64,000 bases of DNA from positions 62,001-126,000 of the forward strand of contig NZ_RJUF01000174.1 of NCBI RefSeq assembly GCF_024343775.1. Reading direction: 5' to 3'. Origin of the DNA: Lacihabitans soyangensis. GTDB taxonomy: Bacteria; Bacteroidota; Bacteroidia; Cytophagales; Spirosomataceae. Under the pieces are notes generated by a model that ran no database searches, was not told the origin of the DNA, and saw nothing but the letters and a program-made list of their open reading frames with translations. Shown here in pieces: positions 1-64,000 of the stretch (its first letter is position 1; each line of letters begins with the position of its first letter). The translations under genes were made by a program, and so were the position numbers.

Positions 1-77
1 TTGTTTTGCTCAATAGCTTCAAACAAAACCGATTTATAATGTGTCCAGAGAATATTATGAATTATTAATATCTTCAT
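1..77 (-). CDS. N-terminus of a glycosyltransferase-like protein (partial, runs off the left edge)
   Basis: The minus strand opens with ATG at 77-75 and stays open to the window edge, giving about 25 residues. They start MKILIIHN and continue with an LWTHYKS motif. The hydrophobic MKILIIHN strand followed by W-T-H is typical of the N-terminal Rossmann strand of GT4-type glycosyltransferases in Bacteroidota; that assignment is inference from a very short piece. The ATG lies inside the 3' end of the acyltransferase gene (23-base overlap), which suggests translational coupling in a surface-glycan operon read leftwards. Confidence 0.55.
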   Translation of the reverse strand, partial: MKILIIHNILWTHYKSVLFEAIEQN

Positions 78-1239
78 ACTTTACAAAAGTAGTTTCTTCT
101 GATAATGTTTGCTTTTGTTTGTTGGAATTTTGAGACTTCAAAAACGGCACTTCTACCAAAAAATGACTAAAATAGGCAAATACAATGGTGATTAATGCTC
201 CTACCAAAATATAAAATGAATGCTGTGGAAGTTGATTTTGATTATACTTTGAAATCATTCCAGAAACGAAAACCAAAATAGGAAAATGAGTAATATACAA
301 GGTATAGGAGAAATCACCAAAAAACTTGAAACGCTCTATATACCTTAAATTGAATTGCTTCTGATTTAAAAACAGTAAAATAGCTATTACACTAGTAAAG
401 AGAAGGGCAATTTTGAAATCATAGAAATTCTGATCTATTGAAATAAAATTTAGTAGGATAAACCCAAAGATCACCACGCCAATAAAAATCATCAAACTAA
501 CTTTTATTCGCTCTGCATATACCTCTGCCAACAAAACACCTAACCACCAGCACATTAGGCCTCCAAAAACTTCGATGGAGAGTTGTTCTGACCACCAAGT
601 GCTGTAATTAGAAAAATAGAATAGAACAATCAACAAAACTGTAGAGAGAACGATATTCTTCCTTGAAAACAGTAAAAAGAATGGATAGAGTAAATAAAAC
701 CAGGATTCCAACTTTAGCGACCAAGTGGGTCCGTTAGTTCCAAAAACGGGTACATACTGATGAAAAAGGAAAAATACATTGCCAATATAAGTAGATAAAC
801 TGTGTGAACTGTTGCCTATTGTCGTATTGATACCTGCATTGATCGTTTGGGCTGAGTAAATGGTATAACCTAAAGAACGTCCAACAAAATCGAGAACCGC
901 AGTTAAAACCAAAGCAAACAAAAATGGTGGATATATTCTTCGCACTCTTTTCAAATAAAAATGCCCAAAATTAATCTTTTGGTCGCCGTTCTTCTGGAAT
1001 TTCCTCACAAAACCGTTGTGAATGACGAAGCCCGACAAAACAAAAAATAACAAGACAGCTTCATGACCGTATTTAAATAAAGTAAAAAAATACATTTCAA
1101 TTTTTTCGAATATCGAGTAAGCCTGCGTATGTTTTAAAAAACCTTCCGAGTAGCCCTCCCAAAGTAACCATCGAGCGTGGCCAATCATTACGTATATGGC
1201 CGCCATACCCCGAAGACCGTCTAAAAACTTAATATTCAT
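55..1239 (-). CDS. Acyltransferase family 3 membrane protein
   Basis: Polytopic membrane protein of 394 residues (ATG at 1239; a TTG one codon upstream is less likely). It belongs to the acyltransferase-3 family (PF01757), which transfers acetyl or other acyl groups to sugars of exported polysaccharides. The N-terminus shows the family signature, an Arg at residue 10 and the putative catalytic His at residue 21 (G-H-A-R). A basic R-V-R-R-I-Y-P-P motif follows after the second helix, and about ten hydrophobic helices complete the protein. The Lys- and Gln-rich C-terminal tail is cytoplasmic-looking. It sits between a glycosyltransferase start and, divergently, a GT2 gene, so modification of a surface polysaccharide is likely. 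The acceptor sugar cannot be read from the sequence. Confidence 0.88.
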   Translation of the reverse strand: MNIKFLDGLRGMAAIYVMIGHARWLLWEGYSEGFLKHTQAYSIFEKIEMYFFTLFKYGHEAVLLFFVLSGFVIHNGFVRKFQKNGDQKINFGHFYLKRVRRIYPPFLFALVLTAVLDFVGRSLGYTIYSAQTINAGINTTIGNSSHSLSTYIGNVFFLFHQYVPVFGTNGPTWSLKLESWFYLLYPFFLLFSRKNIVLSTVLLIVLFYFSNYSTWWSEQLSIEVFGGLMCWWLGVLLAEVYAERIKVSLMIFIGVVIFGFILLNFISIDQNFYDFKIALLFTSVIAILLFLNQKQFNLRYIERFKFFGDFSYTLYITHFPILVFVSGMISKYNQNQLPQHSFYILVGALITIVFAYFSHFLVEVPFLKSQNSNKQKQTLSEETTFVKYEDINNS

Positions 1240-1455
1240 CAAAGGTTATTATAGTGGTTTGATTTTTTCGACAAAATTTGCCTTTAAATCAAAAACTGGA
1301 ATTAAGATAAACTCTCGTTTTGCGAGAATTTGTTTCGCAAAGATAGAAAAACTTATTGATTTTGCCTTTTGGCAAATTTGACAAATAAAATCATTTATCC
1401 CTCTACAAAAGGCCTCATTTAGATGTAGATAAGTGTATTTCTGAAAAAATGGTTG

Positions 1456-1463
1456 TATTTTTG
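1456..1463 (+). promoter_or_regulatory. Possible Bacteroidota -7 box for the GT2 gene
   Basis: TATTTTTG fits the TAnnTTTG -7 consensus of Bacteroidota housekeeping promoters and lies 49 bases before the GT2 start codon. No clear TTTG -33 element is seen upstream. The rest of the 1240-1512 intergenic region holds two short inverted repeats (1313-1327 and 1361-1376) without a clear T-run. Confidence 0.3.
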
Positions 1464-1512
1464 ATTTTTAAGTAAATTTATAAACCATAGAAAGTCCTCT
1501 AAAACCTTTCCA

Positions 1513-2412
1513 ATGAGCATTACGGCAGTCATTCTCACGTATAATGAAGAAATACACATAGAAAGGTGCATAAAATCTCTGCAACCTATATGCGACCGGA
1601 TATGCATTGTTGATTCCTTTTCCAACGACCGAACACTTGAAATCTGCCGAAACCTTGGAGTAGATGTTTACCAAAATAAATGGGAAAACAATCATTCAAA
1701 ACAAATGAACTGGGCCATAGACAACTGCGACATTACATCAATGTGGACCATGAGAATGGATGCGGATGAATATATTTTACCAGAGCTTCAGGCCGAAATC
1801 ATAGAAAAAATACCCACTCTAAAACCAGAGATTTCCGGAATAGAACTTAAAAGACGAGTCTATTTTAAAGGAAAATGGATCAAAAATGGAGGTTTTTACC
1901 CTATAAAGTTGATAAGACTCTGGAAAACTGGCAAAGGCTACAGCGAGGAGAGATTCATGGATGAGCACATCGTAGTCAACTCTGGTGAAATTGTGTGTTT
2001 TGAAAACGATATGGTGGATGAAAACTTAAATGATATCAATTGGTGGACCGTTAAGCACCTCAACTATGCCAGACGAGAGGCGGTTGACTTTTTGTCGAAC
2101 AAATATGACTTAGGAGTTAACACTGAGAAAGAGGTAAATATCACGAAACAAGCCGAAAGAAAAAGAAAGCTAAAAGATAATTTTTATTACAAACTGCCTT
2201 ACGGCCTGAGACCTTTAATGTACTTTACTGGTCGATTTGTGTTTCAGTTAGGTATTCTAGACGGATTAAAAGGCTGGATTTTTCATTTTTTACAGGCCTT
2301 TTGGTACAGAATTTTGGTAGACATCAATATTTACGAAATAGAGAAGGCAACGAATAAAAAACCAGAGGAAATAGAGAAATATATTTCGGAGAAATGGAAA
2401 ATTAAGCTTTAA
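1513..2412 (+). CDS. Glycosyltransferase family 2 (WaaE/KdtX-like)
   Basis: 299-residue GT-A glycosyltransferase. The N-terminus reads ITAVILTYNEE, the usual start of the family 2 nucleotide-sugar-binding fold. An I-V-D-S-F-S-N-D motif follows, and a D83-A-D85 metal-binding motif sits in R-M-D-A-D-E. The C-terminal third (after about residue 220) carries an amphipathic or hydrophobic stretch (G-L-R-P-L-M-Y-F) seen in WaaE-like LPS-core glycosyltransferases, so membrane association is expected. It is convergent with the O-antigen ligase-like gene, with stop codons 2 bases apart and no visible terminator. A role in LPS or capsule assembly is inferred from family and neighbours; donor and acceptor are unknown. 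Confidence 0.87.
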   Translation: MSITAVILTYNEEIHIERCIKSLQPICDRICIVDSFSNDRTLEICRNLGVDVYQNKWENNHSKQMNWAIDNCDITSMWTMRMDADEYILPELQAEIIEKIPTLKPEISGIELKRRVYFKGKWIKNGGFYPIKLIRLWKTGKGYSEERFMDEHIVVNSGEIVCFENDMVDENLNDINWWTVKHLNYARREAVDFLSNKYDLGVNTEKEVNITKQAERKRKLKDNFYYKLPYGLRPLMYFTGRFVFQLGILDGLKGWIFHFLQAFWYRILVDINIYEIEKATNKKPEEIEKYISEKWKIKL

Positions 2413-2413
2413 C

Positions 2414-3703
2414 CTATTTCCGAACAAACCTGACCAATAAGATATACATACCCAGTCGGGTGTAATCTATCACAACTCCAGCCACGAAATTGGCCACAAA
2501 ATAGTATATAAAGGCATAAGCTATAAACTCAGTGCCCATGCTTTCAGGATTCCTGATTTCTCGCCATGCTATTTTTACTAAATAGAAAAACATCACAGAG
2601 TAAAAAATAAATATAAAAATGCCGTAAGAATCAAGAACCTCCATGTGTGGTACATCCACATACAAACTCTGGTAGCCATTCCCAAAAAGTACATATCTTA
2701 CTTTACCTTTTTCTAAATTCTTTTCAAAACGTTCAAAAACCTTACCTACAAGCATAATTCTTGTATTGGCAGAATCATCGCCTTTAACTTTGGCCTTTTT
2801 ACCCCCTTCGTTGCCAGCCAACGAGTTCAAAATGTTATTAAACCTGTAGGTCGTATACTTTGTAATTGGAGTAATAAAATCAGAATCCTTATCTAACGAA
2901 GAAATACCTTTTACTATTCCCAAAGTTAGGGCAAGTAGAACATACCACTTTGAAAATAAGAACTTTATGGTTGAACCTATTTGCCTCAGACTGTAATTAA
3001 AATAAAAAAACAAACTCAAAAATATAAAGGCTGACAAAATTGCAAGCATGGTTTGCGTTAGAAACAATACCACAAAAAGCAGTAAAATGGTCAACAAAGG
3101 AATAATGAAACCAATCTTAAATCTTTGGTGGTATTTTAACACTAAAACACTAGCTACCAAACCATAAAATGCCCCTCGGGAGTTAATATGAGGGTTTCCG
3201 CCGGTGGCACCTTTTTCGTCAAGAGCTATGGATGCCCTTTGACCAAACTGGTAAAGAGGATTGGTGAAAGTAAAATATATAAGCGAAACAGCCCCTAGAA
3301 TAGAAAGAAAAATTACGAAATAAAAGAAGGTTTCGTTGAGCGATTCCCTTCTGAGAAAAAGTGTCGCAAAAAACAGAATAAAAATAAGAATGAAGTTCAA
3401 AAACTCCCTTGTGCCGTTTACAGCAGTGTATCTATCCCTAAGTAGAAAATAAGAAAAACCTATCAAAATAAAAATAGATAACATCGTGATGCCCACCTTG
3501 TTGGGCATATCGAATGTCCTTAAATCCTTAAAAAGAAAGGAAAGAACATATGGAAAAAAAAGTAGAAAAATAGCAAAAAAAGTATTCGCTGGTGCGAGCT
3601 TAATACCATCACGAAGGAAATAAATAAACGGTAAGCCTGCCAAAAAAGTGGCAACGGCCAGGCCATCTCTATTTGCTAAAAACTTATTAAGTAGATACTT
3701 CAT
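2414..3703 (-). CDS. O-antigen ligase/polymerase-like polytopic membrane protein
   Basis: 429-residue integral membrane protein with roughly ten to twelve hydrophobic helices and one large hydrophilic loop (about residues 275-340, rich in K, D and G) near the C-terminal side. That layout is typical of the Wzy/WaaL O-antigen ligase superfamily. The motif N-P-H-I-N-S-R-G-A-F-Y before a hydrophobic helix resembles the ligase family pattern. It probably acts at the periplasmic face of the inner membrane, joining or polymerising lipid-linked glycans. Together with the neighbouring GT2 and acyltransferase it marks a polysaccharide locus. Sequence conservation in this superfamily is weak, so ligase versus polymerase cannot be decided. 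Confidence 0.7.
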   Translation of the reverse strand: MKYLLNKFLANRDGLAVATFLAGLPFIYFLRDGIKLAPANTFFAIFLLFFPYVLSFLFKDLRTFDMPNKVGITMLSIFILIGFSYFLLRDRYTAVNGTREFLNFILIFILFFATLFLRRESLNETFFYFVIFLSILGAVSLIYFTFTNPLYQFGQRASIALDEKGATGGNPHINSRGAFYGLVASVLVLKYHQRFKIGFIIPLLTILLLFVVLFLTQTMLAILSAFIFLSLFFYFNYSLRQIGSTIKFLFSKWYVLLALTLGIVKGISSLDKDSDFITPITKYTTYRFNNILNSLAGNEGGKKAKVKGDDSANTRIMLVGKVFERFEKNLEKGKVRYVLFGNGYQSLYVDVPHMEVLDSYGIFIFIFYSVMFFYLVKIAWREIRNPESMGTEFIAYAFIYYFVANFVAGVVIDYTRLGMYILLVRFVRK

Positions 3704-3802
3704 TCAATAAAATTTCACAAAAATACAATGAAATATCTTGACATAGACGTTTTGCTGAGCAAATATGCCTTTAAAAAAGGAAAATTGTGTGGACTATATA
3801 AT

Positions 3803-4342
3803 TTATTTGACTTCTATCTGAAAGTCAATATTGATGTCATCACTGCCTGGAGCAGCAGTACCATCTTTGGATTTTTTACCATTAATCGGTGGCTGATGTC
3901 TTAATTGTATCTTCAAAGAACCTGCGGCCGCTGATTTTGAAGTGAATTTGCCCATTAACCCAATAGGCAGCAGATTCACATCTTTATCTGCATAAGTATA
4001 TGTTCCAATAGTAGTACTTGAAGGGGTGATTACTACCAAATGCTCATCCCCTTCTTCTTTTACCTCTTCTGTAATATTCAAGGCGGGGGTTTTACTTTCA
4101 TCCAAAAATTCAACACTTAGGTCATAGCTTGTGTTTGGCTTTAAGTTTATTTTCTCCACTGTAGGAGCCATACCACCGTCACCATCTAGGTCTTTATAAG
4201 CGAATGACCTGGTTTCATTTCCATTCTTAAAATTGAGCTTTACAGTAGTAATTAACTCATTCTCCTCACCTATTTCGTCTTCTTTTTTACAAGCCGACAA
4301 ACCTAATACAACGCTCAAAACGAAAATACCTAAATTTTTCAT
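3803..4342 (-). CDS. Small secreted lipoprotein next to a TonB receptor
   Basis: 179-residue lipoprotein. ATG at 4342 is chosen over an upstream TTG at 4369 because it immediately precedes a lipoprotein signal peptide with lipobox L-S-A-C (Cys18) followed by K-K-E-D-E. The mature part is acidic and predicted to be beta-rich, with several short hydrophobic strands; it ends in a D-I-N-I-D-F-Q-I-E-V strand. I do not recognise a named domain. It lies 51 bases downstream of the TonB-dependent receptor on the same strand and is probably cotranscribed, so an accessory role in the same uptake system is likely. Similar small lipoproteins beside TonB receptors are common in Cytophagales, but the ligand is unknown. 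Confidence 0.75.
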   Translation of the reverse strand: MKNLGIFVLSVVLGLSACKKEDEIGEENELITTVKLNFKNGNETRSFAYKDLDGDGGMAPTVEKINLKPNTSYDLSVEFLDESKTPALNITEEVKEEGDEHLVVITPSSTTIGTYTYADKDVNLLPIGLMGKFTSKSAAAGSLKIQLRHQPPINGKKSKDGTAAPGSDDINIDFQIEVK

Positions 4343-4393
4343 TGAAATAAAATTATTGATTAAATGCAACTATGTTGCAAATATAATAACAAT

Positions 4394-6781
4394 TTAGAAA
4401 ATGATATTCGTTCTTACCGAAAAATTTCTTCCGATTTCGTCAGAAAAGTATCTAAAACGATTGAGATAGTCGCGATAGACGGTATTCAAAATGTTTTTAC
4501 ATTCTAGGCTTACTTTGAAAGAATTCGTTTTTTTTAACTTAAAATCCTTCGACAGCATTACATCAAACAGATTATAGCCCTCCGGAGCAGCCATATAATC
4601 TCCGTTTATAAGATTCAAAAATGAAGAATCTGAGGCCTTCTCAAAAATAGATGCCTGTGGAGTACGATTTTGTTTAAAAACCAATCGATGATTTAAGGTT
4701 ATTTCATTAACCCAAAAGTCATTAAACCTATAGGTCAGGTTGGTTTCAGACCTATTTGCTGGCATAAAAATCAAGGGTTGATTTCGATTTAGATCATCGG
4801 CCCAGAGTAAAGAAAGCTGATTTGAAATAGTAAATCTCTGAAATTTAGACCATGTATTTGAAATATCAAAACCAGCAAACCGTGCATCGGTTTGGGTATA
4901 TTTAAACTCAGGAAACGCACCACGAATAGTCAATATGGAATTACCAGTTGGTGCCAAGAATATGTAATTATTCAAATGGTTAAAGTAAGCCAAAACCTCA
5001 AGCTGATAGAATTTACTAGTGAAATTTAATACAAAAGAGTTTTCTAAAACCTTTTCAGTCTTTAAGCTCAATTCTCCGACCTCATAGGCCGCAGAACCAT
5101 GATGTACCCCATCGCTGTACAATTCGCTCACCACCGGTGGCTTCCAGGCCGTGGCAAAATTATACCCAAGTTTTAGCCTATTATTAAAATTCCTGCTGAC
5201 ACTGAATGTATTGGTAATGCTTTGATTATTAAATTCATCTCTTGTAACCTGTGTTTGGAGTCTTTTTAGATAAAAAACATCGAGATATCTTTTGTCCCAT
5301 CGTATTCCCGCCTCAAGCTCAAAATCCCCTTTAACATATCGCTCAATCCAAAAAGCTCCCATCGTAAAATTGGTATAATTCGGAATCAAAACATTTGATT
5401 TTTGCGGTTCTCGAATATTTCCTGTTGAGATATTATATTGATAAAGACCATTTAGGCCAATATTTCCTGCAATATTTTTAAAAAAAGGTTTGTGGTTAAA
5501 CAACACCTCCAAAGTATTTGTGTTTATTTTAAAAATCTGAGCGGTATTTCTATCTCCCCTTAAAGCGTCAACCTCAGCCCTAAAGTTATATTGCTGACCA
5601 AAGGTAATCTGCAGGCTTTGATTATTTCGAAGCTGTTGATTCAATTTTAGCTTCAATAAACTATGCTGAATATCTTGATAAGGTTTATTAATTTTATAAG
5701 TAAATTCCTCTGGCGTGTAAATATCTAAAGGTTTATCTCGTCCAATTGCTTGGGCCAAATCCGTTGTGTTCCCGATATGCGAACCAGAGAAAATGCCGAT
5801 TTTTGAGTTAAACTGACTAAAAAACACATTTAAGTCTGTCCGCCTTCTTGAATATTTAGCTCCGATAGAAAAATTGAATTCTTGAGAACCGGTGTTGGCC
5901 AACTTATAATTCGGAGTTGCAACATCGCCGCCTTTCTTCGTACTGGCTTGTAGCCTCCAATCCAAACCTTTTATTTTATGGGTACTACTCTCTACAATTG
6001 CCGAAAGTCCATTTTGCCAGCCATTTGACATAGAATACTGGTTTATTTCGGTCTGAATTCTATCTAAATGTTTGAGCTCATTGGGTTCTATAATAATTAC
6101 TCCACCAATGGCATCCGGGCCATAACGTACACTTTTTGCTCCCTTTATCACCGTGATTTGTTTGGCCAAAAACGGATCTATCTCAGGTGCGTGCTCATTT
6201 CCCCACTGCTGAGCCTCATGTCTAATGCCATTATTTATGGTCAAAATACGATTAGAATGCATGCCATGAATAACTGGCTTTCCTATAGAAGAACCTGTTT
6301 GAATAATCGAAACGCCTGAAATCGAGTTAAGTATGGTGGCCAAATTTTGACCTGTTAGCTTTTTAAGCTGTTCGACATCTAGTTGTTTCTCATTCCCAGA
6401 CACACTTTCAATTCTTTTGGCTGAAATATTTATGCCATCTAAATGAATCTCTGATTCGTTCAGTTTGAAGTTATGTGTATTTTCATGAATAAGGTTTACC
6501 TCCAGTTTTTGGGCATCATACCCCAAAATCCTGATGTTCATTTCATATTTACCCTCACAAACATTCTCAATCTTGTAGTCTCCATTTTTGTCGGAAAAAG
6601 TGGCTTTTTTTTGTGCACTTATCTCTATCAGAGCCCCGACTATGGGCTCACGAGTTTGCTTATCCGTGACTTTGCCCACCACGAAACAATTACAATTAAC
6701 CTCTTGAGCTTGAAGTAATTGAAACGAAAAAATAAAATTCAGAATCAAGAAATTCTTGATGTAAAATCCTTTTTGCAACAT
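4394..6781 (-). CDS. TonB-dependent outer-membrane receptor
   Basis: 795-residue outer-membrane receptor. A signal peptide ends at L-L-Q-A-Q near residue 26. A carboxypeptidase-regulatory-like domain follows at about 30-115 (G-K-V-T-D-K-Q-T-R-E-P-I). The plug lies at about 135-235, with the motif I-K-G-A-K-S-V-R-Y-G-P-D-A-I-G-G-V, and a 22-strand-type barrel ends in an aromatic residue (N-I-I-F). The plug carries the triplet W-G-N-E-H-A-P-E-I-D. The family imports scarce ligands such as metal chelates or cobalamin. It is shorter than SusC proteins and has no SusD partner, so metal or siderophore uptake is more likely than glycan uptake; this is inference. The small lipoprotein gene follows directly. 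Confidence 0.9.
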   Translation of the reverse strand: MLQKGFYIKNFLILNFIFSFQLLQAQEVNCNCFVVGKVTDKQTREPIVGALIEISAQKKATFSDKNGDYKIENVCEGKYEMNIRILGYDAQKLEVNLIHENTHNFKLNESEIHLDGINISAKRIESVSGNEKQLDVEQLKKLTGQNLATILNSISGVSIIQTGSSIGKPVIHGMHSNRILTINNGIRHEAQQWGNEHAPEIDPFLAKQITVIKGAKSVRYGPDAIGGVIIIEPNELKHLDRIQTEINQYSMSNGWQNGLSAIVESSTHKIKGLDWRLQASTKKGGDVATPNYKLANTGSQEFNFSIGAKYSRRRTDLNVFFSQFNSKIGIFSGSHIGNTTDLAQAIGRDKPLDIYTPEEFTYKINKPYQDIQHSLLKLKLNQQLRNNQSLQITFGQQYNFRAEVDALRGDRNTAQIFKINTNTLEVLFNHKPFFKNIAGNIGLNGLYQYNISTGNIREPQKSNVLIPNYTNFTMGAFWIERYVKGDFELEAGIRWDKRYLDVFYLKRLQTQVTRDEFNNQSITNTFSVSRNFNNRLKLGYNFATAWKPPVVSELYSDGVHHGSAAYEVGELSLKTEKVLENSFVLNFTSKFYQLEVLAYFNHLNNYIFLAPTGNSILTIRGAFPEFKYTQTDARFAGFDISNTWSKFQRFTISNQLSLLWADDLNRNQPLIFMPANRSETNLTYRFNDFWVNEITLNHRLVFKQNRTPQASIFEKASDSSFLNLINGDYMAAPEGYNLFDVMLSKDFKLKKTNSFKVSLECKNILNTVYRDYLNRFRYFSDEIGRNFSVRTNIIF

Positions 6782-6796
6782 GATTGCAAAAGTAAC

Positions 6797-6833
6797 AAAA
6801 AAGCCCTGAATATGTGCTATTCAGGGCTTTTTT
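6797..6833 (-). terminator. Rho-independent terminator of the DUF2723 gene
   Basis: A strong inverted repeat (AAGCCCTGAATA and its complement around a TGTGC loop) is followed on the minus strand by a T-run. It lies 17 bases past the DUF2723 stop codon and just before the TonB receptor start, so the receptor gene must have a promoter inside or very close to this hairpin, or depend on read-through. Confidence 0.85.
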
Positions 6834-6849
6834 ATGATAAAATCGTCGA

Positions 6850-9840
6850 CTATTGAATTTTGGCTAAGTGACCATCATATATTTTCTTGAATTTTTCGGA
6901 AAGTGGTTTATCATATTGCTCTGCAGCCGAATAAAGCATTTGAATGGTACGCATATTGGACTGGATAAACTGCTGAATATTCCCATCACCCCATTGTCTA
7001 TTTCCAGGAGTTTTGTTTTGCTCAATGAAATAGTTCAATTCTTGATCAGCTCTATTTACCATCAATTCAGCAATTTTCTTGGCTTTTTCAGGCTTACCTA
7101 TTTCGTAATAAAATATTGGATAGTTGCTCACCAATTGGTCGTAAGGAACGGTATTGTCTGGCATTAATTCAAGTGACTTATCCAAAAACTTCTCCGCTTC
7201 CTCTTTTTTACCTTCTCTAACCAACTCGTCCACCAACCTCAAAAACGCAAACCTAGCTGTCACCATTGGCACTTTTAGATAGGTTTCTGAATCATAATAA
7301 ACATTCGGATTATTAAGATTTCTCCAGGCCATTTTGTTGGTAAGCCTATCTTTCATGATGTCAGTGTTCACAAAACCATCTCTTGCACCAGCCACTTTGA
7401 AAGGCATAAGTCTGTAGGCATATCCTTCAAGTTGACAATACTCCTTAAGATTCATATATGAAGATGGTGATAATGTACCCGAAAAATATATTGGTCTTTT
7501 CCAATTGTTCTGAGCTATGATGTCTAACACTAGAAGGTCGTTTTTCAGAATATCTCTCTCACCAAAATTCCACTCAATTCTGTCTTTCACCAAAGCCTTG
7601 TATTTTTCAGGAACGAAGTTAGCCCTTGCGATTTCTTCCGAATTCTGATCCATATAGAAATTTGGAGAAGGCAATACGCTTATCATTTCACCAGAACTAA
7701 CTTGCATTTGTATCGCAGGATCGTTCTTTTTTACCAAATTCAAATATTCTTTAAGGTTAATGCCCGCTTGAATCTGTGGATTTGGATTTTTTACATAAGG
7801 AATCTGGTCGTTGATACCCTTGTAATAATTTTCACTATTCATCGAAATCGGCAAAGCTTCAGATTCATAAGTTTTGCGTTTCATTTGGTCTATATACCAA
7901 TCAGTACCCAAAAGACTCAAATTACATACTCTCACGTCAGTTCTAAATCCTTCTACCTCCTGAACATACCATAGTGGGAAGGTATCGTTATCGCCACCAG
8001 TAAATAGTATGGCGTTCTTTTCACAAGAATTCAAAAGGTTTTTGGCAAAATCTATCTGGTGGTATCTGTCTGACCTATCGTGACCTGGCCAAGCTTCTTT
8101 AGCCATAATTACCGGAATAGCAAGCCCAAGAACCGTGGCAATTCCCGCTTTAGCCGAAAGGTTTTTGATAAATTTCAACACATACTCGGCCAGACCCATT
8201 ACTCCTATTCCTACCCAAATAGCAAAGAAATAAAACGAACCCACATAAATGTAATCACGCTCACGAGGCTCAACGGGTGGAGAATTGAGGTAAATAACCA
8301 GACCTAAACCCGTAAAGAAGAACAACAGGAACATTACAATAGCATCCTTACCTCTTTTAAGATACATAAAGAAAAAGCCCAGAATACCCAATATCAGTGG
8401 AAGTCCATAATAATTTGTACGGCCTTTATTATTTGCAAATGATGCAGGAAGCTCCGACTTAGTTTCAAAAATATTTGTACCAGCTACATCCGAAATATCA
8501 GAAGCTCTACCCCAGAAATTCCAAATAAAATACCTCCAATACATGTGTCCAAACTGGTGGCTGAACATAAACTTGAGATTATCGAAAAGTCCGGGACGTT
8601 GACCTTCGGCCAGATTTAGTTTACTCCTGTATAGGCTGATGTGAGCAGGATCCTGACTCCAAACACGTGGAAGCAACATTTTACCGTTGTTATCCCAAAC
8701 GTACTCAGGGTTATAATCGTAAGCCTCATATTTATCTTTTCCAACTTTATAATTTGGCTCACCTTTTTTTATTTCGTTCAATTGAGCGGTGTATATCGGT
8801 CCATAAAGCAATGGTCTAGAACCATACTGCTCTCTTTTTAGATAATACGTAAAGTTTAGTACATCACTCGGGTTATTTTCGTTGATTGGCGGATTATAAT
8901 TTGACCTAATTAAGGCGATAGTATAAGTTGAATATCCTATCAGAACAAAAGCAAATGATAACAAAATGGTGTTGGCGATAGCCTTGCCTTGCTTTTGGGT
9001 GTAATGAATTCCGTAAGCCAAAGATGCTATGAGCACGATAATGAAGAAAATCATACCAGATGCGAACGGCAAACCAAATGAATTAACGAATAGCTTATCG
9101 AATGAGAAACTCAAGGTTGGTAAACCGGTAATTAAACCTACCATTATCACACCCAAAACTACTAAACCTGTTGAGAAAGCTATAAATCCTCCTTTGAAAG
9201 ATACTTTATCGGTATTTTTAAAGTAAAACAAAATAGCAAGAGCTGGAATAGTTACCAAGTTTAATAAGTGAACTCCAATGGACAAACCCACCAAATAAGC
9301 AACAAATAGCAGCCATTTATTTTGTGCAGCAGGATTTTCGATCAATTCCCATCTGAATGCAGCCCAAACAACTATCGCCGTAAAAAACGACGACATGCCG
9401 TAAACCTCTGCCTCAACAGCTGAAAACCAGAAAGACTCCGAAAAATTATAAACCAACGAGCCTACCAAAGCCGCACCAAGAACTAAAATGGTCTCTGGAG
9501 TGGTGATATTGTCAGCATTTTTGCCCACCATTTTTCTTCCAATCAAGGAAATGGTCCAGAACATAAAGAGTATGGTAAAAGCACTTGCCAAAACTGATAC
9601 CATGTTGACCATTAAAGCGACCTTGGTTACATCCGAACCAGCGAACATTGACGCAATGCGGCCGATTAGCAAGAAAAACGGTGCACCTGCTGGGTGAGGA
9701 ACCTGCAATTTATAAGCACAGGCTATGAATTCACCGCAATCCCAGAAACTGGCCGTGGGCTCAACAGTTAGCGTGAATGTAATCAACGAAATCGCAAAAA
9801 CGAGCCATCCGCCAATATTGTTTAAATTTTTAAAATTCAT
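6850..9840 (-). CDS. DUF2723 family membrane protein (GT-C-like)
   Basis: 996-residue protein of the DUF2723 family (PF11028), very common in Bacteroidota. The N-terminal half (about 1-330) has many transmembrane helices and begins with a short cytoplasmic stretch. The first loop contains the acidic motif W-D-C-G-E-F-I, which resembles the acidic first-loop motif of GT-C protein O-glycosyltransferases. Further helices lie near residues 480-580. The remaining periplasmic C-terminal part ends in TPR-like helices (E-G-K-K-E-E-A-E-K-F). A GT-C-type role in protein glycosylation in the inner membrane is inferred from topology and from general knowledge of the family. It appears monocistronic, with a strong terminator behind it. 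Confidence 0.88.
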   Translation of the reverse strand: MNFKNLNNIGGWLVFAISLITFTLTVEPTASFWDCGEFIACAYKLQVPHPAGAPFFLLIGRIASMFAGSDVTKVALMVNMVSVLASAFTILFMFWTISLIGRKMVGKNADNITTPETILVLGAALVGSLVYNFSESFWFSAVEAEVYGMSSFFTAIVVWAAFRWELIENPAAQNKWLLFVAYLVGLSIGVHLLNLVTIPALAILFYFKNTDKVSFKGGFIAFSTGLVVLGVIMVGLITGLPTLSFSFDKLFVNSFGLPFASGMIFFIIVLIASLAYGIHYTQKQGKAIANTILLSFAFVLIGYSTYTIALIRSNYNPPINENNPSDVLNFTYYLKREQYGSRPLLYGPIYTAQLNEIKKGEPNYKVGKDKYEAYDYNPEYVWDNNGKMLLPRVWSQDPAHISLYRSKLNLAEGQRPGLFDNLKFMFSHQFGHMYWRYFIWNFWGRASDISDVAGTNIFETKSELPASFANNKGRTNYYGLPLILGILGFFFMYLKRGKDAIVMFLLFFFTGLGLVIYLNSPPVEPRERDYIYVGSFYFFAIWVGIGVMGLAEYVLKFIKNLSAKAGIATVLGLAIPVIMAKEAWPGHDRSDRYHQIDFAKNLLNSCEKNAILFTGGDNDTFPLWYVQEVEGFRTDVRVCNLSLLGTDWYIDQMKRKTYESEALPISMNSENYYKGINDQIPYVKNPNPQIQAGINLKEYLNLVKKNDPAIQMQVSSGEMISVLPSPNFYMDQNSEEIARANFVPEKYKALVKDRIEWNFGERDILKNDLLVLDIIAQNNWKRPIYFSGTLSPSSYMNLKEYCQLEGYAYRLMPFKVAGARDGFVNTDIMKDRLTNKMAWRNLNNPNVYYDSETYLKVPMVTARFAFLRLVDELVREGKKEEAEKFLDKSLELMPDNTVPYDQLVSNYPIFYYEIGKPEKAKKIAELMVNRADQELNYFIEQNKTPGNRQWGDGNIQQFIQSNMRTIQMLYSAAEQYDKPLSEKFKKIYDGHLAKIQ

Positions 9841-9951
9841 AAGTGATTAATATTCAATTGATTAATTTTATATATTAGGACTTTTTTCTAATTTATTTTC
9901 AAAATAACAAAATTCAAGCCAATAAAAGGATAATAATTATTATAAATAAAG

Positions 9952-10581
9952 TTAAATTTTGAGTTGTGTTCCCAAATTTATAGTTCGGTCTATCTTGTCC
10001 ACAATACTCTTAAAATCATCTGCTTTTGCAACAAAATCTAAATTATTGACATCAATCTCAATCAATTTTCCGTGCTGATATTGTTTTGTGAAACCTTCGT
10101 ACAACTTATTTAGACTGATTAGGTAATTGGGGTCTATATTTTGTTCAAAATCTCGGTTTCTCTTTTTTATCTGTGAAGTTAGCTTGTCAATATCGGCTTT
10201 TAGGTAAATCATCAAATCAGGTGGAGAAATGGCTTTCATAATGGTATTGAATAACCCTCTGTATGTTGTGTAATCAGTTTCATTCATTTGTCCGTTCTCG
10301 TAGAGATTTTGGGCAAAAATATAAGCATCCTCATAAATAGTTCTGTCTTGAATTATGGTTTTCTCTTGTTGATTGATGATTTTCAGAACTTGTTCAAACC
10401 GTGAATTCAGAAAAAATATCTGTAAATGGAAAGACCACTTGGGCATATCAGAGTAAAAAGGTGCAAGATAAGGATTACCATCAACCGCCTCATAATAAAC
10501 CTCCCAGCCATAATGATCTGCGAGTTTTTCAGCCAATGTAGTTTTACCAGCTCCGATATTGCCAGTGATAGCTATATGCAT
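9952..10581 (-). CDS. Deoxynucleoside kinase
   Basis: 209-residue cytosolic kinase that phosphorylates deoxynucleosides for the salvage pathway. The P-loop G-N-I-G-A-G-K-T-T spans residues 7-15. The D-R-T motif in I-I-Q-D-R-T-I-Y-E-D matches the (E/D)R(S/T) substrate and catalytic motif of the dNK family, and the Arg-rich K-K-R-N-R-D lid lies near residue 140. Length is typical for deoxyadenosine/deoxyguanosine kinases (about 200-220 residues). Which base it prefers cannot be told from these motifs. It is transcribed away from surE, and the 171-base gap between them must hold two divergent promoters. Confidence 0.9.
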   Translation of the reverse strand: MHIAITGNIGAGKTTLAEKLADHYGWEVYYEAVDGNPYLAPFYSDMPKWSFHLQIFFLNSRFEQVLKIINQQEKTIIQDRTIYEDAYIFAQNLYENGQMNETDYTTYRGLFNTIMKAISPPDLMIYLKADIDKLTSQIKKRNRDFEQNIDPNYLISLNKLYEGFTKQYQHGKLIEIDVNNLDFVAKADDFKSIVDKIDRTINLGTQLKI

Positions 10582-10678
10582 TTTAATCGTTTAAGTTTCT
10601 GCAAAAATAACATAAAATGGGAACTTTTTCACCAAATAACATAAGTTTGAGGCTGTCTATTCAAGTTTTTTTGCGTTC

Positions 10679-10712
10679 TTTGAATAGAAGAAAAATAAAT
10701 ATCCTACCTTTG
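10679..10712 (+). promoter_or_regulatory. Probable surE promoter (TTTG ... TACCTTTG)
   Basis: TTTG at 10679-10682 and TACCTTTG at 10705-10712 match the Bacteroidota -33 (TTTG) and -7 (TAnnTTTG) elements, separated by 22 bases. They lie about 40 bases before the surE start codon. This is a sequence match only. Confidence 0.55.
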
Positions 10713-10752
10713 ATTAGCGAAAAAAAATTGAATCAATTTCATCAGAATTAAA

Positions 10753-11529
10753 ATGACAAAACCATTAATATTAGTAACCAACGACGACGGCATAACTTCC
10801 AAAGGCATAAAAGTATTAATAGAGGAAATGTCGAAAATAGGCGAAGTGTACGTAATGGCTCCTGATAGCCCTAATTCGGGTATGGGTCATGCCATAACTG
10901 TGGATTCAACTATACATATTAAAAAATCGCCTATTTTTGGAGAGGTAGAGTCTTTTGAATGTTCTGGCACACCAGCCGACTGTGTTAAATTAGCCAAACA
11001 TGAGTTTCTGAAAGGTCGAAAGATAGACCTATTGGTAAGTGGAATTAATCACGGTCTGAACTCTTCTATATCGGTCATTTATTCAGGAACAATGTCAGCT
11101 GCCATCGAAGGTGCTATTGAAGGTATTCCTGCCATTGGTTTTTCCTTGGACGACTTCCACTATGATGCTGATTTTGAACATACAAGACCATACCTTGGGC
11201 AAATTGCTAACTTTGTTTTGAAAAATGGCCTAACTAAAGGAACAGCACTAAACGTCAATTTCCCGAACCAGAAAAAAGGTGAAATAAAAGGCATAAAAGT
11301 CTGTCGTCAAACCAACGGTTATTGGCAGGAGGAATTTGACTCTAGAAAAGACCCACATGGTAGGCCATATTACTGGATGGGAGGTTATTTTGTAAACCGA
11401 GAGCCTGAGGCATTAGATACCGATTTATGGGCTTTGGAGAACAATTACATCTCTATTGTACCTTGTCAATATGATTTAACGAACTATGCTGCCTTAGATT
11501 CATTGACGAAAGGAGGAATAGAATCCTGA
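10753..11529 (+). CDS. surE: 5'/3'-nucleotidase SurE
   Basis: 258-residue SurE-type phosphatase that dephosphorylates nucleoside monophosphates (and sometimes exopolyphosphate) in the cytosol. The N-terminal L-V-T-N-D-D-G-I motif supplies the metal-binding Asp11 and Asp12. P-D-S-P-N-S-G-M-G-H-A and S-G-T-P-A-D-C-V are the conserved phosphate and metal loops, and S-G-I-N-H-G completes the active site. Length matches the family (250-265). It is preceded by a good promoter and converges on the NUDIX gene with no intergenic base between the stop codons. The neighbouring deoxynucleoside kinase and NUDIX genes also act on nucleotides, which may or may not be functionally linked. Confidence 0.95.
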   Translation: MTKPLILVTNDDGITSKGIKVLIEEMSKIGEVYVMAPDSPNSGMGHAITVDSTIHIKKSPIFGEVESFECSGTPADCVKLAKHEFLKGRKIDLLVSGINHGLNSSISVIYSGTMSAAIEGAIEGIPAIGFSLDDFHYDADFEHTRPYLGQIANFVLKNGLTKGTALNVNFPNQKKGEIKGIKVCRQTNGYWQEEFDSRKDPHGRPYYWMGGYFVNREPEALDTDLWALENNYISIVPCQYDLTNYAALDSLTKGGIES

Positions 11530-12078
11530 CTAAATACCTTTCAGTCGAGCTACTTTTAGTAAACCTGCAATCGAAATAGAATCGGTAATTTGGTTGTTCA
11601 TTACCAATTCAACCGCTTCTTTTAACGTTACTTTCTTGATTTTCAAGTCTTCTGTCTCTTCAGGTGATGCCTCGTCCTGTGTTAAGTTTTCGGCAAGAAA
11701 AATAAAACCCACCTCGTTGCAAACGGAGTTAGAGGTATGAATTCTTGAAATCATCGTCCAATTCTTAGCCAATAAGCCTGTTTCTTCAAGCAGCTCACGT
11801 TTAGCAGCGGCTAAAACGTCCTCACCTAACGGACATCCTCCTTCAGGAATTTCCCAAGAATATTCTTCCAAAGGAAAACGAAACTGTCCTACCAAATAAG
11901 TATTGCCCTCAGCATCAACAGGAACAACACCCACTGCAATGTTCTTGAAATTTACTTGTCCATAAATTCCCTCACCTCCAGAAGGATTTAAAACCTCGTG
12001 GTGCTGAACTTCAATCCAAGGATTAGAATACTGGATAGTGGTGGAAAGTTTCTTCCAAGTATTTTTATGTTTTTCCAT
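11530..12078 (-). CDS. NUDIX hydrolase, ADP-ribose pyrophosphatase type
   Basis: 182-residue cytosolic pyrophosphohydrolase. The complete Nudix box G-x5-E-x7-R-E-x2-E-E-x-G is present at about residues 80-102 (G-G-C-P-L-G-E-D then R-E-L-L-E-E-T-G-L). The upstream strand region P-V-D-A-E-G-N-T-Y-L-V-G-Q-F-R is typical of the ADP-ribose pyrophosphatase subfamily, so hydrolysis of ADP-ribose or another NDP-sugar to AMP/NMP plus sugar phosphate is the best guess. NDP-sugar turnover would suit the adjacent glucan locus, but that link is speculative. The gene lies downstream of the GH65 gene and is separated from it by a terminator. Confidence 0.88.
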   Translation of the reverse strand: MEKHKNTWKKLSTTIQYSNPWIEVQHHEVLNPSGGEGIYGQVNFKNIAVGVVPVDAEGNTYLVGQFRFPLEEYSWEIPEGGCPLGEDVLAAAKRELLEETGLLAKNWTMISRIHTSNSVCNEVGFIFLAENLTQDEASPEETEDLKIKKVTLKEAVELVMNNQITDSISIAGLLKVARLKGI

Positions 12079-12090
12079 TCTTTAGGAAAT

Positions 12091-12124
12091 AAAAAACGAG
12101 GAATTGGGGCTCAATTCCTCGTTT
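12091..12124 (-). terminator. Terminator of the amylase-pgmB-GH65 operon
   Basis: A 13-bp perfect stem (AAACGAGGAATTG with its complement, 5-base loop) is followed on the minus strand by six Ts. It lies 6 bases after the GH65 stop codon. Confidence 0.88.
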
Positions 12125-12129
12125 AGGTT

Positions 12130-14448
12130 TTAATTCTCAACAGTACACTTCACAAACTCTTCTTGACCTGCAACAGTAATGTCAGACCCAAAAAGTGAAA
12201 TTTCGACACTTTTCTCAGAAAGATTTTTGATGATTACGCCTTCTTTTCCAATGCCAATTTCAAGAAGATTATCTTTCAAACCAATTCTAAATGTCAATGA
12301 TTGCCAATTATCAGGTAAAATTGGGTTTAAATGAAGTTTGGTATTTTTCACCCTCATGCCACCAAAACCTTTTACTACAGACATCCAAGTGCCTGCCATA
12401 GAGGTGATATGAAGCCCGTCTTCGGTATCATTGTTGTAATCGTCTAGGTCCAATCTTGCCGTGCGAACATACATTTCGTAAGCTTTTTCGATTTTATCCA
12501 ATTTACAGGCCAAAATAGTATGCACACAAGGTGATAGAGATGATTCATGAACAGTCATTGGTTCGTAAAAGTCAAAATTTCTTCTTTGCGTATCCATATC
12601 GAAGTCGTCTTCGAAGAAATATAGCCCTTGTAAAACATCGGCTTGTTTGATGAAACAAGAACGCAGAATTCTATCCCAAGACCAATTTTGGTTAATTGGT
12701 CTATGTTGCACGATGTCGTCAACACTTAAGAGTTCTTTGTCTAAGAAACCATCTTGTTGTAGAAAAACCTGCCTCTCCTGGTCATAAGGAAAATGCATTT
12801 TCTCTATTATATCCTTCCACCTATCCGTTTCTTCTTTTTCCTGAAAATGCAATTCAGACTTAACTTTTACATAGTCTTCAGCATTTTCTTTTACCTTCTC
12901 AATGGCCTCCAGCGTGTATTTTAGAGTCCAAACGGCTATATAATTGGTATACCAGTTATTGTTTACGTTATTTTCATACTCATTGGGCCCGGTGACGCCC
13001 AACATTACAAATTTGTCCAAGTTTTGCGACCAAGTGATTCGTTGCGACCAAAATCTTGATATAGAAATCAGAACCTCTAAGCCGAACTCATTGAGATACG
13101 ACTCATCACCAGTATAATTGATGTAATCGTGAATGGCATAGGCAATGGCACCATTTCTGTGAATTTCTTCAAATGTAATCTCCCATTCATTGTGACACTC
13201 TTCCCCATTCATGGTTACCATCGGGTATAAGGCAGCTCCTTTGGAAAAACCCAATTTTTGACCATTCAAAATGGCTTTTTGCAAGTGATTGTGTCTGTAC
13301 ACCAACAGATTACGGGCGACAGAATGGTCTGCTGCAGACAAATAGAAAGGTATACAATAAGCCTCTGTATCCCAGTAAGTTACACCACCGTATTTTTCAC
13401 CAGTAAAACCTTTAGGACCTATATTTAGACGGGCGTCTTGACCAGTATAGGTTTGTAAAAGATGAAAAATATTGAATCTTATACCCTGCTGGGCCGACTC
13501 GTCTCCTTCAATTTTGATATCACAATTCTCCCATTTTGCTTTCCAAGCTGCACGTTGAAGTGTTTGCATTTTGAGACCAACAACAGCATCCAAAGATTTG
13601 GTACATTCTGATACCAAATAATCTGGGAAGAAATTGTTAGAGTTGTGAAGTGCAACTTTTTTCAAAACTCTGACAGATTGCATGGCTTTTGCTTCAATTT
13701 CGAAGGTCAAACCCACATATTTTTCGCTTTGAACAGGTTCAAACGAAATTTCTTGTTTCTGGCCAGCCAAACAAATCTCTAGGTCCATTCCCGTGGCAAC
13801 ATCGAACTGTTCAACACCAAACTTATTTCCTTTGGTCTTAACATGCAAAAATGCCCTATTGGATGCGGAACTTTTTGAGATTTCATCCCAAAAATATTCA
13901 TTGTAGTTGGAATCTCTATTTTGTACGTTACCGTCTAGATAAGGAGTTATTTTAATTTTTCCATCAAAATTTACTGGAATAATTTCATACTCGATGTGGC
14001 CAATTTCGTCATGCGTAATACTGCAAAATCTAATGCTTTCTATACGAATTTCTTTACCATTTTGAAGACGAACTTTACAAAAACGCATTAAATGGCCATG
14101 CTGCATATGTAATTCACGGTAAAACTCTAGAATTTCACACTTGGCTAAATCAACCATTTCACCATCAATTTCAACATCAATACCTATCCAATTGATGGAA
14201 TTAATTACCTTGGCAAAATAATTGGGATAGCCGTTTTTCCACCAGCCAACACGAGTTTTATCAGGAAACCATACCCCAGCCACATAGTTCCCTTGTAGTG
14301 TTTTACCAGAATATCTTTCTTCAAAATTGCCCCTTTGGCCCATTTTACCATTACCGAGACTCATCAAACTCTCTGTAATCTCATTAAATTCCGCATGAAA
14401 TCCGCTCTCAACTACCCTCCACTCATCATGCTTGATGTAATTTTTCAT
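12130..14448 (-). CDS. GH65 disaccharide phosphorylase, probably maltose phosphorylase
   Basis: 772-residue glycoside hydrolase family 65 enzyme. Family members phosphorolyse alpha-glucobioses to glucose and beta-glucose-1-phosphate in the cytosol. There is no signal peptide. Order: N-terminal super-sandwich domain (about 1-270), linker, (alpha/alpha)6 barrel with the W-D-T-E motif near 359-362 and the catalytic-acid region H-N-E-W-E-I-T-F-E-E-I-H-R-N-G at 419-433, then a C-terminal beta domain. Length matches maltose phosphorylases (750-790). The partner gene pgmB lies 18 bases upstream, the classical arrangement for maltose phosphorylase. Kojibiose or trehalose phosphorylase activity cannot be excluded from sequence, but the flanking alpha-glucan enzymes and maltoside-type carrier favour maltose. 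Confidence 0.92.
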   Translation of the reverse strand: MKNYIKHDEWRVVESGFHAEFNEITESLMSLGNGKMGQRGNFEERYSGKTLQGNYVAGVWFPDKTRVGWWKNGYPNYFAKVINSINWIGIDVEIDGEMVDLAKCEILEFYRELHMQHGHLMRFCKVRLQNGKEIRIESIRFCSITHDEIGHIEYEIIPVNFDGKIKITPYLDGNVQNRDSNYNEYFWDEISKSSASNRAFLHVKTKGNKFGVEQFDVATGMDLEICLAGQKQEISFEPVQSEKYVGLTFEIEAKAMQSVRVLKKVALHNSNNFFPDYLVSECTKSLDAVVGLKMQTLQRAAWKAKWENCDIKIEGDESAQQGIRFNIFHLLQTYTGQDARLNIGPKGFTGEKYGGVTYWDTEAYCIPFYLSAADHSVARNLLVYRHNHLQKAILNGQKLGFSKGAALYPMVTMNGEECHNEWEITFEEIHRNGAIAYAIHDYINYTGDESYLNEFGLEVLISISRFWSQRITWSQNLDKFVMLGVTGPNEYENNVNNNWYTNYIAVWTLKYTLEAIEKVKENAEDYVKVKSELHFQEKEETDRWKDIIEKMHFPYDQERQVFLQQDGFLDKELLSVDDIVQHRPINQNWSWDRILRSCFIKQADVLQGLYFFEDDFDMDTQRRNFDFYEPMTVHESSLSPCVHTILACKLDKIEKAYEMYVRTARLDLDDYNNDTEDGLHITSMAGTWMSVVKGFGGMRVKNTKLHLNPILPDNWQSLTFRIGLKDNLLEIGIGKEGVIIKNLSEKSVEISLFGSDITVAGQEEFVKCTVEN

Positions 14449-14466
14449 TTCTGTTTATGTTCGTTT

Positions 14467-15117
14467 TTAAAGTATTTTCGTAATTATTTCGCTTGGACTC
14501 ATTTCATTCAGTCCTTTCGTGATTAAATCAGCATTGTGCAAGACCTCTTCACTTCCAATGCCAACAGCCAACATATTCGCTGCTTTGGCGGCTTGAACTC
14601 CCGCATAAGCATCTTCAAAGACTACGCAAGCATCATTTTCTACTCCCAATGCTTCCGCACCTTTGAGAAACACCTCAGGATCTGGTTTACTTCTTGACAC
14701 ATGATTCCCGTCAATAATCGCATCAAAAAGAACAAGAATTCCGGTTTTTTCTAATATTAAACTTGCATTTTTGGAAGCTGAACCCAAGGCAATCTTTATT
14801 CCTATAGACCTTGATTCTTTTAGAAATGTTTCAACACCGGGTAATATATCATTGACAGTCATTTGATTAACCAATTCGAGATACCAATCGTTTTTGATTT
14901 TGGCATATTTCTCTTTTTCTTCCTGGCTCAGACTAACTCCGCCGTGTTTTAAAATGGCATCAAGCGAATCCATCCTACTTATACCTTTGAGGGTTTCGTT
15001 GAATTCTTCATCAATATCAAATCCAAGTTGGTTAGCTAATCTTTTCCAAGCTTTGTAATGAAATACAGCTGTGTCTACAAGTACACCATCCAAATCAAAC
15101 AAAAAAGCCTTAATCAT
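14467..15117 (-). CDS. pgmB: Beta-phosphoglucomutase
   Basis: 216-residue HAD-superfamily mutase that converts beta-glucose-1-phosphate to glucose-6-phosphate. The motif I D-L-D-G-V-L-V-D-T has nucleophile Asp8 and acid/base Asp10. The cap loop K-G-I-S-R-M-D-S-L is diagnostic for beta-PGM rather than a phosphatase. Motif II is G-S-A-S-K-N and motifs III/IV are K-P-D-P-E and V-F-E-D-A-Y-A-G. It overlaps the upstream GH13 stop codon by one base (TAATG), indicating translational coupling, and is followed 18 bases later by the GH65 gene whose product it consumes. Confidence 0.95.
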   Translation of the reverse strand: MIKAFLFDLDGVLVDTAVFHYKAWKRLANQLGFDIDEEFNETLKGISRMDSLDAILKHGGVSLSQEEKEKYAKIKNDWYLELVNQMTVNDILPGVETFLKESRSIGIKIALGSASKNASLILEKTGILVLFDAIIDGNHVSRSKPDPEVFLKGAEALGVENDACVVFEDAYAGVQAAKAANMLAVGIGSEEVLHNADLITKGLNEMSPSEIITKIL

Positions 15118-16994
15118 TATTTCTTACTTTGGTTTATTTCTAGAATCATTACCCCTTTTGCGGGTATTTTTAAATTTGATATGTCTGCAATATTGACATC
15201 ATCAATAATATTTTTCGCAGACTTTGATCCTTTCAAAATCTCTTCAAATCTACTGGTATCAATATTTTTTTCGGATTTTGATGTATTGGAAACCACCATT
15301 ATGATTTGTTTCTCAGTATGTCTAAAATACACATAGACAGCATCTTGAGGCACAAACTGCATAAATTTACCGTTGGCAATGGCGTCGGAACTTTTTCTAA
15401 AATTCGCTAATTTCTTTACGAACTCGAAAGCTTCATTCTCCTTCTCATTTCTGCCTGATTTTTCAAACTTATTAACTTCGTCCTCTTTCCATCCACCCGG
15501 AAAATCTCTACGTACCTCAGCATCTGAAGGATTTTTAAAGTTCTTCATCAGAATTTCTGTTCCGTAATAAAAATGCGGAATACCTCTTAATGTCATCAAC
15601 CACGCAATTCCCATTTTGTATTTTTCAAAATCCTCACCAATCACCGAGAAAAACCTATGGTGGTCATGATTTTCAAGAAAGTTAACATTTTTGCTTGGAT
15701 CTGCATAGGCCAAATCTTGAGCCAATACTGAATATAACCTGCTCACACCATCATTCCATCCAAAATCATGATTTAATGCTTCAAAAATGGCCTCTTCCAC
15801 CACAAAATCTAAAGCCCCTGGCAAATTACTTTTGAAAGGAATCGCCAAATTATTCTTGGTAAAATATGCTTGGCTGATAACTGTATTGACCGCCGATTCC
15901 CCAAAAATATGTATTTTAGGATATTCGGTAAGCAAAGCCTGATTACATTTATTCATAAAGTACAAATCATTATAGATATAGGTATCTATTCGCCAAGCGT
16001 CAAGGTCAAAAGTTTCGACCGACCAAAGAGCATGTTGTATCAGAAAATTGGCAACGAATGGATTGTTTTGATTCAAATCTGGCAAAAATGAAGTAAACCA
16101 GCCATTTCTAACTTCTTTGGTATCCTTGGCCGAGGCATGGATATCAAATAACGGTTGATCTTTATAGGTGGTATTGGTGTATTTATCCCATTGGTTGAGC
16201 CAATCCTTAGAAGGCATATCTTTTAAAAACCAATGATTTATGCCAACATGGTTATAAACAGCATCTTGCACCAATTTTATACCCTTTTTGTGAGCTTCAT
16301 TGGAGAGTTTCTTGTATGCCTCGTTCCCTCCCAATCTTTTATCCACATTATAATGTTCAGTAAAACCGTAGCCGTGATATGCACTTCTCATGGCACCACC
16401 TTCGTCGGTAAGATATTGATTATTTTCAATCACAGGTGTCATCCAAATTGCCGTTACACCGAGTTCTTTTAAATAGTCCAGATGTTGTGTAACCCCTTGT
16501 AAATCACCTCCATGACGAAAAAACGGATTTTTTCTATCATGATTAGGATCTGCCATGTCAGCAAATTTATCGTTAGAATAATCTCCATTGGCGAATCGAT
16601 CAGGCATCAATAAATAGATAAAATCGGCCTGAGAAAGTCCTCGTGGTTGGGCTGATTTGGCTTTAAGTTCATACGAAAAACTGGTTCCGTTGCAACTAAA
16701 CTGAAGGTTGCCGGCCTTGGTGTTTTTGGCAATTTCCAAATCCACAAACAAATAATTGGGATTTTCAACCGTATGTACTTTTTTAAGTTTTACTCCTGCG
16801 TGAGGCTTAAGAGAAAGTTTGTTAGATTGAAGATTTTTCCCATAAATCAATATCTGTAAGTTAGGATTTTTCATTCCTACAAACCAATTGGTGGGATTTA
16901 CCTTTGTTATTTCGGCCTTTTGTGCCTGTACTGTAAAAACACAGCAAAGTAGTATTATTCCAAGATAATACAAATTGGTTAAACATTTCTTCAT
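15117..16994 (-). CDS. Secreted GH13 alpha-glucan hydrolase (neopullulanase/SusA-like)
   Basis: 625-residue GH13 enzyme with an N-terminal signal peptide ending at V-Q-A-Q near residue 25, so it acts in the periplasm or at the outer membrane. An N-terminal Ig-like cyclomaltodextrinase domain (about 26-120) precedes the (beta/alpha)8 barrel. The barrel carries the nucleophile motif D-A-W-R-I-D-T-Y, the acid motif H-I-F-G-E-S and the N-F-L-E-N-H-D-H transition-state Asp motif. A short C-terminal beta domain ends the protein. This is the architecture of Bacteroidota SusA/neopullulanase-type enzymes that hydrolyse maltodextrins and pullulan. It is the first gene of the operon with pgmB and GH65, divergent from a second GH13 gene; the shared 94-base region should hold the control sites. 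Confidence 0.92.
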   Translation of the reverse strand: MKKCLTNLYYLGIILLCCVFTVQAQKAEITKVNPTNWFVGMKNPNLQILIYGKNLQSNKLSLKPHAGVKLKKVHTVENPNYLFVDLEIAKNTKAGNLQFSCNGTSFSYELKAKSAQPRGLSQADFIYLLMPDRFANGDYSNDKFADMADPNHDRKNPFFRHGGDLQGVTQHLDYLKELGVTAIWMTPVIENNQYLTDEGGAMRSAYHGYGFTEHYNVDKRLGGNEAYKKLSNEAHKKGIKLVQDAVYNHVGINHWFLKDMPSKDWLNQWDKYTNTTYKDQPLFDIHASAKDTKEVRNGWFTSFLPDLNQNNPFVANFLIQHALWSVETFDLDAWRIDTYIYNDLYFMNKCNQALLTEYPKIHIFGESAVNTVISQAYFTKNNLAIPFKSNLPGALDFVVEEAIFEALNHDFGWNDGVSRLYSVLAQDLAYADPSKNVNFLENHDHHRFFSVIGEDFEKYKMGIAWLMTLRGIPHFYYGTEILMKNFKNPSDAEVRRDFPGGWKEDEVNKFEKSGRNEKENEAFEFVKKLANFRKSSDAIANGKFMQFVPQDAVYVYFRHTEKQIIMVVSNTSKSEKNIDTSRFEEILKGSKSAKNIIDDVNIADISNLKIPAKGVMILEINQSKK

Positions 16995-17060
16995 CAGGTT
17001 AATAGTATTTTTTTTACAAAATAAAGCATTATGAGGCTTTATTCATAAAAAAAACATATT

Positions 17061-17068
17061 TACCTTTG
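17061..17068 (+). promoter_or_regulatory. Likely -7 box for the plus-strand amylase operon
   Basis: TACCTTTG exactly matches TAnnTTTG and lies 20 bases before the amylase ATG, so the transcript leader would be very short. The -33 element is not convincing. Confidence 0.4.
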
Positions 17069-17088
17069 AAATTATACTTTAACCTAAA

Positions 17089-18864
17089 ATGAAGTTTTTA
17101 TCTTCAATTCTCATTGTTTTAATGCCTATTATGAGTATTGCCCAAAATCAAACTAAAAATTCGGATAAAATAGCCGTATATCAGATTTTCACCAGGTTAT
17201 TTGCTAACCAAAACACCACCAATAAATTTAACGGAACCCTTGAAGAAAACGGAACGACCAAGTTTAAAGACATAAATACTAATGCTTTAAAGTCTATTAA
17301 GGAGCTGGGCATCAGTCATGTTTGGTACACAGGCATTATTGAACATGCCACCATGACTGATTTTAGTAAATATGGTATCAAAAAAGATCATCCTCAAGTA
17401 GTGAAAGGTATTGCAGGATCTCCCTATGCCATTAAAGATTATTACGATGTAAATCCATATTTGGCTGAAAATGTGGAGAATAGAATGACTGAATTTGAAG
17501 ATTTGGTAAAAAGAACGCATGAATACGAATTAAAAGTCATCATCGATTTTGTACCGAATCATGTTTCAAGAGAGTATCATTCTGACGTAAAACCAAAAGG
17601 AATTGCAGATTTTGGAGAAAAAGATGACAAAACCAAGACTTTCGATGCACAAAACAACTTTTATTATCTTCCAAATCAAGCATTTGAAATTCCTGTAGGT
17701 ATAAATCCTCCAGTTGCGTTTAAAGAAAAATATACCGAATATCCTGCGAAAGCCACCGGAAATGATGTTTTTTCTGCCAAACCAAGCATCAATGACTGGT
17801 TTGAGACTTTAAAACTCAACTACGGTATGGATTATCTAAATGGTAAAGCAACCTATTTCAATCCTATACCTGATACTTGGCTCAAAATGAAGGATATCCT
17901 TGTTTACTGGACTAAAAAAGGTGTTGACGGATTCCGTTGTGACATGGCGGAAATGGTACCAGTGGAGTTTTGGGGCTGGGTAATTCCTGAAATAAAAGCG
18001 GTAAACCCAAATGTAATTTTCATTGCTGAGATTTATAATCCGAATGAATACGGCAGCTATCTTTTCAAAGGCAAATTTGACTATTTGTATGATAAAGTAG
18101 GTCTTTATGATGCTCTTAGAAGACTGATTGAAGGTCAAGGAAACGCCAATGACATAACGGCTGTTTGGCAAAAAGAATCAGGGAATTTTTCTAACAGAAT
18201 GTTGAGATTCCTCGAAAACCACGACGAACAGCGAATAGCCTCTGAGGAATTTGGCAAAAATCCGGAGTCTGCCCTTGCTGCCATGATGCTATCTGCTACC
18301 TTGCATACAGGGCCGATAATGGTTTATTTCGGACAAGAACTTGGTGTAAAACCGGCTCAAGCGGAAGGTTTCCAAGGCAATGATGGTCGCACCACAATTT
18401 TTGATTTTTGGGGAGTGACCGAACTTCAAGACTGGATAAATAAAGGCAAATTTGACACCAAAAAACTAAGTAAAGAGCAAAAAGCACTTCGAGATTTTTA
18501 TCAAAAAACATTAATTTTTTCACAAGATAACCCTGCCGTTTCTGATGGAGAATTTCACGACTTACAATACCTGAATTTTCATTCAGAAGGATATGATTCC
18601 TCGAAGGTTTATTCATATTTGAGGTTTACGAAAGGTCAATTACTACTTTTTGTATATAACTTCGATCTAAATAACGAAAAAAACATCCAAGTTTCTCTCC
18701 CTAGAAATGTTTTGGAAAATCAATGTGGGAGTGTAAATGAAGTAAAACTAAAGCAAGTTTTCGAAGGGAAGGAAAAGCAAAAAATTGCTCTGGATAGGTC
18801 CCAAACAGATTTCATAAATCTCAAACCCAATTCATTTAAGATTTTCGAGATCACAAAACCTTAG
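17089..18864 (+). CDS. Secreted GH13 alpha-amylase family enzyme
   Basis: 591-residue GH13 protein with a signal peptide cleaved near residue 19 (S-I-A-Q). Barrel motifs are complete: V-D-F-V-P-N-H (first conserved region), D-G-F-R-C-D-M-A-E with the nucleophile Asp, F-I-A-E-I-Y with the acid Glu, and F-L-E-N-H-D-E with the third catalytic Asp. Unlike its divergent neighbour it has no N-terminal Ig-like domain. A long insertion between the first and second conserved regions (roughly residues 165-260) probably shapes the substrate site. It is followed 32 bases later by the sugar carrier. Alpha-glucan hydrolysis is secure at family level; exact specificity (alpha-amylase, maltogenic or trehalose-forming) is not. 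Confidence 0.9.
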   Translation: MKFLSSILIVLMPIMSIAQNQTKNSDKIAVYQIFTRLFANQNTTNKFNGTLEENGTTKFKDINTNALKSIKELGISHVWYTGIIEHATMTDFSKYGIKKDHPQVVKGIAGSPYAIKDYYDVNPYLAENVENRMTEFEDLVKRTHEYELKVIIDFVPNHVSREYHSDVKPKGIADFGEKDDKTKTFDAQNNFYYLPNQAFEIPVGINPPVAFKEKYTEYPAKATGNDVFSAKPSINDWFETLKLNYGMDYLNGKATYFNPIPDTWLKMKDILVYWTKKGVDGFRCDMAEMVPVEFWGWVIPEIKAVNPNVIFIAEIYNPNEYGSYLFKGKFDYLYDKVGLYDALRRLIEGQGNANDITAVWQKESGNFSNRMLRFLENHDEQRIASEEFGKNPESALAAMMLSATLHTGPIMVYFGQELGVKPAQAEGFQGNDGRTTIFDFWGVTELQDWINKGKFDTKKLSKEQKALRDFYQKTLIFSQDNPAVSDGEFHDLQYLNFHSEGYDSSKVYSYLRFTKGQLLLFVYNFDLNNEKNIQVSLPRNVLENQCGSVNEVKLKQVFEGKEKQKIALDRSQTDFINLKPNSFKIFEITKP

Positions 18865-18896
18865 ATTAAACATTAACCTTAACCTTAAATATAAAA

Positions 18897-20264
18897 ATGG
18901 CTTCTTCAGGATCAATTTCAAAAAACACAAGTTCGAAAAAACCGAATTTGTCAACGGCCGCTATCTGGAACATGAGTCTCGGATTTCTGGGCATTCAAAT
19001 GGGCTTTGCTCTTCAAAACGGAAACGCCAGTAGAATTCTATTGAACTTTGGAGCTGATGTACATCAATTATCTTGGTTTTGGATAGTTGCTCCTTTAACA
19101 GGCATGATTGTCCAGCCAATCATAGGTAAAATGAGCGACAATACTTGGACTAGTTTGGGCAGACGAAGACCCTTCTTTCTGGTTGGAGCTATTTTAGCGG
19201 CTTTAGGCTTATTCCTGATGCCCAATGCGGGAAATTTTACCAAATATTTACCAGCTCTTTGGGTAGGTGCGGGCTTTTTGATGATTATGGATGCTTCGTT
19301 TAATGTGGCTATGGAGCCTTTCAGGGCTTTGGTGGCAGATAAACTCAATTCCGCCCAAAGAACTAAAGGTTATGCTATACAAACTGCCCTGATTGGAATA
19401 GGTGCAGTAGTGGGTTCATGGTTACCTTATATTTTAACCAATTGGCTCGGTTTTGATACTCCAACAGCTGAAGGTAAAGTACCTTCAAATGTAATCTGGT
19501 CATTCATCATTGGTGGACTTGTTCTATTGGGAACCATCATTTGGACCATTAGCACCACTCCGGAATATTCTCCAGAGCAACTTAAAAGTTTCGATGAAGC
19601 GGAAGAGGTTAATGAATCTTCTAACATTTTATCAGATATTTTGGCCATGCCCAAGACTATGCTGCAGCTCGGTGTGGTTCAGTTTTTCTCTTGGTTTGGC
19701 TTGTTTAGTATGTGGGTTTATACCACCTCTGCGGTGGCTCAGCATATTTATGGTCTACCAGAATCTGATCATTCCTCGGTGATGTTTAACAAGGCTGGCG
19801 ACTGGGTGGGCATTATTTTCGGTGTTTATAATGCTGTGAGTGCCGTATTTGCCTTTATTCTGCCCAGTATTGCAAAAAAATATGGACGAAAAAAAACACA
19901 TGCATTTTCACTAATTGCTGGAGCCGTTGGATTGATTTCGATCTATTTTGCTCCAAATGAAAACTTCCTGTTGCTATCAATGGTTGGAGTTGGAATAGCG
20001 TGGGGAAGTATTTTAGCGATGCCTTATGCGATTTTGGGAGGTGCCCTTCCTTCACACAAAATTGGTGTTTACATGGGTATTTTCAACCTATTCATAACCA
20101 TACCACAGATTTTAAATGCCATTGTAGGAGGTTTATTGGTGAAATACCTTTTCGGAGGTCAAGCCATATTTGCATTAATTCTAGGTGGAATCTGTTTCTT
20201 AATTGCAGCAATAAGTGTTAATTTTGTGGAAGATAAAGACGAGATTGTTACTACAGCTTCATGA
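18897..20264 (+). CDS. MFS sugar transporter (SLC45/GPH-like, probably maltose)
   Basis: 455-residue inner-membrane carrier with twelve predicted helices. The loop between helices 2 and 3 contains G-R-R-R-P-F-F-L-V-G, the hallmark of the SLC45/sucrose- and maltose-proton symporter branch of the major facilitator superfamily, and the matching loop in the second half reads Y-G-R-K-K-T-H. The central cytoplasmic loop is acidic (D-E-A-E-E-V-N-E). It follows the secreted amylase by 32 bases and overlaps the next gene by 4 bases (ATGA). Import of maltose or maltodextrin for the cytosolic GH65 phosphorylase is the obvious role, by context. Confidence 0.88.
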   Translation: MASSGSISKNTSSKKPNLSTAAIWNMSLGFLGIQMGFALQNGNASRILLNFGADVHQLSWFWIVAPLTGMIVQPIIGKMSDNTWTSLGRRRPFFLVGAILAALGLFLMPNAGNFTKYLPALWVGAGFLMIMDASFNVAMEPFRALVADKLNSAQRTKGYAIQTALIGIGAVVGSWLPYILTNWLGFDTPTAEGKVPSNVIWSFIIGGLVLLGTIIWTISTTPEYSPEQLKSFDEAEEVNESSNILSDILAMPKTMLQLGVVQFFSWFGLFSMWVYTTSAVAQHIYGLPESDHSSVMFNKAGDWVGIIFGVYNAVSAVFAFILPSIAKKYGRKKTHAFSLIAGAVGLISIYFAPNENFLLLSMVGVGIAWGSILAMPYAILGGALPSHKIGVYMGIFNLFITIPQILNAIVGGLLVKYLFGGQAIFALILGGICFLIAAISVNFVEDKDEIVTTAS

Positions 20265-21463
20265 CCAAATCACAGAAATACCTCATTGGATTATTATTTT
20301 CGGTTCTTTTATTTGCCATCATTGTTTTTCGCGGCGAACTATTGAGTTTTCCTAATCGCCCTAGAGTCAATGCATTCATGCAGGATTTTTTTTCTGTTTG
20401 GGGTATTTCTTTGTCTATTCTATTATTTGGATATTTTCTGGCCAAAGCATTCAAAACCAAATGGTGGCTTTTTATTGCCCTCTTTTTGTTTTGGGAAATT
20501 ACGTATCTAGTAATCTTTAATTTGGGCCCAAATTTCCTACCTGAAAGTGTGAAAGGCAAAGGTTTTTTTGGACATTTTAAGCGTGTTTCTTTGGCCAACA
20601 GACCATTAATTCAATTTGAAGCAGATTGTGCGAGATTTGACTCCACCCTATTTTATACCTTAAAACCAGGTAATTCGAGCTTTGCGAGTTATGAGTTTAA
20701 TAATCGTTATGAGGTCAATTCTGCCGGATTTAGAGACTCTGAGTCAGATTTAAACCATCCAGAGGTTCTGTTTTTGGGAGACTCATTTACGATGGGCTGG
20801 GGAATCGACCAGGACAAAACTTTCGCTCAAGTATTTGAAAAGCAGTCAAAATTAAAAACACTGAATTCTGGAATTTCTTCTTACGGAACAGCAAGAGAGT
20901 ATTTTAATTTCAAAAAAGTAAGTCCTGATTCTCTCAAGCTTATTGTAATTCAATTTCACGATACCGACTTGGAGGAAAATAATTACTGGATTAAAAACAA
21001 AAAACTTGGTGACAAAACTGTCGCGGATTTTGAATCTCAGGTAAAAAACAATAACAAGGTCAAAAAATATTATCTTTTCAAACACGTAAAAGCTGCTTTG
21101 ATTGACTTTATAACTCCGAGTCCTAAGTTAGATCCAAATGCAAAAGGCGATGATCTAGGGGCGGAATTTAAAAAATTCCCAAGCTATTCAAAAGACTTCT
21201 TCGGGATTGTAAATCAAATCAGAGAAAAATACACTGGCCCTATCATTTTTACTTATTCCGGAAGCTTTTATACTGAACCCAAAGTAGTTCAAGCATTTGA
21301 GAAATATGCTATGGATAACAAAGTCGAAAACATTTACTTTGTCAACATGGGCGGAAAACTTAAAACTGAGGATTATTATTTTCTAGACGACCACATCAAT
21401 ACCAAGGGGCATGAAAAAATTGCCACTGAACTTTTAAAGAAATGGAATGCTATTCGGCAATAA
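20261..21463 (+). CDS. Membrane-anchored SGNH/GDSL hydrolase-like protein
   Basis: 400 residues. Three N-terminal hydrophobic helices (about 7-27, 48-65, 70-90) precede a soluble alpha/beta domain. That domain has the SGNH block I motif F-L-G-D-S-F-T-M-G with putative nucleophile Ser175, and a C-terminal D-D-H-I-N-T-K-G-H motif (376-384) for the catalytic Asp/His. SGNH proteins are esterases or O-acetyltransferases acting on carbohydrates or lipids. The start overlaps the MFS stop (ATGA), so it is translated with the carrier, but no known link between maltose uptake and such an enzyme explains this. The 3' end overlaps the convergent glycosyltransferase by 14 bases. Confidence 0.8.
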   Translation: MTKSQKYLIGLLFSVLLFAIIVFRGELLSFPNRPRVNAFMQDFFSVWGISLSILLFGYFLAKAFKTKWWLFIALFLFWEITYLVIFNLGPNFLPESVKGKGFFGHFKRVSLANRPLIQFEADCARFDSTLFYTLKPGNSSFASYEFNNRYEVNSAGFRDSESDLNHPEVLFLGDSFTMGWGIDQDKTFAQVFEKQSKLKTLNSGISSYGTAREYFNFKKVSPDSLKLIVIQFHDTDLEENNYWIKNKKLGDKTVADFESQVKNNNKVKKYYLFKHVKAALIDFITPSPKLDPNAKGDDLGAEFKKFPSYSKDFFGIVNQIREKYTGPIIFTYSGSFYTEPKVVQAFEKYAMDNKVENIYFVNMGGKLKTEDYYFLDDHINTKGHEKIATELLKKWNAIRQ

Positions 21464-22754
21464 CTGTCTCTTTGAGCATTTTACGCAGTTCAAAATAAAA
21501 TAATCCGACTACTGGCAAATATTCTAGAAAAAGAAAAAGTGGTTTTTCAGAAAATTGATTGGTAGTATAAGCCGAATAACTCAATATTATGAGGTAAGAC
21601 CAAACCCAAATGGATTTTACATTCAGAAAAACACCAAAAAATATCATAGAAGTTAGATACCACGGATGGATGGTGGTGGATACAAGAAAATAGACCATCA
21701 AAGCCATAAATTGATTTTGAAGAAAATCTTTCTTCTTCAACGCCATGCAGAAGATAGTCACAATTATTATAACTGGCGTTACTTTTCCAATTACCCCAAT
21801 TAGATTATACCCTGTTATCCAAAAGCCAATTTCTCTTAAAACATAATAAATACTAGCATTAAATTCAAAATTGGTAAACCATAAACCCACAGTTTTGGAA
21901 TAATTGGCCACTAAATTTTTATCGAAAAATAGCAAAAATGCTCCTAAGCAAATTATCCCAATTAAAAAATAAAATATCAGAAGATTGCGTAAAGACATTT
22001 TTTTGATGAAAAAAGGCAGCAACATCAAAGGCACGAGTTTGGTCAAAATTGCCAATGCTATAAAAACGGCAGAAGCAAAATATTTAGACTTGTAGAAAAA
22101 GTAGAAGGCCAAACAAAGGAAAAACATCATTACACCTTCAAAGTGAAGATTACCAGTTAGCTCAATGATAATCAAAGGATTAAGAAAGTAAAGATAAATT
22201 TTATCCTTTTCTAAATTAAAAATATCAAGAATTTTTCGACCGAAAATGTAAATACCAATATCCGCCAGAATGATTACAAGTCTGAAAACCAATGCATTGC
22301 CTAGAATATCCCGTGGTGAAGCAAAGGCACCAATGGCAAAAATCAGTTGATTAAAAGGCGGATAATTACTGTGGTTATGAGCACTCAAATCACCCATTTT
22401 ACCAATCAAAAAATCGCCTTCAAAAACGCTATTAACAATATCTACTGGTAAAAATGAGTAGGGATTTAATCCGTTTATTATCAATCTTCCATCCCAAATA
22501 AACCGATAAAAATCCTGTGAGAGATTCGGTATTTGACATACAAGTACTAATCGAAAAACAAGTCCCAGAAGAAATTTGTATTTGAAATCTGAAAAAATTA
22601 TGAAGAAATAACCCAAGAAAAAACCAGAATAAAGACCTAAAAGAATTCCAAAATCAGATCTCTGAAGAAGATATCCAAAATAGTAATAAAGTAAACACGA
22701 AAGTGAGGCGATGGCAACAATCCAAGGAGTCGATATCTTCGGTTTGTTATTCAT
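21450..22754 (-). CDS. GT87-like polytopic mannosyltransferase-type membrane protein
   Basis: 434 residues from ATG 22754 (the TTG one codon upstream is less likely). About ten to twelve transmembrane helices. The first periplasmic loop region contains D-F-Y-R-F-I-W-D-G-R-L, an acidic motif seen in GT-C enzymes that use polyprenyl-phosphate sugars, and later N-Y-P-P-F-N-Q and K-L-V-P-L-M-L-L-P-F, a pattern common in DUF2029/GT87-type mannosyltransferases. It overlaps the upstream GT2 gene by 8 bases, so three glycosyltransferase genes are translationally coupled. A polyprenyl-phosphate-sugar-dependent step in glycan or glycolipid assembly is inferred; the upstream DPM-like enzyme could make its donor. 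Confidence 0.75.
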   Translation of the reverse strand: MNNKPKISTPWIVAIASLSCLLYYYFGYLLQRSDFGILLGLYSGFFLGYFFIIFSDFKYKFLLGLVFRLVLVCQIPNLSQDFYRFIWDGRLIINGLNPYSFLPVDIVNSVFEGDFLIGKMGDLSAHNHSNYPPFNQLIFAIGAFASPRDILGNALVFRLVIILADIGIYIFGRKILDIFNLEKDKIYLYFLNPLIIIELTGNLHFEGVMMFFLCLAFYFFYKSKYFASAVFIALAILTKLVPLMLLPFFIKKMSLRNLLIFYFLIGIICLGAFLLFFDKNLVANYSKTVGLWFTNFEFNASIYYVLREIGFWITGYNLIGVIGKVTPVIIIVTIFCMALKKKDFLQNQFMALMVYFLVSTTIHPWYLTSMIFFGVFLNVKSIWVWSYLIILSYSAYTTNQFSEKPLFLFLEYLPVVGLFYFELRKMLKETVIAE

Positions 22755-24192
22755 CAAATGACTTGATTACAACTATGAAATAACCCAAAACCAAAAGAAA
22801 GTGAAAAGGTAAATAGCTGTAAAGTTGATTTTTGAACCCCAAGTAAATTCCAAACGAGAAATAAAAAACGAGAAAAATCTCAATTAATAAACTAAAAGTC
22901 AACTTTTTACCAAGGTATTGATTATTTTTCCAAGAATCGGTCGGCTTTAAAATATTAAACTTAGGGGTTCGGATAAAGTCAGATTTAATCCCAAAATATC
23001 CCTCCAGAACGGCCATGGAATTGTGAAACGTTAGACCTAAAATGACAGGAAAGAATATCAGAAATTGAAATAAAAACCGAGGAAAATCTTTAAGTTTTTT
23101 GCTCTGAACTTTTCTAAAAGTAGCATAAAACACAAAAAATAATATCAACACCGTATACTTCAATCCAGTACCGAAAATAAGGAAAGCATCAAATTTGGTA
23201 GCGGGTATAACCACCAACGGAACGCTCAAGATGGACATCAAAAATACCCAAACAAACACTGAACTATTTAAAAGATGTGCGAAAGCCTGAATTTTAGTAA
23301 TTAGGCCAATTGTTTTACTTTTTATGACCTCAAAACCATATTTGCGAAAGTTTTCGGCTCCACCTTTGTTCCATCTAAACTGCTGAGAGCGTATCGCAGA
23401 CATCACCACGGGCAATTCAGAAGGAGTAGCCAAATCCTCTAAATAAACGAATTCCCAGTCTTTCATTTGGGCTCTGTAGCTAAGGTCCAAATCCTCCGTC
23501 AAAGTGTCTCCTTGCCAATTTCCGGCGTCTAGAATACAAGTTTTACGCCAAATGCCCGCTGTGCCATTGAAGTTTATAAAGTGATGACTTTGATTTCTGC
23601 CCACTTGTTCAATGGTGAAATGGTGATCAAGTGCCATTCCCAAAACTTTGGTCAAAATTCCATAGTTTCTGTTAATGTGTTTCCATCGGGTTTGAACCAC
23701 ACCCACCTCTGGATTCGTAAAATAGTGTATGGTTTTGATGAGCCAATCTGGCTCAGGTAAAAAATCTGCATCAAATATGGCTATAAACTCACCTTTGGCA
23801 GTCTTCAATCCATTTTTTAGTGCACCAGCCTTGAAATTTGAGCGGTCCGTTCTATGAATCAGTTCGATATCCAAACCCTTTTGCTGAAGGGCGGAGACCA
23901 ATTTTTGTGAAATTTCGAGACTTTCATCTGTGGAATCATCCAAAACCTGAATTTGAAGATTTGGATAGGTAATTTTCGAAATATTGTCCAAAAGCCGCTC
24001 AACCACATATTTTTCATTGAAAATAGGTAGCTGAATGGTCACAAAAGGAAGATGCTCAAAAGTTGCTAGAGGTTTAGGATCACTTTTTTTTAGGTAATTT
24101 ACAAAAAGAAAAAACTGCGATATGCTGTAGGTCAGAACCAGCAAAGCGGCGATTCCATATACAATCACAGTTATAATTGACAAAAAAATCAC
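22747..24192 (-). CDS. Processive-type family 2 glycosyltransferase (cellulose synthase-like)
   Basis: 481 residues, probably starting at GTG 24192, which overlaps the upstream stop (GTGA). One N-terminal helix, a cytosolic GT2 domain, then four or five C-terminal helices. All D,D,D,Q-x-x-R-W signature elements are present: V-L-D-D-S-T, F-D-A-D-F, T-E-D-L-D-L and Q-Q-F-R-W-N-K-G. This is the architecture of CelA/BcsA-like and ceramide-glucosyltransferase-like synthases. There is no PilZ domain and no BcsB partner, so bacterial cellulose is unlikely. A glycolipid or short polymer made at the inner membrane is more probable. Embedded in the three-gene coupled operon. Confidence 0.86.
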   Translation of the reverse strand: MIFLSIITVIVYGIAALLVLTYSISQFFLFVNYLKKSDPKPLATFEHLPFVTIQLPIFNEKYVVERLLDNISKITYPNLQIQVLDDSTDESLEISQKLVSALQQKGLDIELIHRTDRSNFKAGALKNGLKTAKGEFIAIFDADFLPEPDWLIKTIHYFTNPEVGVVQTRWKHINRNYGILTKVLGMALDHHFTIEQVGRNQSHHFINFNGTAGIWRKTCILDAGNWQGDTLTEDLDLSYRAQMKDWEFVYLEDLATPSELPVVMSAIRSQQFRWNKGGAENFRKYGFEVIKSKTIGLITKIQAFAHLLNSSVFVWVFLMSILSVPLVVIPATKFDAFLIFGTGLKYTVLILFFVFYATFRKVQSKKLKDFPRFLFQFLIFFPVILGLTFHNSMAVLEGYFGIKSDFIRTPKFNILKPTDSWKNNQYLGKKLTFSLLIEIFLVFYFSFGIYLGFKNQLYSYLPFHFLLVLGYFIVVIKSFDE

Positions 24193-24881
24193 TTAAAGCT
24201 ATATTTAAAAATCCAACCCAAAATCTTTACCCCTGCCATTATGGTGCCTTTTATGGTACCAGAAACTTTGCTCACTCCAATTCTCTTTCTATATCTCACA
24301 GGTACTTCTACATACGAAAGATTTTGCTTAAGGGCTTTTAATTGCATTTCTACTGTCCATCCATAGGTTTTGTCTTCCATTTTTAAATCGAGCAACTTCT
24401 GATACTTTATGGCCCTAAAAGGTCCCAAATCTGTAAATTTTGCGTCAAAGAATACTTTCATCAAAAAAGTAGCCAACCAATTGCCAAAAACCTGCTGTGG
24501 GGTCATAGAATTGGGTAAACGCAAATGTGCCACCCTTGCTCCTATTACCATATCAATCTTATCTGCTATTATTGGCTTAATTAATAGCAAAAGTTCTTCG
24601 GGGTAATCTGAATAATCTCCATCTAAAAAAACAACGATATCGGTATCTGGAGCATTCTTGGCGATGTGATCCATTCCCAACAAACAAGCATAGCCATAAC
24701 CTTTCTGATTTTCTTTAAGCACGGTAGCCCCAGCATTTTTCGCCACCATTTCGGTATTATCCGATGAATTATTACTCACCACGATAATTTCACTGACCAT
24801 TTCTGGAATTTCGGCAATTACCTTTCCGATAGATTCTTGCTCGTTGTAGGCCGGAATGATTACTCTTATTTTGGGGGTCAT
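24189..24881 (-). CDS. Dolichol-phosphate mannosyltransferase-like GT2
   Basis: 230-residue GT-A enzyme. It starts R-V-I-I-P-A-Y-N-E-Q-E-S-I-G-K-V, has the acidic V-F-L-D-G-D-Y-S-D-Y metal motif and a C-terminal Y-R-K-R-I-G-x-S-K-V-S-G sequence, all typical of DPM1/DPG synthase-like proteins that load a sugar onto a polyprenyl phosphate. No long C-terminal membrane domain. It is the first gene of the operon and overlaps the next by 4 bases. Its probable product, a polyprenyl-phosphate sugar, would be a suitable donor for the GT87-like protein two genes downstream; this is inference from families. Confidence 0.88.
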   Translation of the reverse strand: MTPKIRVIIPAYNEQESIGKVIAEIPEMVSEIIVVSNNSSDNTEMVAKNAGATVLKENQKGYGYACLLGMDHIAKNAPDTDIVVFLDGDYSDYPEELLLLIKPIIADKIDMVIGARVAHLRLPNSMTPQQVFGNWLATFLMKVFFDAKFTDLGPFRAIKYQKLLDLKMEDKTYGWTVEMQLKALKQNLSYVEVPVRYRKRIGVSKVSGTIKGTIMAGVKILGWIFKYSFK

Positions 24882-25027
24882 ATTTTATGATTCTAATACA
24901 AATTTACCCTTGAAAAAGGGTATTTTCAAACTTTAAGGAGAATGAATGAAAATTGAATTATTAATATTTTTTAAAAATGTAGAATTTTCAAAAGTCAATC
25001 CGTAATTTAGCCAAAAATCAACCTTGA

Positions 25028-25516
25028 ATGGAAAGAAGAAATGTAATAAAGTCCTTGGGAATTGGGCTTTTAGGGCTCGGTAACCTACCAAGTTGGGCAA
25101 ATAACTGGAATTCTGGCAGTTTTGAACATTTTGAATTTGAGAATTCAGAAATGTTTGCCAAAATAGTAGATTGTATTATTCCAGAGACAAATACTCCAGG
25201 AGCTAAGTCGGTAGGAGCTCATAAATATCTTGAAAAGGTCATAAAAGACTGTTATTCCGAACAAATTCAAAGCGAAGTGAAACAAACTTTGAAAAATCTA
25301 GAGAAAGAAGCGATGGTCAAACACCAAAAGTCTTTTGAAAAACTGGATAACCTTCAGGCTTTGGAAATCTTGAAAAATAATACTGCCAACAAAAAAACAG
25401 TAGATTTTTTTAAAAACCTGACCATCAGGTCCTATACAAGCTCCGAGTATTATTTAACCAATCATAAAAACTATCAAATGGCCCCGGCATATTTCCATGG
25501 CTGTGTAGCGATTTAA
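25028..25516 (+). CDS. Gluconate 2-dehydrogenase subunit 3-like protein with Tat-like signal
   Basis: 162-residue protein resembling the gluconate 2-dehydrogenase subunit 3 family (PF13618). The N-terminus M-E-R-R-N-V-I-K-S-L-G-I-G resembles a twin-arginine signal followed by a short hydrophobic segment. The body has the family pattern I-V-D-C-I-I-P-E-T-N-T-P-G-A and ends near Y-M/Q-x-A-P-A-Y-F-H-G-C. It is located 8 bases upstream of the GMC oxidoreductase. In known pairs the small subunit is needed for Tat export and maturation of the FAD subunit, which has no signal of its own; that is the likely role here. Confidence 0.85.
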   Translation: MERRNVIKSLGIGLLGLGNLPSWANNWNSGSFEHFEFENSEMFAKIVDCIIPETNTPGAKSVGAHKYLEKVIKDCYSEQIQSEVKQTLKNLEKEAMVKHQKSFEKLDNLQALEILKNNTANKKTVDFFKNLTIRSYTSSEYYLTNHKNYQMAPAYFHGCVAI

Positions 25517-25524
25517 TCAGAATT

Positions 25525-27240
25525 ATGGCAAATTTTAATATAGATTCTAAAAAGAAAAGAACTTTTGACGCCATAGCGATTGGCTCAGGAATAAGTGGCG
25601 GATGGGCCGCTAAAGAACTCAGCGAGAAGGGCTTAAAAACCCTGGTTTTAGAACGGGGCAAAGAAGTCAACCACGGCGATTACCCCACCACCATGATGCA
25701 ACCTTGGGAATTTGAACACCTCGGTCAAATCACCAAAGAAATGAAAGATGCCAATCCCATTGCCACCAAATGCTATGCGTTTGGGGAGGATTCTAGTCAT
25801 TTTTTTGTAAAAGACGCCGAGCACCCTTACATTCAAGAAAAACCATTCGACTGGATAAGAGGCTATCAATCAGGGGGTAAATCACTACTTTGGGCGAGAG
25901 GAACACAACGCTGGAGCAAATACGATTTTGAGGGACCAGCCCGTGATGGGTTCGATGTGCATTGGCCTATTGGCTATGAAGATTTGGCTCCTTGGTACAG
26001 TCATGTAGAGATTTTTGCAGGTATTTCTGGAAATAAAGACGGATTGGAATCATTGCCTGATGGAGAATTTCTAAAACCACATGAACAGACTTGCGTAGAG
26101 AAGCACTTTACCGACCAAATGCGTAAACATTATAACGGAGCAAGACCAGTTATCATCGGTAGATGTGCACATTTGACTGACCCACAACCTATTCATTACC
26201 AACAAGGTAGAGCCAAGTGTCAGCAAAGAGACTTATGCCAAAGAGGTTGTCCTTATGGCGGATATTTCAGTAGCAATGCCTCAACACTACCATGGGCCAA
26301 AATGACCGGAAACATGACCATGAGGAATAATTCAGTTGTGCATTCTATCATTTATGATGAGAAAAAACAAAAGGCAATTGGGGTAAAAGTAATAGATGCC
26401 ATCACCAAACAAGAAATAGAATATTTTGCTAGAATTATTTTTGTAAATGGTTCAACGGTAAATACGAATATTATTCTTTTAAATTCTAAATCGAGCAGAT
26501 TCCCTAATGGTTTGGGCAATGACAATGGTTTAATGGGCAAATACATTCATTTCCATAATTTCGAAACTACAATTTCAGGAGAATATGAAGGCTTTTTGGA
26601 TAAAAAAACAGATGGAATTCGTCCTAATGGAAGCTATATTCCACGTTTTAGAAATGTTAAAAAGCAAGAAACAGATTTCCTAAGGGGCTATGCTTCAGGC
26701 TTTAGTGCTAGCAGAATGGAGGTAACCAACAGAGAAGGCTGGGGTGAGGAACTGAAGAAGAACCTGTTCGAGAAAAAATATGGCAATTGGCGTGTGGGCT
26801 CACATTTTATGGGCGAAACCATTCCGAAAATAAGTAATTACGTTAAACTGGACGAAACCCTAAAAGACCAATGGGGCGTTCCACAAGTAAGGATTCACGT
26901 AGAAATGGATGGCAATGACGCCAAAATGGCCAAAGATTTCAGAGAACAATTGACAGAAATGTACACTTTGGCTGGTTTTACAAATATCAAAACACATTCG
27001 AGAAATGGGTGGAATCCTGGATTGGATATTCATGAAATGGGTGGCGTAATAATGGGTAATGACCCCAAAAACTCTCAGTTGAACGAATGGAATCAATTGC
27101 ACCACTGTAAAAACGTATTTGTAACAGACGGTGCTTGTATGACCAGCAATTCAACCCAAAATCCTTCTCTAACTTATATGGCATTGACTGCCAGAGCGGC
27201 AAATCATGCTGTGGAGGAGTTTAAGAAGGGGAATTTGTAG
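25525..27240 (+). CDS. GMC-family FAD-dependent sugar dehydrogenase
   Basis: 571-residue glucose-methanol-choline oxidoreductase. FAD-binding G-S-G-I-S-G-G-W-A-A lies near residues 17-26, with R-G-Y-Q-S-G-G-K-S-L-L-W-A-R-G near 112-126. The C-terminal GMC domain contains the H-E-M-G-G-V motif and the final D-G-A-C-M-T-S-N-S-T-Q-N-P-S-L-T segment with the flavin-side residues. A cysteine motif, C232-x5-C238-x3-C242, sits in the middle; similar Cys clusters in FAD-GDH-type enzymes hold a small Fe-S cluster that passes electrons out. With its subunit-3 partner it is probably a periplasmic glucoside 3-dehydrogenase or aldose dehydrogenase. No cytochrome subunit gene is adjacent. Confidence 0.9.
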   Translation: MANFNIDSKKKRTFDAIAIGSGISGGWAAKELSEKGLKTLVLERGKEVNHGDYPTTMMQPWEFEHLGQITKEMKDANPIATKCYAFGEDSSHFFVKDAEHPYIQEKPFDWIRGYQSGGKSLLWARGTQRWSKYDFEGPARDGFDVHWPIGYEDLAPWYSHVEIFAGISGNKDGLESLPDGEFLKPHEQTCVEKHFTDQMRKHYNGARPVIIGRCAHLTDPQPIHYQQGRAKCQQRDLCQRGCPYGGYFSSNASTLPWAKMTGNMTMRNNSVVHSIIYDEKKQKAIGVKVIDAITKQEIEYFARIIFVNGSTVNTNIILLNSKSSRFPNGLGNDNGLMGKYIHFHNFETTISGEYEGFLDKKTDGIRPNGSYIPRFRNVKKQETDFLRGYASGFSASRMEVTNREGWGEELKKNLFEKKYGNWRVGSHFMGETIPKISNYVKLDETLKDQWGVPQVRIHVEMDGNDAKMAKDFREQLTEMYTLAGFTNIKTHSRNGWNPGLDIHEMGGVIMGNDPKNSQLNEWNQLHHCKNVFVTDGACMTSNSTQNPSLTYMALTARAANHAVEEFKKGNL

Positions 27241-27277
27241 GAACTATTTGTTGTTTATTCAGAATTATTGATTTGAA

Positions 27278-27661
27278 ATGAATAGAGCAAGAAAACATAC
27301 AGGAGTTCTCATCTCAAGCTTAAAAGAGCATATACCAGAAAAAACAAAAGAGAATATTTCCAAAAGAATGGGTTTGGCCGCTCAAATAGATGATGCCCTT
27401 CAGAAAAGAGGTTTTACTAATCAGGAGTTTGCCTTTATGTTGGGTAAGAAACCTTTAGAAATTAGCAGATGGTTGAGTGGTACACATAATTTCACCACAG
27501 AAACGCTATGGGAAATTGAAAGATTACTTAATATACAGCTCTTAACAAGTTCAAAACATTATGAGGTTCATGCGACTGATTTGAAATCATATATTGTTGG
27601 TGAGGTTAAAACGGCATTTGAGAATTATTCAAGGAAGGAATCTCTTGACAATATTTTATAG
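27278..27661 (+). CDS. XRE/HigA-like helix-turn-helix protein
   Basis: 127-residue DNA-binding protein. The central part (about 45-90) has an HTH_3-type fold: A-Q-I-D-D-A-L-Q-K-R-G, then T-N-Q-E-F-A-F-M-L-G and the recognition helix E-I-S-R-W-L-S-G-T-H-N-F. Proteins of this length and form in Bacteroidota are usually antitoxins of HigBA-like modules. No toxin gene is present on the same strand upstream or downstream, so it appears to be an orphan antitoxin or a lone regulator. Its last 6 bases overlap the 3' end of the convergent, broken ParE-like toxin gene. Confidence 0.75.
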   Translation: MNRARKHTGVLISSLKEHIPEKTKENISKRMGLAAQIDDALQKRGFTNQEFAFMLGKKPLEISRWLSGTHNFTTETLWEIERLLNIQLLTSSKHYEVHATDLKSYIVGEVKTAFENYSRKESLDNIL

Positions 27662-27952
27662 CCATTTATCAGTATTCACGGAAGTGTGTAAAACCGCTAA
27701 AATATGAATTTCTAAACTTTTGCTGTCAACAAAGTAATGAATCATGTAAGGGAACTTTTTTAGCGAAATTGTTCGAAACTCTTTATATCGAACTTGAAAA
27801 GCCTCGGGAATGTCTGAAATTATTTCTAATTTATTTTCAATTTCTCGAAGAATTCTAATTGCTAATTTTTCTGAAATCCGTAAATAATACTCAAAAGCTT
27901 CTTCAATATCTCTTTAAGCCTTTGGCTCAAGAATTACCTGAAATCTTACCAT
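27656..27952 (-). pseudogene. ParE/RelE-family toxin interrupted by a nonsense codon
   Basis: The minus strand from ATG 27952 reads M-V-R-F-Q-V-I-L-E-P-K-A, then TAA at 27916-27914, then continues in the same frame R-D-I-E-E-A-F-E-Y-Y for 85 more codons to TAA at 27656. The downstream part keeps the ParE/RelE pattern (R-Y-K-E-F-R, K-K-F-P-Y-M-I-H-Y, A-V-L-H-T-S). Relatives usually have Gln after E-P-K-A, so a single C-to-T change (CAA to TAA) explains the stop. The start overlaps the antitoxin gene by 26 bases, the normal operon arrangement. Without read-through no functional toxin should be made. A sequencing error is the alternative. Confidence 0.88.
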
Positions 27953-28157
27953 TTGATAATAGTCTCGACTTTAGTTCCTGGAAATAACTTCCATTGTTTT
28001 GATTATTTAAAAATTCAGTATATCTACTGTCTAAAATATCTTTATGCCATTCTGGGATATCGTCTTCTTCATTCAATAAAACATTTGGAATTTGCTTTAA
28101 TAGATTCACAACAGAATCATAAATCTCGTCAGGAAGTGATATAGTTAAATCTTTCAT
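27927..28157 (-). CDS. Antitoxin partner of the broken ParE-like toxin
   Basis: 76-residue protein from ATG 28157 (a TTG seven codons upstream is a weaker start). The N-terminus M-K-D-L-T-I-S-L-P-D-E-I-Y-D resembles a ribbon-helix-helix or similar DNA-binding antitoxin strand. The acidic middle and the C-terminal E-W-H-K-D-I-L-D-S-R segment are commonly seen in antitoxins of Bacteroidota ParE-type modules, where the C-terminus wraps the toxin. The reading frame is intact. Its 3' end overlaps the toxin start by 26 bases. Confidence 0.75.
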   Translation of the reverse strand: MKDLTISLPDEIYDSVVNLLKQIPNVLLNEEDDIPEWHKDILDSRYTEFLNNQNNGSYFQELKSRLLSNGKISGNS

Positions 28158-28225
28158 TTCATTCAATTTGAAAGCCAATTTAGCTCAAATTTTGTATTTT
28201 TTGAATTAAAAGGGAATAATTCTTC

Positions 28226-29692
28226 TCAAATCTCCACTCTACCATTTTCCAATTTCAAAACCCCGCGAGGACATACCGCCGAACAAACTCCACAACCAAC
28301 GCACGATGAACGTACGATATCTTCACCTTTTTGGGCATAAGCACGTACGTCGATGCCCATTTCACAATAAGTAGAACAATTGCCGCAGGAAATACATTGA
28401 GAGCCATTTGTTGTAATTCTAAATCTCGACAACAGTTTTTGTTGAAATCCTAAAATGGCGGCCATTGGGCATCCAAATCTGCACCAAACTCTACTGCCCA
28501 AAATAGGGTAAAAACCAACTCCAACTACTCCACTAAATGCTGCTCCGATGAAAAAACCGTACCAAGAACGTAAAGTATAAGAATCTATAAAAAATACGTT
28601 GGTATTGCCGATGGCCATATTGATGACCAAGAAAGCTGAAATTATTCCTGATGCCCAATAAATGCCTTTTCGGGCATCTAGAGCTAGCTTTTTATAGCCA
28701 ATTTTGAAAATGTACCAACTAAATACTCCCAAAAAAAGAATTACCCCAACCAAAAAAAGCTTGGGATCTAAAGCTGCCTTTTCATTGATTAAAAATGAAT
28801 AAATGACTGCTACCGTAGTGATAAATACAAACAACAAAACCGAGTGAATCAACCATCGTTCTATTTTCCAGGCTTTTACGGATTTATCTGAAAGTTGACG
28901 AAACGAATCCCCAGCAGTTTCGGCCAAACCACCGCAGCCACAAACCCATGAGCAATACCACCTTTTACCGAAAAAATAGGTAAGTATGGGTGAAATTAAA
29001 AAAATCATTCCTATACCAAAGAATAGCATAAACATTCCTAGATTTCCGCCTCCCAACATGGCCTTCAAGTGCCAATCCTCAAAGAAATAGTAGTTCAATG
29101 GCCACATATTTTTGAGATCTTTTGCAAAATAATCCAAGTCAGGATTAAGCTTTGCCAAAAACTCAGGCAATAAAAATGCGAACGCCAACTGAAAAAACAT
29201 CACAGATAAAGTTCTGATTATCTGATAGTTGCTGTGGCGATATTTAAGAATAAATTTCACCCCAAAACCCAAAATAGCAACTGTATAAAGCGTTCCATAA
29301 ACAAACCACTGACTAGCACCGTGGCCATTTAATGCAAAACTCAAAGGGTCAAAAAAGGCAACTAAACCAGTATTAACCCCTTTTCTATTTAACCCCAAAT
29401 ACGTTGGAAACCAATAAATTACAACATAAAAAGCAGTAAGCACAAAACCAAGAATCCAAGCCACCACTCCTTTAGAAGAAACACTTTTAAACCAAACCTC
29501 ATTGTTTTTTATACCTGACAATTCTCCTGTGTATTCACCAAATGAATACACGACAATTCCCGCCAAAATCATACACAAAGAGATGTATAACAAAGCTGAA
29601 CCATTCAGAAGATTGAAAAGTGCTGCCATCAGAATTAGCATTCCGCCAAAACCTAGGCTTAAACCTGTCTTTTTACTTATATCTAAATTCAT
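28226..29692 (-). CDS. Membrane polyferredoxin (NapH/CcoG-like 4Fe-4S protein)
   Basis: 488-residue inner-membrane protein with about ten hydrophobic helices. Cytoplasmic-type Cys motifs are W-Y-C-S-W-V-C-G-C-G-G in the middle and V-W-C-R-F-G-C-P-M after a later helix. The C-terminal tail holds two 4Fe-4S ferredoxin motifs (C-I-S-C-G-N-C-S-T-Y-C and C-V-G-C-G-V-C-S-A-V-C-P). This is the general plan of NapH/NosR/CcoG-like electron carriers that move electrons across or along the membrane. It lies 12 bases downstream of the FAD oxidoreductase gene on the same strand. The pairing suggests an NAD(P)H-to-periplasm electron route; the final acceptor is unknown. Longer than NapH (about 290) because of extra N-terminal helices. 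Confidence 0.83.
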   Translation of the reverse strand: MNLDISKKTGLSLGFGGMLILMAALFNLLNGSALLYISLCMILAGIVVYSFGEYTGELSGIKNNEVWFKSVSSKGVVAWILGFVLTAFYVVIYWFPTYLGLNRKGVNTGLVAFFDPLSFALNGHGASQWFVYGTLYTVAILGFGVKFILKYRHSNYQIIRTLSVMFFQLAFAFLLPEFLAKLNPDLDYFAKDLKNMWPLNYYFFEDWHLKAMLGGGNLGMFMLFFGIGMIFLISPILTYFFGKRWYCSWVCGCGGLAETAGDSFRQLSDKSVKAWKIERWLIHSVLLFVFITTVAVIYSFLINEKAALDPKLFLVGVILFLGVFSWYIFKIGYKKLALDARKGIYWASGIISAFLVINMAIGNTNVFFIDSYTLRSWYGFFIGAAFSGVVGVGFYPILGSRVWCRFGCPMAAILGFQQKLLSRFRITTNGSQCISCGNCSTYCEMGIDVRAYAQKGEDIVRSSCVGCGVCSAVCPRGVLKLENGRVEI

Positions 29693-29704
29693 AATTATCT
29701 ATAT

Positions 29705-30976
29705 TTAAGCATTTTGTAGATTAAAGTTGCTTTTAATTTCATTTTCATACTTTCTGAAAAACTCTGGATCAAAATTGGCCTTATCGAGATTTTTCATTAC
29801 AAAATCTACACTTTCTTTTCTATTCAAAACTTTTTCAAAGAAATCCTGACGCATTCTGATTCCGAAAGTATTTATTCCTTCAAAAACTCTGTTTTCTTTG
29901 TTAAATACTATTCTAACCGCTTTATTTTCTTTCTCCCAATAATATTCCCCTTGATATTCATTCAGTTTAGCTGGTGCTAGTCCATAAGTTTGATATTCAA
30001 TGTCAAAAAACTTGGCAGAGTTAAACCAATTTCCCGGAATATAGGCAGTTTTTTGTCCCGCCAATGTTTTCGCAAGGGTTTGTCCCATTATTTTTCCCGT
30101 ATACCAAACAGCTTCAATGGGCCTTCTTCCGGGCTGAGGCTGTTGAATTTCGGCACAATCACCGATGGCATAGATGTTGGGAATATTGGTTTGTAAAAAT
30201 TCATTGACCAAAATGCCTTTATTGATTTTTAAGCTTGAATTTTGAAGAAAACCAACATTGGGACTTACACCGACAGTTAATCCAACAAACTGACATTCAA
30301 TACTTTCACCATCAGAAGAAATGACAGATTCCACCGATCCCTTTCCTTTTATTTCTTTGAGTTCGGTCTTTAGTTTAAGTTGAATTCCGTGAGACAAAAT
30401 ATGCTTTTCAAGCATTCTGCCCTCATTTTCAGATAAAACCATGCTCCAAAAACTATTTTCCCTGACCAAAAAAGTAACCTCAATGCCTCTCGAATTTAGC
30501 ATTTCTGCCAGCTCCAATCCTATCAATCCACCGCCGACGACCACGGCCTTTTTTATTTTTGAAGAATATTTTTCCAGATATTCCAAATCTTGTTTGTGAT
30601 ATAAACCCGAAACCCCATCTAAATCTTGCCCTGGCCAATTGTATTTGTTTGGTTTAGAGCCCGTTGCCAAGACCAAATAGTCATAGCTAAGAATTCCACC
30701 GTTTTCAAAAGCAATTTCATTTTTTTCTGGAAATACAGTATTTACCCTTCCTTTTTTAAGTGTTATATTGTTTTTCGCCCAAAAACTATTTTCGAACGGT
30801 TGTGTATGTTCAAACTTCATGTGGCCCATAAAAACATACATCAATGCTGTGCGGGAAAAGAAATATTCAGACTCTTCTGACACAACGGTTATCTCACAAT
30901 CCGAAATCTTTCGAAGTTCTATTGCGGTGGTGATTCCTGCCACACCATTGCCTATAATTACTATTTTTTTTGACAT
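29705..30976 (-). CDS. FAD-dependent NAD(P)H oxidoreductase
   Basis: 423 residues from ATG 30976 (a TTG five codons upstream overlaps the preceding stop but is a weaker start). Two dinucleotide-binding motifs: I-V-I-I-G-N-G-V-A-G at the N-terminus for FAD and V-V-V-G-G-G-L-I-G-L-E-L-A near residue 148 for NAD(P)H. The A-I-G-D-C-A-E motif near residue 270 binds the FAD ribityl chain. This is the pyridine-nucleotide-disulphide oxidoreductase fold of ferredoxin reductases and NirB-type N-termini; no CxxxxC redox disulphide is seen. It is likely to feed electrons to the polyferredoxin encoded 12 bases downstream. The substrate is not known. Confidence 0.87.
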   Translation of the reverse strand: MSKKIVIIGNGVAGITTAIELRKISDCEITVVSEESEYFFSRTALMYVFMGHMKFEHTQPFENSFWAKNNITLKKGRVNTVFPEKNEIAFENGGILSYDYLVLATGSKPNKYNWPGQDLDGVSGLYHKQDLEYLEKYSSKIKKAVVVGGGLIGLELAEMLNSRGIEVTFLVRENSFWSMVLSENEGRMLEKHILSHGIQLKLKTELKEIKGKGSVESVISSDGESIECQFVGLTVGVSPNVGFLQNSSLKINKGILVNEFLQTNIPNIYAIGDCAEIQQPQPGRRPIEAVWYTGKIMGQTLAKTLAGQKTAYIPGNWFNSAKFFDIEYQTYGLAPAKLNEYQGEYYWEKENKAVRIVFNKENRVFEGINTFGIRMRQDFFEKVLNRKESVDFVMKNLDKANFDPEFFRKYENEIKSNFNLQNA

Positions 30977-30987
30977 ATAATTGTTAT

Positions 30988-31617
30988 TCAAATCCCAGAA
31001 CTAGTTGTCACTTTTTCGGTGATAAAACGCAACTCAATATTTTTAATCGGATTTTTTTTGATTACCCGCACAAGTTTCTGATTTTCATACACATACTTGT
31101 CAATGTTATTTTCTATCTGACAAGTAAATGTACCATCTTTATTCTTCTTTACGTTGTTGAATAGAGCATAATATTCAGCATAAAACTTCTGATTATTTGT
31201 TGGTTCATCAAAAAATAAACGACTTGAAGACCAAGTGATGTCTGAACTTATAGTTTTTTCAAACTCCTTCTTCTCTTGCTTCGATTTCACCTCATAAATT
31301 CCATTTTTCAGTAAAGTCGTCGTAAAAAAATCGCCCTTGTTTGAATTCACCTTTGCTTCAGAATATACTAAGCCATTTTTATCAAACTGACTTATAACCT
31401 CATATTTTATCTTTAAAGTGTAAACCAGTAAGTTCACCTTGACATCACTTTTTACATGGTATTTCACCAAACCTTTACCCAACGACTGTTTAGTTGCGTG
31501 CATCTCCCCCACCTTGATTCCGGCCACTTCTATGGCGTATTTCTTGATTTCGGTGGTATTTTGACAATAAACAGAAGACGAAATAATTAATGCACCAAGA
31601 AGAAATAATTTATTCAT
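30988..31617 (-). CDS. Secreted protein of unknown function (DUF6134-like)
   Basis: 209 residues with a signal peptide (cut near residue 19, V-Y-C-Q). The mature chain is made of alternating beta-strand segments, with Y-A-I-E-V-A-G-I-K-V-G-E-M near the start and W-S-S-S-R-L-F-F-D-E-P near residue 125. This pattern resembles the DUF6134/DUF3108-like outer-envelope proteins of Bacteroidota; my family assignment is tentative. It is the first gene of a three-gene operon with the FAD oxidoreductase and polyferredoxin (its stop codon is 11 bases before the oxidoreductase ATG), so it may be a periplasmic or outer-membrane partner of that redox pair. Confidence 0.65.
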   Translation of the reverse strand: MNKLFLLGALIISSSVYCQNTTEIKKYAIEVAGIKVGEMHATKQSLGKGLVKYHVKSDVKVNLLVYTLKIKYEVISQFDKNGLVYSEAKVNSNKGDFFTTTLLKNGIYEVKSKQEKKEFEKTISSDITWSSSRLFFDEPTNNQKFYAEYYALFNNVKKNKDGTFTCQIENNIDKYVYENQKLVRVIKKNPIKNIELRFITEKVTTSSGI

Positions 31618-31734
31618 AATTTATGGAGTTTCAAATTCTCAATCATAATTTAGCGAAAGTACGTAATTAAGCCGCAATCAGATTGTCATTTAAGATACAA
31701 AATATAATGTTTTAATTGTTTTTGCCTCTAGAAA

Positions 31735-32325
31735 ATGTCTAATTTGCTTTCAAAATTTCAAACTTTGAAACAAATCATTCTAATTCTCCTTTCTCTGGCA
31801 CCTTTTCTTTGTAAATCACAAGAAAAGCCAAATAGTTTAGTTTTTTGGGAAAATCTAAAAAAACAGTGTGGCAAATCCTATGAAGGAACACCCATTGCAG
31901 GAGCAGACAATGACACTTTCAAAAACAAACGGCTGGTAATGCAAGTCATAAGTTGTCAAGAAAACGTCATCAAAATCCCATTTTATGTTGGAGAGGATAA
32001 ATCCCGAACTTGGGTTTTCACTTTAAAAGGTGATAAAATTGAACTCAAACACGATCACAGACACGAAAATGGCGAACCAGACAAAGTAACCATGTATGGC
32101 GGCACAAGCTCCAACATTGGGCAAGCAGGATTACAGATGTTTCCTGCAGATGATGAAACTGCCAAAATGCTTCCATTAGCCGCAACAAATGTTTGGTGGG
32201 TGGAGCTCAACGATGATTTTTTCAGCTATAATCTACGAAGAATTGGCTCCGATAGACTTTTTACCGTAAAATTTGACCTAAAAAATCCCATCCAAATAAA
32301 CTGGAAACCGTGGGGTTGGAAATGA
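31735..32325 (+). CDS. Secreted protein of a conserved uncharacterised family
   Basis: 196 residues. A signal peptide ends near residue 29 (C-K-S-Q). The mature part contains F-W-x-N-L-K-x-Q-C-G-K-S-Y-E-G near its start, a second Cys about 40 residues on (V-I-S-C-Q-E-N) that may pair with the first, and a distinctive L-K-H-D-H-R-H-E-N-G-E-P-D motif near residue 105 followed by T-M-Y-G-G. I recognise this His-rich motif as recurring in secreted proteins of several phyla, but no function is known to me. The gene is divergent from the DUF6134-like gene and stands alone, with no terminator seen in the 73 bases after it. Confidence 0.7.
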   Translation: MSNLLSKFQTLKQIILILLSLAPFLCKSQEKPNSLVFWENLKKQCGKSYEGTPIAGADNDTFKNKRLVMQVISCQENVIKIPFYVGEDKSRTWVFTLKGDKIELKHDHRHENGEPDKVTMYGGTSSNIGQAGLQMFPADDETAKMLPLAATNVWWVELNDDFFSYNLRRIGSDRLFTVKFDLKNPIQINWKPWGWK

Positions 32326-32398
32326 AATATTAAGGAGATTTTTTTCTGCCTTATATAATCTTAGCGACTTTGCGTCTTTGCGAGAAAATGTTAACAAC

Positions 32399-33895
32399 CT
32401 AAGGCTTCGCAAGTTTCGTAATCAACCAACCTACTCCTACAATTGTCAATGTACCAAATGCCACGGTCATTTTAGGCTCCAAATTGGTCTTAAAGTTTTC
32501 TGGCAAATAAGTTTGTAAAGACAAATAGGCAATTACGACCACTCCGACCAAAGTAGCACCGATGGCCGCTGCCTTACCAGCATTTTTAACCAAGAAGCCC
32601 AATAAAAAAATACCCAGCATGCCTCCTGCGAAAATGCCAGAGAGTTTCCACCAAATATCTAAAATACTTTTGGCTCCAATCATGGCTATGCCGAAGCTGA
32701 TTCCTAATAATCCAAAACATACCGTGGCAATTCTTAAGACCCTTAGTTCTTGCAAATCATTCAAGTTTTTTTGGAAATATCTGGTGTAAAAATCTTTCAA
32801 AAAGACAGTTGCTGAACTATTCATACTGCTACTCATGGTACTCATAGCAGCTGAAAGTAAAGCCGCCATCAACAATCCCAAAAGACCCGTCGGGATTTTG
32901 GTTTTGATAAAATGTGGTAAAACTCTGTCACCATAATCTGCTGGTTGTAAATCAGTAAATGCGATACTTTTTTCAAGAGAAACAACTTCCTTCAAGCTTT
33001 GAATTTGCTCAGGAAAGTGTTGATAATAAACAAACAAAGCAGTACCCACAAAGAAAAACATGAAGGAAACTGGCACATAATAAATCACACATTGCCAAAT
33101 ACTTCTTTGAGCATCCTTGGTGCTTTGGGCGGTATGGTAGCGTTGGATATAATTCTGATCTACACCAAAATTGACCAAGTTTATAAAGAAACCATAGATA
33201 AAAACCACCCAAAAAGAACTCTGTGTAAAATCAGGTTTGAAAGTACCCAAACTAAACTTATCTTTTGCAAGGCCTTCACTTACAATCGTTTGAATATCTA
33301 TGGCATACAAAATAATTCCTAAAATAAGCAATGCTCCCATGGTTTTCAGTACCGCTTGCACTACCTCTGTCCAAATCACCGCTTCCATTCCACCAAAAAC
33401 CGTATAGACCATCACACAAATACCTGAAAATAAAATAATTAGAGGAATATCAAAGCCCGTAAAAGCGTTGATAGCGATGGCGATGGCATAAAAAATGGTA
33501 CCCATTCTGGCCAATTGCGTAAGAATGAAGCAAAGCATGACATAACTTCTTGCCCATGAACCAAACCGTTTTTCGAGATGCGTGTAAGCACTGATTTCTC
33601 CGGTATTTCGATAAAAACTTACAAAAAATTTAGAAGAAAAATAAGCTGCAAAAGGCATTGAAATACTAAAAACGAAGGGATTCCAGTTGCTCCCAAATGA
33701 TTTGCCGGGATCTCCCAAAAAAGTGATAGCACTAAGAAAAGTAGCATAAAAACTCATTCCAATCGCCCAACCCGGAATGGTGCTAGAGGCCGTAGTAAAC
33801 TGAGCCGTACTTTTATTTTTTCTGGAAAAAAAGACGCCTATGCCTACCATAGCAAGCAGATAAAGGACAATTATGGAAATGTCTAAAATGGCCAT
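32399..33895 (-). CDS. Sodium:solute symporter family protein
   Basis: 498-residue inner-membrane symporter with about thirteen helices. The sodium/solute symporter pattern is visible: an N-terminal G-V-F-F-S-R-K-N-K-S-T-A-Q-F loop, G-G-M-E-A-V-I-W-T-E-V-V-Q-A in helix 5-6, a D-Q-N-Y-I-Q-R-Y-H motif near residue 245, and A-A-L-L-S-A-A-M-S-T-M-S-S-S-M-N-S with the sodium-binding Ser residues. Family members carry sugars, sialic acid, proline and others. It lies downstream of a sialidase-like gene on the same strand, across a 300-base repeat-rich gap, so uptake of a released sugar acid is plausible but unproven. Confidence 0.88.
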   Translation of the reverse strand: MAILDISIIVLYLLAMVGIGVFFSRKNKSTAQFTTASSTIPGWAIGMSFYATFLSAITFLGDPGKSFGSNWNPFVFSISMPFAAYFSSKFFVSFYRNTGEISAYTHLEKRFGSWARSYVMLCFILTQLARMGTIFYAIAIAINAFTGFDIPLIILFSGICVMVYTVFGGMEAVIWTEVVQAVLKTMGALLILGIILYAIDIQTIVSEGLAKDKFSLGTFKPDFTQSSFWVVFIYGFFINLVNFGVDQNYIQRYHTAQSTKDAQRSIWQCVIYYVPVSFMFFFVGTALFVYYQHFPEQIQSLKEVVSLEKSIAFTDLQPADYGDRVLPHFIKTKIPTGLLGLLMAALLSAAMSTMSSSMNSSATVFLKDFYTRYFQKNLNDLQELRVLRIATVCFGLLGISFGIAMIGAKSILDIWWKLSGIFAGGMLGIFLLGFLVKNAGKAAAIGATLVGVVVIAYLSLQTYLPENFKTNLEPKMTVAFGTLTIVGVGWLITKLAKP

Positions 33896-33945
33896 TTTTT
33901 ATTTTTATAGGGTTGAATATTAAATTTGGGTTTTGTCATTGACTC

Positions 33946-34194
33946 ATTTCGGCAAGCTCAATGACCATCGCTCAGACATCGAACTTCGGTCACTGAGGAG
34001 AGCCGAAGTGACGTGACGTTTTTGTCTTCTGCTAATTTCGGCAAGCTCAATGACCACCGCTCAGAAAACGCATTGGATACTGTGAGGAGCCGAGGTGAAG
34101 TGCCGCTTTTGTCTTCGACTCCTCTCAGACAACGTATCGGACACTGAGCGGAGCCGAAGTGTGGTCACTGAGCCAAGCCGAAGTGAAGTGGCCG
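33946..34194. repeat. Repeat-rich intergenic block between the symporter and sialidase genes
   Basis: Two direct copies start with TTTCGGCAAGCTCAATGACC (33948-33967 and 34036-34055), each followed by CGCTCAG. They are spaced about 88 bases apart and share GAGCCGA(A/G)GTGA and TTTTGTCTTC further on. A third, degenerate part (34119-34194) contains the same cores in inverted form (GAGCGGAGCCGAAGT and GTCACTGAGCCAAGCCGAAG), so the whole block can fold into an imperfect long hairpin. No ORF is supported here. It looks like a dispersed intergenic repeat of the host genome. Confidence 0.7.
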
Positions 34195-35208
34195 TCATTT
34201 CACATCCAGCACCACATATCTCACTTTCTTTCTTTTCCAAGTATAAGTGATATGTACCTTACCGTCAGACGTTTGTATAACCGAGGGATAGGAAAATTCC
34301 ATTTTGGGTTCATTTTCCAAAACAGCCAAAGAACTCCATTTTTTACCATCGGCTGAAATCGCCACATTCAATGGAGAGCGGCTTCCTCCCCAAAACTCAT
34401 CTCCTTTCCCGACATGGTTGTAAACAATCAATTGTCTGCCATCTTTAAGCGTGACGGCATCTGTCCCAGAATTTGGATTAGGCAATGTTGTTGGTTTCAA
34501 TGCCGACCAGGTTTTTCCATTATCTTTCGAAAAAGCCTCTAAAACATAGCTATTCTTGCTTCTACATAAAATCTGCAATTGGCCATCTTTGGTAAACAAA
34601 ATACTTGGCTGTATAGCCGAAAACTCTTTTCCATCATTTATGGCAGCAGTTTTTGTCCAAGTTTTACCTGCATCTTTGGTCATTTCAAAATGCACCCGCC
34701 AGCCATTATCCTCAGAACTGGTTGGACAAAGCAAAGTACCATCGCTCAACAACTCAGGTTTGTTTTTTATCGGCCCATAGATTCCATCAGGCAGTTTTTC
34801 AGCTGCTGACCAAGTTTTTCCTCCGTCAAAAGACCTTTTCAGCATTCCCCACCAAGTAGATGGACTTGGACCCACTTTGTAAAATAAAATCAGCTCGGCT
34901 CCAGGCATTTGAAACAAAACGGGATTCCAGGTCGGATATCTTTTCTTTGGACTTTCCACCCCATTGGCTACTTCAACTGGTGTGGTCCATTTGCCATTTT
35001 CTATTCTACTCACCCAAATACCCACATCTGGGTCTCTTTCTGCTGTTCCACCAAACCATGCTGCAACTATTCCATTGGGTGTTTCGGTCAACGAAGATGC
35101 ATGGCAAGAAGGAAAAGGAGCATTTTCGTAAATAAATTCGGATTTGACAATCGGGCTTTGGGCTGCTGAAAATAGAATTCCTGCACAGAAAACAAGGAGA
35201 TATTTCAT
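34195..35208 (-). CDS. Secreted sialidase-like (BNR/Asp-box) protein
   Basis: 337 residues with a signal peptide (M-K-Y-L-L-V-F-C-A-G ... S-A-A-Q, cut near 17). At least four Asp-box (S-x-D-x-G-x-x-W) repeats mark a six-bladed propeller: S-F-D-G-G-K-T-W, T-K-D-A-G-K-T-W, S-K-D-N-G-K-T-W and S-A-D-G-K-K-W. A-W-F-G-G-T-A-E-R-D-P-D-V-G-I-W near residue 50 is typical of the bacterial 'sialidase family' branch annotated as exo-alpha-sialidase. The usual arginine triad and F(Y)RIP motif of true GH33 enzymes are not obvious, so another glycoside specificity is possible. It lies upstream of the symporter on the same strand and divergent from the SusC/D pair. Confidence 0.8.
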   Translation of the reverse strand: MKYLLVFCAGILFSAAQSPIVKSEFIYENAPFPSCHASSLTETPNGIVAAWFGGTAERDPDVGIWVSRIENGKWTTPVEVANGVESPKKRYPTWNPVLFQMPGAELILFYKVGPSPSTWWGMLKRSFDGGKTWSAAEKLPDGIYGPIKNKPELLSDGTLLCPTSSEDNGWRVHFEMTKDAGKTWTKTAAINDGKEFSAIQPSILFTKDGQLQILCRSKNSYVLEAFSKDNGKTWSALKPTTLPNPNSGTDAVTLKDGRQLIVYNHVGKGDEFWGGSRSPLNVAISADGKKWSSLAVLENEPKMEFSYPSVIQTSDGKVHITYTWKRKKVRYVVLDVK

Positions 35209-35471
35209 TTTTAAGATTATGGTTGAATTTTATGAAGTTAAATCTAAAGAAAAAATTTCTTTAAGGAAAGAATTGGGAACGGAAAGTAGTGTTTGGTTTG
35301 ATAATTACTATTTTTGATGTCTGTAGGAAATGTTTTTTTGAAAGATGTTAAAATTTTTCTCAATTTGAAATCTAAAGATATTCCCAAAAAAAATAATTCT
35401 ATCTAAATTTTAATTCTTATACTATATTCAAATAAGGTTTAAAGTTCACACTTAATCCCTAGTTTTATACG

Positions 35472-35756
35472 GTGAAATACATACTAATAACTCTAATTAC
35501 TTGCTACTCTTGTTCATTTAATTTACAAAAAGAAAAACAGTTCGATTCTGCTTTTTTCGAAAATTTGAAATCTCAACACTGAAAAGTGAGGATCAATTTG
35601 AACGAGAAGTTTGGATCTCACTGACTTTTGTCAAATATCTCCCCAGTCAAGGTGAGCATTAGACGTTTTCTCTAAATTTTAATGTCATTCCTGAACTCAC
35701 ATTAACCAAGGATCTGAATAATATTTGCCAAAACTTGTTTATTTACAAATTTTCTT
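35472..35756 (+). pseudogene. Possible remnant of a small lipoprotein gene
   Basis: From a GTG at 35472 the frame reads V-K-Y-I-L-I-T-L-I-T-C-Y-S-C-S-F-N, like a lipoprotein signal, and stops at 35580-35582 after 36 codons. A shifted frame then reads L-K-S-E-D-Q-F-E-R-E-V-W-I-S-L-T-F-V-K-Y-L, meets a TAG near 35660, and continues V-I-P-E-L-T-L-T-K-D-L-N-N-I-C. Both pieces look protein-like, which suggests a decayed gene with one frameshift and one stop. Apart from this, the 35209-35801 gap holds only AT-rich sequence and presumably the SusC promoter; I see no clean TAnnTTTG box. Confidence 0.35.
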
Positions 35757-35801
35757 ACGTTTTTTGTAGAATTAACAAATTTTTTAACCAATTAAATTCA
35801 A

Positions 35802-38780
35802 ATGAAGAAAAGATTACTCTTTGCATTATTGAGTTTTCTAATAGCGAGTTCCTCGCTATTGGCTCAATCCAAAACTGTTAGTGGAACAGTAAATGATTCT
35901 GGGGGTCAGGGTATTCCTGGCGTAAGTGTACGTGTTAAAAACTCGAATAAAGGTATTAGCACCAACGGTGATGGTAAATTCAGCCTCGAAGTTGGGAGCA
36001 ATGCAGTTTTAGTTTTTAGTGCGGTAGGATATACCTCAAAAGAGGTAACCGTAGGTAATAGCTCTACAATCAATGTTGAGCTTTCTGAAGATGCTGCAAA
36101 TTTGGACGAAATTGTAGTTTCAGGTCTTGCTACCAATGTTAAAAGAAGTAATTTGGCTAACGCCGTTTCTAGACTATCTTCTAAGGATTTAACTGGGACC
36201 ACCACACCAGTTACAACTGATGGAGCCATACAAGGGAAATTAGCAGGAGCCAATATTGTAGCCAATGGTTCTATGCCTGGTGGCGGGTTTAATATGCAGT
36301 TTAGAGGTGTTTCTACCTTAGGTTCATCTGCATCTCAGCCACTATTTATTGTTGATGGTGTTTACATTGATAACAGCCAAAACTCCAATGGTAGATCACA
36401 AGCCAATAAAGCTGTTGGTGGTTCTGCAGCTTCAGCTCAAGACAATAACGCTAACCGCTTGGCCGACCTTAACCCTGACGACATAGAAAGTATTGAGGTA
36501 TTAAAAGGAGCCTCTGCTGCTGCAATATATGGTACTCGTGCTAATGCCGGTGTTGTAATTATCACCACTAAAAGAGGTAAAGGAGGAAAAACCAAAGTAA
36601 GTTTTGGTCAGGATCTTGGCGTTGCAAATGCATACGCTTATTATGGCGGTGCTGCCTGGACCGCAGACAAGGCCAAGGCTATCAATGGTGACGCTGGTCT
36701 AGCTGCATTTAATGCCGCCGCTGGTAAATATACCAATTGGGAAAAAGAAATTTTTGGTTCTACCGGTCAGATTAAGAACTCAAGATTAAGCCTTACTGGA
36801 GGAAATGATAAAACAAGTTTTTACGTAAATGGGTCGTATTCTGATGAAACTGGCATCGTAAAAAACACAGGTTTTACTCGAGCATCTTTTAGAACAAACC
36901 TTGACCATAAGTTAACCTCTTGGTTAGACTTGGCAGTGAATGCCAATTTTGTAAACTCTGACAATGACCGTGGCTGGACAGGTAATGACAACTCAAGTAT
37001 AAACTATGGGTACAACATTCCTTACACACCATCATATCTTCAATTATTTCCTGATGCTAACGGAAACTATCCAAACTCACCGGTAGGCGAAAACCCTCTA
37101 GCCATAAGAGATAGAGCCTTAAATAATCAAAAAGTCAACAGATTTATTGGTGGCGTTAATTTAACCGCGAGGGCTTTAAATACTGAAAACAGCTCTTTAA
37201 CTTTCAAACTATCAGGTGGAACTGACTACCAAAATGGTTTAGCCAAAATATGGTTACCGTCTGACCTTCAGTCTCAAAAAGCAGAAGCCAACCCGGGTTA
37301 CGCTCAAGATACCAGGGCCGAAGTAACTAACTATAACATTCAGTTGGCGGCCGTGCACACCTATGCCCCTACTGGCTCAGCTTTTAACTTCACTACATCA
37401 GCGGGTATAGTTCAACTTGGTACAAACGCAGCTTCTAACTTCATTCGTGGTAGAGGTTTACCTGCAGGTGTTTCTAATGCCTCGCGTGCTAGGGCTTTTG
37501 AGCAAGATGTCGATTACAGAAGAAATACTGACCAAGGTGTTTTTGCTCAAGAGGAAGTGAATTTTGGAGACAAGATTATAGCCTCAGCTGGGGTTCGTTT
37601 TGATAGATCTACCTTAAATGGCGACCCTAATAAATGGTATGCCTTTCCACGTGCGTCGGTTGCGTCTAATTTCCATAAATTCGGATCATGGGCCTCAGAT
37701 AGCCCGATTTCTCAACTAAAGGGTAGAATAGCCTATGGTCAAACGGCAGGATTGCCTACTTGGGGTATTTTATACTCTCAACTTGGCGTAACAGGAATTG
37801 GCGGTCAAGGTGGACTTACACCTTCTACTGTATTGGGCAATACACTCATACAGCCAGAAAGAGCCACTGAGTTAGAGTATGGAGTGGATTTTGGCTTATT
37901 TAAAAACAGAGTAACTGCAGAAGTGACCTTTTACAACAAAAAAGTGTTTGACCTCATTCAACCACTTGTTACAGCACCTACTACAGGGGTTACGTCAACA
38001 AACGTAAATGCAGCTGACCTTACCAATAAAGGAGTAGAAATTACATTAGGGGCGGATGTTGTTAAAAGTAGCAATTTGACTTGGTTTGTACAACCTATAT
38101 ACTGGTTCAACCGTTCTGAAATTACCCGTTTAACTGTACCTGAGCGTTTAACAGGCGGATTCGGTGCCACTTTTGGACAATGGAGAATTAAAGAAGGTTT
38201 ATCTCCTACACAAATAGTAGGTCAGCCTCGTACAGATCCTGCAAACCCAACTTCTTGGACAGTTTACGGTGATCAACAACCTAAGTTTGAGTTTTCTTTA
38301 AATCAAAGAATTACTTTTTTCAAGAATTTCGAATTCTCGGCATTAGCTCATTATAGACATAAATTTGCTGTGGTATCATTGGCTCGTGTACTTTGGGACG
38401 AAGGCGGTAATACTTCTGACTGGAATGAAACTAACCAAGCTGGTGACGGTAAAACAGAAAACGGTAATTATAGACAAAATGTGAATGGCCTTGACGAAAA
38501 TGGAAAACCAAAACCTGGCTACAACCCAGTGGTAACTTCTTTCTTAAAACTAAGAGAGGCCTCGCTTTATTATAGAATTCCAAAATCTATTATCGGTAAG
38601 AAATTAGACGGTTTAAAAGTTGGAGTTTCGGGCAATAACCTTTTCAGATGGACAGACTACACGGCTGGATATGACCCAGAAAACTCAAACTTCGGCTCGG
38701 CGGCTTTGGGTAGTGGGGTTGATATTGGCTCTGCACCTCTTGTTAGACGTTTGATGTTTCATATAAGTGTAGATTTATAA
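35802..38780 (+). CDS. SusC/RagA-family TonB-linked outer-membrane transporter
   Basis: 992-residue SusC-like protein. Signal peptide to about residue 21 (S-L-L-A-Q), carboxypeptidase-regulatory-like domain at about 22-100 (G-T-V-N-D-S-G-G-Q-G-I-P-G-V), and plug at about 110-235. The plug includes the SusC signature P-L-F-I-V-D-G-V-Y-I-D and I-E-V-L-K-G-A-S-A-A-A-I-Y-G-T-R-A-N-A-G-V. A long beta-barrel follows. These channels form lidded complexes with SusD lipoproteins to import oligosaccharides or peptides. The length is typical. The cognate SusD gene follows 23 bases later. The ligand cannot be read from sequence; nearby sialidase-like and peptidase genes hint at glycan or peptide substrates. 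Confidence 0.96.
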   Translation: MKKRLLFALLSFLIASSSLLAQSKTVSGTVNDSGGQGIPGVSVRVKNSNKGISTNGDGKFSLEVGSNAVLVFSAVGYTSKEVTVGNSSTINVELSEDAANLDEIVVSGLATNVKRSNLANAVSRLSSKDLTGTTTPVTTDGAIQGKLAGANIVANGSMPGGGFNMQFRGVSTLGSSASQPLFIVDGVYIDNSQNSNGRSQANKAVGGSAASAQDNNANRLADLNPDDIESIEVLKGASAAAIYGTRANAGVVIITTKRGKGGKTKVSFGQDLGVANAYAYYGGAAWTADKAKAINGDAGLAAFNAAAGKYTNWEKEIFGSTGQIKNSRLSLTGGNDKTSFYVNGSYSDETGIVKNTGFTRASFRTNLDHKLTSWLDLAVNANFVNSDNDRGWTGNDNSSINYGYNIPYTPSYLQLFPDANGNYPNSPVGENPLAIRDRALNNQKVNRFIGGVNLTARALNTENSSLTFKLSGGTDYQNGLAKIWLPSDLQSQKAEANPGYAQDTRAEVTNYNIQLAAVHTYAPTGSAFNFTTSAGIVQLGTNAASNFIRGRGLPAGVSNASRARAFEQDVDYRRNTDQGVFAQEEVNFGDKIIASAGVRFDRSTLNGDPNKWYAFPRASVASNFHKFGSWASDSPISQLKGRIAYGQTAGLPTWGILYSQLGVTGIGGQGGLTPSTVLGNTLIQPERATELEYGVDFGLFKNRVTAEVTFYNKKVFDLIQPLVTAPTTGVTSTNVNAADLTNKGVEITLGADVVKSSNLTWFVQPIYWFNRSEITRLTVPERLTGGFGATFGQWRIKEGLSPTQIVGQPRTDPANPTSWTVYGDQQPKFEFSLNQRITFFKNFEFSALAHYRHKFAVVSLARVLWDEGGNTSDWNETNQAGDGKTENGNYRQNVNGLDENGKPKPGYNPVVTSFLKLREASLYYRIPKSIIGKKLDGLKVGVSGNNLFRWTDYTAGYDPENSNFGSAALGSGVDIGSAPLVRRLMFHISVDL

Positions 38781-38803
38781 TTTAAAAATGAAAAATTTAT
38801 AAA

Positions 38804-40150
38804 ATGAAAAATTTAAAATATAAAATATTTGCAGCAGTACTAGGTTTAAGTACCATGCAGTCATGTGAACTCGAAGTAGTCAATGACCCTAACTTCCCAT
38901 CTGTTGGTGGTGTTTCAGAAAACGCATCCAAGGCTCAGCTAGATGCCCTTGCATTGGGTTCTTACTCTTTAGCAAGAAATGGTTTAGCCACCTATACCCA
39001 AGTAGTAGGTGTAGTTGGAAAGGAAGTTTTTAACTTTAACTCTACCGAGTCACGTTGGTGGACAGAGCTAAATGGACTTAGACCAATAGATAACTCGGCT
39101 TTTTATAATGGTGCAACTACAGGGTTTGGGCTTCCAGTAAGACAGGCCAACATCATTTTGGCTGCTTGTGATAAAACCACTCAAGTAACCGATGCCCAAA
39201 AAAATGCTTACAAAGGCGTAGCCAATACCTTTAAAGGATTGGCCTATCTTTATATGGTTAATGCTCAAGGCAAAAACGGGATAAGATTAAATGTAGAAGA
39301 CCCATTTAACCCCTCTAAGCCTGCATCTTACACCGAATCCTTGGCTGGTATAGCAAAAATATTGGATGATGCCGCTGGACAATTAGATGCTGCCGGTTCA
39401 AGTTTTCCGTTTACTTCTCCATCTGGATTTGGTACGGGAGTAGCCGGTAGTAATTTCGGCACTCCGACTTCATTCAAGAAATTTAATAGAGCTATAGCGG
39501 CTAGAGTTGCACTTTACCAAGGTGACTACACTAAAGTTAAAACTTTATTGGGTCAAAGCTTCATGGACCTAGCTGGAGACCTAAACCTCGGACCAAAGCA
39601 TACTTTTAGTCCATCATCTCCTGATTTTGCAAATCCACTATTAAATACCTCATCTGTGCGTGTTGTAGGTATAACCTCCGAGTGGGATGCACTAGACAAA
39701 GCTGACAAAAGATGGTCAAAAGTAGCTGTTCAAAATCCAACGATAGCATATTCAGCTGGTGGATCAAGCTATGAGGGCAAGTACCTTTCGAATATTTGGA
39801 AAGCTGCAACAGATCCTGTAGCTATAATAAGAAACGAAGAATTAATTTTGATGCTAGCTGAAGTCGAGGCACAGACAGGATCAGCTACCGAGGCTCTTAA
39901 ATTAATAAATCTTATTAGAACTACCAATGGCAACAAAGCCTTGGATAATGTTACGGGAAAAGATAATTTGGTTAATGCAATTTTAGACGAACGCTATTTC
40001 TCACTTTGGTATGAAGGCCATAGATGGGTAGATATGAGAAGGCTCAATAAATTGGCTCAAATAAAAATACCTGTGGTAGGCATGAAAGTGCTCGAGAATA
40101 TGGAAAGACCTGTTCAAGAAGTAAACTGGGATAATAGAATAGTTAAATAA
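38804..40150 (+). CDS. SusD/RagB-family outer-membrane lipoprotein
   Basis: 448-residue lipoprotein with lipobox ending at Cys21 (T-M-Q-S-C). The N-terminal half has SusD TPR-like helices (S-L-A-R-N-G-L-A, then R-Q-A-N-I-I-L-A-A-C). The C-terminal part has E-E-L-I-L-M-L-A-E-V-E-A and the near-universal L-W-Y-E-G-H-R-W-V-D-M-R-R motif. It forms the lid of the SusC channel at the cell surface. It is somewhat shorter than typical SusD proteins (500-600), consistent with the compact RagB-like branch. It is cotranscribed with the SusC gene and followed by a strong terminator, so the pair stands as a two-gene unit without attached hydrolases. Confidence 0.94.
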   Translation: MKNLKYKIFAAVLGLSTMQSCELEVVNDPNFPSVGGVSENASKAQLDALALGSYSLARNGLATYTQVVGVVGKEVFNFNSTESRWWTELNGLRPIDNSAFYNGATTGFGLPVRQANIILAACDKTTQVTDAQKNAYKGVANTFKGLAYLYMVNAQGKNGIRLNVEDPFNPSKPASYTESLAGIAKILDDAAGQLDAAGSSFPFTSPSGFGTGVAGSNFGTPTSFKKFNRAIAARVALYQGDYTKVKTLLGQSFMDLAGDLNLGPKHTFSPSSPDFANPLLNTSSVRVVGITSEWDALDKADKRWSKVAVQNPTIAYSAGGSSYEGKYLSNIWKAATDPVAIIRNEELILMLAEVEAQTGSATEALKLINLIRTTNGNKALDNVTGKDNLVNAILDERYFSLWYEGHRWVDMRRLNKLAQIKIPVVGMKVLENMERPVQEVNWDNRIVK

Positions 40151-40172
40151 GCTATTGAAATAAACAATTTAG

Positions 40173-40204
40173 AAACGTACCTCTCCAAAAGGGGTACGTT
40201 TTTT
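40173..40204 (+). terminator. Rho-independent terminator after the SusC/D pair
   Basis: AAACGTACC pairs with GGTACGTTT around a short C/A-rich loop and is followed by a T-run. It begins 22 bases after the SusD stop codon. Confidence 0.82.
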
Positions 40205-40321
40205 GGTATATATGGGTCAAATTTATCTAAGACCTAAAACATCAAAAAAATAAAAAAAATAAAAGATCTCCAAAAAATTGCTTAATTTTTCCAATCAAAA
40301 TAAGCCAATACCAAACCAATT

Positions 40322-42484
40322 ATGAAGATTTTCAAATTACTATTTAATTTTTTCCTCCTTTTTTCCTTAAACCTTGAAGCTCAGAATGTCGTTTGGCAAG
40401 AAAACGACTATTTTACGATAGAATCAGGCGAAATTCAAAAATATACTTTGCCTGAAAACAAAAAATCGACTTTTGTAGATAAAGCTGCCCTAATACCAAA
40501 AAATTCGAACAGCCCAATTGAACCCAAAAGCTTTTCTTTTTCGGAAGACGGAAACAAAATTTTGATTTTTACCAATACTCAAAGGGTTTGGAGACAAGAA
40601 ACCAAAGGCGATTATTGGATTTTGGACCTTAAAACTAAGGCTATAACGCAGTTGGGAAAAGGACGACCTGCTTCTTCACTGATGTTTGCCAAGGTCTCAC
40701 CCAACGGCCAAATGGCAGCTTATGTGAGTGAAAGAAACTTGTATATAGAAGACCTCAAGACACAAAAAATAAGCCCACTCACCCAAACCAAAGGCAAAAT
40801 AATCAATGGCACATTTGACTGGGCTTATGAGGAAGAGTTCGACTGCCGAGATGGATTCAGATGGAGTCCAGACAGCAAAAGCATTGCTTTTTGGCAAATA
40901 GATGCCACCAAAATCAAGGATTTTTTGATGATCAACAATACCGACGAAATTTATGCGAAGAACGTGCCTGTAGAATATCCAAAAGTAGGCGAAAGTCCAT
41001 CGGCATGTAAAGTGGGTGTGGCCAATATTGCTACAAAAAAAACAATTTGGATGAACGTACCGGGCGATCCGCAGCAACATTATATTCCAAGAATGGAATG
41101 GGCCAACAATGCTGATGAGCTGATTATTCAACAGCTCAACCGAAAGCAAAATGAAAGCAAATTGATGTATTGCAACGCCAAAACAGGTGCATCTAGGACA
41201 TTTTACCAAGAAAAAGACGCCGCTTGGATAGATGTAAGAAACAGTTGGAGTTATGGAAATATTGAAGGTTGGGATTGGGTAGAAAACGGAAAGTCTTTTA
41301 TTTGGGTCAGTGAAAAAGATGGGTGGAGGCACATTTACAAGGTTTCGAGAGACGGGAAAAATGAAACTTTGCTAACCGAAGGAAACTATGACATACAGAA
41401 AATCATGAACGTGGATGTGGCAAATGATTATATCTACTTTATGGCTTCGCCCGACAATGCCACCCAATCTTATCTCTACAGAACCAAAATCAGCCAAGTT
41501 ACAAAAGCCGAAAAAGTTAGTCAAACCGAACTTAAGGGAACACACAATTACAGGATTTCGGATAATGGAAAATATGCCTTTCATAACTTTTCCAATTATT
41601 TCACCCCAAGAGTATCAGAAATAATAGCTCTGCCTTCTGGAAAACCGATAGATGAATCAAAATCAATTTTGGCAAATCAAAAACTTCAAAAAAAGGACGT
41701 TGAGTTTTTCCAAGTTACCACAACGGATGGTACAACAATGGAGGGCTTTATCGCGAAACCGCAGAATTTTGATCCCAAAAAGAAATATCCCATTGTGTTT
41801 TACGTCTATTCCGAACCCGCAGCAACAGTTGTAAATGATGTTTATGGTGTTGATAGAAACAGACTTTACACAGGAAATATGGCAGCGGATGGCTATATCT
41901 ATGCTGCCCTAGATGGCAGAGGTACTCCTGCTCCCAAAGGTAGAGAATGGAGAAAATCGATTTACAGAAAAGTGGGCATTGTCAACATCCGGGACCAAGC
42001 CATGGGAGCATTGGCGATGTTCAAAAAATACGAATTCATAGATACTTCCCGTGTAGCCATTTGGGGTTGGAGTGGTGGCGGATCTGCTACTTTAAACTGT
42101 CTTTTCCAGTTCCCTGAAATTTACAAAACGGGCATTTCGATAGCCGCAGTAGCCAACCAACTTACCTACGACAACATCTATCAGGAAAGGTACATGGGCC
42201 TACCTCAGGAGAACAAAGAAGATTTTGTAAATGGCTCTCCAATGCATTTTGTGAAGAATTTCAGAGGAAATCTGCTCTACATACACGGCACAGGCGACGA
42301 CAACGTGCACTACCAAAATGCCGAACTGCTCATAAACGAAATGATAAAATACAACAAACAATTCCAATTTATGCCCTACCCCAACCGAAGCCACGGCATT
42401 TACGAAGGCGAAGGCACCACTTTACACCTTTCTACGCTCTATACTAAATATTTGAAAGAACATTGTGCGGCTGGGGGGAGGTGA
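40322..42484 (+). CDS. S9B dipeptidyl peptidase IV-like serine peptidase
   Basis: 720-residue secreted peptidase. Signal peptide cut near residue 21 (N-L-E-A-Q), an eight-bladed propeller (about 30-470) with the D-W-x-Y-E-E-E-F loop near residue 170 whose Glu pair binds the substrate N-terminus in DPP4, and a C-terminal alpha/beta hydrolase domain. The triad is present: Ser584 in G-W-S-G-G, an Asp at 659 or 660 in G-T-G-D-D-N-V-H, and His691 in R-S-H-G-I. DPP4-type enzymes release X-Pro or X-Ala dipeptides in the periplasm. Length is typical (700-760). It stands alone after the SusC/D terminator and may contribute to peptide use. Confidence 0.92.
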   Translation: MKIFKLLFNFFLLFSLNLEAQNVVWQENDYFTIESGEIQKYTLPENKKSTFVDKAALIPKNSNSPIEPKSFSFSEDGNKILIFTNTQRVWRQETKGDYWILDLKTKAITQLGKGRPASSLMFAKVSPNGQMAAYVSERNLYIEDLKTQKISPLTQTKGKIINGTFDWAYEEEFDCRDGFRWSPDSKSIAFWQIDATKIKDFLMINNTDEIYAKNVPVEYPKVGESPSACKVGVANIATKKTIWMNVPGDPQQHYIPRMEWANNADELIIQQLNRKQNESKLMYCNAKTGASRTFYQEKDAAWIDVRNSWSYGNIEGWDWVENGKSFIWVSEKDGWRHIYKVSRDGKNETLLTEGNYDIQKIMNVDVANDYIYFMASPDNATQSYLYRTKISQVTKAEKVSQTELKGTHNYRISDNGKYAFHNFSNYFTPRVSEIIALPSGKPIDESKSILANQKLQKKDVEFFQVTTTDGTTMEGFIAKPQNFDPKKKYPIVFYVYSEPAATVVNDVYGVDRNRLYTGNMAADGYIYAALDGRGTPAPKGREWRKSIYRKVGIVNIRDQAMGALAMFKKYEFIDTSRVAIWGWSGGGSATLNCLFQFPEIYKTGISIAAVANQLTYDNIYQERYMGLPQENKEDFVNGSPMHFVKNFRGNLLYIHGTGDDNVHYQNAELLINEMIKYNKQFQFMPYPNRSHGIYEGEGTTLHLSTLYTKYLKEHCAAGGR

Positions 42485-42526
42485 GGGTTTTTGCTGTCTG
42501 TTATATAAATTGTAACAAGCTAAGCA

Positions 42527-42916
42527 TCAGCTATTTCGTTTATCAAGAGTTGGGAGCAATATTATTTGAGCAGTTTTAACTGAATCAAATCTTGCGTCAC
42601 AGGTTATTAATGGGATATTAGAAAATTGGGAGGTAGCTGCGATAATAGAGTCCATCAACTTCATTTTGGTTGATAATCTAATTTTTATTGCGGATTCTCG
42701 GATTTCTTCATTTAAACGAATAACAAAAAGAGTTGATAGAAATAGTTTAAGTTCTTTTCTTTGGCTTTTGGAAAAATTAGAATTACACTGGATTTCCATT
42801 TCTGTTATTTCTGAAATGTAGATATCTTTATTTTCGGTTAATTCTAATTCTAATCTTTCACCTCTTAGGAAATTAATAAGTGTATTGGTATCTAGTATTA
42901 TCGCCCTTTCATTCAT
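42527..42916 (-). CDS. PIN-domain (VapC-like) toxin, intact
   Basis: 129-residue PIN ribonuclease. The acidic catalytic set is complete: Asp9 in L-D-T-N-T, Glu in I-T-E-M-E-I, Asp in K-L-M-D-S-I-I-A-A and Asp in I-T-C-D-A-R-F. VapC-type toxins cut tRNA or rRNA unless held by an antitoxin. The start codon overlaps the stop of a 51-residue gene by one base (TAATG), giving a compact toxin-antitoxin operon. Unlike the other toxin genes found in this window it has no visible mutation. Confidence 0.87.
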   Translation of the reverse strand: MNERAIILDTNTLINFLRGERLELELTENKDIYISEITEMEIQCNSNFSKSQRKELKLFLSTLFVIRLNEEIRESAIKIRLSTKMKLMDSIIAATSQFSNIPLITCDARFDSVKTAQIILLPTLDKRNS

Positions 42917-43071
42917 TATCTCAAATCTTCTTGAAATTTTAAGCTATCACCTTTAAAGGGGAATTTACCTATAAAATCCTGCGGTTTTAAAGTTTTTTTA
43001 TCCTTTTGAAGATTTTTGAACACCGCCTCAATTTCTGCTTTTTTTGCATTCGCTGGTATTTTTACGGTCAT
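42916..43071 (-). CDS. Small antitoxin of the PIN toxin
   Basis: A 51-residue protein from ATG 43071, read M-T-V-K-I-P-A-N-A-K-K-A-E-I-E, with a helix-forming Lys- and Glu-rich middle, and a C-terminal F-P-F-K-G-D-S-L-K-F tail of the type that blocks a toxin active site. Its stop codon shares a base with the PIN toxin start. Small antitoxins of this kind with an N-terminal T-V-K-I-P strand are common beside Bacteroidota PIN toxins. Function is inferred from size and position. It has no other recognised domain. Confidence 0.72.
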   Translation of the reverse strand: MTVKIPANAKKAEIEAVFKNLQKDKKTLKPQDFIGKFPFKGDSLKFQEDLR

Positions 43072-43334
43072 TTTCTTGTTGTTTAATCAGCAAATATAAA
43101 AAAATCTGATTGAATTTCGCAGAATTAGCCAAACAACTGAAAACTAACTATATGGCAAAATCCATCAAAATTTCACCTATTAAGAATTAAGAAAAACTTG
43201 AGGTCGTCTGAAAGATAAATTTTTAAAGATAAAAATTTAGAATAAAGGACTTGTCTTTTGTGATTCAAGTTATCCGGCCTGAAGACCGAAATACACTCTA
43301 AGGTCAGTCTACAGCGAATGAAATGAGTTGATTT

Positions 43335-43883
43335 TCAAGAAAAATCCTTTATATTATCAAATAGAAATATCAAAAACTCCCTGCAGTTTGGTGCATTAAT
43401 TGAGAGAATTCTTTCAAGAACTTCTTGAGAAACTGCAATTTTACGATACATACTATTTCTAAGTGCTATTTCAAGAATTATCAAGGTTTCAAGAAAAGTT
43501 TCCAAAGAATTAAATGCCTTAACCACCATTCCTGGATAATCCAAATAGTAAAATCCTGGCTTTTGGACAAGAATTTCGCCACTTACAGTATTGTAATACA
43601 CAGGATCCGATTCTAAAAACACTGCAAACTCAATTAGATTTTCACCAACAGGATTATGATTCAAAAAAGTAAAGAAGGCAAGTCTTTCAAAAAACTTATT
43701 AACAATTATTGAATCAAACAGACTTTTCTCGAGTTTTTGATCGTACTTTGTATAGCTATTGTGAATTTCCACTAAAGCTTCATTATTAGTTAGTTCTAAA
43801 TCATGACGGTGATAAAAACTTATTAGTTCTTCATTTGAGGGAAGTGAATCATTAAGTTGTTTAACTAATTCTACAATTTTCAT
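43335..43883 (-). CDS. Hypothetical protein of 182 residues
   Basis: Not recognised. An ATG-initiated frame of 182 residues with normal amino-acid composition, mostly helical, with the segment Y-H-R-H-D-L-E-L-T near residue 24 and a hydrophobic stretch E-T-L-I-I-L-E-I-A-L-R near residue 140. No signal peptide and no membrane helix. It lies between the PIN module and the TonB_C-domain gene, in a part of the window with several decayed genes, so it may be accessory. The 263-base gap on its upstream side toward the PIN antitoxin gene (43072-43334) contains no supported gene. Confidence 0.55.
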   Translation of the reverse strand: MKIVELVKQLNDSLPSNEELISFYHRHDLELTNNEALVEIHNSYTKYDQKLEKSLFDSIIVNKFFERLAFFTFLNHNPVGENLIEFAVFLESDPVYYNTVSGEILVQKPGFYYLDYPGMVVKAFNSLETFLETLIILEIALRNSMYRKIAVSQEVLERILSINAPNCREFLIFLFDNIKDFS

Positions 43884-44004
43884 CTTAAGTAATTATTAAT
43901 CATATTATTATGTATTTTTTCTGTAACCATGAAAGAATAGAATGCTTTAAATTACCTATCAAAATAATGCACAAGAGCAGAGTTCATGCATGGTTTTTCT
44001 ATCA

Positions 44005-44751
44005 CTAATCTTTTTTAAATAAGACTGGCATATTATAATATACTCTTACCAATTTACCGTTTTGACTGCCAGGGTTCCACTTAGGCATTAACTTTATAAC
44101 TCTTACCGCCTCTTCGTCACAACCATAACCCAAACCTTGCCTTACTTCAACATTCCCAATTGAACCATCTTTTTCAACAACAAATTTTAAAAATACCCTA
44201 CCAGAAATATCATTCCTTTGAGCCTCAAAAGGGTATTTAATGTTATCATTTATAAAATTGTACATAGCTTTCTGGCCTCCCATAAACTCAGGGTTTTGCT
44301 CAACCGCTGTAAATATTTCATCAACCTCTAAAGGAATTTTTATTGATATAGTTGACTCAACAGCAATATTTTTTTCATTAAAAGCGGGATGCCAAGAACC
44401 TAATGAGATTATTATCGAAATTAATTGTTCAATTAATGCTGAATTTGAATTATTGGAGCTGGAAAATTTTGAAAGGGAGCCATCCATTCCAACAGTGAAT
44501 TTAAGATCGATGAACGCGTTTGTATTTATATCCTTTTCAGTTACAAGAAACTTTTCTTGCAAAAGCCTTAAGAATTCAGACTTATCATTTGAAAAACGTG
44601 GCAAAACTTTAATCTCTTCTTGTCCTGGAGTCGGTAAAAGAACTAATTCTTGGGCATTAGATTGAGAAGATTGAAATAGGAAAATAAATATAACGAAACA
44701 ATAAAAAATACTTCCTTTTATTTTTCTAAAATAATAAACTTTTATGGACAT
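44005..44751 (-). CDS. Secreted protein with two TonB_C-like domains
   Basis: 248 residues. A hydrophobic N-terminal segment (about 12-30) with a cleavable-looking N-A-Q site suggests secretion or anchoring. The C-terminal domain (about 163-245) is a standard TonB_C domain: N-D-I-S-G-R-V-F-L-K-F-V-V-E-K-D-G-S-I then D-E-E-A-V-R-V-I-K-L-M-P-K-W-N-P-G. Residues 60-143 repeat the same layout (N-A-F-I-D-L-K-F-T-V-G-M-D-G-S-L, then S-W-H-P-A-F-N), so the domain is duplicated, the first copy diverged. There is no proline-rich spacer as in true TonB and no ExbB/ExbD gene nearby, so a role as energy transducer is doubtful. Confidence 0.8.
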   Translation of the reverse strand: MSIKVYYFRKIKGSIFYCFVIFIFLFQSSQSNAQELVLLPTPGQEEIKVLPRFSNDKSEFLRLLQEKFLVTEKDINTNAFIDLKFTVGMDGSLSKFSSSNNSNSALIEQLISIIISLGSWHPAFNEKNIAVESTISIKIPLEVDEIFTAVEQNPEFMGGQKAMYNFINDNIKYPFEAQRNDISGRVFLKFVVEKDGSIGNVEVRQGLGYGCDEEAVRVIKLMPKWNPGSQNGKLVRVYYNMPVLFKKD

Positions 44752-44814
44752 AGTTTAATGTTTTCGTTATTTATATAAGTTAAAAAATAATTTACATCTA
44801 GGTTTATGAAGTAT

Positions 44815-44998
44815 TCAATTATCTAAATAGTGCCCTTGAGCAGAAACGACAGTTACAGTTACAATAAATTCTTCAGCTGAATAAACCAATATTTCTTTTT
44901 TTGTATCTACGAGACCAAAAACCAGCAAGATCAAATCTTAGTTTTTCTGGATTTCCAATTCCAGTGTAGGAAGTTTCTGAAAGTTCACTCTTCGACAT
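44815..44998 (-). pseudogene. Remnant of a YoeB/Txe-family toxin
   Basis: On the minus strand, codons from about 44998 read S-E-L-S-E-T-S-Y-T-G-I-G-N-P-E-K-L-R-F-D-L-A-G then F-W-S-R-R, the central part of YoeB/Txe RNases. At a run of seven As near 44898-44904 the frame shifts; the next frame reads E-I-L-V-Y-S-A-E-E-F and ends in the family's C-terminal G-H-Y. The N-terminal third of the toxin is missing upstream, and no YefM/Phd antitoxin is visible. This is a truncated, frameshifted copy. The remaining sequence of the 44752-45230 gap shows no other supported gene. Confidence 0.8.
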
Positions 44999-45230
44999 CT
45001 TACCGTTGTCGAAGCGAGATAGGGAGGATTTCCAATCCGACATTATGATATTGCTAGTTCAAACGGTTCCCTACATATTCACAATTTCGAAACTAAATAG
45101 CCGAGGTTTTCCACTCTAATTATCAACAATTCTATATCAATTAATTCAAGACCCCTTTTCATGGTAGCGGATTAAAAGTAATAGGGAAGGATGTTAAGAA
45201 ACTGGGTGTATAAAACTTTGTTCGAAATCC

Positions 45231-45442
45231 TTAAACAAAATCTTCCATCGTCAAATTTGATTGCCTCACAATTGAACGAAAAGTACCAAAAGGTATTTCC
45301 TTTTTATTCATAGGTACTATTACAGTTAAAACAGGATTAATTCCTTTTCTAAATTTTGCATGACTTCCTTTCTGGAAACATATTCAAATCCCATTCGCAT
45401 TAAAACTTTTACGATATATTCGGAAGAATATAATTTAGGCAT
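45231..45442 (-). pseudogene. HicA-family toxin gene with a one-base deletion
   Basis: From ATG 45442 the minus strand reads M-P-K-L-Y-S-S-E-Y-I-V-K-V-L and reaches V-S-R-K, then shifts out of frame. One extra G after A-A-G would restore G-S-H-A-K-F-R-K-G, the HicA double-stranded-RNA-binding motif with catalytic His, and a continuous frame to T-M-E-D-F-V-stop at 45231 (71 codons including stop). In the actual frame translation ends after 38 residues, without the His. The ATG overlaps the end of the HicB-like gene by 8 bases, so the operon order here is antitoxin then toxin. Deletion within a GGG run or a sequencing error explains it. Confidence 0.88.
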
Positions 45443-45647
45443 GAGAAAATGTAGTATGAATAATTTCAAGTTGCTCTATTTCTTGAATAGAACTAGGACT
45501 ACTGTCTTCAAAATAAAGCTCTAGGGCTTCCTGAAGGTTTTCTAATGCCTCTTTTTTAGTTTCACCAAAACTAGATACATCTACATTTAAACATTGAGCA
45601 ACAAAATGCTTCCCTTCTTTCCAAACAATATTTTCAAGATTTATCAT
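45435..45647 (-). CDS. HicB-like antitoxin, intact
   Basis: 70 residues from ATG 45647 (a TTG three codons upstream is less likely). The sequence follows the HicB pattern: a first strand N-I-V-W-K-E-G-K-H-F-V-A-Q-C-L-N-V-D-V-S, S-F-G-E-T-K-K-E-A-L-E-N-L then Q-E-A-L-E-L-Y-F-E-D. That is the partial-RNase-H-like fold of HicB. No C-terminal DNA-binding domain is present, so autoregulation by this short form is uncertain. It precedes the broken hicA gene on the same strand with an 8-base overlap. The reading frame is complete. Confidence 0.83.
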   Translation of the reverse strand: MINLENIVWKEGKHFVAQCLNVDVSSFGETKKEALENLQEALELYFEDSSPSSIQEIEQLEIIHTTFSHA

Positions 45648-45832
45648 TTTATTCAATTTTGTTTACAAATTTAATCTTTTTTTATCAATAACACTTAATT
45701 CGATATTTTGATTTTCTGTGGTAAATCAAATGATAAAAATTTACTGCCGTTGTTTTCAAATAATTTAAGCCCTATAATTAAAGCCCATTCCCAGTTCAAA
45801 AAGCTATATATCGATTTTCCACCAAAAATCGC

Positions 45833-45840
45833 TAATTTTG
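45833..45840 (+). promoter_or_regulatory. Likely -7 box of leuS
   Basis: TAATTTTG matches TAnnTTTG and lies 25 bases before the leuS ATG. Just upstream, CGATTTT and AAAATCG (45812-45831) form a short inverted repeat. No clear -33 TTTG is seen. Confidence 0.4.
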
Positions 45841-45865
45841 CGGAAAATTTGATTTAAAAAACGCA

Positions 45866-48676
45866 ATGGCAGAGTACAGACACCGAGAGATAGAGAAAAA
45901 ATGGCAACAATATTGGGAAAATAACCACACCAACAAAGTTGAAATAGACACCACAAAACCTAAATGCTACGTTCTGGATATGTTTCCATATCCATCTGGG
46001 GCAGGTTTGCACGTGGGTCATCCACTCGGGTACATCGCTTCTGACATCTATAGCAGATACAAAAAACTCAAGGGCTTCAATGTATTGCACCCTATGGGTT
46101 TTGACTCATTTGGTTTGCCTGCCGAGCAATATGCCATCCAAACGGGGCAGCATCCGGCCATTACGACAGAGAAAAACATCGAAACTTATATCGGCCAGTT
46201 AAAAAACATCGGTTTTTGCTACGATTGGTCGCGTGAAGTGCGTACTTCTGACCCTGCTTACTACAAATGGACACAGTGGATTTTCATGGAATTGTTTAAT
46301 GCTTGGTACAACAAGGAGACCGACAAAGCCGAAAATGTGGCTACTTTGTACGATTTGTTTGCCAAAGGCGGCTCAAATGCAGCCAAAGCGGTTTGTGACG
46401 AAGAATTGCCAGAATTTACAGCCGAAGAATGGAATTCATGGTCGAAAGAAAAACAATATGAGGTTTCTTTAAACTACCGTTTGACCTATTTGGCAGAGTC
46501 GGTGGTCAATTTCTGTCCTGAATTGGGCATGGTTTTGTCAAACGACGAAGTGAAAGACGGCGTTTCGGAACGTGGTGGCTATCCGGTGATTCAGAAAAAA
46601 ATGAGTCAGTGGATGATGCGTATCACCGCTTATTGCGACAGATTGATTTCTGGCTTGGATACCATCGACTGGTCGGAATCTTTGAAAGACCAACAACGCA
46701 ACTGGATTGGAAAATCCAATGGTGCTTCGGTAAAATTCGAAGTGGAGAATTCTGATAAAAAAATTGAAGTTTTCACTACAAGAATTGACACGATTTATGG
46801 CGTTTCGTTCCTTGTTTTGGCTCCAGAACACGAATGGGTGGCCGATTTGACCACTTCTGAGCAAAAAGCAAGCATAGAAGAATATATCCTAGAAACCCAA
46901 AAACGTTCGGAATTGGACCGTATGTCTGATGTTAAGAAAGTTTCGGGTGCGTTTACGGGTTCATACTGCATAAATCCATTCAATGGCGAGCGAGTGCCAA
47001 TTTGGATTGCAGATTACGTATTGGCTGGCTACGGAACAGGTGCTGTGATGGGTGTACCATCTGGCGATCAACGTGACTGGAATTTTGCAACGCATTTCAG
47101 TCTGCCCATCATTCCGATTTTAGATGCTCAAGCAGATATCGAAACCCAAGCAGATGCCACAAAAGAAGGAAAATACATCAATTCGGGCATGATAAATGGC
47201 TTGGATTACAAAGCAGCAACTGCGAAATTGGTGGCTTATTTGGAAGAAAATAAAATTGGACGTGGAAAGGTAAATTACCGTTTGCGTGATGCCGTTTTTG
47301 CTCGTCAACGTTATTGGGGAGAGCCAGTTCCGGTTTATTTCAAGCCGAATGCAGAGGGAACGCTAGTGCCTCATTTGGTAGATAAAAAGGATTTGCCTTT
47401 GATTTTACCTGAAATAGACAAATACCAACCTACAGAAACAGGTGAACCGCCTTTAGGGAGAGCTAAAAATTGGACTTATACACCCGAAGGTTCAACAGAA
47501 GCTTATCCACTAGAAATGAGCACCATGCCAGGTTGGGCAGGAAGTAGCTGGTATTGGTACCGCTACATGGACGCCAACAACGACACCGATTTTGCATCAA
47601 AAGAAGCATTGGATTATTGGCAAGATATTGATTTGTATTTGGGCGGAACCGAACACGCCACGGGTCACCTTTTGTATAGCCGTTTCTGGAACAAAGTTTT
47701 GAAAGATTTGGGCTATGTAAAACAAGAGGAATTTGCTAGGAAATTGATCAATCAGGGGATGATTCAGGGTCGTAGTAACTTTGTTTACAGAGTTAAAGAT
47801 GCCGAAAAACCAACTTTTGTTTCCTTGGGTTTAAAGGATCAATACGAAACCGTAAAACTTCATGTAGATGTAAACATCGTTGAGGCGGACGTTTTGGATT
47901 TAGAAAAATTCAAAACTACCAGAAACGATATTGGCGATGAACCACAATTCATCCTAGAGGACGGGAAATATATTTGCGGTTCTGAGGTTGAAAAAATGTC
48001 CAAATCCAAGTTCAATGTAGTCAATCCTGACACCTTGGTAGAAAGATACGGAGCAGACACCTTGCGTCTTTACGAGATGTTTTTGGGGCCTTTGACAGAG
48101 TCGAAACCTTGGGATACGCGTGGAATTGAAGGAACTTATAGATTTTTGAGGAAATTCTGGCGTTTGTTTTTCGATCAAAACGGTAATCCGATTTTCAAAG
48201 ATGAAGAACCTACCAAAGACGAATTAAAATCTTTGCACAAAACCATCAAAAAAGTAGCAGAAGATGTGGAGAATTTCTCTTTCAATACTTCAGTGAGCTC
48301 ATTCATGATTTGTGTAAACGAATTGACGGATCTAAAATGCCACAAATTGGCCATTTTGAAAGATTTGTTGATCATCATTTCTCCTTATGCTCCGCATATT
48401 GCAGAAGAACTTTGGGAGCAAATTGGCGAGACAGAGAGTATCACAAAAACTACTTTTCCGACTTTTAATCCTGCTTATTTGGTAGAAGATAGTTTTGAAT
48501 ATCCTATCCAAATCAATGGAAAAGTGAGGGTGAATATAAACTTCCCAGCAGATATGCCAAAAGAAGAAATAGAGAAGCAAGTATTGGCTAACGAGCAGGT
48601 TATCAAATGGATGGAAGGCAAAGAATTGAAAAAGATAATCGTAGTGCCGAAGCGTATTGTGAATGTGGTTGTTTGA
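45866..48676 (+). CDS. leuS: Leucyl-tRNA synthetase
   Basis: 936-residue class I aminoacyl-tRNA synthetase that charges tRNA-Leu. The HIGH motif is H49-V-G-H52 and the KMSKS motif is K710-M-S-K-S714. The connective polypeptide 1 editing domain (about 230-430) includes T-T-R-I-D-T-I-Y-G, and W-A-G-S-S-W-Y-W lies in the catalytic core. The C-terminal anticodon-binding domain ends with V-P-K-R-I-V-N-V-V-V. Longer than E. coli LeuRS (860) by insertions that are usual in Bacteroidota. It has its own promoter-like region and a terminator, so it is likely a single-gene transcript. Confidence 0.98.
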   Translation: MAEYRHREIEKKWQQYWENNHTNKVEIDTTKPKCYVLDMFPYPSGAGLHVGHPLGYIASDIYSRYKKLKGFNVLHPMGFDSFGLPAEQYAIQTGQHPAITTEKNIETYIGQLKNIGFCYDWSREVRTSDPAYYKWTQWIFMELFNAWYNKETDKAENVATLYDLFAKGGSNAAKAVCDEELPEFTAEEWNSWSKEKQYEVSLNYRLTYLAESVVNFCPELGMVLSNDEVKDGVSERGGYPVIQKKMSQWMMRITAYCDRLISGLDTIDWSESLKDQQRNWIGKSNGASVKFEVENSDKKIEVFTTRIDTIYGVSFLVLAPEHEWVADLTTSEQKASIEEYILETQKRSELDRMSDVKKVSGAFTGSYCINPFNGERVPIWIADYVLAGYGTGAVMGVPSGDQRDWNFATHFSLPIIPILDAQADIETQADATKEGKYINSGMINGLDYKAATAKLVAYLEENKIGRGKVNYRLRDAVFARQRYWGEPVPVYFKPNAEGTLVPHLVDKKDLPLILPEIDKYQPTETGEPPLGRAKNWTYTPEGSTEAYPLEMSTMPGWAGSSWYWYRYMDANNDTDFASKEALDYWQDIDLYLGGTEHATGHLLYSRFWNKVLKDLGYVKQEEFARKLINQGMIQGRSNFVYRVKDAEKPTFVSLGLKDQYETVKLHVDVNIVEADVLDLEKFKTTRNDIGDEPQFILEDGKYICGSEVEKMSKSKFNVVNPDTLVERYGADTLRLYEMFLGPLTESKPWDTRGIEGTYRFLRKFWRLFFDQNGNPIFKDEEPTKDELKSLHKTIKKVAEDVENFSFNTSVSSFMICVNELTDLKCHKLAILKDLLIIISPYAPHIAEELWEQIGETESITKTTFPTFNPAYLVEDSFEYPIQINGKVRVNINFPADMPKEEIEKQVLANEQVIKWMEGKELKKIIVVPKRIVNVVV

Positions 48677-48732
48677 GGTGGAATGGTACACAGATAACAC
48701 GGATTGAATCGATTTACGCTGATATCTAATTT

Positions 48733-48984
48733 TGAAGCCTGAGGATTTGAAGTCTTCAGGCTTTTTTTTAGGCTAAAATAAAAAAGTGCTTCTTAAATAA
48801 TTGGCAAAAATTAAACAAGCAAAAAGGACAGTAGGGTGGTCAAAGTATATTAACAACAAATAAAATCACGAATGAATCGACCTCATAGAGGTCGGACTTC
48901 GGCTGGTCGTTATATCTCAATCTAAAATCCTTCGACCGCTCTGCGGTCGGATTGGTGAAAACTAAATCGTTTTAAATTTCTAAA
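48733..48984. repeat. Long intergenic repeat, copy 1
   Basis: About 252 bases nearly identical to 49067-49317. It contains a terminator-like hairpin, an AT-rich core, and palindromes CGACCTCATAGAGGTCG (48878-48894) and CGACCGCTCTGCGGTCG (48933-48949). A further palindrome of the same type lies between the copies at 48991-49007. No ORF is present. The two palindromes differ by paired changes that keep the stem. Confidence 0.85.
48735..48769 (+). terminator. Terminator of leuS
   Basis: AAGCCTGA pairs with TCAGGCTT and is followed by a run of Ts. It lies about 60 bases after the leuS stop codon and forms the beginning of the first long repeat copy. A degenerate copy of the same hairpin opens the second repeat at 49069. 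Confidence 0.78.
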
Positions 48985-49066
48985 ATATTTCGACCTCTCT
49001 GAGGTCGGATAGGCCAACTCGAAACATTTTTTAAATTTATGATTTACATTGATTTTTAATTATTTG

Positions 49067-49317
49067 AACCTGAGGATTTAATGTCTTCAGCTTTTTTCAA
49101 TCTCCTAAAATAAAAAAGTGCTTCTTAAATAATTGGCAAAAATCAAACAAGCAAAAAGGACCGTAGAGCGGTCAAAGCATATTAACAACAAATAAAATCA
49201 CGAATGAATCGACCTCAGAGAGGTCGAACTTCGGCTGGTCGTTATATCTCAATCTATAATCCTTCGACCTCTCTGAGGTCGGGACAAGACAAACTAAACC
49301 TTTTTCAAATTTCTAAA
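49067..49317. repeat. Long intergenic repeat, copy 2
   Basis: About 251 bases in the same orientation as copy 1, with scattered substitutions. Palindromes at 49159-49173 (GACCGTAGAGCGGTC), 49210-49226 and 49265-49281. The matching segment in copy 1 of the first one has lost its symmetry. The stretch 48677-49366 holds these repeats and the two flanking terminators and no gene. Confidence 0.85.
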
Positions 49318-49328
49318 CAAAAAAATAC

Positions 49329-49364
49329 AAAAAAGCCAGTTTGAAGATTCAGACTGGCTTTTTT
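49329..49364 (-). terminator. Terminator of the Cthe_2159-like lipoprotein gene
   Basis: AAAAGCCAGT pairs with ACTGGCTTTT, with additional inner pairing, and is followed on the minus strand by a T-run. It starts 2 bases after the lipoprotein stop codon. Confidence 0.83.
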
Positions 49365-49366
49365 GT

Positions 49367-51049
49367 TTATAAATTTAATTGGGTGATGACTGCGTTTACA
49401 GTAAAATTCCCGTTGACTGTGCCATCTTTGTAAACACCAGTTTCGTAATAACCACTCTCTGCTGTACCTACCACCAATCCACCAGTAGATACCGTAAAGT
49501 TTCCTCCTTTTATCAATTTTGAAGAAGAGAAAATAAATGAAAAGTAATTGATTTGCGGCCTAAAAGTCACTAGGCTCTCTCCTTTGGCATTACTGATATT
49601 GATCAATTTTCCCGCCTCATTTCCTTTTTTAAAGTTTATGAGAACCGAATTTTGGGGTGAAATAGCACTTGGTGCTTGTAGAAACCGTGAGTTAGAACCA
49701 GAGGCTATAATTAGACCAGCAATCATTCGAAAAGTACCATTGTAATCCAATGGCACTTCGGCTGAAATCGGCCCGTGCATAATCATGGTTCCACCACTCA
49801 TTTCCACATTACCATTACTATCCAAAAGATCGCCAGAAGTACTTCTCAAAATCAGGGTACCATTTTTTATGTAGACATACGAACCATCATTTTGTTCTGA
49901 ATCTCTAATAGATGAGGCACTAATACAGTCATTTAGCGTGCTTAATTCATACTTTCCAGCACCGATATTGATGGTTTTGGCTTCAAAACCTTCAAAAGCA
50001 TAAAGGACTGTTATTTTGCAATTTTCTATGGTAAGTGAGTTGTCGCCATGAAAAGCGTCATCACCCGTCTGTACTTTGTATTCACCGCCAAGTATTCTAA
50101 GGTCCGAATTAGAATGAATGGCGTCATCTGCACAATTGAGACTCAATTGTTTTGCTATTACATTAACCTCATTCTCGGCCTTTATTCCTTTTGCGGAGTT
50201 TCCATTGGGCAAAAAAGCTGCAAAGCCTCCCCCAGCTTTAATATTATAAACACCACCATTTATATTAACTTTTGAATAAGCCGAAATTCCATCACCCTTG
50301 GCAGTTATATCAAACAGACCATCGTTTATTTCTATAAAACCAGAATTCCTATTGACCTCATTATCAGACTTAAGAGCGTCACCACCAGCTATCAAATCGA
50401 ATTCTCCGCCTCGAATTACTACAAAATCTTTCCCCCTGATAGCCTCATCTTTGGCATCGACTTTTATTTTACCGTTTCGAATCAACAAACCATCTTTTGA
50501 CGAAAGACCATCTTCAAAATTTGACTTTACATTCAAAACCCCTTCACCATCAACAATCGTGAAGGTTTGGCTGTAAATGGTAGCATTTTGTCCATCTTGG
50601 GTCAATAAGTAATTTTCATTATCACTGAAATTATTGACAGTTCCTTTCTCTAAAAAAATCAAAACCCTTTCCGCTTTATCAATAAACAAGGACGAACCTT
50701 TGTCAGAATGCACCTCTACCCCATTCAAAATTAGCCTTACAATATCATTTCCGGCCGATTGAACTATAATCTGGCCATTACTTAGCTTTCCAGAGATTCT
50801 ATAAGTGCCTGGTGCTGAAATTTTTAAATTTCCTTGTGAAAAATCCACTCCTGAACCAACTATTTCAGCTGAATTATCCTTGAGAATGATTAATTTTTCC
50901 ACATTGGCCTCCCATTTATAGTCTTTTTCAGTTTCCAAATCTTCCAAAGTTTTGAAAACCTCCGTCGTTGGTTCAATGACCTCAGCTTCCTTTTTGCAAG
51001 AAACGAGGCTAACGATACCAACAAATAAGATTGTCCAAAAACTTTTCAT
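49367..51049 (-). CDS. Carbohydrate-binding-like lipoprotein (Cthe_2159 family)
   Basis: 560-residue lipoprotein with lipobox L-V-S-C (Cys18). The mature protein is dominated by short repeating strands with Gly, Asp and Asn turns, such as G-D-G-I-S-A-Y-S-K-V-N-I-N-G-G, D-D-A-I-H-S-N-S-D-L-R-I-L-G-G and G-D-D-A-F-H-G-D-N-S-L. This is the pattern of the Cthe_2159 right-handed beta-helix family (PF14262), members of which bind calcium and acidic polysaccharide. It is probably on the outer membrane or periplasmic face. It is transcribed alone, ending in a strong terminator. A role in polysaccharide binding or cell-surface structure is inferred from family. Confidence 0.85.
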   Translation of the reverse strand: MKSFWTILFVGIVSLVSCKKEAEVIEPTTEVFKTLEDLETEKDYKWEANVEKLIILKDNSAEIVGSGVDFSQGNLKISAPGTYRISGKLSNGQIIVQSAGNDIVRLILNGVEVHSDKGSSLFIDKAERVLIFLEKGTVNNFSDNENYLLTQDGQNATIYSQTFTIVDGEGVLNVKSNFEDGLSSKDGLLIRNGKIKVDAKDEAIRGKDFVVIRGGEFDLIAGGDALKSDNEVNRNSGFIEINDGLFDITAKGDGISAYSKVNINGGVYNIKAGGGFAAFLPNGNSAKGIKAENEVNVIAKQLSLNCADDAIHSNSDLRILGGEYKVQTGDDAFHGDNSLTIENCKITVLYAFEGFEAKTINIGAGKYELSTLNDCISASSIRDSEQNDGSYVYIKNGTLILRSTSGDLLDSNGNVEMSGGTMIMHGPISAEVPLDYNGTFRMIAGLIIASGSNSRFLQAPSAISPQNSVLINFKKGNEAGKLINISNAKGESLVTFRPQINYFSFIFSSSKLIKGGNFTVSTGGLVVGTAESGYYETGVYKDGTVNGNFTVNAVITQLNL

Positions 51050-51129
51050 TTTTTAAGAATGTTAGTTGCTCATGTTATAATTCTTGAAATTACGTAAATT
51101 CAAAGTCAGAGTTGCAATTTTTTGCCTGA

Positions 51130-51162
51130 TTTTAGGTCTTACCATTATTATCGGACCTAAAA
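51130..51162. promoter_or_regulatory. Inverted repeat upstream of the TlpA-like gene
   Basis: TTTTAGGTC and GACCTAAAA arms, with a G at the inner edge of the right arm, are separated by about 15 bases. They lie about 65 bases before the TlpA-like start and about 80 bases upstream of the divergent lipoprotein gene start. There is no T-run in either direction that would make it a terminator, so a regulator site is possible. No factor can be named. Confidence 0.25.
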
Positions 51163-51226
51163 AAACAGATTAATCCAATATTTAGGAACAAAATTTGTTA
51201 ATAGATAGTAAACCATTTTCGTTTTA

Positions 51227-52471
51227 ATGAAAAAATTAATTGTTCTACTTTTTATAAGTTTTAAGGCCTTCGCTCAGTTTCCTGAGGGATTATTGGCAGA
51301 TAGCTCTGACATTTATACTAAATTCAAATTCGCCAAATATGACTCCTTATTGACAGAACTGAAATCACCTGAAAATGAAGATTTCATAAAAGATTTCAAT
51401 AAGAAATTCGGAGCTTTTTTTGATACAAAAAAACAATACGAGTATCTCCTTACTGCCAATATCGACCAGTTAGAAATGGATCTTTATGACCAAAGAAAGG
51501 CTCAATTGGATTTCCTCAAAAAAGCCAAAGTGTCAAAGTTTTTAGCAGAACATCTCGAAAAAGAAATCAAATATAACTATTGGCACCTGATATTTGCTTA
51601 TCCCATAGAGCGGGGAAATAGTGACCAAAAGCTGAGAAGGGTAATTTCTCTGCCAAATGTGATGGTCGAGGCCCTAAAAGCAGATATGATGAAGGATGCC
51701 AGTCTCATGCACAATAAGTCTTACAGGAATCTTTTGATGTATTATATCACCTACAAAAACTCAGAGGAGAAAGATTTTGTAAAATATGCCAACCAACTTC
51801 AATCCGTGACCGATAAGGCCGATTTTGCTCAGAAAAATTTTGGAGGCGATATACTGGATTATTCATTGGCCCAACTTCTTATCAATAACAAAAAATATTT
51901 GGGTGTTAGAACAACTAGAAATATTGCTCGCAACATCAAAAATAACAGTGTAAGGTATGTATTTGAGGGTGATTTTATGAAAGATATCATCGCGAATGAA
52001 GCAATAGCCATTGCCAAAAAGAAAGAGGAAGATGAGAAAGCAGCTAAAAAATCAGCGATACAGTTCACCGATATTAACGGCAAAATGTTTGACTTCAGCA
52101 AATTTGCTGGCAAAGTGGTTTATGTAGATTTTTGGGCGAGCTGGTGTGGGCCATGTAAAGCCGAATTTCCGTATTCAAAAACCATGCATTCTGGACTATC
52201 GGAAAAAGACAAGAAGAACATAGTTTTCCTTTATATTTCTATCGATGACACCGAAGACAAATGGCGTAACGGCATAAAATCCAACGGTTTAGAGGAATTT
52301 GAAAACGCATGGGTATCGCCAGAATGGTCAGTTAAAGCTTCACAGTTATATATGATAAGAACCATACCTAGATACATGATAATAGACAAAACAGGCAAAA
52401 TTGTAAGTCCTGATGCAAAACGGCCTAGTAACCCTGATACGCTGGGGCAATTGCTTGACCTTGCAAAATAA
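51227..52471 (+). CDS. Secreted TlpA/ResA-like thioredoxin-fold protein
   Basis: 414 residues. A signal peptide ends near residue 16 (F-K-A-F-A-Q). The N-terminal 270 residues are mostly helical and not recognised. The C-terminal domain (about 280-412) is a TlpA/AhpC-type thioredoxin fold with W-A-S-W-C307-G-P-C310-K and the cis-Pro region R-T-I-P-R-Y-M-I-I-D. Such proteins reduce or exchange disulphides in the periplasm, for example in cytochrome c maturation or peptide/glycan uptake systems. Long TlpA-like proteins with a helical N-terminus are frequent in Bacteroidota, and their partner is unknown. The gene is divergent from the Cthe_2159-like lipoprotein. Confidence 0.87.
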   Translation: MKKLIVLLFISFKAFAQFPEGLLADSSDIYTKFKFAKYDSLLTELKSPENEDFIKDFNKKFGAFFDTKKQYEYLLTANIDQLEMDLYDQRKAQLDFLKKAKVSKFLAEHLEKEIKYNYWHLIFAYPIERGNSDQKLRRVISLPNVMVEALKADMMKDASLMHNKSYRNLLMYYITYKNSEEKDFVKYANQLQSVTDKADFAQKNFGGDILDYSLAQLLINNKKYLGVRTTRNIARNIKNNSVRYVFEGDFMKDIIANEAIAIAKKKEEDEKAAKKSAIQFTDINGKMFDFSKFAGKVVYVDFWASWCGPCKAEFPYSKTMHSGLSEKDKKNIVFLYISIDDTEDKWRNGIKSNGLEEFENAWVSPEWSVKASQLYMIRTIPRYMIIDKTGKIVSPDAKRPSNPDTLGQLLDLAK

Positions 52472-52564
52472 TTGGTAACATTAAAGCCATGAATAGCAAA
52501 AATTTAATAATTTTGAATCAATAACGATTTCTGTTCGTTTTGTTTAAAAGAATCAAGTAAAAGC

Positions 52565-52798
52565 ATGTTTAAGTTCATATTTCTCATATTGTTATTGTTG
52601 GTGTTTGTGGCACCGCTGAGGAGGTTTTTGTTTTGGTTAATTGTTGGAAGACAAATAGTTAAAGAACAAAAAAAATATCACCAACCCTCAGCTCCTATTC
52701 GTCCTGAAGGTGAAATCAAAGTGGAATACAAACCCAATAGAAACGACCGCCCTAGCGATAATGGTGGCCAGTATGTTGATTACGAAGAAGTTAAATAA
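52565..52798 (+). CDS. Small membrane protein (DUF4834-like)
   Basis: 77 residues. One N-terminal hydrophobic helix (M-F-K-F-I-F-L-I-L-L-L-L-V-F-V), a short basic linker, and a polar, disordered C-terminus (R-P-S-D-N-G-G-Q-Y-V-D-Y-E-E-V). The form matches the DUF4834 family of Bacteroidota, with moderate certainty. It ends 2 bases before the DoxX gene, so the two are probably cotranslated. Confidence 0.68.
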   Translation: MFKFIFLILLLLVFVAPLRRFLFWLIVGRQIVKEQKKYHQPSAPIRPEGEIKVEYKPNRNDRPSDNGGQYVDYEEVK

Positions 52799-52800
52799 TT

Positions 52801-53205
52801 ATGCTCAAAAAGAGATTCAACATTCCCATATCCATAGATTTTGCTGTTTTATTACTCCGAGTTGTTCCCTCTCTTTTTATGATGGGTCATGGTTGGAGCA
52901 AACTATCTAATGTCCTCAATGGCGATTGGTCTTTTGCTGACCCAATCGGTGTAGGTGAACCCATTTCTTTGGTACTTACTATTTTTGCAGAATTAGTTTG
53001 TTCCATATTGGTGATAGTAGGATTTTTTACTCGTCCTGCTTTGGTAATTCTAATGGTTTTGTGCACGGTCATAATTTTCATTATTCACGGTGCTGATCCC
53101 ATAGGAGACAAAGAACATGCGGCCCTATTTTTCGCTATTTATGCGGCAATTTTCATTACAGGCCCGGGCAGAATGTCGATAGATAACAGACTATTTAGCA
53201 GATAA
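52801..53205 (+). CDS. DoxX-family membrane protein
   Basis: 134 residues with four predicted helices. The first helix begins with F-A-V-L-L-L-R-V-V-P-S-L-F-M-M-G-H-G-W-S-K-L, the DoxX signature (R..G..H/G..K). G-F-F-T-R-P-A follows the second helix, and a late H-G-A-D-P-I-G-D-K-E-H-A-A-L-F loop precedes the last. DoxX proteins are linked to respiratory or oxidative-stress functions. It follows the DUF4834-like gene by 2 bases and its 3' end overlaps the convergent purN by 15 bases. Confidence 0.85.
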   Translation: MLKKRFNIPISIDFAVLLLRVVPSLFMMGHGWSKLSNVLNGDWSFADPIGVGEPISLVLTIFAELVCSILVIVGFFTRPALVILMVLCTVIIFIIHGADPIGDKEHAALFFAIYAAIFITGPGRMSIDNRLFSR

Positions 53206-53763
53206 TATTTCCTTGTGAATAACTTCAGGGAAATATTGATACTCCAGTTGATGAATTTTTTGTGCCACATCATCTGCGGTATCGTTTTTTGTAACCTCGC
53301 ATTTGGCCTGAAAAATGATTTTCCCCTCGTCGTAATGCTCATTTACGTAGTGAATGGTTATGCCAGTCTCAGTCTCTTGATTGGCCACCACCGCCTCGTG
53401 TACGTGATGCCCCCACATGCCTTTTCCGCCATATTTGGGCAATAAAGCTGGGTGAATATTTATCATACGGTTTTCAAAAGCCCTCGTGAGATTATTTGGT
53501 ACCAACCACAGAAATCCCGCCAATATAACCCAGTCGATCTTTTGCGATTGAAGTATTTCCACTATCTTGCCTGTTTTGGCAAATAGTTTTTTATTGAAAA
53601 TTAAGGTAGGAACGTTTAACCTTTGGGCCCTTTCTATAACTCCAGCTGTAGGATTATTGGTCAGAATCAAACAGACCTCCACTTCGTTGTTCGAACTGAA
53701 ATATTCAACAATTCGCTCAGCATTAGACCCTGAACCTGAGGCAAAAATGGCAATTTTTATCAT
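53191..53763 (-). CDS. purN: Phosphoribosylglycinamide formyltransferase
   Basis: 190 residues from ATG 53763 (a TTG six codons upstream is less likely). It transfers a formyl group from 10-formyltetrahydrofolate to GAR in purine synthesis. The N-terminal A-I-F-A-S-G-S-G-S-N loop, the catalytic N-I-H-P-A-L-L-P segment, and H-Y-V-N-E-H-Y-D-E-G-K with the catalytic Asp are all present. Its start lies 4 bases after the stop of the UbiA-family gene, so the two are cotranscribed, an unusual pairing. Confidence 0.94.
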   Translation of the reverse strand: MIKIAIFASGSGSNAERIVEYFSSNNEVEVCLILTNNPTAGVIERAQRLNVPTLIFNKKLFAKTGKIVEILQSQKIDWVILAGFLWLVPNNLTRAFENRMINIHPALLPKYGGKGMWGHHVHEAVVANQETETGITIHYVNEHYDEGKIIFQAKCEVTKNDTADDVAQKIHQLEYQYFPEVIHKEILSAK

Positions 53764-53767
53764 AATT

Positions 53768-54631
53768 TTACACAAAAACAATACTGGCTACACCCAAAAG
53801 CATGATGATTTTACAAATTCGGCTCAATTGGGCAAAATGGCTTTTTCTATCGGCCAAAATTAGTTTATAGACCATTACCATCAAAAGTATTCCGAGTATT
53901 CCGAAACAAATCCAAAGATTAAAGTTAGACAGTTTAGCAAGTAGAATTAATACCAAAACAACAAAAAGAATCAACAAAGCATAGATAATCGTCTTTGTCT
54001 TTCTAATGCCAAGAGTAATCGGGAGAGTTTTAGATCCATGTGCGGCGTCGCCTTTCATATCTTCCAAGTCCTTTATAATTTCCCTCACCAAGTTGATAAA
54101 AAATGCAAAGAGGGCATAAATATGAATGATAATCCGACCAGGCTCATAATAAATGGCGATTTCGCTTATTGACATTGCTGTGAGAAATGCAACAATCAGA
54201 TTTCCAGAAAATGGCTTTTTCTTAAACACGGAGGCATAAAACCAAAGAATACTTACCGAGAAAACATTGATTATAAAAATTCTCCAGCCCAGAAACAAAC
54301 CTAAGAATATGCCTATGCCGCTAAAAACCTGATGCATAAGCAAAGCATATCTTCGTTTGATAATTCTGCCCACAAAAACCTCTTTTGGTTTATTGATTTG
54401 GTCAATTTTTACATCAAAATAATCGTTAATGACATACCCTCCACCGGCAATAAACAAAGTAGAAATGACCAAAATTAAGAATCTCCAATCGCTAAAAATA
54501 GAATATTCTGCATTTTGAATCAAAAAATACCTAACCAAATACTGCGAAAACGCAATAATGAGCAGGTTGTTCCAACGAATAAGTTTAAGGAATGGTTTGA
54601 TATAAGTTTCTTTGGTTGCCAAAAATATCAA
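53768..54631 (-). CDS. UbiA-family prenyltransferase
   Basis: About 285 residues with seven to nine membrane helices. Both Asp-rich motifs of the UbiA family are present: N-D-Y-F-D-V-K-I-D in the first loop and D-L-E-D-M-K-G-D in the second, binding the Mg-prenyl diphosphate. In Bacteroidota such proteins are often geranylgeranylglycerol-phosphate synthase-like or involved in quinone/lipid prenylation. No ATG is available near the start: a stop codon lies immediately upstream, and the first usable codons are TTG at 54631 and TTG at 54622, so a non-ATG start is required. purN follows 4 bases later. Confidence 0.87.
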   Translation of the reverse strand: MIFLATKETYIKPFLKLIRWNNLLIIAFSQYLVRYFLIQNAEYSIFSDWRFLILVISTLFIAGGGYVINDYFDVKIDQINKPKEVFVGRIIKRRYALLMHQVFSGIGIFLGLFLGWRIFIINVFSVSILWFYASVFKKKPFSGNLIVAFLTAMSISEIAIYYEPGRIIIHIYALFAFFINLVREIIKDLEDMKGDAAHGSKTLPITLGIRKTKTIIYALLILFVVLVLILLAKLSNFNLWICFGILGILLMVMVYKLILADRKSHFAQLSRICKIIMLLGVASIVFV

Positions 54632-54826
54632 GAAAAGCTAAGAAATAAAAAGTAAATGATTAAATGGCACAAAGTAAGTGACATTTATCAAAAAACAGGA
54701 TTCAAGGTTTGGGCTTTCTGCTCACTTTTATGATCGATTTCTAATTTGATTCTAATCTAAATTTTACAATGGGAATTATTTGCCAGCATTTGGTTGTTCT
54801 ATAATTCAATACGCAAAAAATATAGA

Positions 54827-55954
54827 ATGAGAATTGGAATTGTATGTTATCCAACTTTTGGAGGTAGTGGAGTTGTAGCCACAGAATTAGGCAAAGCATT
54901 AGCACAAAAAGGTCACGAAGTTCACTTTATCACTTACTCGCAACCCATACGACTCGATTTTTTTAACGAAAATATATTCTACCACGAAGTTAATATTTCC
55001 TCATATCCCCTGTTTCAATATCCACCCTATGAGTCGGCATTGGCCGGAAGGATGGTTGATGTAGTAAAACACGCCAATCTAGATCTTTTACACGTGCATT
55101 ATGCCATTCCTCATGCTACTTCGGCTTATTTGGCAAAGCAAATATTGAAAAGCGAAGGCCTGAATATACCTGTAGTTACCACGCTACACGGAACGGATAT
55201 TTCTATTGTTGGTCGTGATCCGGCTTTAAGTCCAGTAGTTACTTTCAGTATAAACGAATCTGACGGTGTTACGGCCGTTTCCAAAGATTTGAAAATAGAT
55301 ACAGAATCAGCTTTTAAAGTCAATAAAGATATAGAAGTAATCTACAACTTTGTAGACCTCACTCGTTTCTACAAACAAGAAAAAGAGCATTTCAAACGCT
55401 TCATTTGTCCAAACAACGAAAAACTGCTCGTTCATGCCTCCAACTTCAGGAAAGTAAAGCGAATTGTCGACATTATCAAAGCCTTTGCAAAAATCAGAAA
55501 GCATATTCCGAGTAAACTCTTGATGGTCGGCGATGGAGAAGAAAGACAAAATATGGAGCATTTAAGTAGAGACCTTGGACTGAGCGAAGATATTCGCTTT
55601 ATAGGTAAACTCGAAGCTATAGAGGAAGTTTTATCAGTTGCTGATTTGTTTTTCATGCCTTCTGAAAAAGAAAGTTTTGGACTCGCAGCTCTAGAAGCGA
55701 TGGCTTGTGAAGTACCCGTAATATCGAGCAATACAGGTGGATTGGCTGAGTTAAACATTCATGGCGTAACTGGCTTCCTAAGTAATGTGGGTGATATTGA
55801 TGACATGGTAAAAAATGCCTTATTTGTGCTCCAAGACGACCAATTGCCTACTTTCAAAAAGAACGCCTTGGAAAGGGCGAAACAATTTGACATGAATGTA
55901 ATCGTTCAACAATACGAGGCTTACTATCACAAAATCATCGACAGTTTGAAATAA
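54827..55954 (+). CDS. bshA: N-acetyl-alpha-D-glucosaminyl L-malate synthase (BshA)
   Basis: 375 residues from ATG 54827. A TTG eleven codons upstream is less likely because M-R-I-G-I-V-C-Y-P-T is the family start. BshA is the first enzyme of bacillithiol synthesis, joining GlcNAc to L-malate. It is a GT4 GT-B fold: the N-terminal Y-P-T-F-G-G-S-G-V-V-A-T-E-L-G is characteristic of BshA, H-V-H-Y-A-I-P-H-A follows, T-T-L-H-G-T-D-I lies near residue 120, and the C-terminal E-S-F-G-L-A-A-L-E-A-M-A donor-site motif carries the paired Glu residues. The length is typical. No bshB or bshC lies beside it in this window. An ABC exporter gene follows 80 bases downstream. Confidence 0.92.
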   Translation: MRIGIVCYPTFGGSGVVATELGKALAQKGHEVHFITYSQPIRLDFFNENIFYHEVNISSYPLFQYPPYESALAGRMVDVVKHANLDLLHVHYAIPHATSAYLAKQILKSEGLNIPVVTTLHGTDISIVGRDPALSPVVTFSINESDGVTAVSKDLKIDTESAFKVNKDIEVIYNFVDLTRFYKQEKEHFKRFICPNNEKLLVHASNFRKVKRIVDIIKAFAKIRKHIPSKLLMVGDGEERQNMEHLSRDLGLSEDIRFIGKLEAIEEVLSVADLFFMPSEKESFGLAALEAMACEVPVISSNTGGLAELNIHGVTGFLSNVGDIDDMVKNALFVLQDDQLPTFKKNALERAKQFDMNVIVQQYEAYYHKIIDSLK

Positions 55955-56034
55955 GCCCCATTAATTTGTAAATTGCTGAGAAATATATTCGGTAAGATTG
56001 TAGAAAACTGCTGCAATACCCCCTAAAAGATTAA

Positions 56035-57822
56035 ATGAAAGAATTAGCCCATCTCAATAAATACTTTTTCAAATACAAATTTTATCTTTTCTGGGGAATA
56101 GTTTTCACGCTAATATCTAATCTTTTTGGTATCGTACCCGCTCAGGTAGTCAGGCATGCCTTAGAAATGGTTAAGGCGAATATTGCCCTGTACTTTTTGT
56201 TCGAAAACTCATCATTACAAGTCAGTTCTTACAAAATCATCACCTTTAGCATCGCAGTTTTTGGTGTATTGATTTTGGCCATGGCCATCTTGAAGGGTAT
56301 TTTTTTGTTCGCAGTTCGTCAAACATTGATCGTGATGTCGCGACATATAGAGTATGACCTCAAAAATGAGATTTACGCTCATTATCAAACACTTCCGCTT
56401 TCATTTTACAAGAAAAATAGTACTGGCGATCTCATGGCCCGTATTTCGGAAGATGTCTCCAAGGTAAGGATGTACATCGGCCCATCACTCATGTACCTCA
56501 TAAACATGGTAATCTTAGTGTTTTTGGTGTTAAGTTACATGTTTTCGGTCAATGCCCGCCTTACTTGGTTCGTGCTCATTCCGATGCCGATACTATCTTT
56601 AAGTATATTTTTGGTGAGTAGTATCATCAACAAAAAGTCCGAAAAGATTCAAAAAAGTCTTTCCAACCTTTCCACTTTTGTTCAAGAAGCTTTTTCGGGA
56701 ATCAGGATTATTAAATCTTTTGCCAAGGAGGAAAAATTCGTCGAAACCTTCACTAAGGAAAGCGAAAACTACAGAAAAGAATCACTGAGCTTGACTAAAG
56801 TTGATGCCTTGTTCTCCCCTGCTATTTCGTTTTTGATAGGTTTGAGTACAGTCATTTGTGTTTATGTCGGGGGTCAAGAGATTATTGCTGGTAAAATAAC
56901 TGCAGGAAACATCACAGAGTTTATTATGTATGTTTTTATGCTCACCTGGCCCCTAACCGCTTTGGGTTGGACCTCGGGACAAATACAAAGGGCCGCGGCT
57001 TCGCAAAAAAGAATCAACGAATTCTTGAAAATAAGGACAGATATTATCTCATCCGAAAATAAAAATCAAGATCTCCAAGGTAAAATCAGCTTTCAAAACG
57101 TATCCTTTACTTACCCTGACACAGGCATAAAAGCCCTAAAAAATATCAGTTTCGACATAAAGGAAGGAGAATCCATCGCCATAATAGGTTCAACTGGTTC
57201 AGGAAAAAGTACCATTGCCAATCTTTTGTTTAGAATGTACGACGCCGATGAGGGAAAAATCCTCTTTGACGATACGGATATCAAGGCTTTAAATATCTCG
57301 AATTTCAGAAATCAACTGGCCTACGTTCCACAAGATGTCTTCCTTTTTTCAGAAACTATCCGAAACAACATCAAATTCGGCATTAATGGCGTAGCTGATT
57401 CAGAAATTTATGAATCGGCCAAAAAAGCCGAAATTTATAATAACATCATGGACTTTGAAGAAGGTTTCGACACCAAAATAGGCGAACGAGGAATTACCCT
57501 CTCTGGTGGTCAAAAACAAAGGATTTCGATTGCCAGAGCCATTATAAGAAACCCCAAAATACTGGTTCTGGACGACTGTCTATCAGCGGTTGACACCAAT
57601 ACCGAAAATGCCATTTTGAACAATCTGAGAGAAATCATGAAAGACAAAACTACCTTTCTGATTTCTCATAGGGTATCCAATGCTCGCTTGGCAGATAAAA
57701 TAATTGTGCTTGACGATGGAAAAATCGTTGAGCAGGGAACACACGAAGAGCTTTTGGCCACTGCGGGTATGTACCGAGACCTTTACGAGAAACAAAGCTA
57801 TTCAGAAACTGTACCTTCATGA
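56035..57822 (+). CDS. ABC exporter, permease-ATPase half transporter (MsbA-like)
   Basis: 595 residues: six membrane helices (about 15-330) and a C-terminal ATPase. Walker A is G-S-T-G-S-G-K391-S-T, the signature is L489-S-G-G-Q and Walker B is I-L-V-L-D513-D514. The residue after the Walker B Asp is Asp instead of the usual catalytic Glu. The H-loop His in S-H-R-V is present. Lipid, LPS or drug export from the inner membrane is the family role. It overlaps the HAD gene by 4 bases (ATGA), so a small operon with the HAD and pentapeptide genes is likely. Confidence 0.9.
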   Translation: MKELAHLNKYFFKYKFYLFWGIVFTLISNLFGIVPAQVVRHALEMVKANIALYFLFENSSLQVSSYKIITFSIAVFGVLILAMAILKGIFLFAVRQTLIVMSRHIEYDLKNEIYAHYQTLPLSFYKKNSTGDLMARISEDVSKVRMYIGPSLMYLINMVILVFLVLSYMFSVNARLTWFVLIPMPILSLSIFLVSSIINKKSEKIQKSLSNLSTFVQEAFSGIRIIKSFAKEEKFVETFTKESENYRKESLSLTKVDALFSPAISFLIGLSTVICVYVGGQEIIAGKITAGNITEFIMYVFMLTWPLTALGWTSGQIQRAAASQKRINEFLKIRTDIISSENKNQDLQGKISFQNVSFTYPDTGIKALKNISFDIKEGESIAIIGSTGSGKSTIANLLFRMYDADEGKILFDDTDIKALNISNFRNQLAYVPQDVFLFSETIRNNIKFGINGVADSEIYESAKKAEIYNNIMDFEEGFDTKIGERGITLSGGQKQRISIARAIIRNPKILVLDDCLSAVDTNTENAILNNLREIMKDKTTFLISHRVSNARLADKIIVLDDGKIVEQGTHEELLATAGMYRDLYEKQSYSETVPS

Positions 57823-58478
57823 TTTCACTTGAAAAAATCCAGGCCGTTATTTTCGACATGGACGGCCTTCTGGTTGACTCCGAACCCATTTGGCAAGAGG
57901 CCGAGAAAGATGTCTTTAAAACTGTAGGAATCACCCTCAGCACCGAAGACTGCCTTAAAACGACTGGATTACCCACAGCTGCTGTTTTTGATTATTGGTT
58001 TGAAATTTCGCCGTGGACAAGAAAAACCAAAAAAGAATTGGAAGAAATGCTTTTCGAAAAGGTTTTTGCTTTAATCAAGCAAAATGCCACAGCTATGCCT
58101 GGTGTCATCGAGGCTTTGGCTTTTTTCAAAAACAAAGGCCTCAAAATAGGCTTAGCATCTGCTTCGCCCTTGGAACTCATTGATATAGTATTGGAAAAGC
58201 TCGAAATTAGAGACGCCTTTGACTTTTACCACTCAGCCACCTTGGAAAAGAACAACAAACCTCACCCCGATGTGTACTGGGCAGTATCTAAAAAATTAGG
58301 CTGTCCGATTGAAAACTGTTTAATTCTCGAAGATTCCATCAATGGTGTGAAAGGTGCCAAAGCCTCGGGGGCTATTGTAGTTGCGGTGCCTGATGAGCAT
58401 TTCTATGATTTTGAAGATTACAAAATAGCAGATTATAAAATAAGGAGTTTGACCGAAATCAGTACATTGATATGTTAA
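57819..58478 (+). CDS. HAD-family sugar phosphatase (HxpB-like)
   Basis: 219-residue cytosolic phosphatase of the HAD IA subfamily. Motif I D13-M-D15-G-L-L-V-D-S-E-P, an alpha-helical cap (about 30-95), motif II G-L-A-S-A-S, motif III K-P-H-P-D and motif IV L-I-L-E-D-S-I-N-G-V. The D-S-E-P and P-H-P-D forms resemble hexitol phosphatase B / 2-deoxyglucose-6-phosphatase. Its start overlaps the ABC gene by 4 bases and its end overlaps the pentapeptide gene by 7 bases. The exact sugar phosphate is not known. Confidence 0.88.
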   Translation: MISLEKIQAVIFDMDGLLVDSEPIWQEAEKDVFKTVGITLSTEDCLKTTGLPTAAVFDYWFEISPWTRKTKKELEEMLFEKVFALIKQNATAMPGVIEALAFFKNKGLKIGLASASPLELIDIVLEKLEIRDAFDFYHSATLEKNNKPHPDVYWAVSKKLGCPIENCLILEDSINGVKGAKASGAIVVAVPDEHFYDFEDYKIADYKIRSLTEISTLIC

Positions 58479-59041
58479 AATCAATAGAAAACGAGAAATT
58501 TGTTAAGCTAAAAAAAACGGATGATGTTCTCCAAAAAGCCGAATATGACTACTGTCAATTTGTAGATTGTGATTTCTCAGGCTCAAATTTCCGTGATTAT
58601 GTATTTGCTGAGTGTACATTTACCAACTGTAATTTAAGCAATATAGAAATAACCAATGCGGCTTTTAAAGATGTTAAATTCAACAATTGCAAGGCTTTGG
58701 GCCTTCAGTTTGCCAATTGTAATCCTTTTCTATTCGAGGTTAACTTCAAAGACTGTATTCTGAATCATTGCTCATTTTACAAAACTAACTTAAAGAAAAC
58801 CGTTTTTGAAAATTGTAATCTCGAAGAGGCTGACTTTGTCGAGGCCAACTTGAGCGAGTCAGTATTTAAGAACACCAATCTTCTAGGGGCGGTATTCGAT
58901 AATACTATCTTAGAAAAAGCTGATTTCAGAACAGCCAAAAACTTCAGGATAAATCCTTCTACCAACCGAATCGCCAAGGCTATATTTTCAAATGACAACC
59001 TCATGGGATTACTTTTGGATTTCAATATCAATTTCAAATAA
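58472..59041 (+). CDS. Pentapeptide-repeat protein (McbG/Qnr-like)
   Basis: 189 residues built of A(D/N)LxX-type pentapeptide repeats (for example N-C-N-L-S, T-N-L-L-G, A-N-L-S-E), which give a right-handed quadrilateral beta-helix. The C-terminus N-R-I-A-K-A-I-F-S shows the McbG/Qnr-like ending. Qnr and McbG mimic DNA and protect gyrase, but many relatives have other unknown roles. It overlaps the HAD gene by 7 bases and is followed by a bidirectional terminator. The Cys-rich repeats (N-N-C-K-A, E-N-C-N-L) are normal for Bacteroidota members. Confidence 0.85.
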   Translation: MLKSIENEKFVKLKKTDDVLQKAEYDYCQFVDCDFSGSNFRDYVFAECTFTNCNLSNIEITNAAFKDVKFNNCKALGLQFANCNPFLFEVNFKDCILNHCSFYKTNLKKTVFENCNLEEADFVEANLSESVFKNTNLLGAVFDNTILEKADFRTAKNFRINPSTNRIAKAIFSNDNLMGLLLDFNINFK

Positions 59042-59070
59042 CATTTAGAAACCTTACCCTATTTTACAAA

Positions 59071-59103
59071 AAAAGGACGCTAAACAATGCTTAGCGTCCT
59101 TTT
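59071..59103. terminator. Bidirectional terminator
   Basis: A 13-bp stem (AAAAGGACGCTAA and complement, 7-base loop) with A- and T-runs on the flanks serves both the pentapeptide gene and the convergent metallopeptidase gene. Confidence 0.88.
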
Positions 59104-59121
59104 CTACTTTATCAGACTAAA

Positions 59122-61755
59122 TTATTTTTTTACAAATTTCTTAACCACACTTCCACGCTTTTCGGTCAATTTTACCATATAAGTTCCAGGCGATAAATTC
59201 CCAATTGCAATTTCATAGTCCAACATGGTTCCATCTGTTGGTACCAATTCGTCCACCAGTTTCGCACCTCTTAACGAAAACACCTCTAACTTCACATTTT
59301 GGCTTTCTGCAACTTCTAGATTGATTTTCAGAGTCTCTTCTGTTGGGTTCGGGAAAATTTTCAAACCTGGCGTGCCATTGGTTTCATTGGCTAGAACCAC
59401 TGGAACATCTTTTTGTATGTAAAGATTATCAATGGTCCAACCCCAGCCATTTGTCCACTGGTCAGCGAACATCCTGAACCTAATCAACAAGTTTTCACCC
59501 GCAAAGTCAGATGTAAAATCAGAGCCATAAATTTGTACAGTACGACGTTTAACCATTGCGGGAGTAGCTTTAGCGGTAGAATTACCCGCTGTTCCCGATG
59601 TAAAACTACTACCGAAGGCCGTATTCCAAACCGTTTGAGCACGACTGTCATAACCATCTTGTAATGGAAACCAGAAACTGCCGTCAAGTGAGCCCTCTAC
59701 CACCACATAGTCGTAGAAATCTTGATCACCAAAAGCAGAACCTGCATCGCCTGGTTCTACTAAAGCCACCTCATCAAATGTAATTGTCGCATTAGTAGCT
59801 TTCAATTGAATCGGCGTTCTTAACATGGCTATGTCATTTTTGTCAAACGGCATATATATTCCACCATCCACTGGATCCAATAGACCTAAACCATTTGTAT
59901 ATGGGTGAGATGTGTTTAAGCTTTTAGAACTAAAGCCTTCTGGCTGGGCGATGTTGAAACCCAGAAGAGCAAAATCATCATTAGTGGTTTCGAAATCAGT
60001 CACATATTCAATGGCATTGGCAGATTTCAAACTCGTTACTGTAAAACTGTAAAAAGATTCGGCCGGTTTATCATTCTGGTTGGTACCTGCATAGTAAGTT
60101 GGTAGAACAGTTTTATTTTTTGATTTATCTATTGCAATTACCTGATAAGTAACTTTATCACCGACTTTTAAATTTTTAATGGCGTTTTCTGCAAGGTATG
60201 CCACGTCGTCTCCTCTGCCTTGAGAGAATACAGAGTTGTCAATACCTGGTCTGTATTTTTTGAGGCCAACTGAAGGTGCAACTACACCATTTACGGAGTA
60301 AGCCACATAAACTGTATCAATTCCTTCCTGAAAATCATCTATAACATTGGCAATCAAACTTACGGGTGAAGTTGATGGCAAAATATCTGGTGCATAATGT
60401 TCTATTCCAGGACCAGATACGTCTTTAGTGCCTATTTCGAAACTATAAATGAAGTTAGAAGCTGCCAAACCAGCATTTCCTGGGCTGGTGGTGGTTAGAC
60501 CAAAATTATCTTTGGTTTCAAAATAATACTCCACTTTGGTAGTATTGGCTGGCAAATCAACTACAGCAAAATATTTTCCGGTGGTAGGGTCCTTTTGTAA
60601 TTCAACAGTTTTCGCCTGACTTGAGGCAGCGTCATTCAACAGATACACCAACTTTGAGGTATTCGGTTTAAGGGTGGTATCTGACAAAATATTAGCCTCA
60701 AATCTTATCGTACCCGCCAAAGCTCGGTTTTTCAAAGCATCGTGGACTATTGAGGTACTTTTCCAACCCATATCCTGAAACATTTTCATAACCAAAGGTC
60801 CAGGATTCAGGTTTTTCTCCCTTAAACTCGCTGTAGGAGTCATTAGAGAATTTATGCCACCATTACCGTATTTGTCGTCGTCAAGATGTGAAATACTCGA
60901 ACCACTCTCCCATGGGTTAGGAGCATAAATCAAGGCCTTATTTTCTTTAACATCTGATTGGGTATTAGGTCCAACAAAAAAGACATCCTCGCTAACAAGA
61001 GAATTTCTTAGGACATTTGATGGATTTTTAAACGTCAAGGTATCTATGAGGCTTTTACCTTCGCCTGTTTGTAAAAACTTATCATAAATGGCATTGAATC
61101 TAGTTCCGAAACCATAGAAACCTTGTTGACCCGAAACACGCATGGAGGAAACAAAGCCAAGCCCGTGGCCTAATTCATGCAATACAATAGAGGTAAAGTC
61201 AAAAGTACCGATTGGAACGTTCGGTGCTGTTCCGTAATACCATGGTATCTTACTGTTAAATCTACAGAAGATATCATCTTCGTTAATAGAGTTTAGCTCC
61301 CTCCCAGCCAATTTCTCAGCCAAAGCCAAAGGGTAAAAAGTATTCACTTCTCTAGCACCTGGAAAGTTCCTGTAATAATCGTTGGTATTTGCAGCTCCAA
61401 GTACATTTTGACCCAAATCTTCCCAATAGGCGGTAACCCGAATAGGTACATTAGAAACCAACAAAGCAGCCCAAATATCCACCGCACGCTGAAAGGCAGC
61501 CTTGGCATTTTCAGGAAAATCCACGTAATTAACTATAAACGTAGCCGCTTGGCCACTACCTATTTTGGCGTTTTTATTCTGCAGTTTGGCCTTTACTTCG
61601 GCTGGCATATCCACAAAAGACGGTCTGTCCACAAAACTGGCGGGACAAACGATCTCTTGTCCTTTGGTGTGCTCGGTTCTGAGATTGTATTTTTGCTGTG
61701 AGAAGGCCGACGAAACACCAAGAAGGCTCAGACCTAGAAGTACAAGTTTTTTCAT
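59122..61755 (-). CDS. Secreted metallopeptidase with T9SS C-terminal domain
   Basis: 877 residues from ATG 61755, which directly precedes a signal peptide (K-K-L-V-L-L-G-L-S then S-A-F-S-Q-Q); a longer frame to 61812 would add 19 residues before it. The peptidase domain (about 60-350) has the zinc motif H193-E-L-G-H197-G-L-G-F. The middle has Ig/beta-sandwich segments (about 450-750). The last 80 residues start with K-I-F-P-N-P and end in K-K-F-V-K-K, a type IX secretion type-A sorting domain, so it is exported to the cell surface or medium. Substrates are unknown. Confidence 0.9.
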   Translation of the reverse strand: MKKLVLLGLSLLGVSSAFSQQKYNLRTEHTKGQEIVCPASFVDRPSFVDMPAEVKAKLQNKNAKIGSGQAATFIVNYVDFPENAKAAFQRAVDIWAALLVSNVPIRVTAYWEDLGQNVLGAANTNDYYRNFPGAREVNTFYPLALAEKLAGRELNSINEDDIFCRFNSKIPWYYGTAPNVPIGTFDFTSIVLHELGHGLGFVSSMRVSGQQGFYGFGTRFNAIYDKFLQTGEGKSLIDTLTFKNPSNVLRNSLVSEDVFFVGPNTQSDVKENKALIYAPNPWESGSSISHLDDDKYGNGGINSLMTPTASLREKNLNPGPLVMKMFQDMGWKSTSIVHDALKNRALAGTIRFEANILSDTTLKPNTSKLVYLLNDAASSQAKTVELQKDPTTGKYFAVVDLPANTTKVEYYFETKDNFGLTTTSPGNAGLAASNFIYSFEIGTKDVSGPGIEHYAPDILPSTSPVSLIANVIDDFQEGIDTVYVAYSVNGVVAPSVGLKKYRPGIDNSVFSQGRGDDVAYLAENAIKNLKVGDKVTYQVIAIDKSKNKTVLPTYYAGTNQNDKPAESFYSFTVTSLKSANAIEYVTDFETTNDDFALLGFNIAQPEGFSSKSLNTSHPYTNGLGLLDPVDGGIYMPFDKNDIAMLRTPIQLKATNATITFDEVALVEPGDAGSAFGDQDFYDYVVVEGSLDGSFWFPLQDGYDSRAQTVWNTAFGSSFTSGTAGNSTAKATPAMVKRRTVQIYGSDFTSDFAGENLLIRFRMFADQWTNGWGWTIDNLYIQKDVPVVLANETNGTPGLKIFPNPTEETLKINLEVAESQNVKLEVFSLRGAKLVDELVPTDGTMLDYEIAIGNLSPGTYMVKLTEKRGSVVKKFVKK

Positions 61756-61876
61756 AGTATAAATAAAATTTGCTCGGTTGGTTCGTAAATATAAATCAAA
61801 AATCAAGGCCATTGGTTCGAAAAAGCAAAATATTCAATAGCTTTACAATCAAATACGCAATTTCTCATTCAAAAGT

Positions 61877-63775
61877 ATGCTTCTTCCAGAAGAAATATTA
61901 AAAAAATATTGGGGATACGACCAGTTCAGACCGTTACAAAGAGAAATCATCGAAAGCGTATTAAACAAAAGCGACACGCTGGCTTTGTTACCCACCGGTG
62001 GTGGAAAATCTATTTGTTTTCAGGTCCCAGGACTCATTTTAGATGGTGTTTGTATTGTAGTATCGCCACTTATTGCTCTCATGAAAGATCAAGTACGACA
62101 GCTTCAAGAGCGAGGTATTGCGGCCGAGGCCATTTATTCGGGGATGAAATTTGCAGAAACCGAGAGTATTTTGGACGATGCAGTGGATGGAAAGATTAAA
62201 TTCCTCTATGTTTCACCAGAACGACTGAAAACCCACAATTTTCTGAATAGAATAAACTACATGACAGTTGGTTTATTAGCCATCGATGAGGCCCACTGTA
62301 TCTCTAAGTGGGGTTATGACTTTCGCCCTTCCTATTTGCAAATCAACGAATTTAAAGCTGTTCTGCCCAAAGTACCTACCGTTGCACTAACAGCAACCGC
62401 TACTTTAAAAGTCAGGACTGATATCATCGAGAAATTGGAGCTCAAAAAATCGAACTTGTTTGTGCAAAGTTTTGCAAGAAATAACCTGTCCTACTCGGTT
62501 ATAGAGTCCGAGCAAAAAGAAGTTAAATTGCTCCAAATTCTAAAAAAAGTAGAGGGTACGGCCATAGTTTACGCCAAAACTAGAAATCGAACGGTAGAAT
62601 TTTCGAAATTTCTGAAAGCAAATTCCATCTCGGCAGATTACTATCATGCCGGACTGAGTCTCAAAGAAAGAAATACCAAGCAAGAAGACTGGATAAATAA
62701 CAAAACCCGCGTTATGGTTTCGACCAATGCCTTTGGAATGGGGATAGACAAACCCGACGTCAGATGTGTGGTACATGTAGACCTTTGCGATAACTTAGAG
62801 GCTTATTATCAGGAGTCAGGACGGGCGGGGAGAGACAATCTTAAAGCCTATGCTATAGCTCTTTACAATGAAAACGATCTAGAAAACCTAGAGACCAATC
62901 TTGAACTTAAATATCCAGAAATCTCTTTTCTTTCCAAGGTTTATCAAAGCCTTTGTAACTACTACAAACTGGCGTTTGAAAGTGAAACCTTTGAAAGCTA
63001 CGATTTTGAAATACAGAATTTTTCCGCAACTTTCGGCTTGAATGTCCGCTTGACGCATTACGCCCTAAAACTACTTGAAAGTCAAGGCCTTATTTATTTA
63101 AGTGATTCCTATTTTAACCCATCTAAACTCAAAATAATAGCGAATTCGGGTGAATTCTATAGTTTTCAACTACGAAATCCTCATCTGGAATTATTCTGTA
63201 AAACACTGTTAAGAATCTACGGTGGAGAAATCTATGCCAACTATATCAATATTTCGGAACAAGAAATTGGCAACGCCTATCATGCTTCCTTCAATGAGGT
63301 TGTTCAGAATCTCGAATTCTTAAACAAGCATCACATTGTTGACTATACGCCCCAAAAGACTATGCCACAATTGGGCTTTCTGACTCCAAGGCAAGATGCG
63401 GATAATCTTTCGCTTAACTACAAAGACATTGAATCCCGGAAAGTTAATGAAAAAAAAGCACTCAGAGCTGTAAAATTCTACACCGAACAGTCGGCCAAAT
63501 GTAGAATGTTGCTCATACAAGATTATTTTGATGAAGATACATCGAAAACCTGCGGAATATGTGATGTATGCTTAAAGCTTAAAAAACTTGGCCTCAATAC
63601 CGAATCAACAAACGCCTTGACGGATAAAATAACAAAGCTATTGCCCTGCACCGCCGCTAATCTTGAACTCCAACTGGCCAATGAAAACAAAGAAGAAATG
63701 GCCAAAATCATAAAGTTTCATTTTGAGAATGGCTTGCTCACCATTGATAGCCAAGGCCTGATATTCCGTAGGTAG
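61877..63775 (+). CDS. recQ: ATP-dependent DNA helicase RecQ
   Basis: 632 residues. Superfamily 2 helicase motifs: F-R-P-L-Q near residue 17, Walker A G-G-G-K44-S, D137-E-A-H140, T-A-T-A, and the arginine-finger region E-S-G-R-A-G-R-D. The zinc motif near residues 543-558 (C-G-I-C-D-V-C) and a following winged-helix-like part are visible. There is no HRDC domain, and the length fits short Bacteroidota RecQ. It unwinds DNA during repair and recombination. It stands alone, divergent from the metallopeptidase gene. Confidence 0.94.
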   Translation: MLLPEEILKKYWGYDQFRPLQREIIESVLNKSDTLALLPTGGGKSICFQVPGLILDGVCIVVSPLIALMKDQVRQLQERGIAAEAIYSGMKFAETESILDDAVDGKIKFLYVSPERLKTHNFLNRINYMTVGLLAIDEAHCISKWGYDFRPSYLQINEFKAVLPKVPTVALTATATLKVRTDIIEKLELKKSNLFVQSFARNNLSYSVIESEQKEVKLLQILKKVEGTAIVYAKTRNRTVEFSKFLKANSISADYYHAGLSLKERNTKQEDWINNKTRVMVSTNAFGMGIDKPDVRCVVHVDLCDNLEAYYQESGRAGRDNLKAYAIALYNENDLENLETNLELKYPEISFLSKVYQSLCNYYKLAFESETFESYDFEIQNFSATFGLNVRLTHYALKLLESQGLIYLSDSYFNPSKLKIIANSGEFYSFQLRNPHLELFCKTLLRIYGGEIYANYINISEQEIGNAYHASFNEVVQNLEFLNKHHIVDYTPQKTMPQLGFLTPRQDADNLSLNYKDIESRKVNEKKALRAVKFYTEQSAKCRMLLIQDYFDEDTSKTCGICDVCLKLKKLGLNTESTNALTDKITKLLPCTAANLELQLANENKEEMAKIIKFHFENGLLTIDSQGLIFRR

Positions 63776-63855
63776 TCTTTTGAGTTTTTAGCCCCAAATT
63801 CTACAAATATGAACCAAAAACACTATTTTAGCATTGTTTTTCTAAAGGTATCGAC

Positions 63856-64000
63856 ATGCAAAATAGAGATCAAAAAAAGAATCAGCTTGAGAATATTATA
63901 AAATCTTCAACGGATGCTATTCAGAATCAGTTGATTGACTACAAAGACAAGGGCAAAAATATCCTCGTTGTTGGGGGTATTATCGTTGCTGCTTATGCTT
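63856..64000 (+). CDS. N-terminus of a membrane protein (partial, runs off the right edge)
   Basis: From ATG 63856 the frame M-Q-N-R-D-Q-K-K-N is open to the window edge (48 residues). After a polar, helical N-terminus a hydrophobic stretch N-I-L-V-V-G-G-I-I-V-A-A-Y-A begins, likely the first membrane helix. Function not recognised. It lies 80 bases after recQ on the same strand. Confidence 0.55.
   Translation, partial: MQNRDQKKNQLENIIKSSTDAIQNQLIDYKDKGKNILVVGGIIVAAYA

Follow-up and report, generated by a model that had tools for sequence, protein, structure and literature searches.

What kind of element fills the palindrome-rich DNA between two convergent genes of Lacihabitans soyangensis, and which enzyme, if any, does it belong to? 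The block lies at positions 48733–49317 of the window, the whole stretch of 64 000 nt that was analysed. The initial annotation described a tandem intergenic repeat and proposed a hairpin under selection, either a REP-like element or a structured RNA, with a REP-associated tyrosine transposase (RAYT) as a possible partner. In what follows, G000 is the window's own genome and G001–G009 are nine other genomes of the Lacihabitans group; C-numbers are contigs (the C179 and C194 genes are those of G000) and L-numbers are loci fetched from genomes.

Structure of the block

Self-alignment confirms a tandem duplication. The two copies are identical at 218 of 247 aligned positions (88.3%, 2 gap columns), and a core of 178 nt is 94 per cent identical. 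The repeat of about 250 bp annotated earlier corresponds to the length of a copy, since the copies are spaced 332 nt apart, with 84 nt of unshared DNA between them; this DNA holds one further palindrome at 48992. The block had been annotated as free of ORFs, and none that begins within it exceeds 46 aa. A small ORF at 49204–49344 was dropped because its counterpart in copy 1 is shorter than 20 aa and absent from the ORF list. The terminator-like hairpins reported for the start of each copy are present, beginning at 48734 and 49070. Elsewhere in the window, positions 33931–34120 hold a tandem repeat with a unit of 89 nt (2.2 copies, 79% matches).

A covariance model, R1, was built from palindrome sites of G000, G001, G002, G003 and G006. 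From 69 sites, 67 were used, one lying inside a coding region and one being a duplicate. With this model the block resolves into seven copies of a directional palindrome, six of them clear and one decayed. Four of the window elements (either strand) are also in the R1 training set, since all six clear elements were found by the scan that supplied the training sites. The features are as follows.

45866–48676, plus strand: leuS, leucyl-tRNA synthetase, upstream neighbour of the block
48734–48764, plus strand: terminator-like hairpin after leuS (terminator-like scan)
48738–48984, no strand: tandem duplication, copy 1 (self-alignment)
48825–48854, minus strand: decayed palindrome element (R1 14.1 bits, E 0.26)
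48877–48906, minus strand: palindrome element, stem GACCTC, without CTA box (R1 25.7 bits)
48921–48950, plus strand: palindrome element, stem GACCGC, CTA box at 48922–48924 (R1 39.3 bits; also seen in the sequence)
48979–49008, plus strand: palindrome element between the copies, stem GACCTC, CTA box at 48980–48982 (R1 41.8 bits)
49069–49317, no strand: tandem duplication, copy 2 (self-alignment)
49070–49090, plus strand: duplicated terminator-like hairpin (terminator-like scan, repeat comparison)
49157–49186, minus strand: palindrome element, stem GACCGC/ACGGTC, TTA replacing CTA (R1 31.6 bits)
49209–49238, minus strand: palindrome element, stem GACCTC, without CTA box (R1 31.2 bits)
49253–49282, plus strand: palindrome element, stem GACCTC, CTA box at 49254–49256 (R1 37.3 bits; also seen in the sequence)
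49367–51049, minus strand: convergent gene with a Cthe_2159 domain, the other neighbour of the block

Within a cluster, neighbouring palindromes of the window are 52 to 58 nt apart, and three of the seven elements carry the CTA box (48922, 48980 and 49254). The several CGACC…GGTCG palindromes noted initially are no chance occurrence: the 64-kb window contains five exact matches to CGACCN7GGTCG and one with a single mismatch, all six inside the block, and shuffled sequences, with up to one mismatch allowed, give a mean of 0.27 and never reach six (0 of 100).

The stem is indeed kept while its bases differ, both between the copies and relative to an aligned array of G003. The sequences GACCGCTCTGCGGTC (48934) and GACCTCTCTGAGGTC (49266) represent the same element in copy 1 and copy 2 and differ only by a compensating pair, a G–C to T–A exchange across the stem. 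Likewise, the GACCTC element at 48979–49008 is aligned with a GACCGC element of G003, so that one element reads GACCTC/GAGGTC in G000 and GACCGC/GCGGTC in G003. In the pair counts over the model sites, column pair 13:29 has CG in 26 sites, UA in 25, one-side changes in five, another two-side change in one and unpaired bases in 10; the counts for the remaining pairs are biased, a near-complete stem having been a condition for selecting a site, and only 13:29 is free of this choice. Quasi-palindrome (template-switch) correction yields paired changes in stems. The paired changes are real, and the selection proposed for the hairpin does not follow from them, since template-switch correction or replacement of units would also produce them; they may come from hairpin selection, template switching or unit-by-unit replacement. 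At one intergenic site of G005 and G002 (L200 and L201), a single palindrome is present in each genome with its loop reversed (CGCAGAGCG versus CGCTCTGCG), as if the hairpin had flipped.

Palindromes and Y1 transposase genes in Lacihabitans

The loose pattern GACCN7GGTC was uninformative in G000 (63 matches versus 59 for the control), and the six-pair pattern GACCNCNNNGNGGTC was therefore used. It occurs 31 times in G000, versus once for the reversed control pattern, so that the whole-genome search suggested by the initial annotation does reveal further copies. The corresponding counts (palindromes/control) are 54/0 in G003, 14/3 in G001, 13/2 in G005, 18/5 in G004, 7/1 in G002, 6/1 in G008, 3/0 in G006, 1/1 in G007 and 1/6 in G009. 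R1 matches (E ≤ 0.1) number 57 in G003, 42 in G000, 17 in G001, 14 in G005, 12 in G004, six each in G006 and G002, five in G008 and none in G007 and G009. The palindromes are short, intergenic, repeated and clustered in both orientations, as REP elements are. A structured RNA finds no such backing: the 18 Rfam matches (E ≤ 1) all fall below the gathering score and were treated as chance, and the array holds copies in either orientation.

The array following leuS in G003 aligns with that of the window (234 of 330 positions, 100 gap columns). No GACC palindrome was found downstream of leuS in G005, G008, G001, G006, G004, G009 or G007; G002 gave no leuS match and is outside this comparison. Given that leuS is 90 per cent identical to that of G000 in G005, 86 per cent in G008, 85 per cent in G003 and 80 per cent in G001, the presence of the array does not simply follow relatedness. 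By eye, some G000 clusters have counterparts of other copy number (C27/L181, C12/L182 and C11/L185). A cluster of the GACCCC type on contig C12 of G004 (L190) has several palindromes flanked by CTATAAACAT-like sequences or GTTTATAG.

The G000 genome contains 12 matches to PF01797 (Y1_Tnp). Across all its 31 palindromes, adjacency to a Y1 gene is confined to C179 (one side of the gene) and C194 (both sides). The C194 gene carries an internal stop; its intact relative in G003 (L166) is flanked by GACCTC and GACCGC palindromes, the stem types of the window. Relatives of the C179 gene in G003, G001 and G002 (L165, L167 and L168) are accompanied by GACCCC palindromes, L173 of G006 by GACCGC and GACCCT types, and L161 of G003 and L048 of G005 by CGACCCCTTCGGGGTCG palindromes. 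Clusters thus adjoin subclass-1.2-type genes (see below), two in G000 and relatives in G001, G002, G003, G005 and G006, and within Lacihabitans the stem type follows the type of subclass 1.2 enzyme. In G000, no such cluster is present beside the genes of C11, C195 and C187, the IS200-type genes of C184 and C198 or five class-2-like genes; for the C195, C187 and C11 flanks this means no palindrome family by the set criterion, one listing holding only stems of at least 7 bp. The family is scattered through the genus, with clusters next to Y1 HUH transposase genes of subclass 1.2 type.

Other Y1 loci of these genomes show features of their own. The same subclass-1.2-type protein is found on contigs C10, C25 and C26 of G003 (L160–L162), as near-identical copies or by an effect of assembly. 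A class-2-like Y1 gene on C3 of G000 (L062, 1974–2794) has three hairpins around AGCGATTTTTCAAATCGCT, another palindrome family. A divergent subclass-1.2-type gene on C2 of G003 (L164), with a very long branch in the tree, has four AAGCC..GGCTT palindromes on one side.

Where intact, the palindrome-flanking genes encode the motifs DH[VI]H … WQ … Y-x3-Q-x2-HH; the tyrosine part of the C194 gene lies beyond the stop. As far as the available text of Quentin et al. (2018, PMC6006769) goes, the Y-x3-Q-x2-HH signature defines TnpA_Y1 subclass 1.2, found mostly in Cyanobacteria and Bacteroidetes at low copy number and generally without IS200 end structures. The same text places it close to IS200 transposases, without IS properties or a known partner DNA, and the REP column of its table reads 'no'. 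By motif, the palindrome-linked enzymes are therefore of predicted subclass 1.2 type. All three subclass-1.2-type proteins compared with NCBIfam, two of them from array loci, score above the cut-off of the IS200 family; with the RAYT family, two proteins reach 26 and 29.6 bits (cut-off 80) and the C179 protein gives no match. The motifs and the RAYT profile scores rule out a classical RAYT (class 2, YxxNP). The REP-associated transposase anticipated initially is therefore represented by Y1 genes that do adjoin the palindromes, and the partner is of another kind. PADLOC gave no match for the C179 protein, and a profile search among solved structures pointed to the ISDra2 and IS608 TnpA proteins. 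The model of the L166 protein (mean pLDDT 93.3) has the HUH transposase fold. A fold search ranks IS200/IS605 transposases first by E-value and the Escherichia coli TnpA_REP complex (4er8) at rank 30; the TM-scores are about equal (0.56 to 0.60 for IS200/IS605 versus 0.57 for 4er8), so that fold comparison by itself does not discriminate between the classes.

The link and its CTA tag in other genomes

The survey covered the best 80 of 580 confirmed relatives. Within 1 kb of the gene, a repeated hairpin family was found at 18 of the 48 loci of this set with full flanks, versus one of 48 for control flanks at 3–4 kb. With coding DNA masked, a hairpin family lies near the gene at 23 of these best 80 loci and in distant non-coding DNA at two of 80. 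The near and far flanks comprised 47 893 and 31 492 bases of non-coding DNA, with 2.8 and 1.4 hairpins per kb, respectively. In 39 paired loci drawn from the same best 80, with 200 or more non-coding bases in each flank, the family is present near the gene only in 13, far only in none and in both in two (p = 0.0002). When 19 further loci from genomes near that of the window are added, it is present at 39 of 99 loci and absent by the criterion at 60, a proportion that cannot be taken as an unbiased rate, several of the 19 having been selected once arrays were known. Some genes are represented by two loci (L071 and L048 coincide; L072 and L162, on contigs of equal length, are a possible pair).

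A tree was computed for 92 of the 99 proteins, six with internal stops and one other having been removed by the stop/X filter. The palindrome trait is clustered on it, requiring 19 changes versus a shuffled mean of 28.2 (0 of 500 as low). The trait is absent in 25 of 26 rows of one clade (support 100/99) and present in all six members of the Lacihabitans clade (L055, L165, L166, L167, L168 and L173). Distances between enzymes and between stems are weakly correlated (r = 0.22, n = 36; 51 of 10 000 permutations as high).

Palindromes of the GACCYC type (palindromes/control) were counted in the genomes of L073 (4/0), L074 (16/0), L075 (14/0), L080 (5/0), L119 (10/0), L078 (0/0), L083 (1/0) and L081 (1/2); the GACTCC type occurs three times in the genome of L078, six in that of L084, eight in L089, 18 in L098 and 10 in L119 (control 0). 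Most of the GACCYC palindromes lie beside the transposase in one stretch in the L074 (14 of 16) and L075 (nine of 14) genomes, and the 10 of the L119 genome are spread over six contigs. These counts are far below those usual for classical REPs.

Each unit has a 6-bp stem that closes a 3-nt loop and is preceded by a 5′ tag, in which CTA stands 12 nt ahead of the stem and an almost invariant T 3 nt ahead of it. Orienting the Lacihabitans palindromes solely by their loop shows much stronger conservation on the 5′ side than on the 3′ side. The conserved columns are C-T-A (−12 to −10) and a T at −3, present in 39 of 40 copies in G000 and 29 of 29 elsewhere, and there is no GTAG consensus at the 5′ foot of the hairpin; these column counts still include the one coding-region site. 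At 29 loci outside Lacihabitans, CTA at the same distance ranks first of 1344 features (64 trinucleotides at 21 distances). Its score is 14.8 of 29, the highest value among 300 rotations of the flanks being 8.2 (0 of 300 as high). Written out for 30 loci, Lacihabitans included, the sites read close to TTTCTA(T/C)AAACATTT. The tag precedes varied stems (GACCCC, GACTCT, GATGCC, TGCTCC, AATCCC and GGGTCC); across phyla the stems differ, and the CTA box keeps a constant distance from the hairpin on its 5′ side. Outside Lacihabitans, 11 of the 29 families lack CTA at this place in every copy.

CTA is in place at 82 of 196 hairpins near genes with arrays, eight of 53 near genes without arrays, 11 of 164 far from the gene and two of 32 near 12 genes of a short subclass 1.2 type. 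From DNA alone, a search for CTATAAACATNNGACNCCNNNGGNGTC returned seven sites, all on the minus strand, in four of the 395 genomes of the phylum (control 0); two of the seven have a subclass-1.2-type gene within 1.5 kb on either side.

Interpretation and comparison with known systems

We conclude, at a probability of roughly 70 per cent, that the block is an orphan cluster of REP-like palindromes, duplicated in place, from a family tied to subclass-1.2-type Y1 transposases. The transposase would bind the hairpin as single-stranded DNA and, directed by the bases adjoining the stem, cut at the CTA box or close to it. Cutting would spread or amplify the units, as is thought for IS200/IS605 and TnpA_REP enzymes; mobility and cleavage at CTA are drawn by analogy with these. 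For these systems, the available text of PMC8266576 describes a guide tetranucleotide 5′ of the hairpin and cleavage at CT, in one system also at CA. The array of the window is probably a relic altered by duplication and drift, since the G000 gene that most resembles the one accompanying these stems, C194, is broken by a stop. Several results weigh against the main conclusion: the lack of a palindrome family by the criterion at 60 of 99 loci and in 25 of 26 rows of one clade, the lack of CTA in place in 11 of 29 families and its presence in only three of the seven window elements, the weak correlation of stem and enzyme distances, the palindromes of G004 with its two weak Y1 matches, and the larger total of non-coding DNA in the near flanks. 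On balance, we also favour, somewhat less firmly, a CTA-tagged super-family of REPs (CTA(T/C)AAACAT-like) with its own lineage of enzymes, subclass 1.2, beside the GTAG/RAYT system, in which the stems change and the tag stays. If so, REPs and transposases would have become paired on two or more occasions within the Y1 family, with CTA as the cleavage site.

It is improbable that the palindromes are bidirectional terminators or mRNA-end hairpins with incidental nearness to transposase genes. The block does lie between convergent genes, and the terminator-like scan gives five matches versus a shuffled mean of 0.5, two of the palindromes passing on the minus strand; the clear terminators, however, are the separate hairpins at 48734 and 49070, the hairpin family is far commoner near transposase genes than away from them, and the CTA tag recurs at a constant distance from hairpins of several stem types, a feature for which a terminator has no use. 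Equally improbable as a full account is that the block is neutral debris whose paired changes result from template-switch correction or unit replacement without hairpin selection. Decayed and perfect units lie side by side, the loops at one site in G005 and G002 are reversed, and among the 11 matches listed for one G003 cluster seven stand at exact 52-nt steps, pointing to local amplification. Such processes leave unexplained the fixed CTA tag in other phyla and the adjacency to transposase genes; they could well apply to the copies of the window alongside an origin as a REP-like cluster tied to subclass-1.2-type enzymes. Least probable is that a classical class 2 RAYT is the partner of the palindromes, with subclass 1.2 genes as bystanders: G000 also has its five class-2-like genes, subclass 2.6 of Bacteroidetes has atypical structures without GTAG in the available text of PMC6006769, and G004 has such palindromes with two weak Y1 matches in the PF01797 search, the one read being class-2-like, but none of the 31 G000 palindromes is beside a class-2-like gene, none of the 35 hairpins close to 14 genes of class 1.1 or class 2 has CTA in place, and stem type in Lacihabitans follows the subclass 1.2 type.

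The wider result is that CTA-tagged palindromes accompany predicted subclass-1.2-type transposases in many lineages; the literature searched held no report of REPs for this subclass. On this evidence, these enzymes appear to maintain a repeated hairpin family of their own, like their better-known cousin. A defined partner sequence makes the biochemistry of subclass 1.2 directly testable, and the system offers a second case for the joint change of a transposase and its short palindromes; the CTA tag would allow such elements to be found and annotated in Bacteroidota genomes.

One close parallel is the REP/BIME system with its RAYT (REPtron), which likewise consists of short intergenic palindromes, clustered in both orientations, with copies beside a Y1 HUH gene. 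The tag differs (CTA at −12 here, GTAG or GTGG at the foot of the stem there), as does the enzyme (Y-x3-Q-x2-HH versus YxxNP), and canonical REPs usually exceed 100 per genome, whereas tens of copies are found here (42 in G000, 57 in G003). The enzymes match subclass 1.2, as described in the available text of PMC6006769, in DH[VI]H, WQ, Y-x3-Q-x2-HH, size, low copy number and occurrence in Bacteroidota; they depart from it in that repeated palindromes adjoin many members, whereas the REP entry there is 'no'. IS200/IS605 elements (IS608, ISDra2) provide the closest solved structures by profile and fold E-value and also have hairpins near the gene. An IS200/IS605 insertion sequence, however, is a single-gene element with one subterminal hairpin at either end, unlike the many-hairpin arrays found here on one or both sides of the gene and also away from any transposase gene. 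The CGTC-tagged palindromes described in the available text of PMC3733652 are similar in that families are defined by a tag at one end of the palindrome; their tag is different, and no transposase partner is given there, in contrast to the partner found here.
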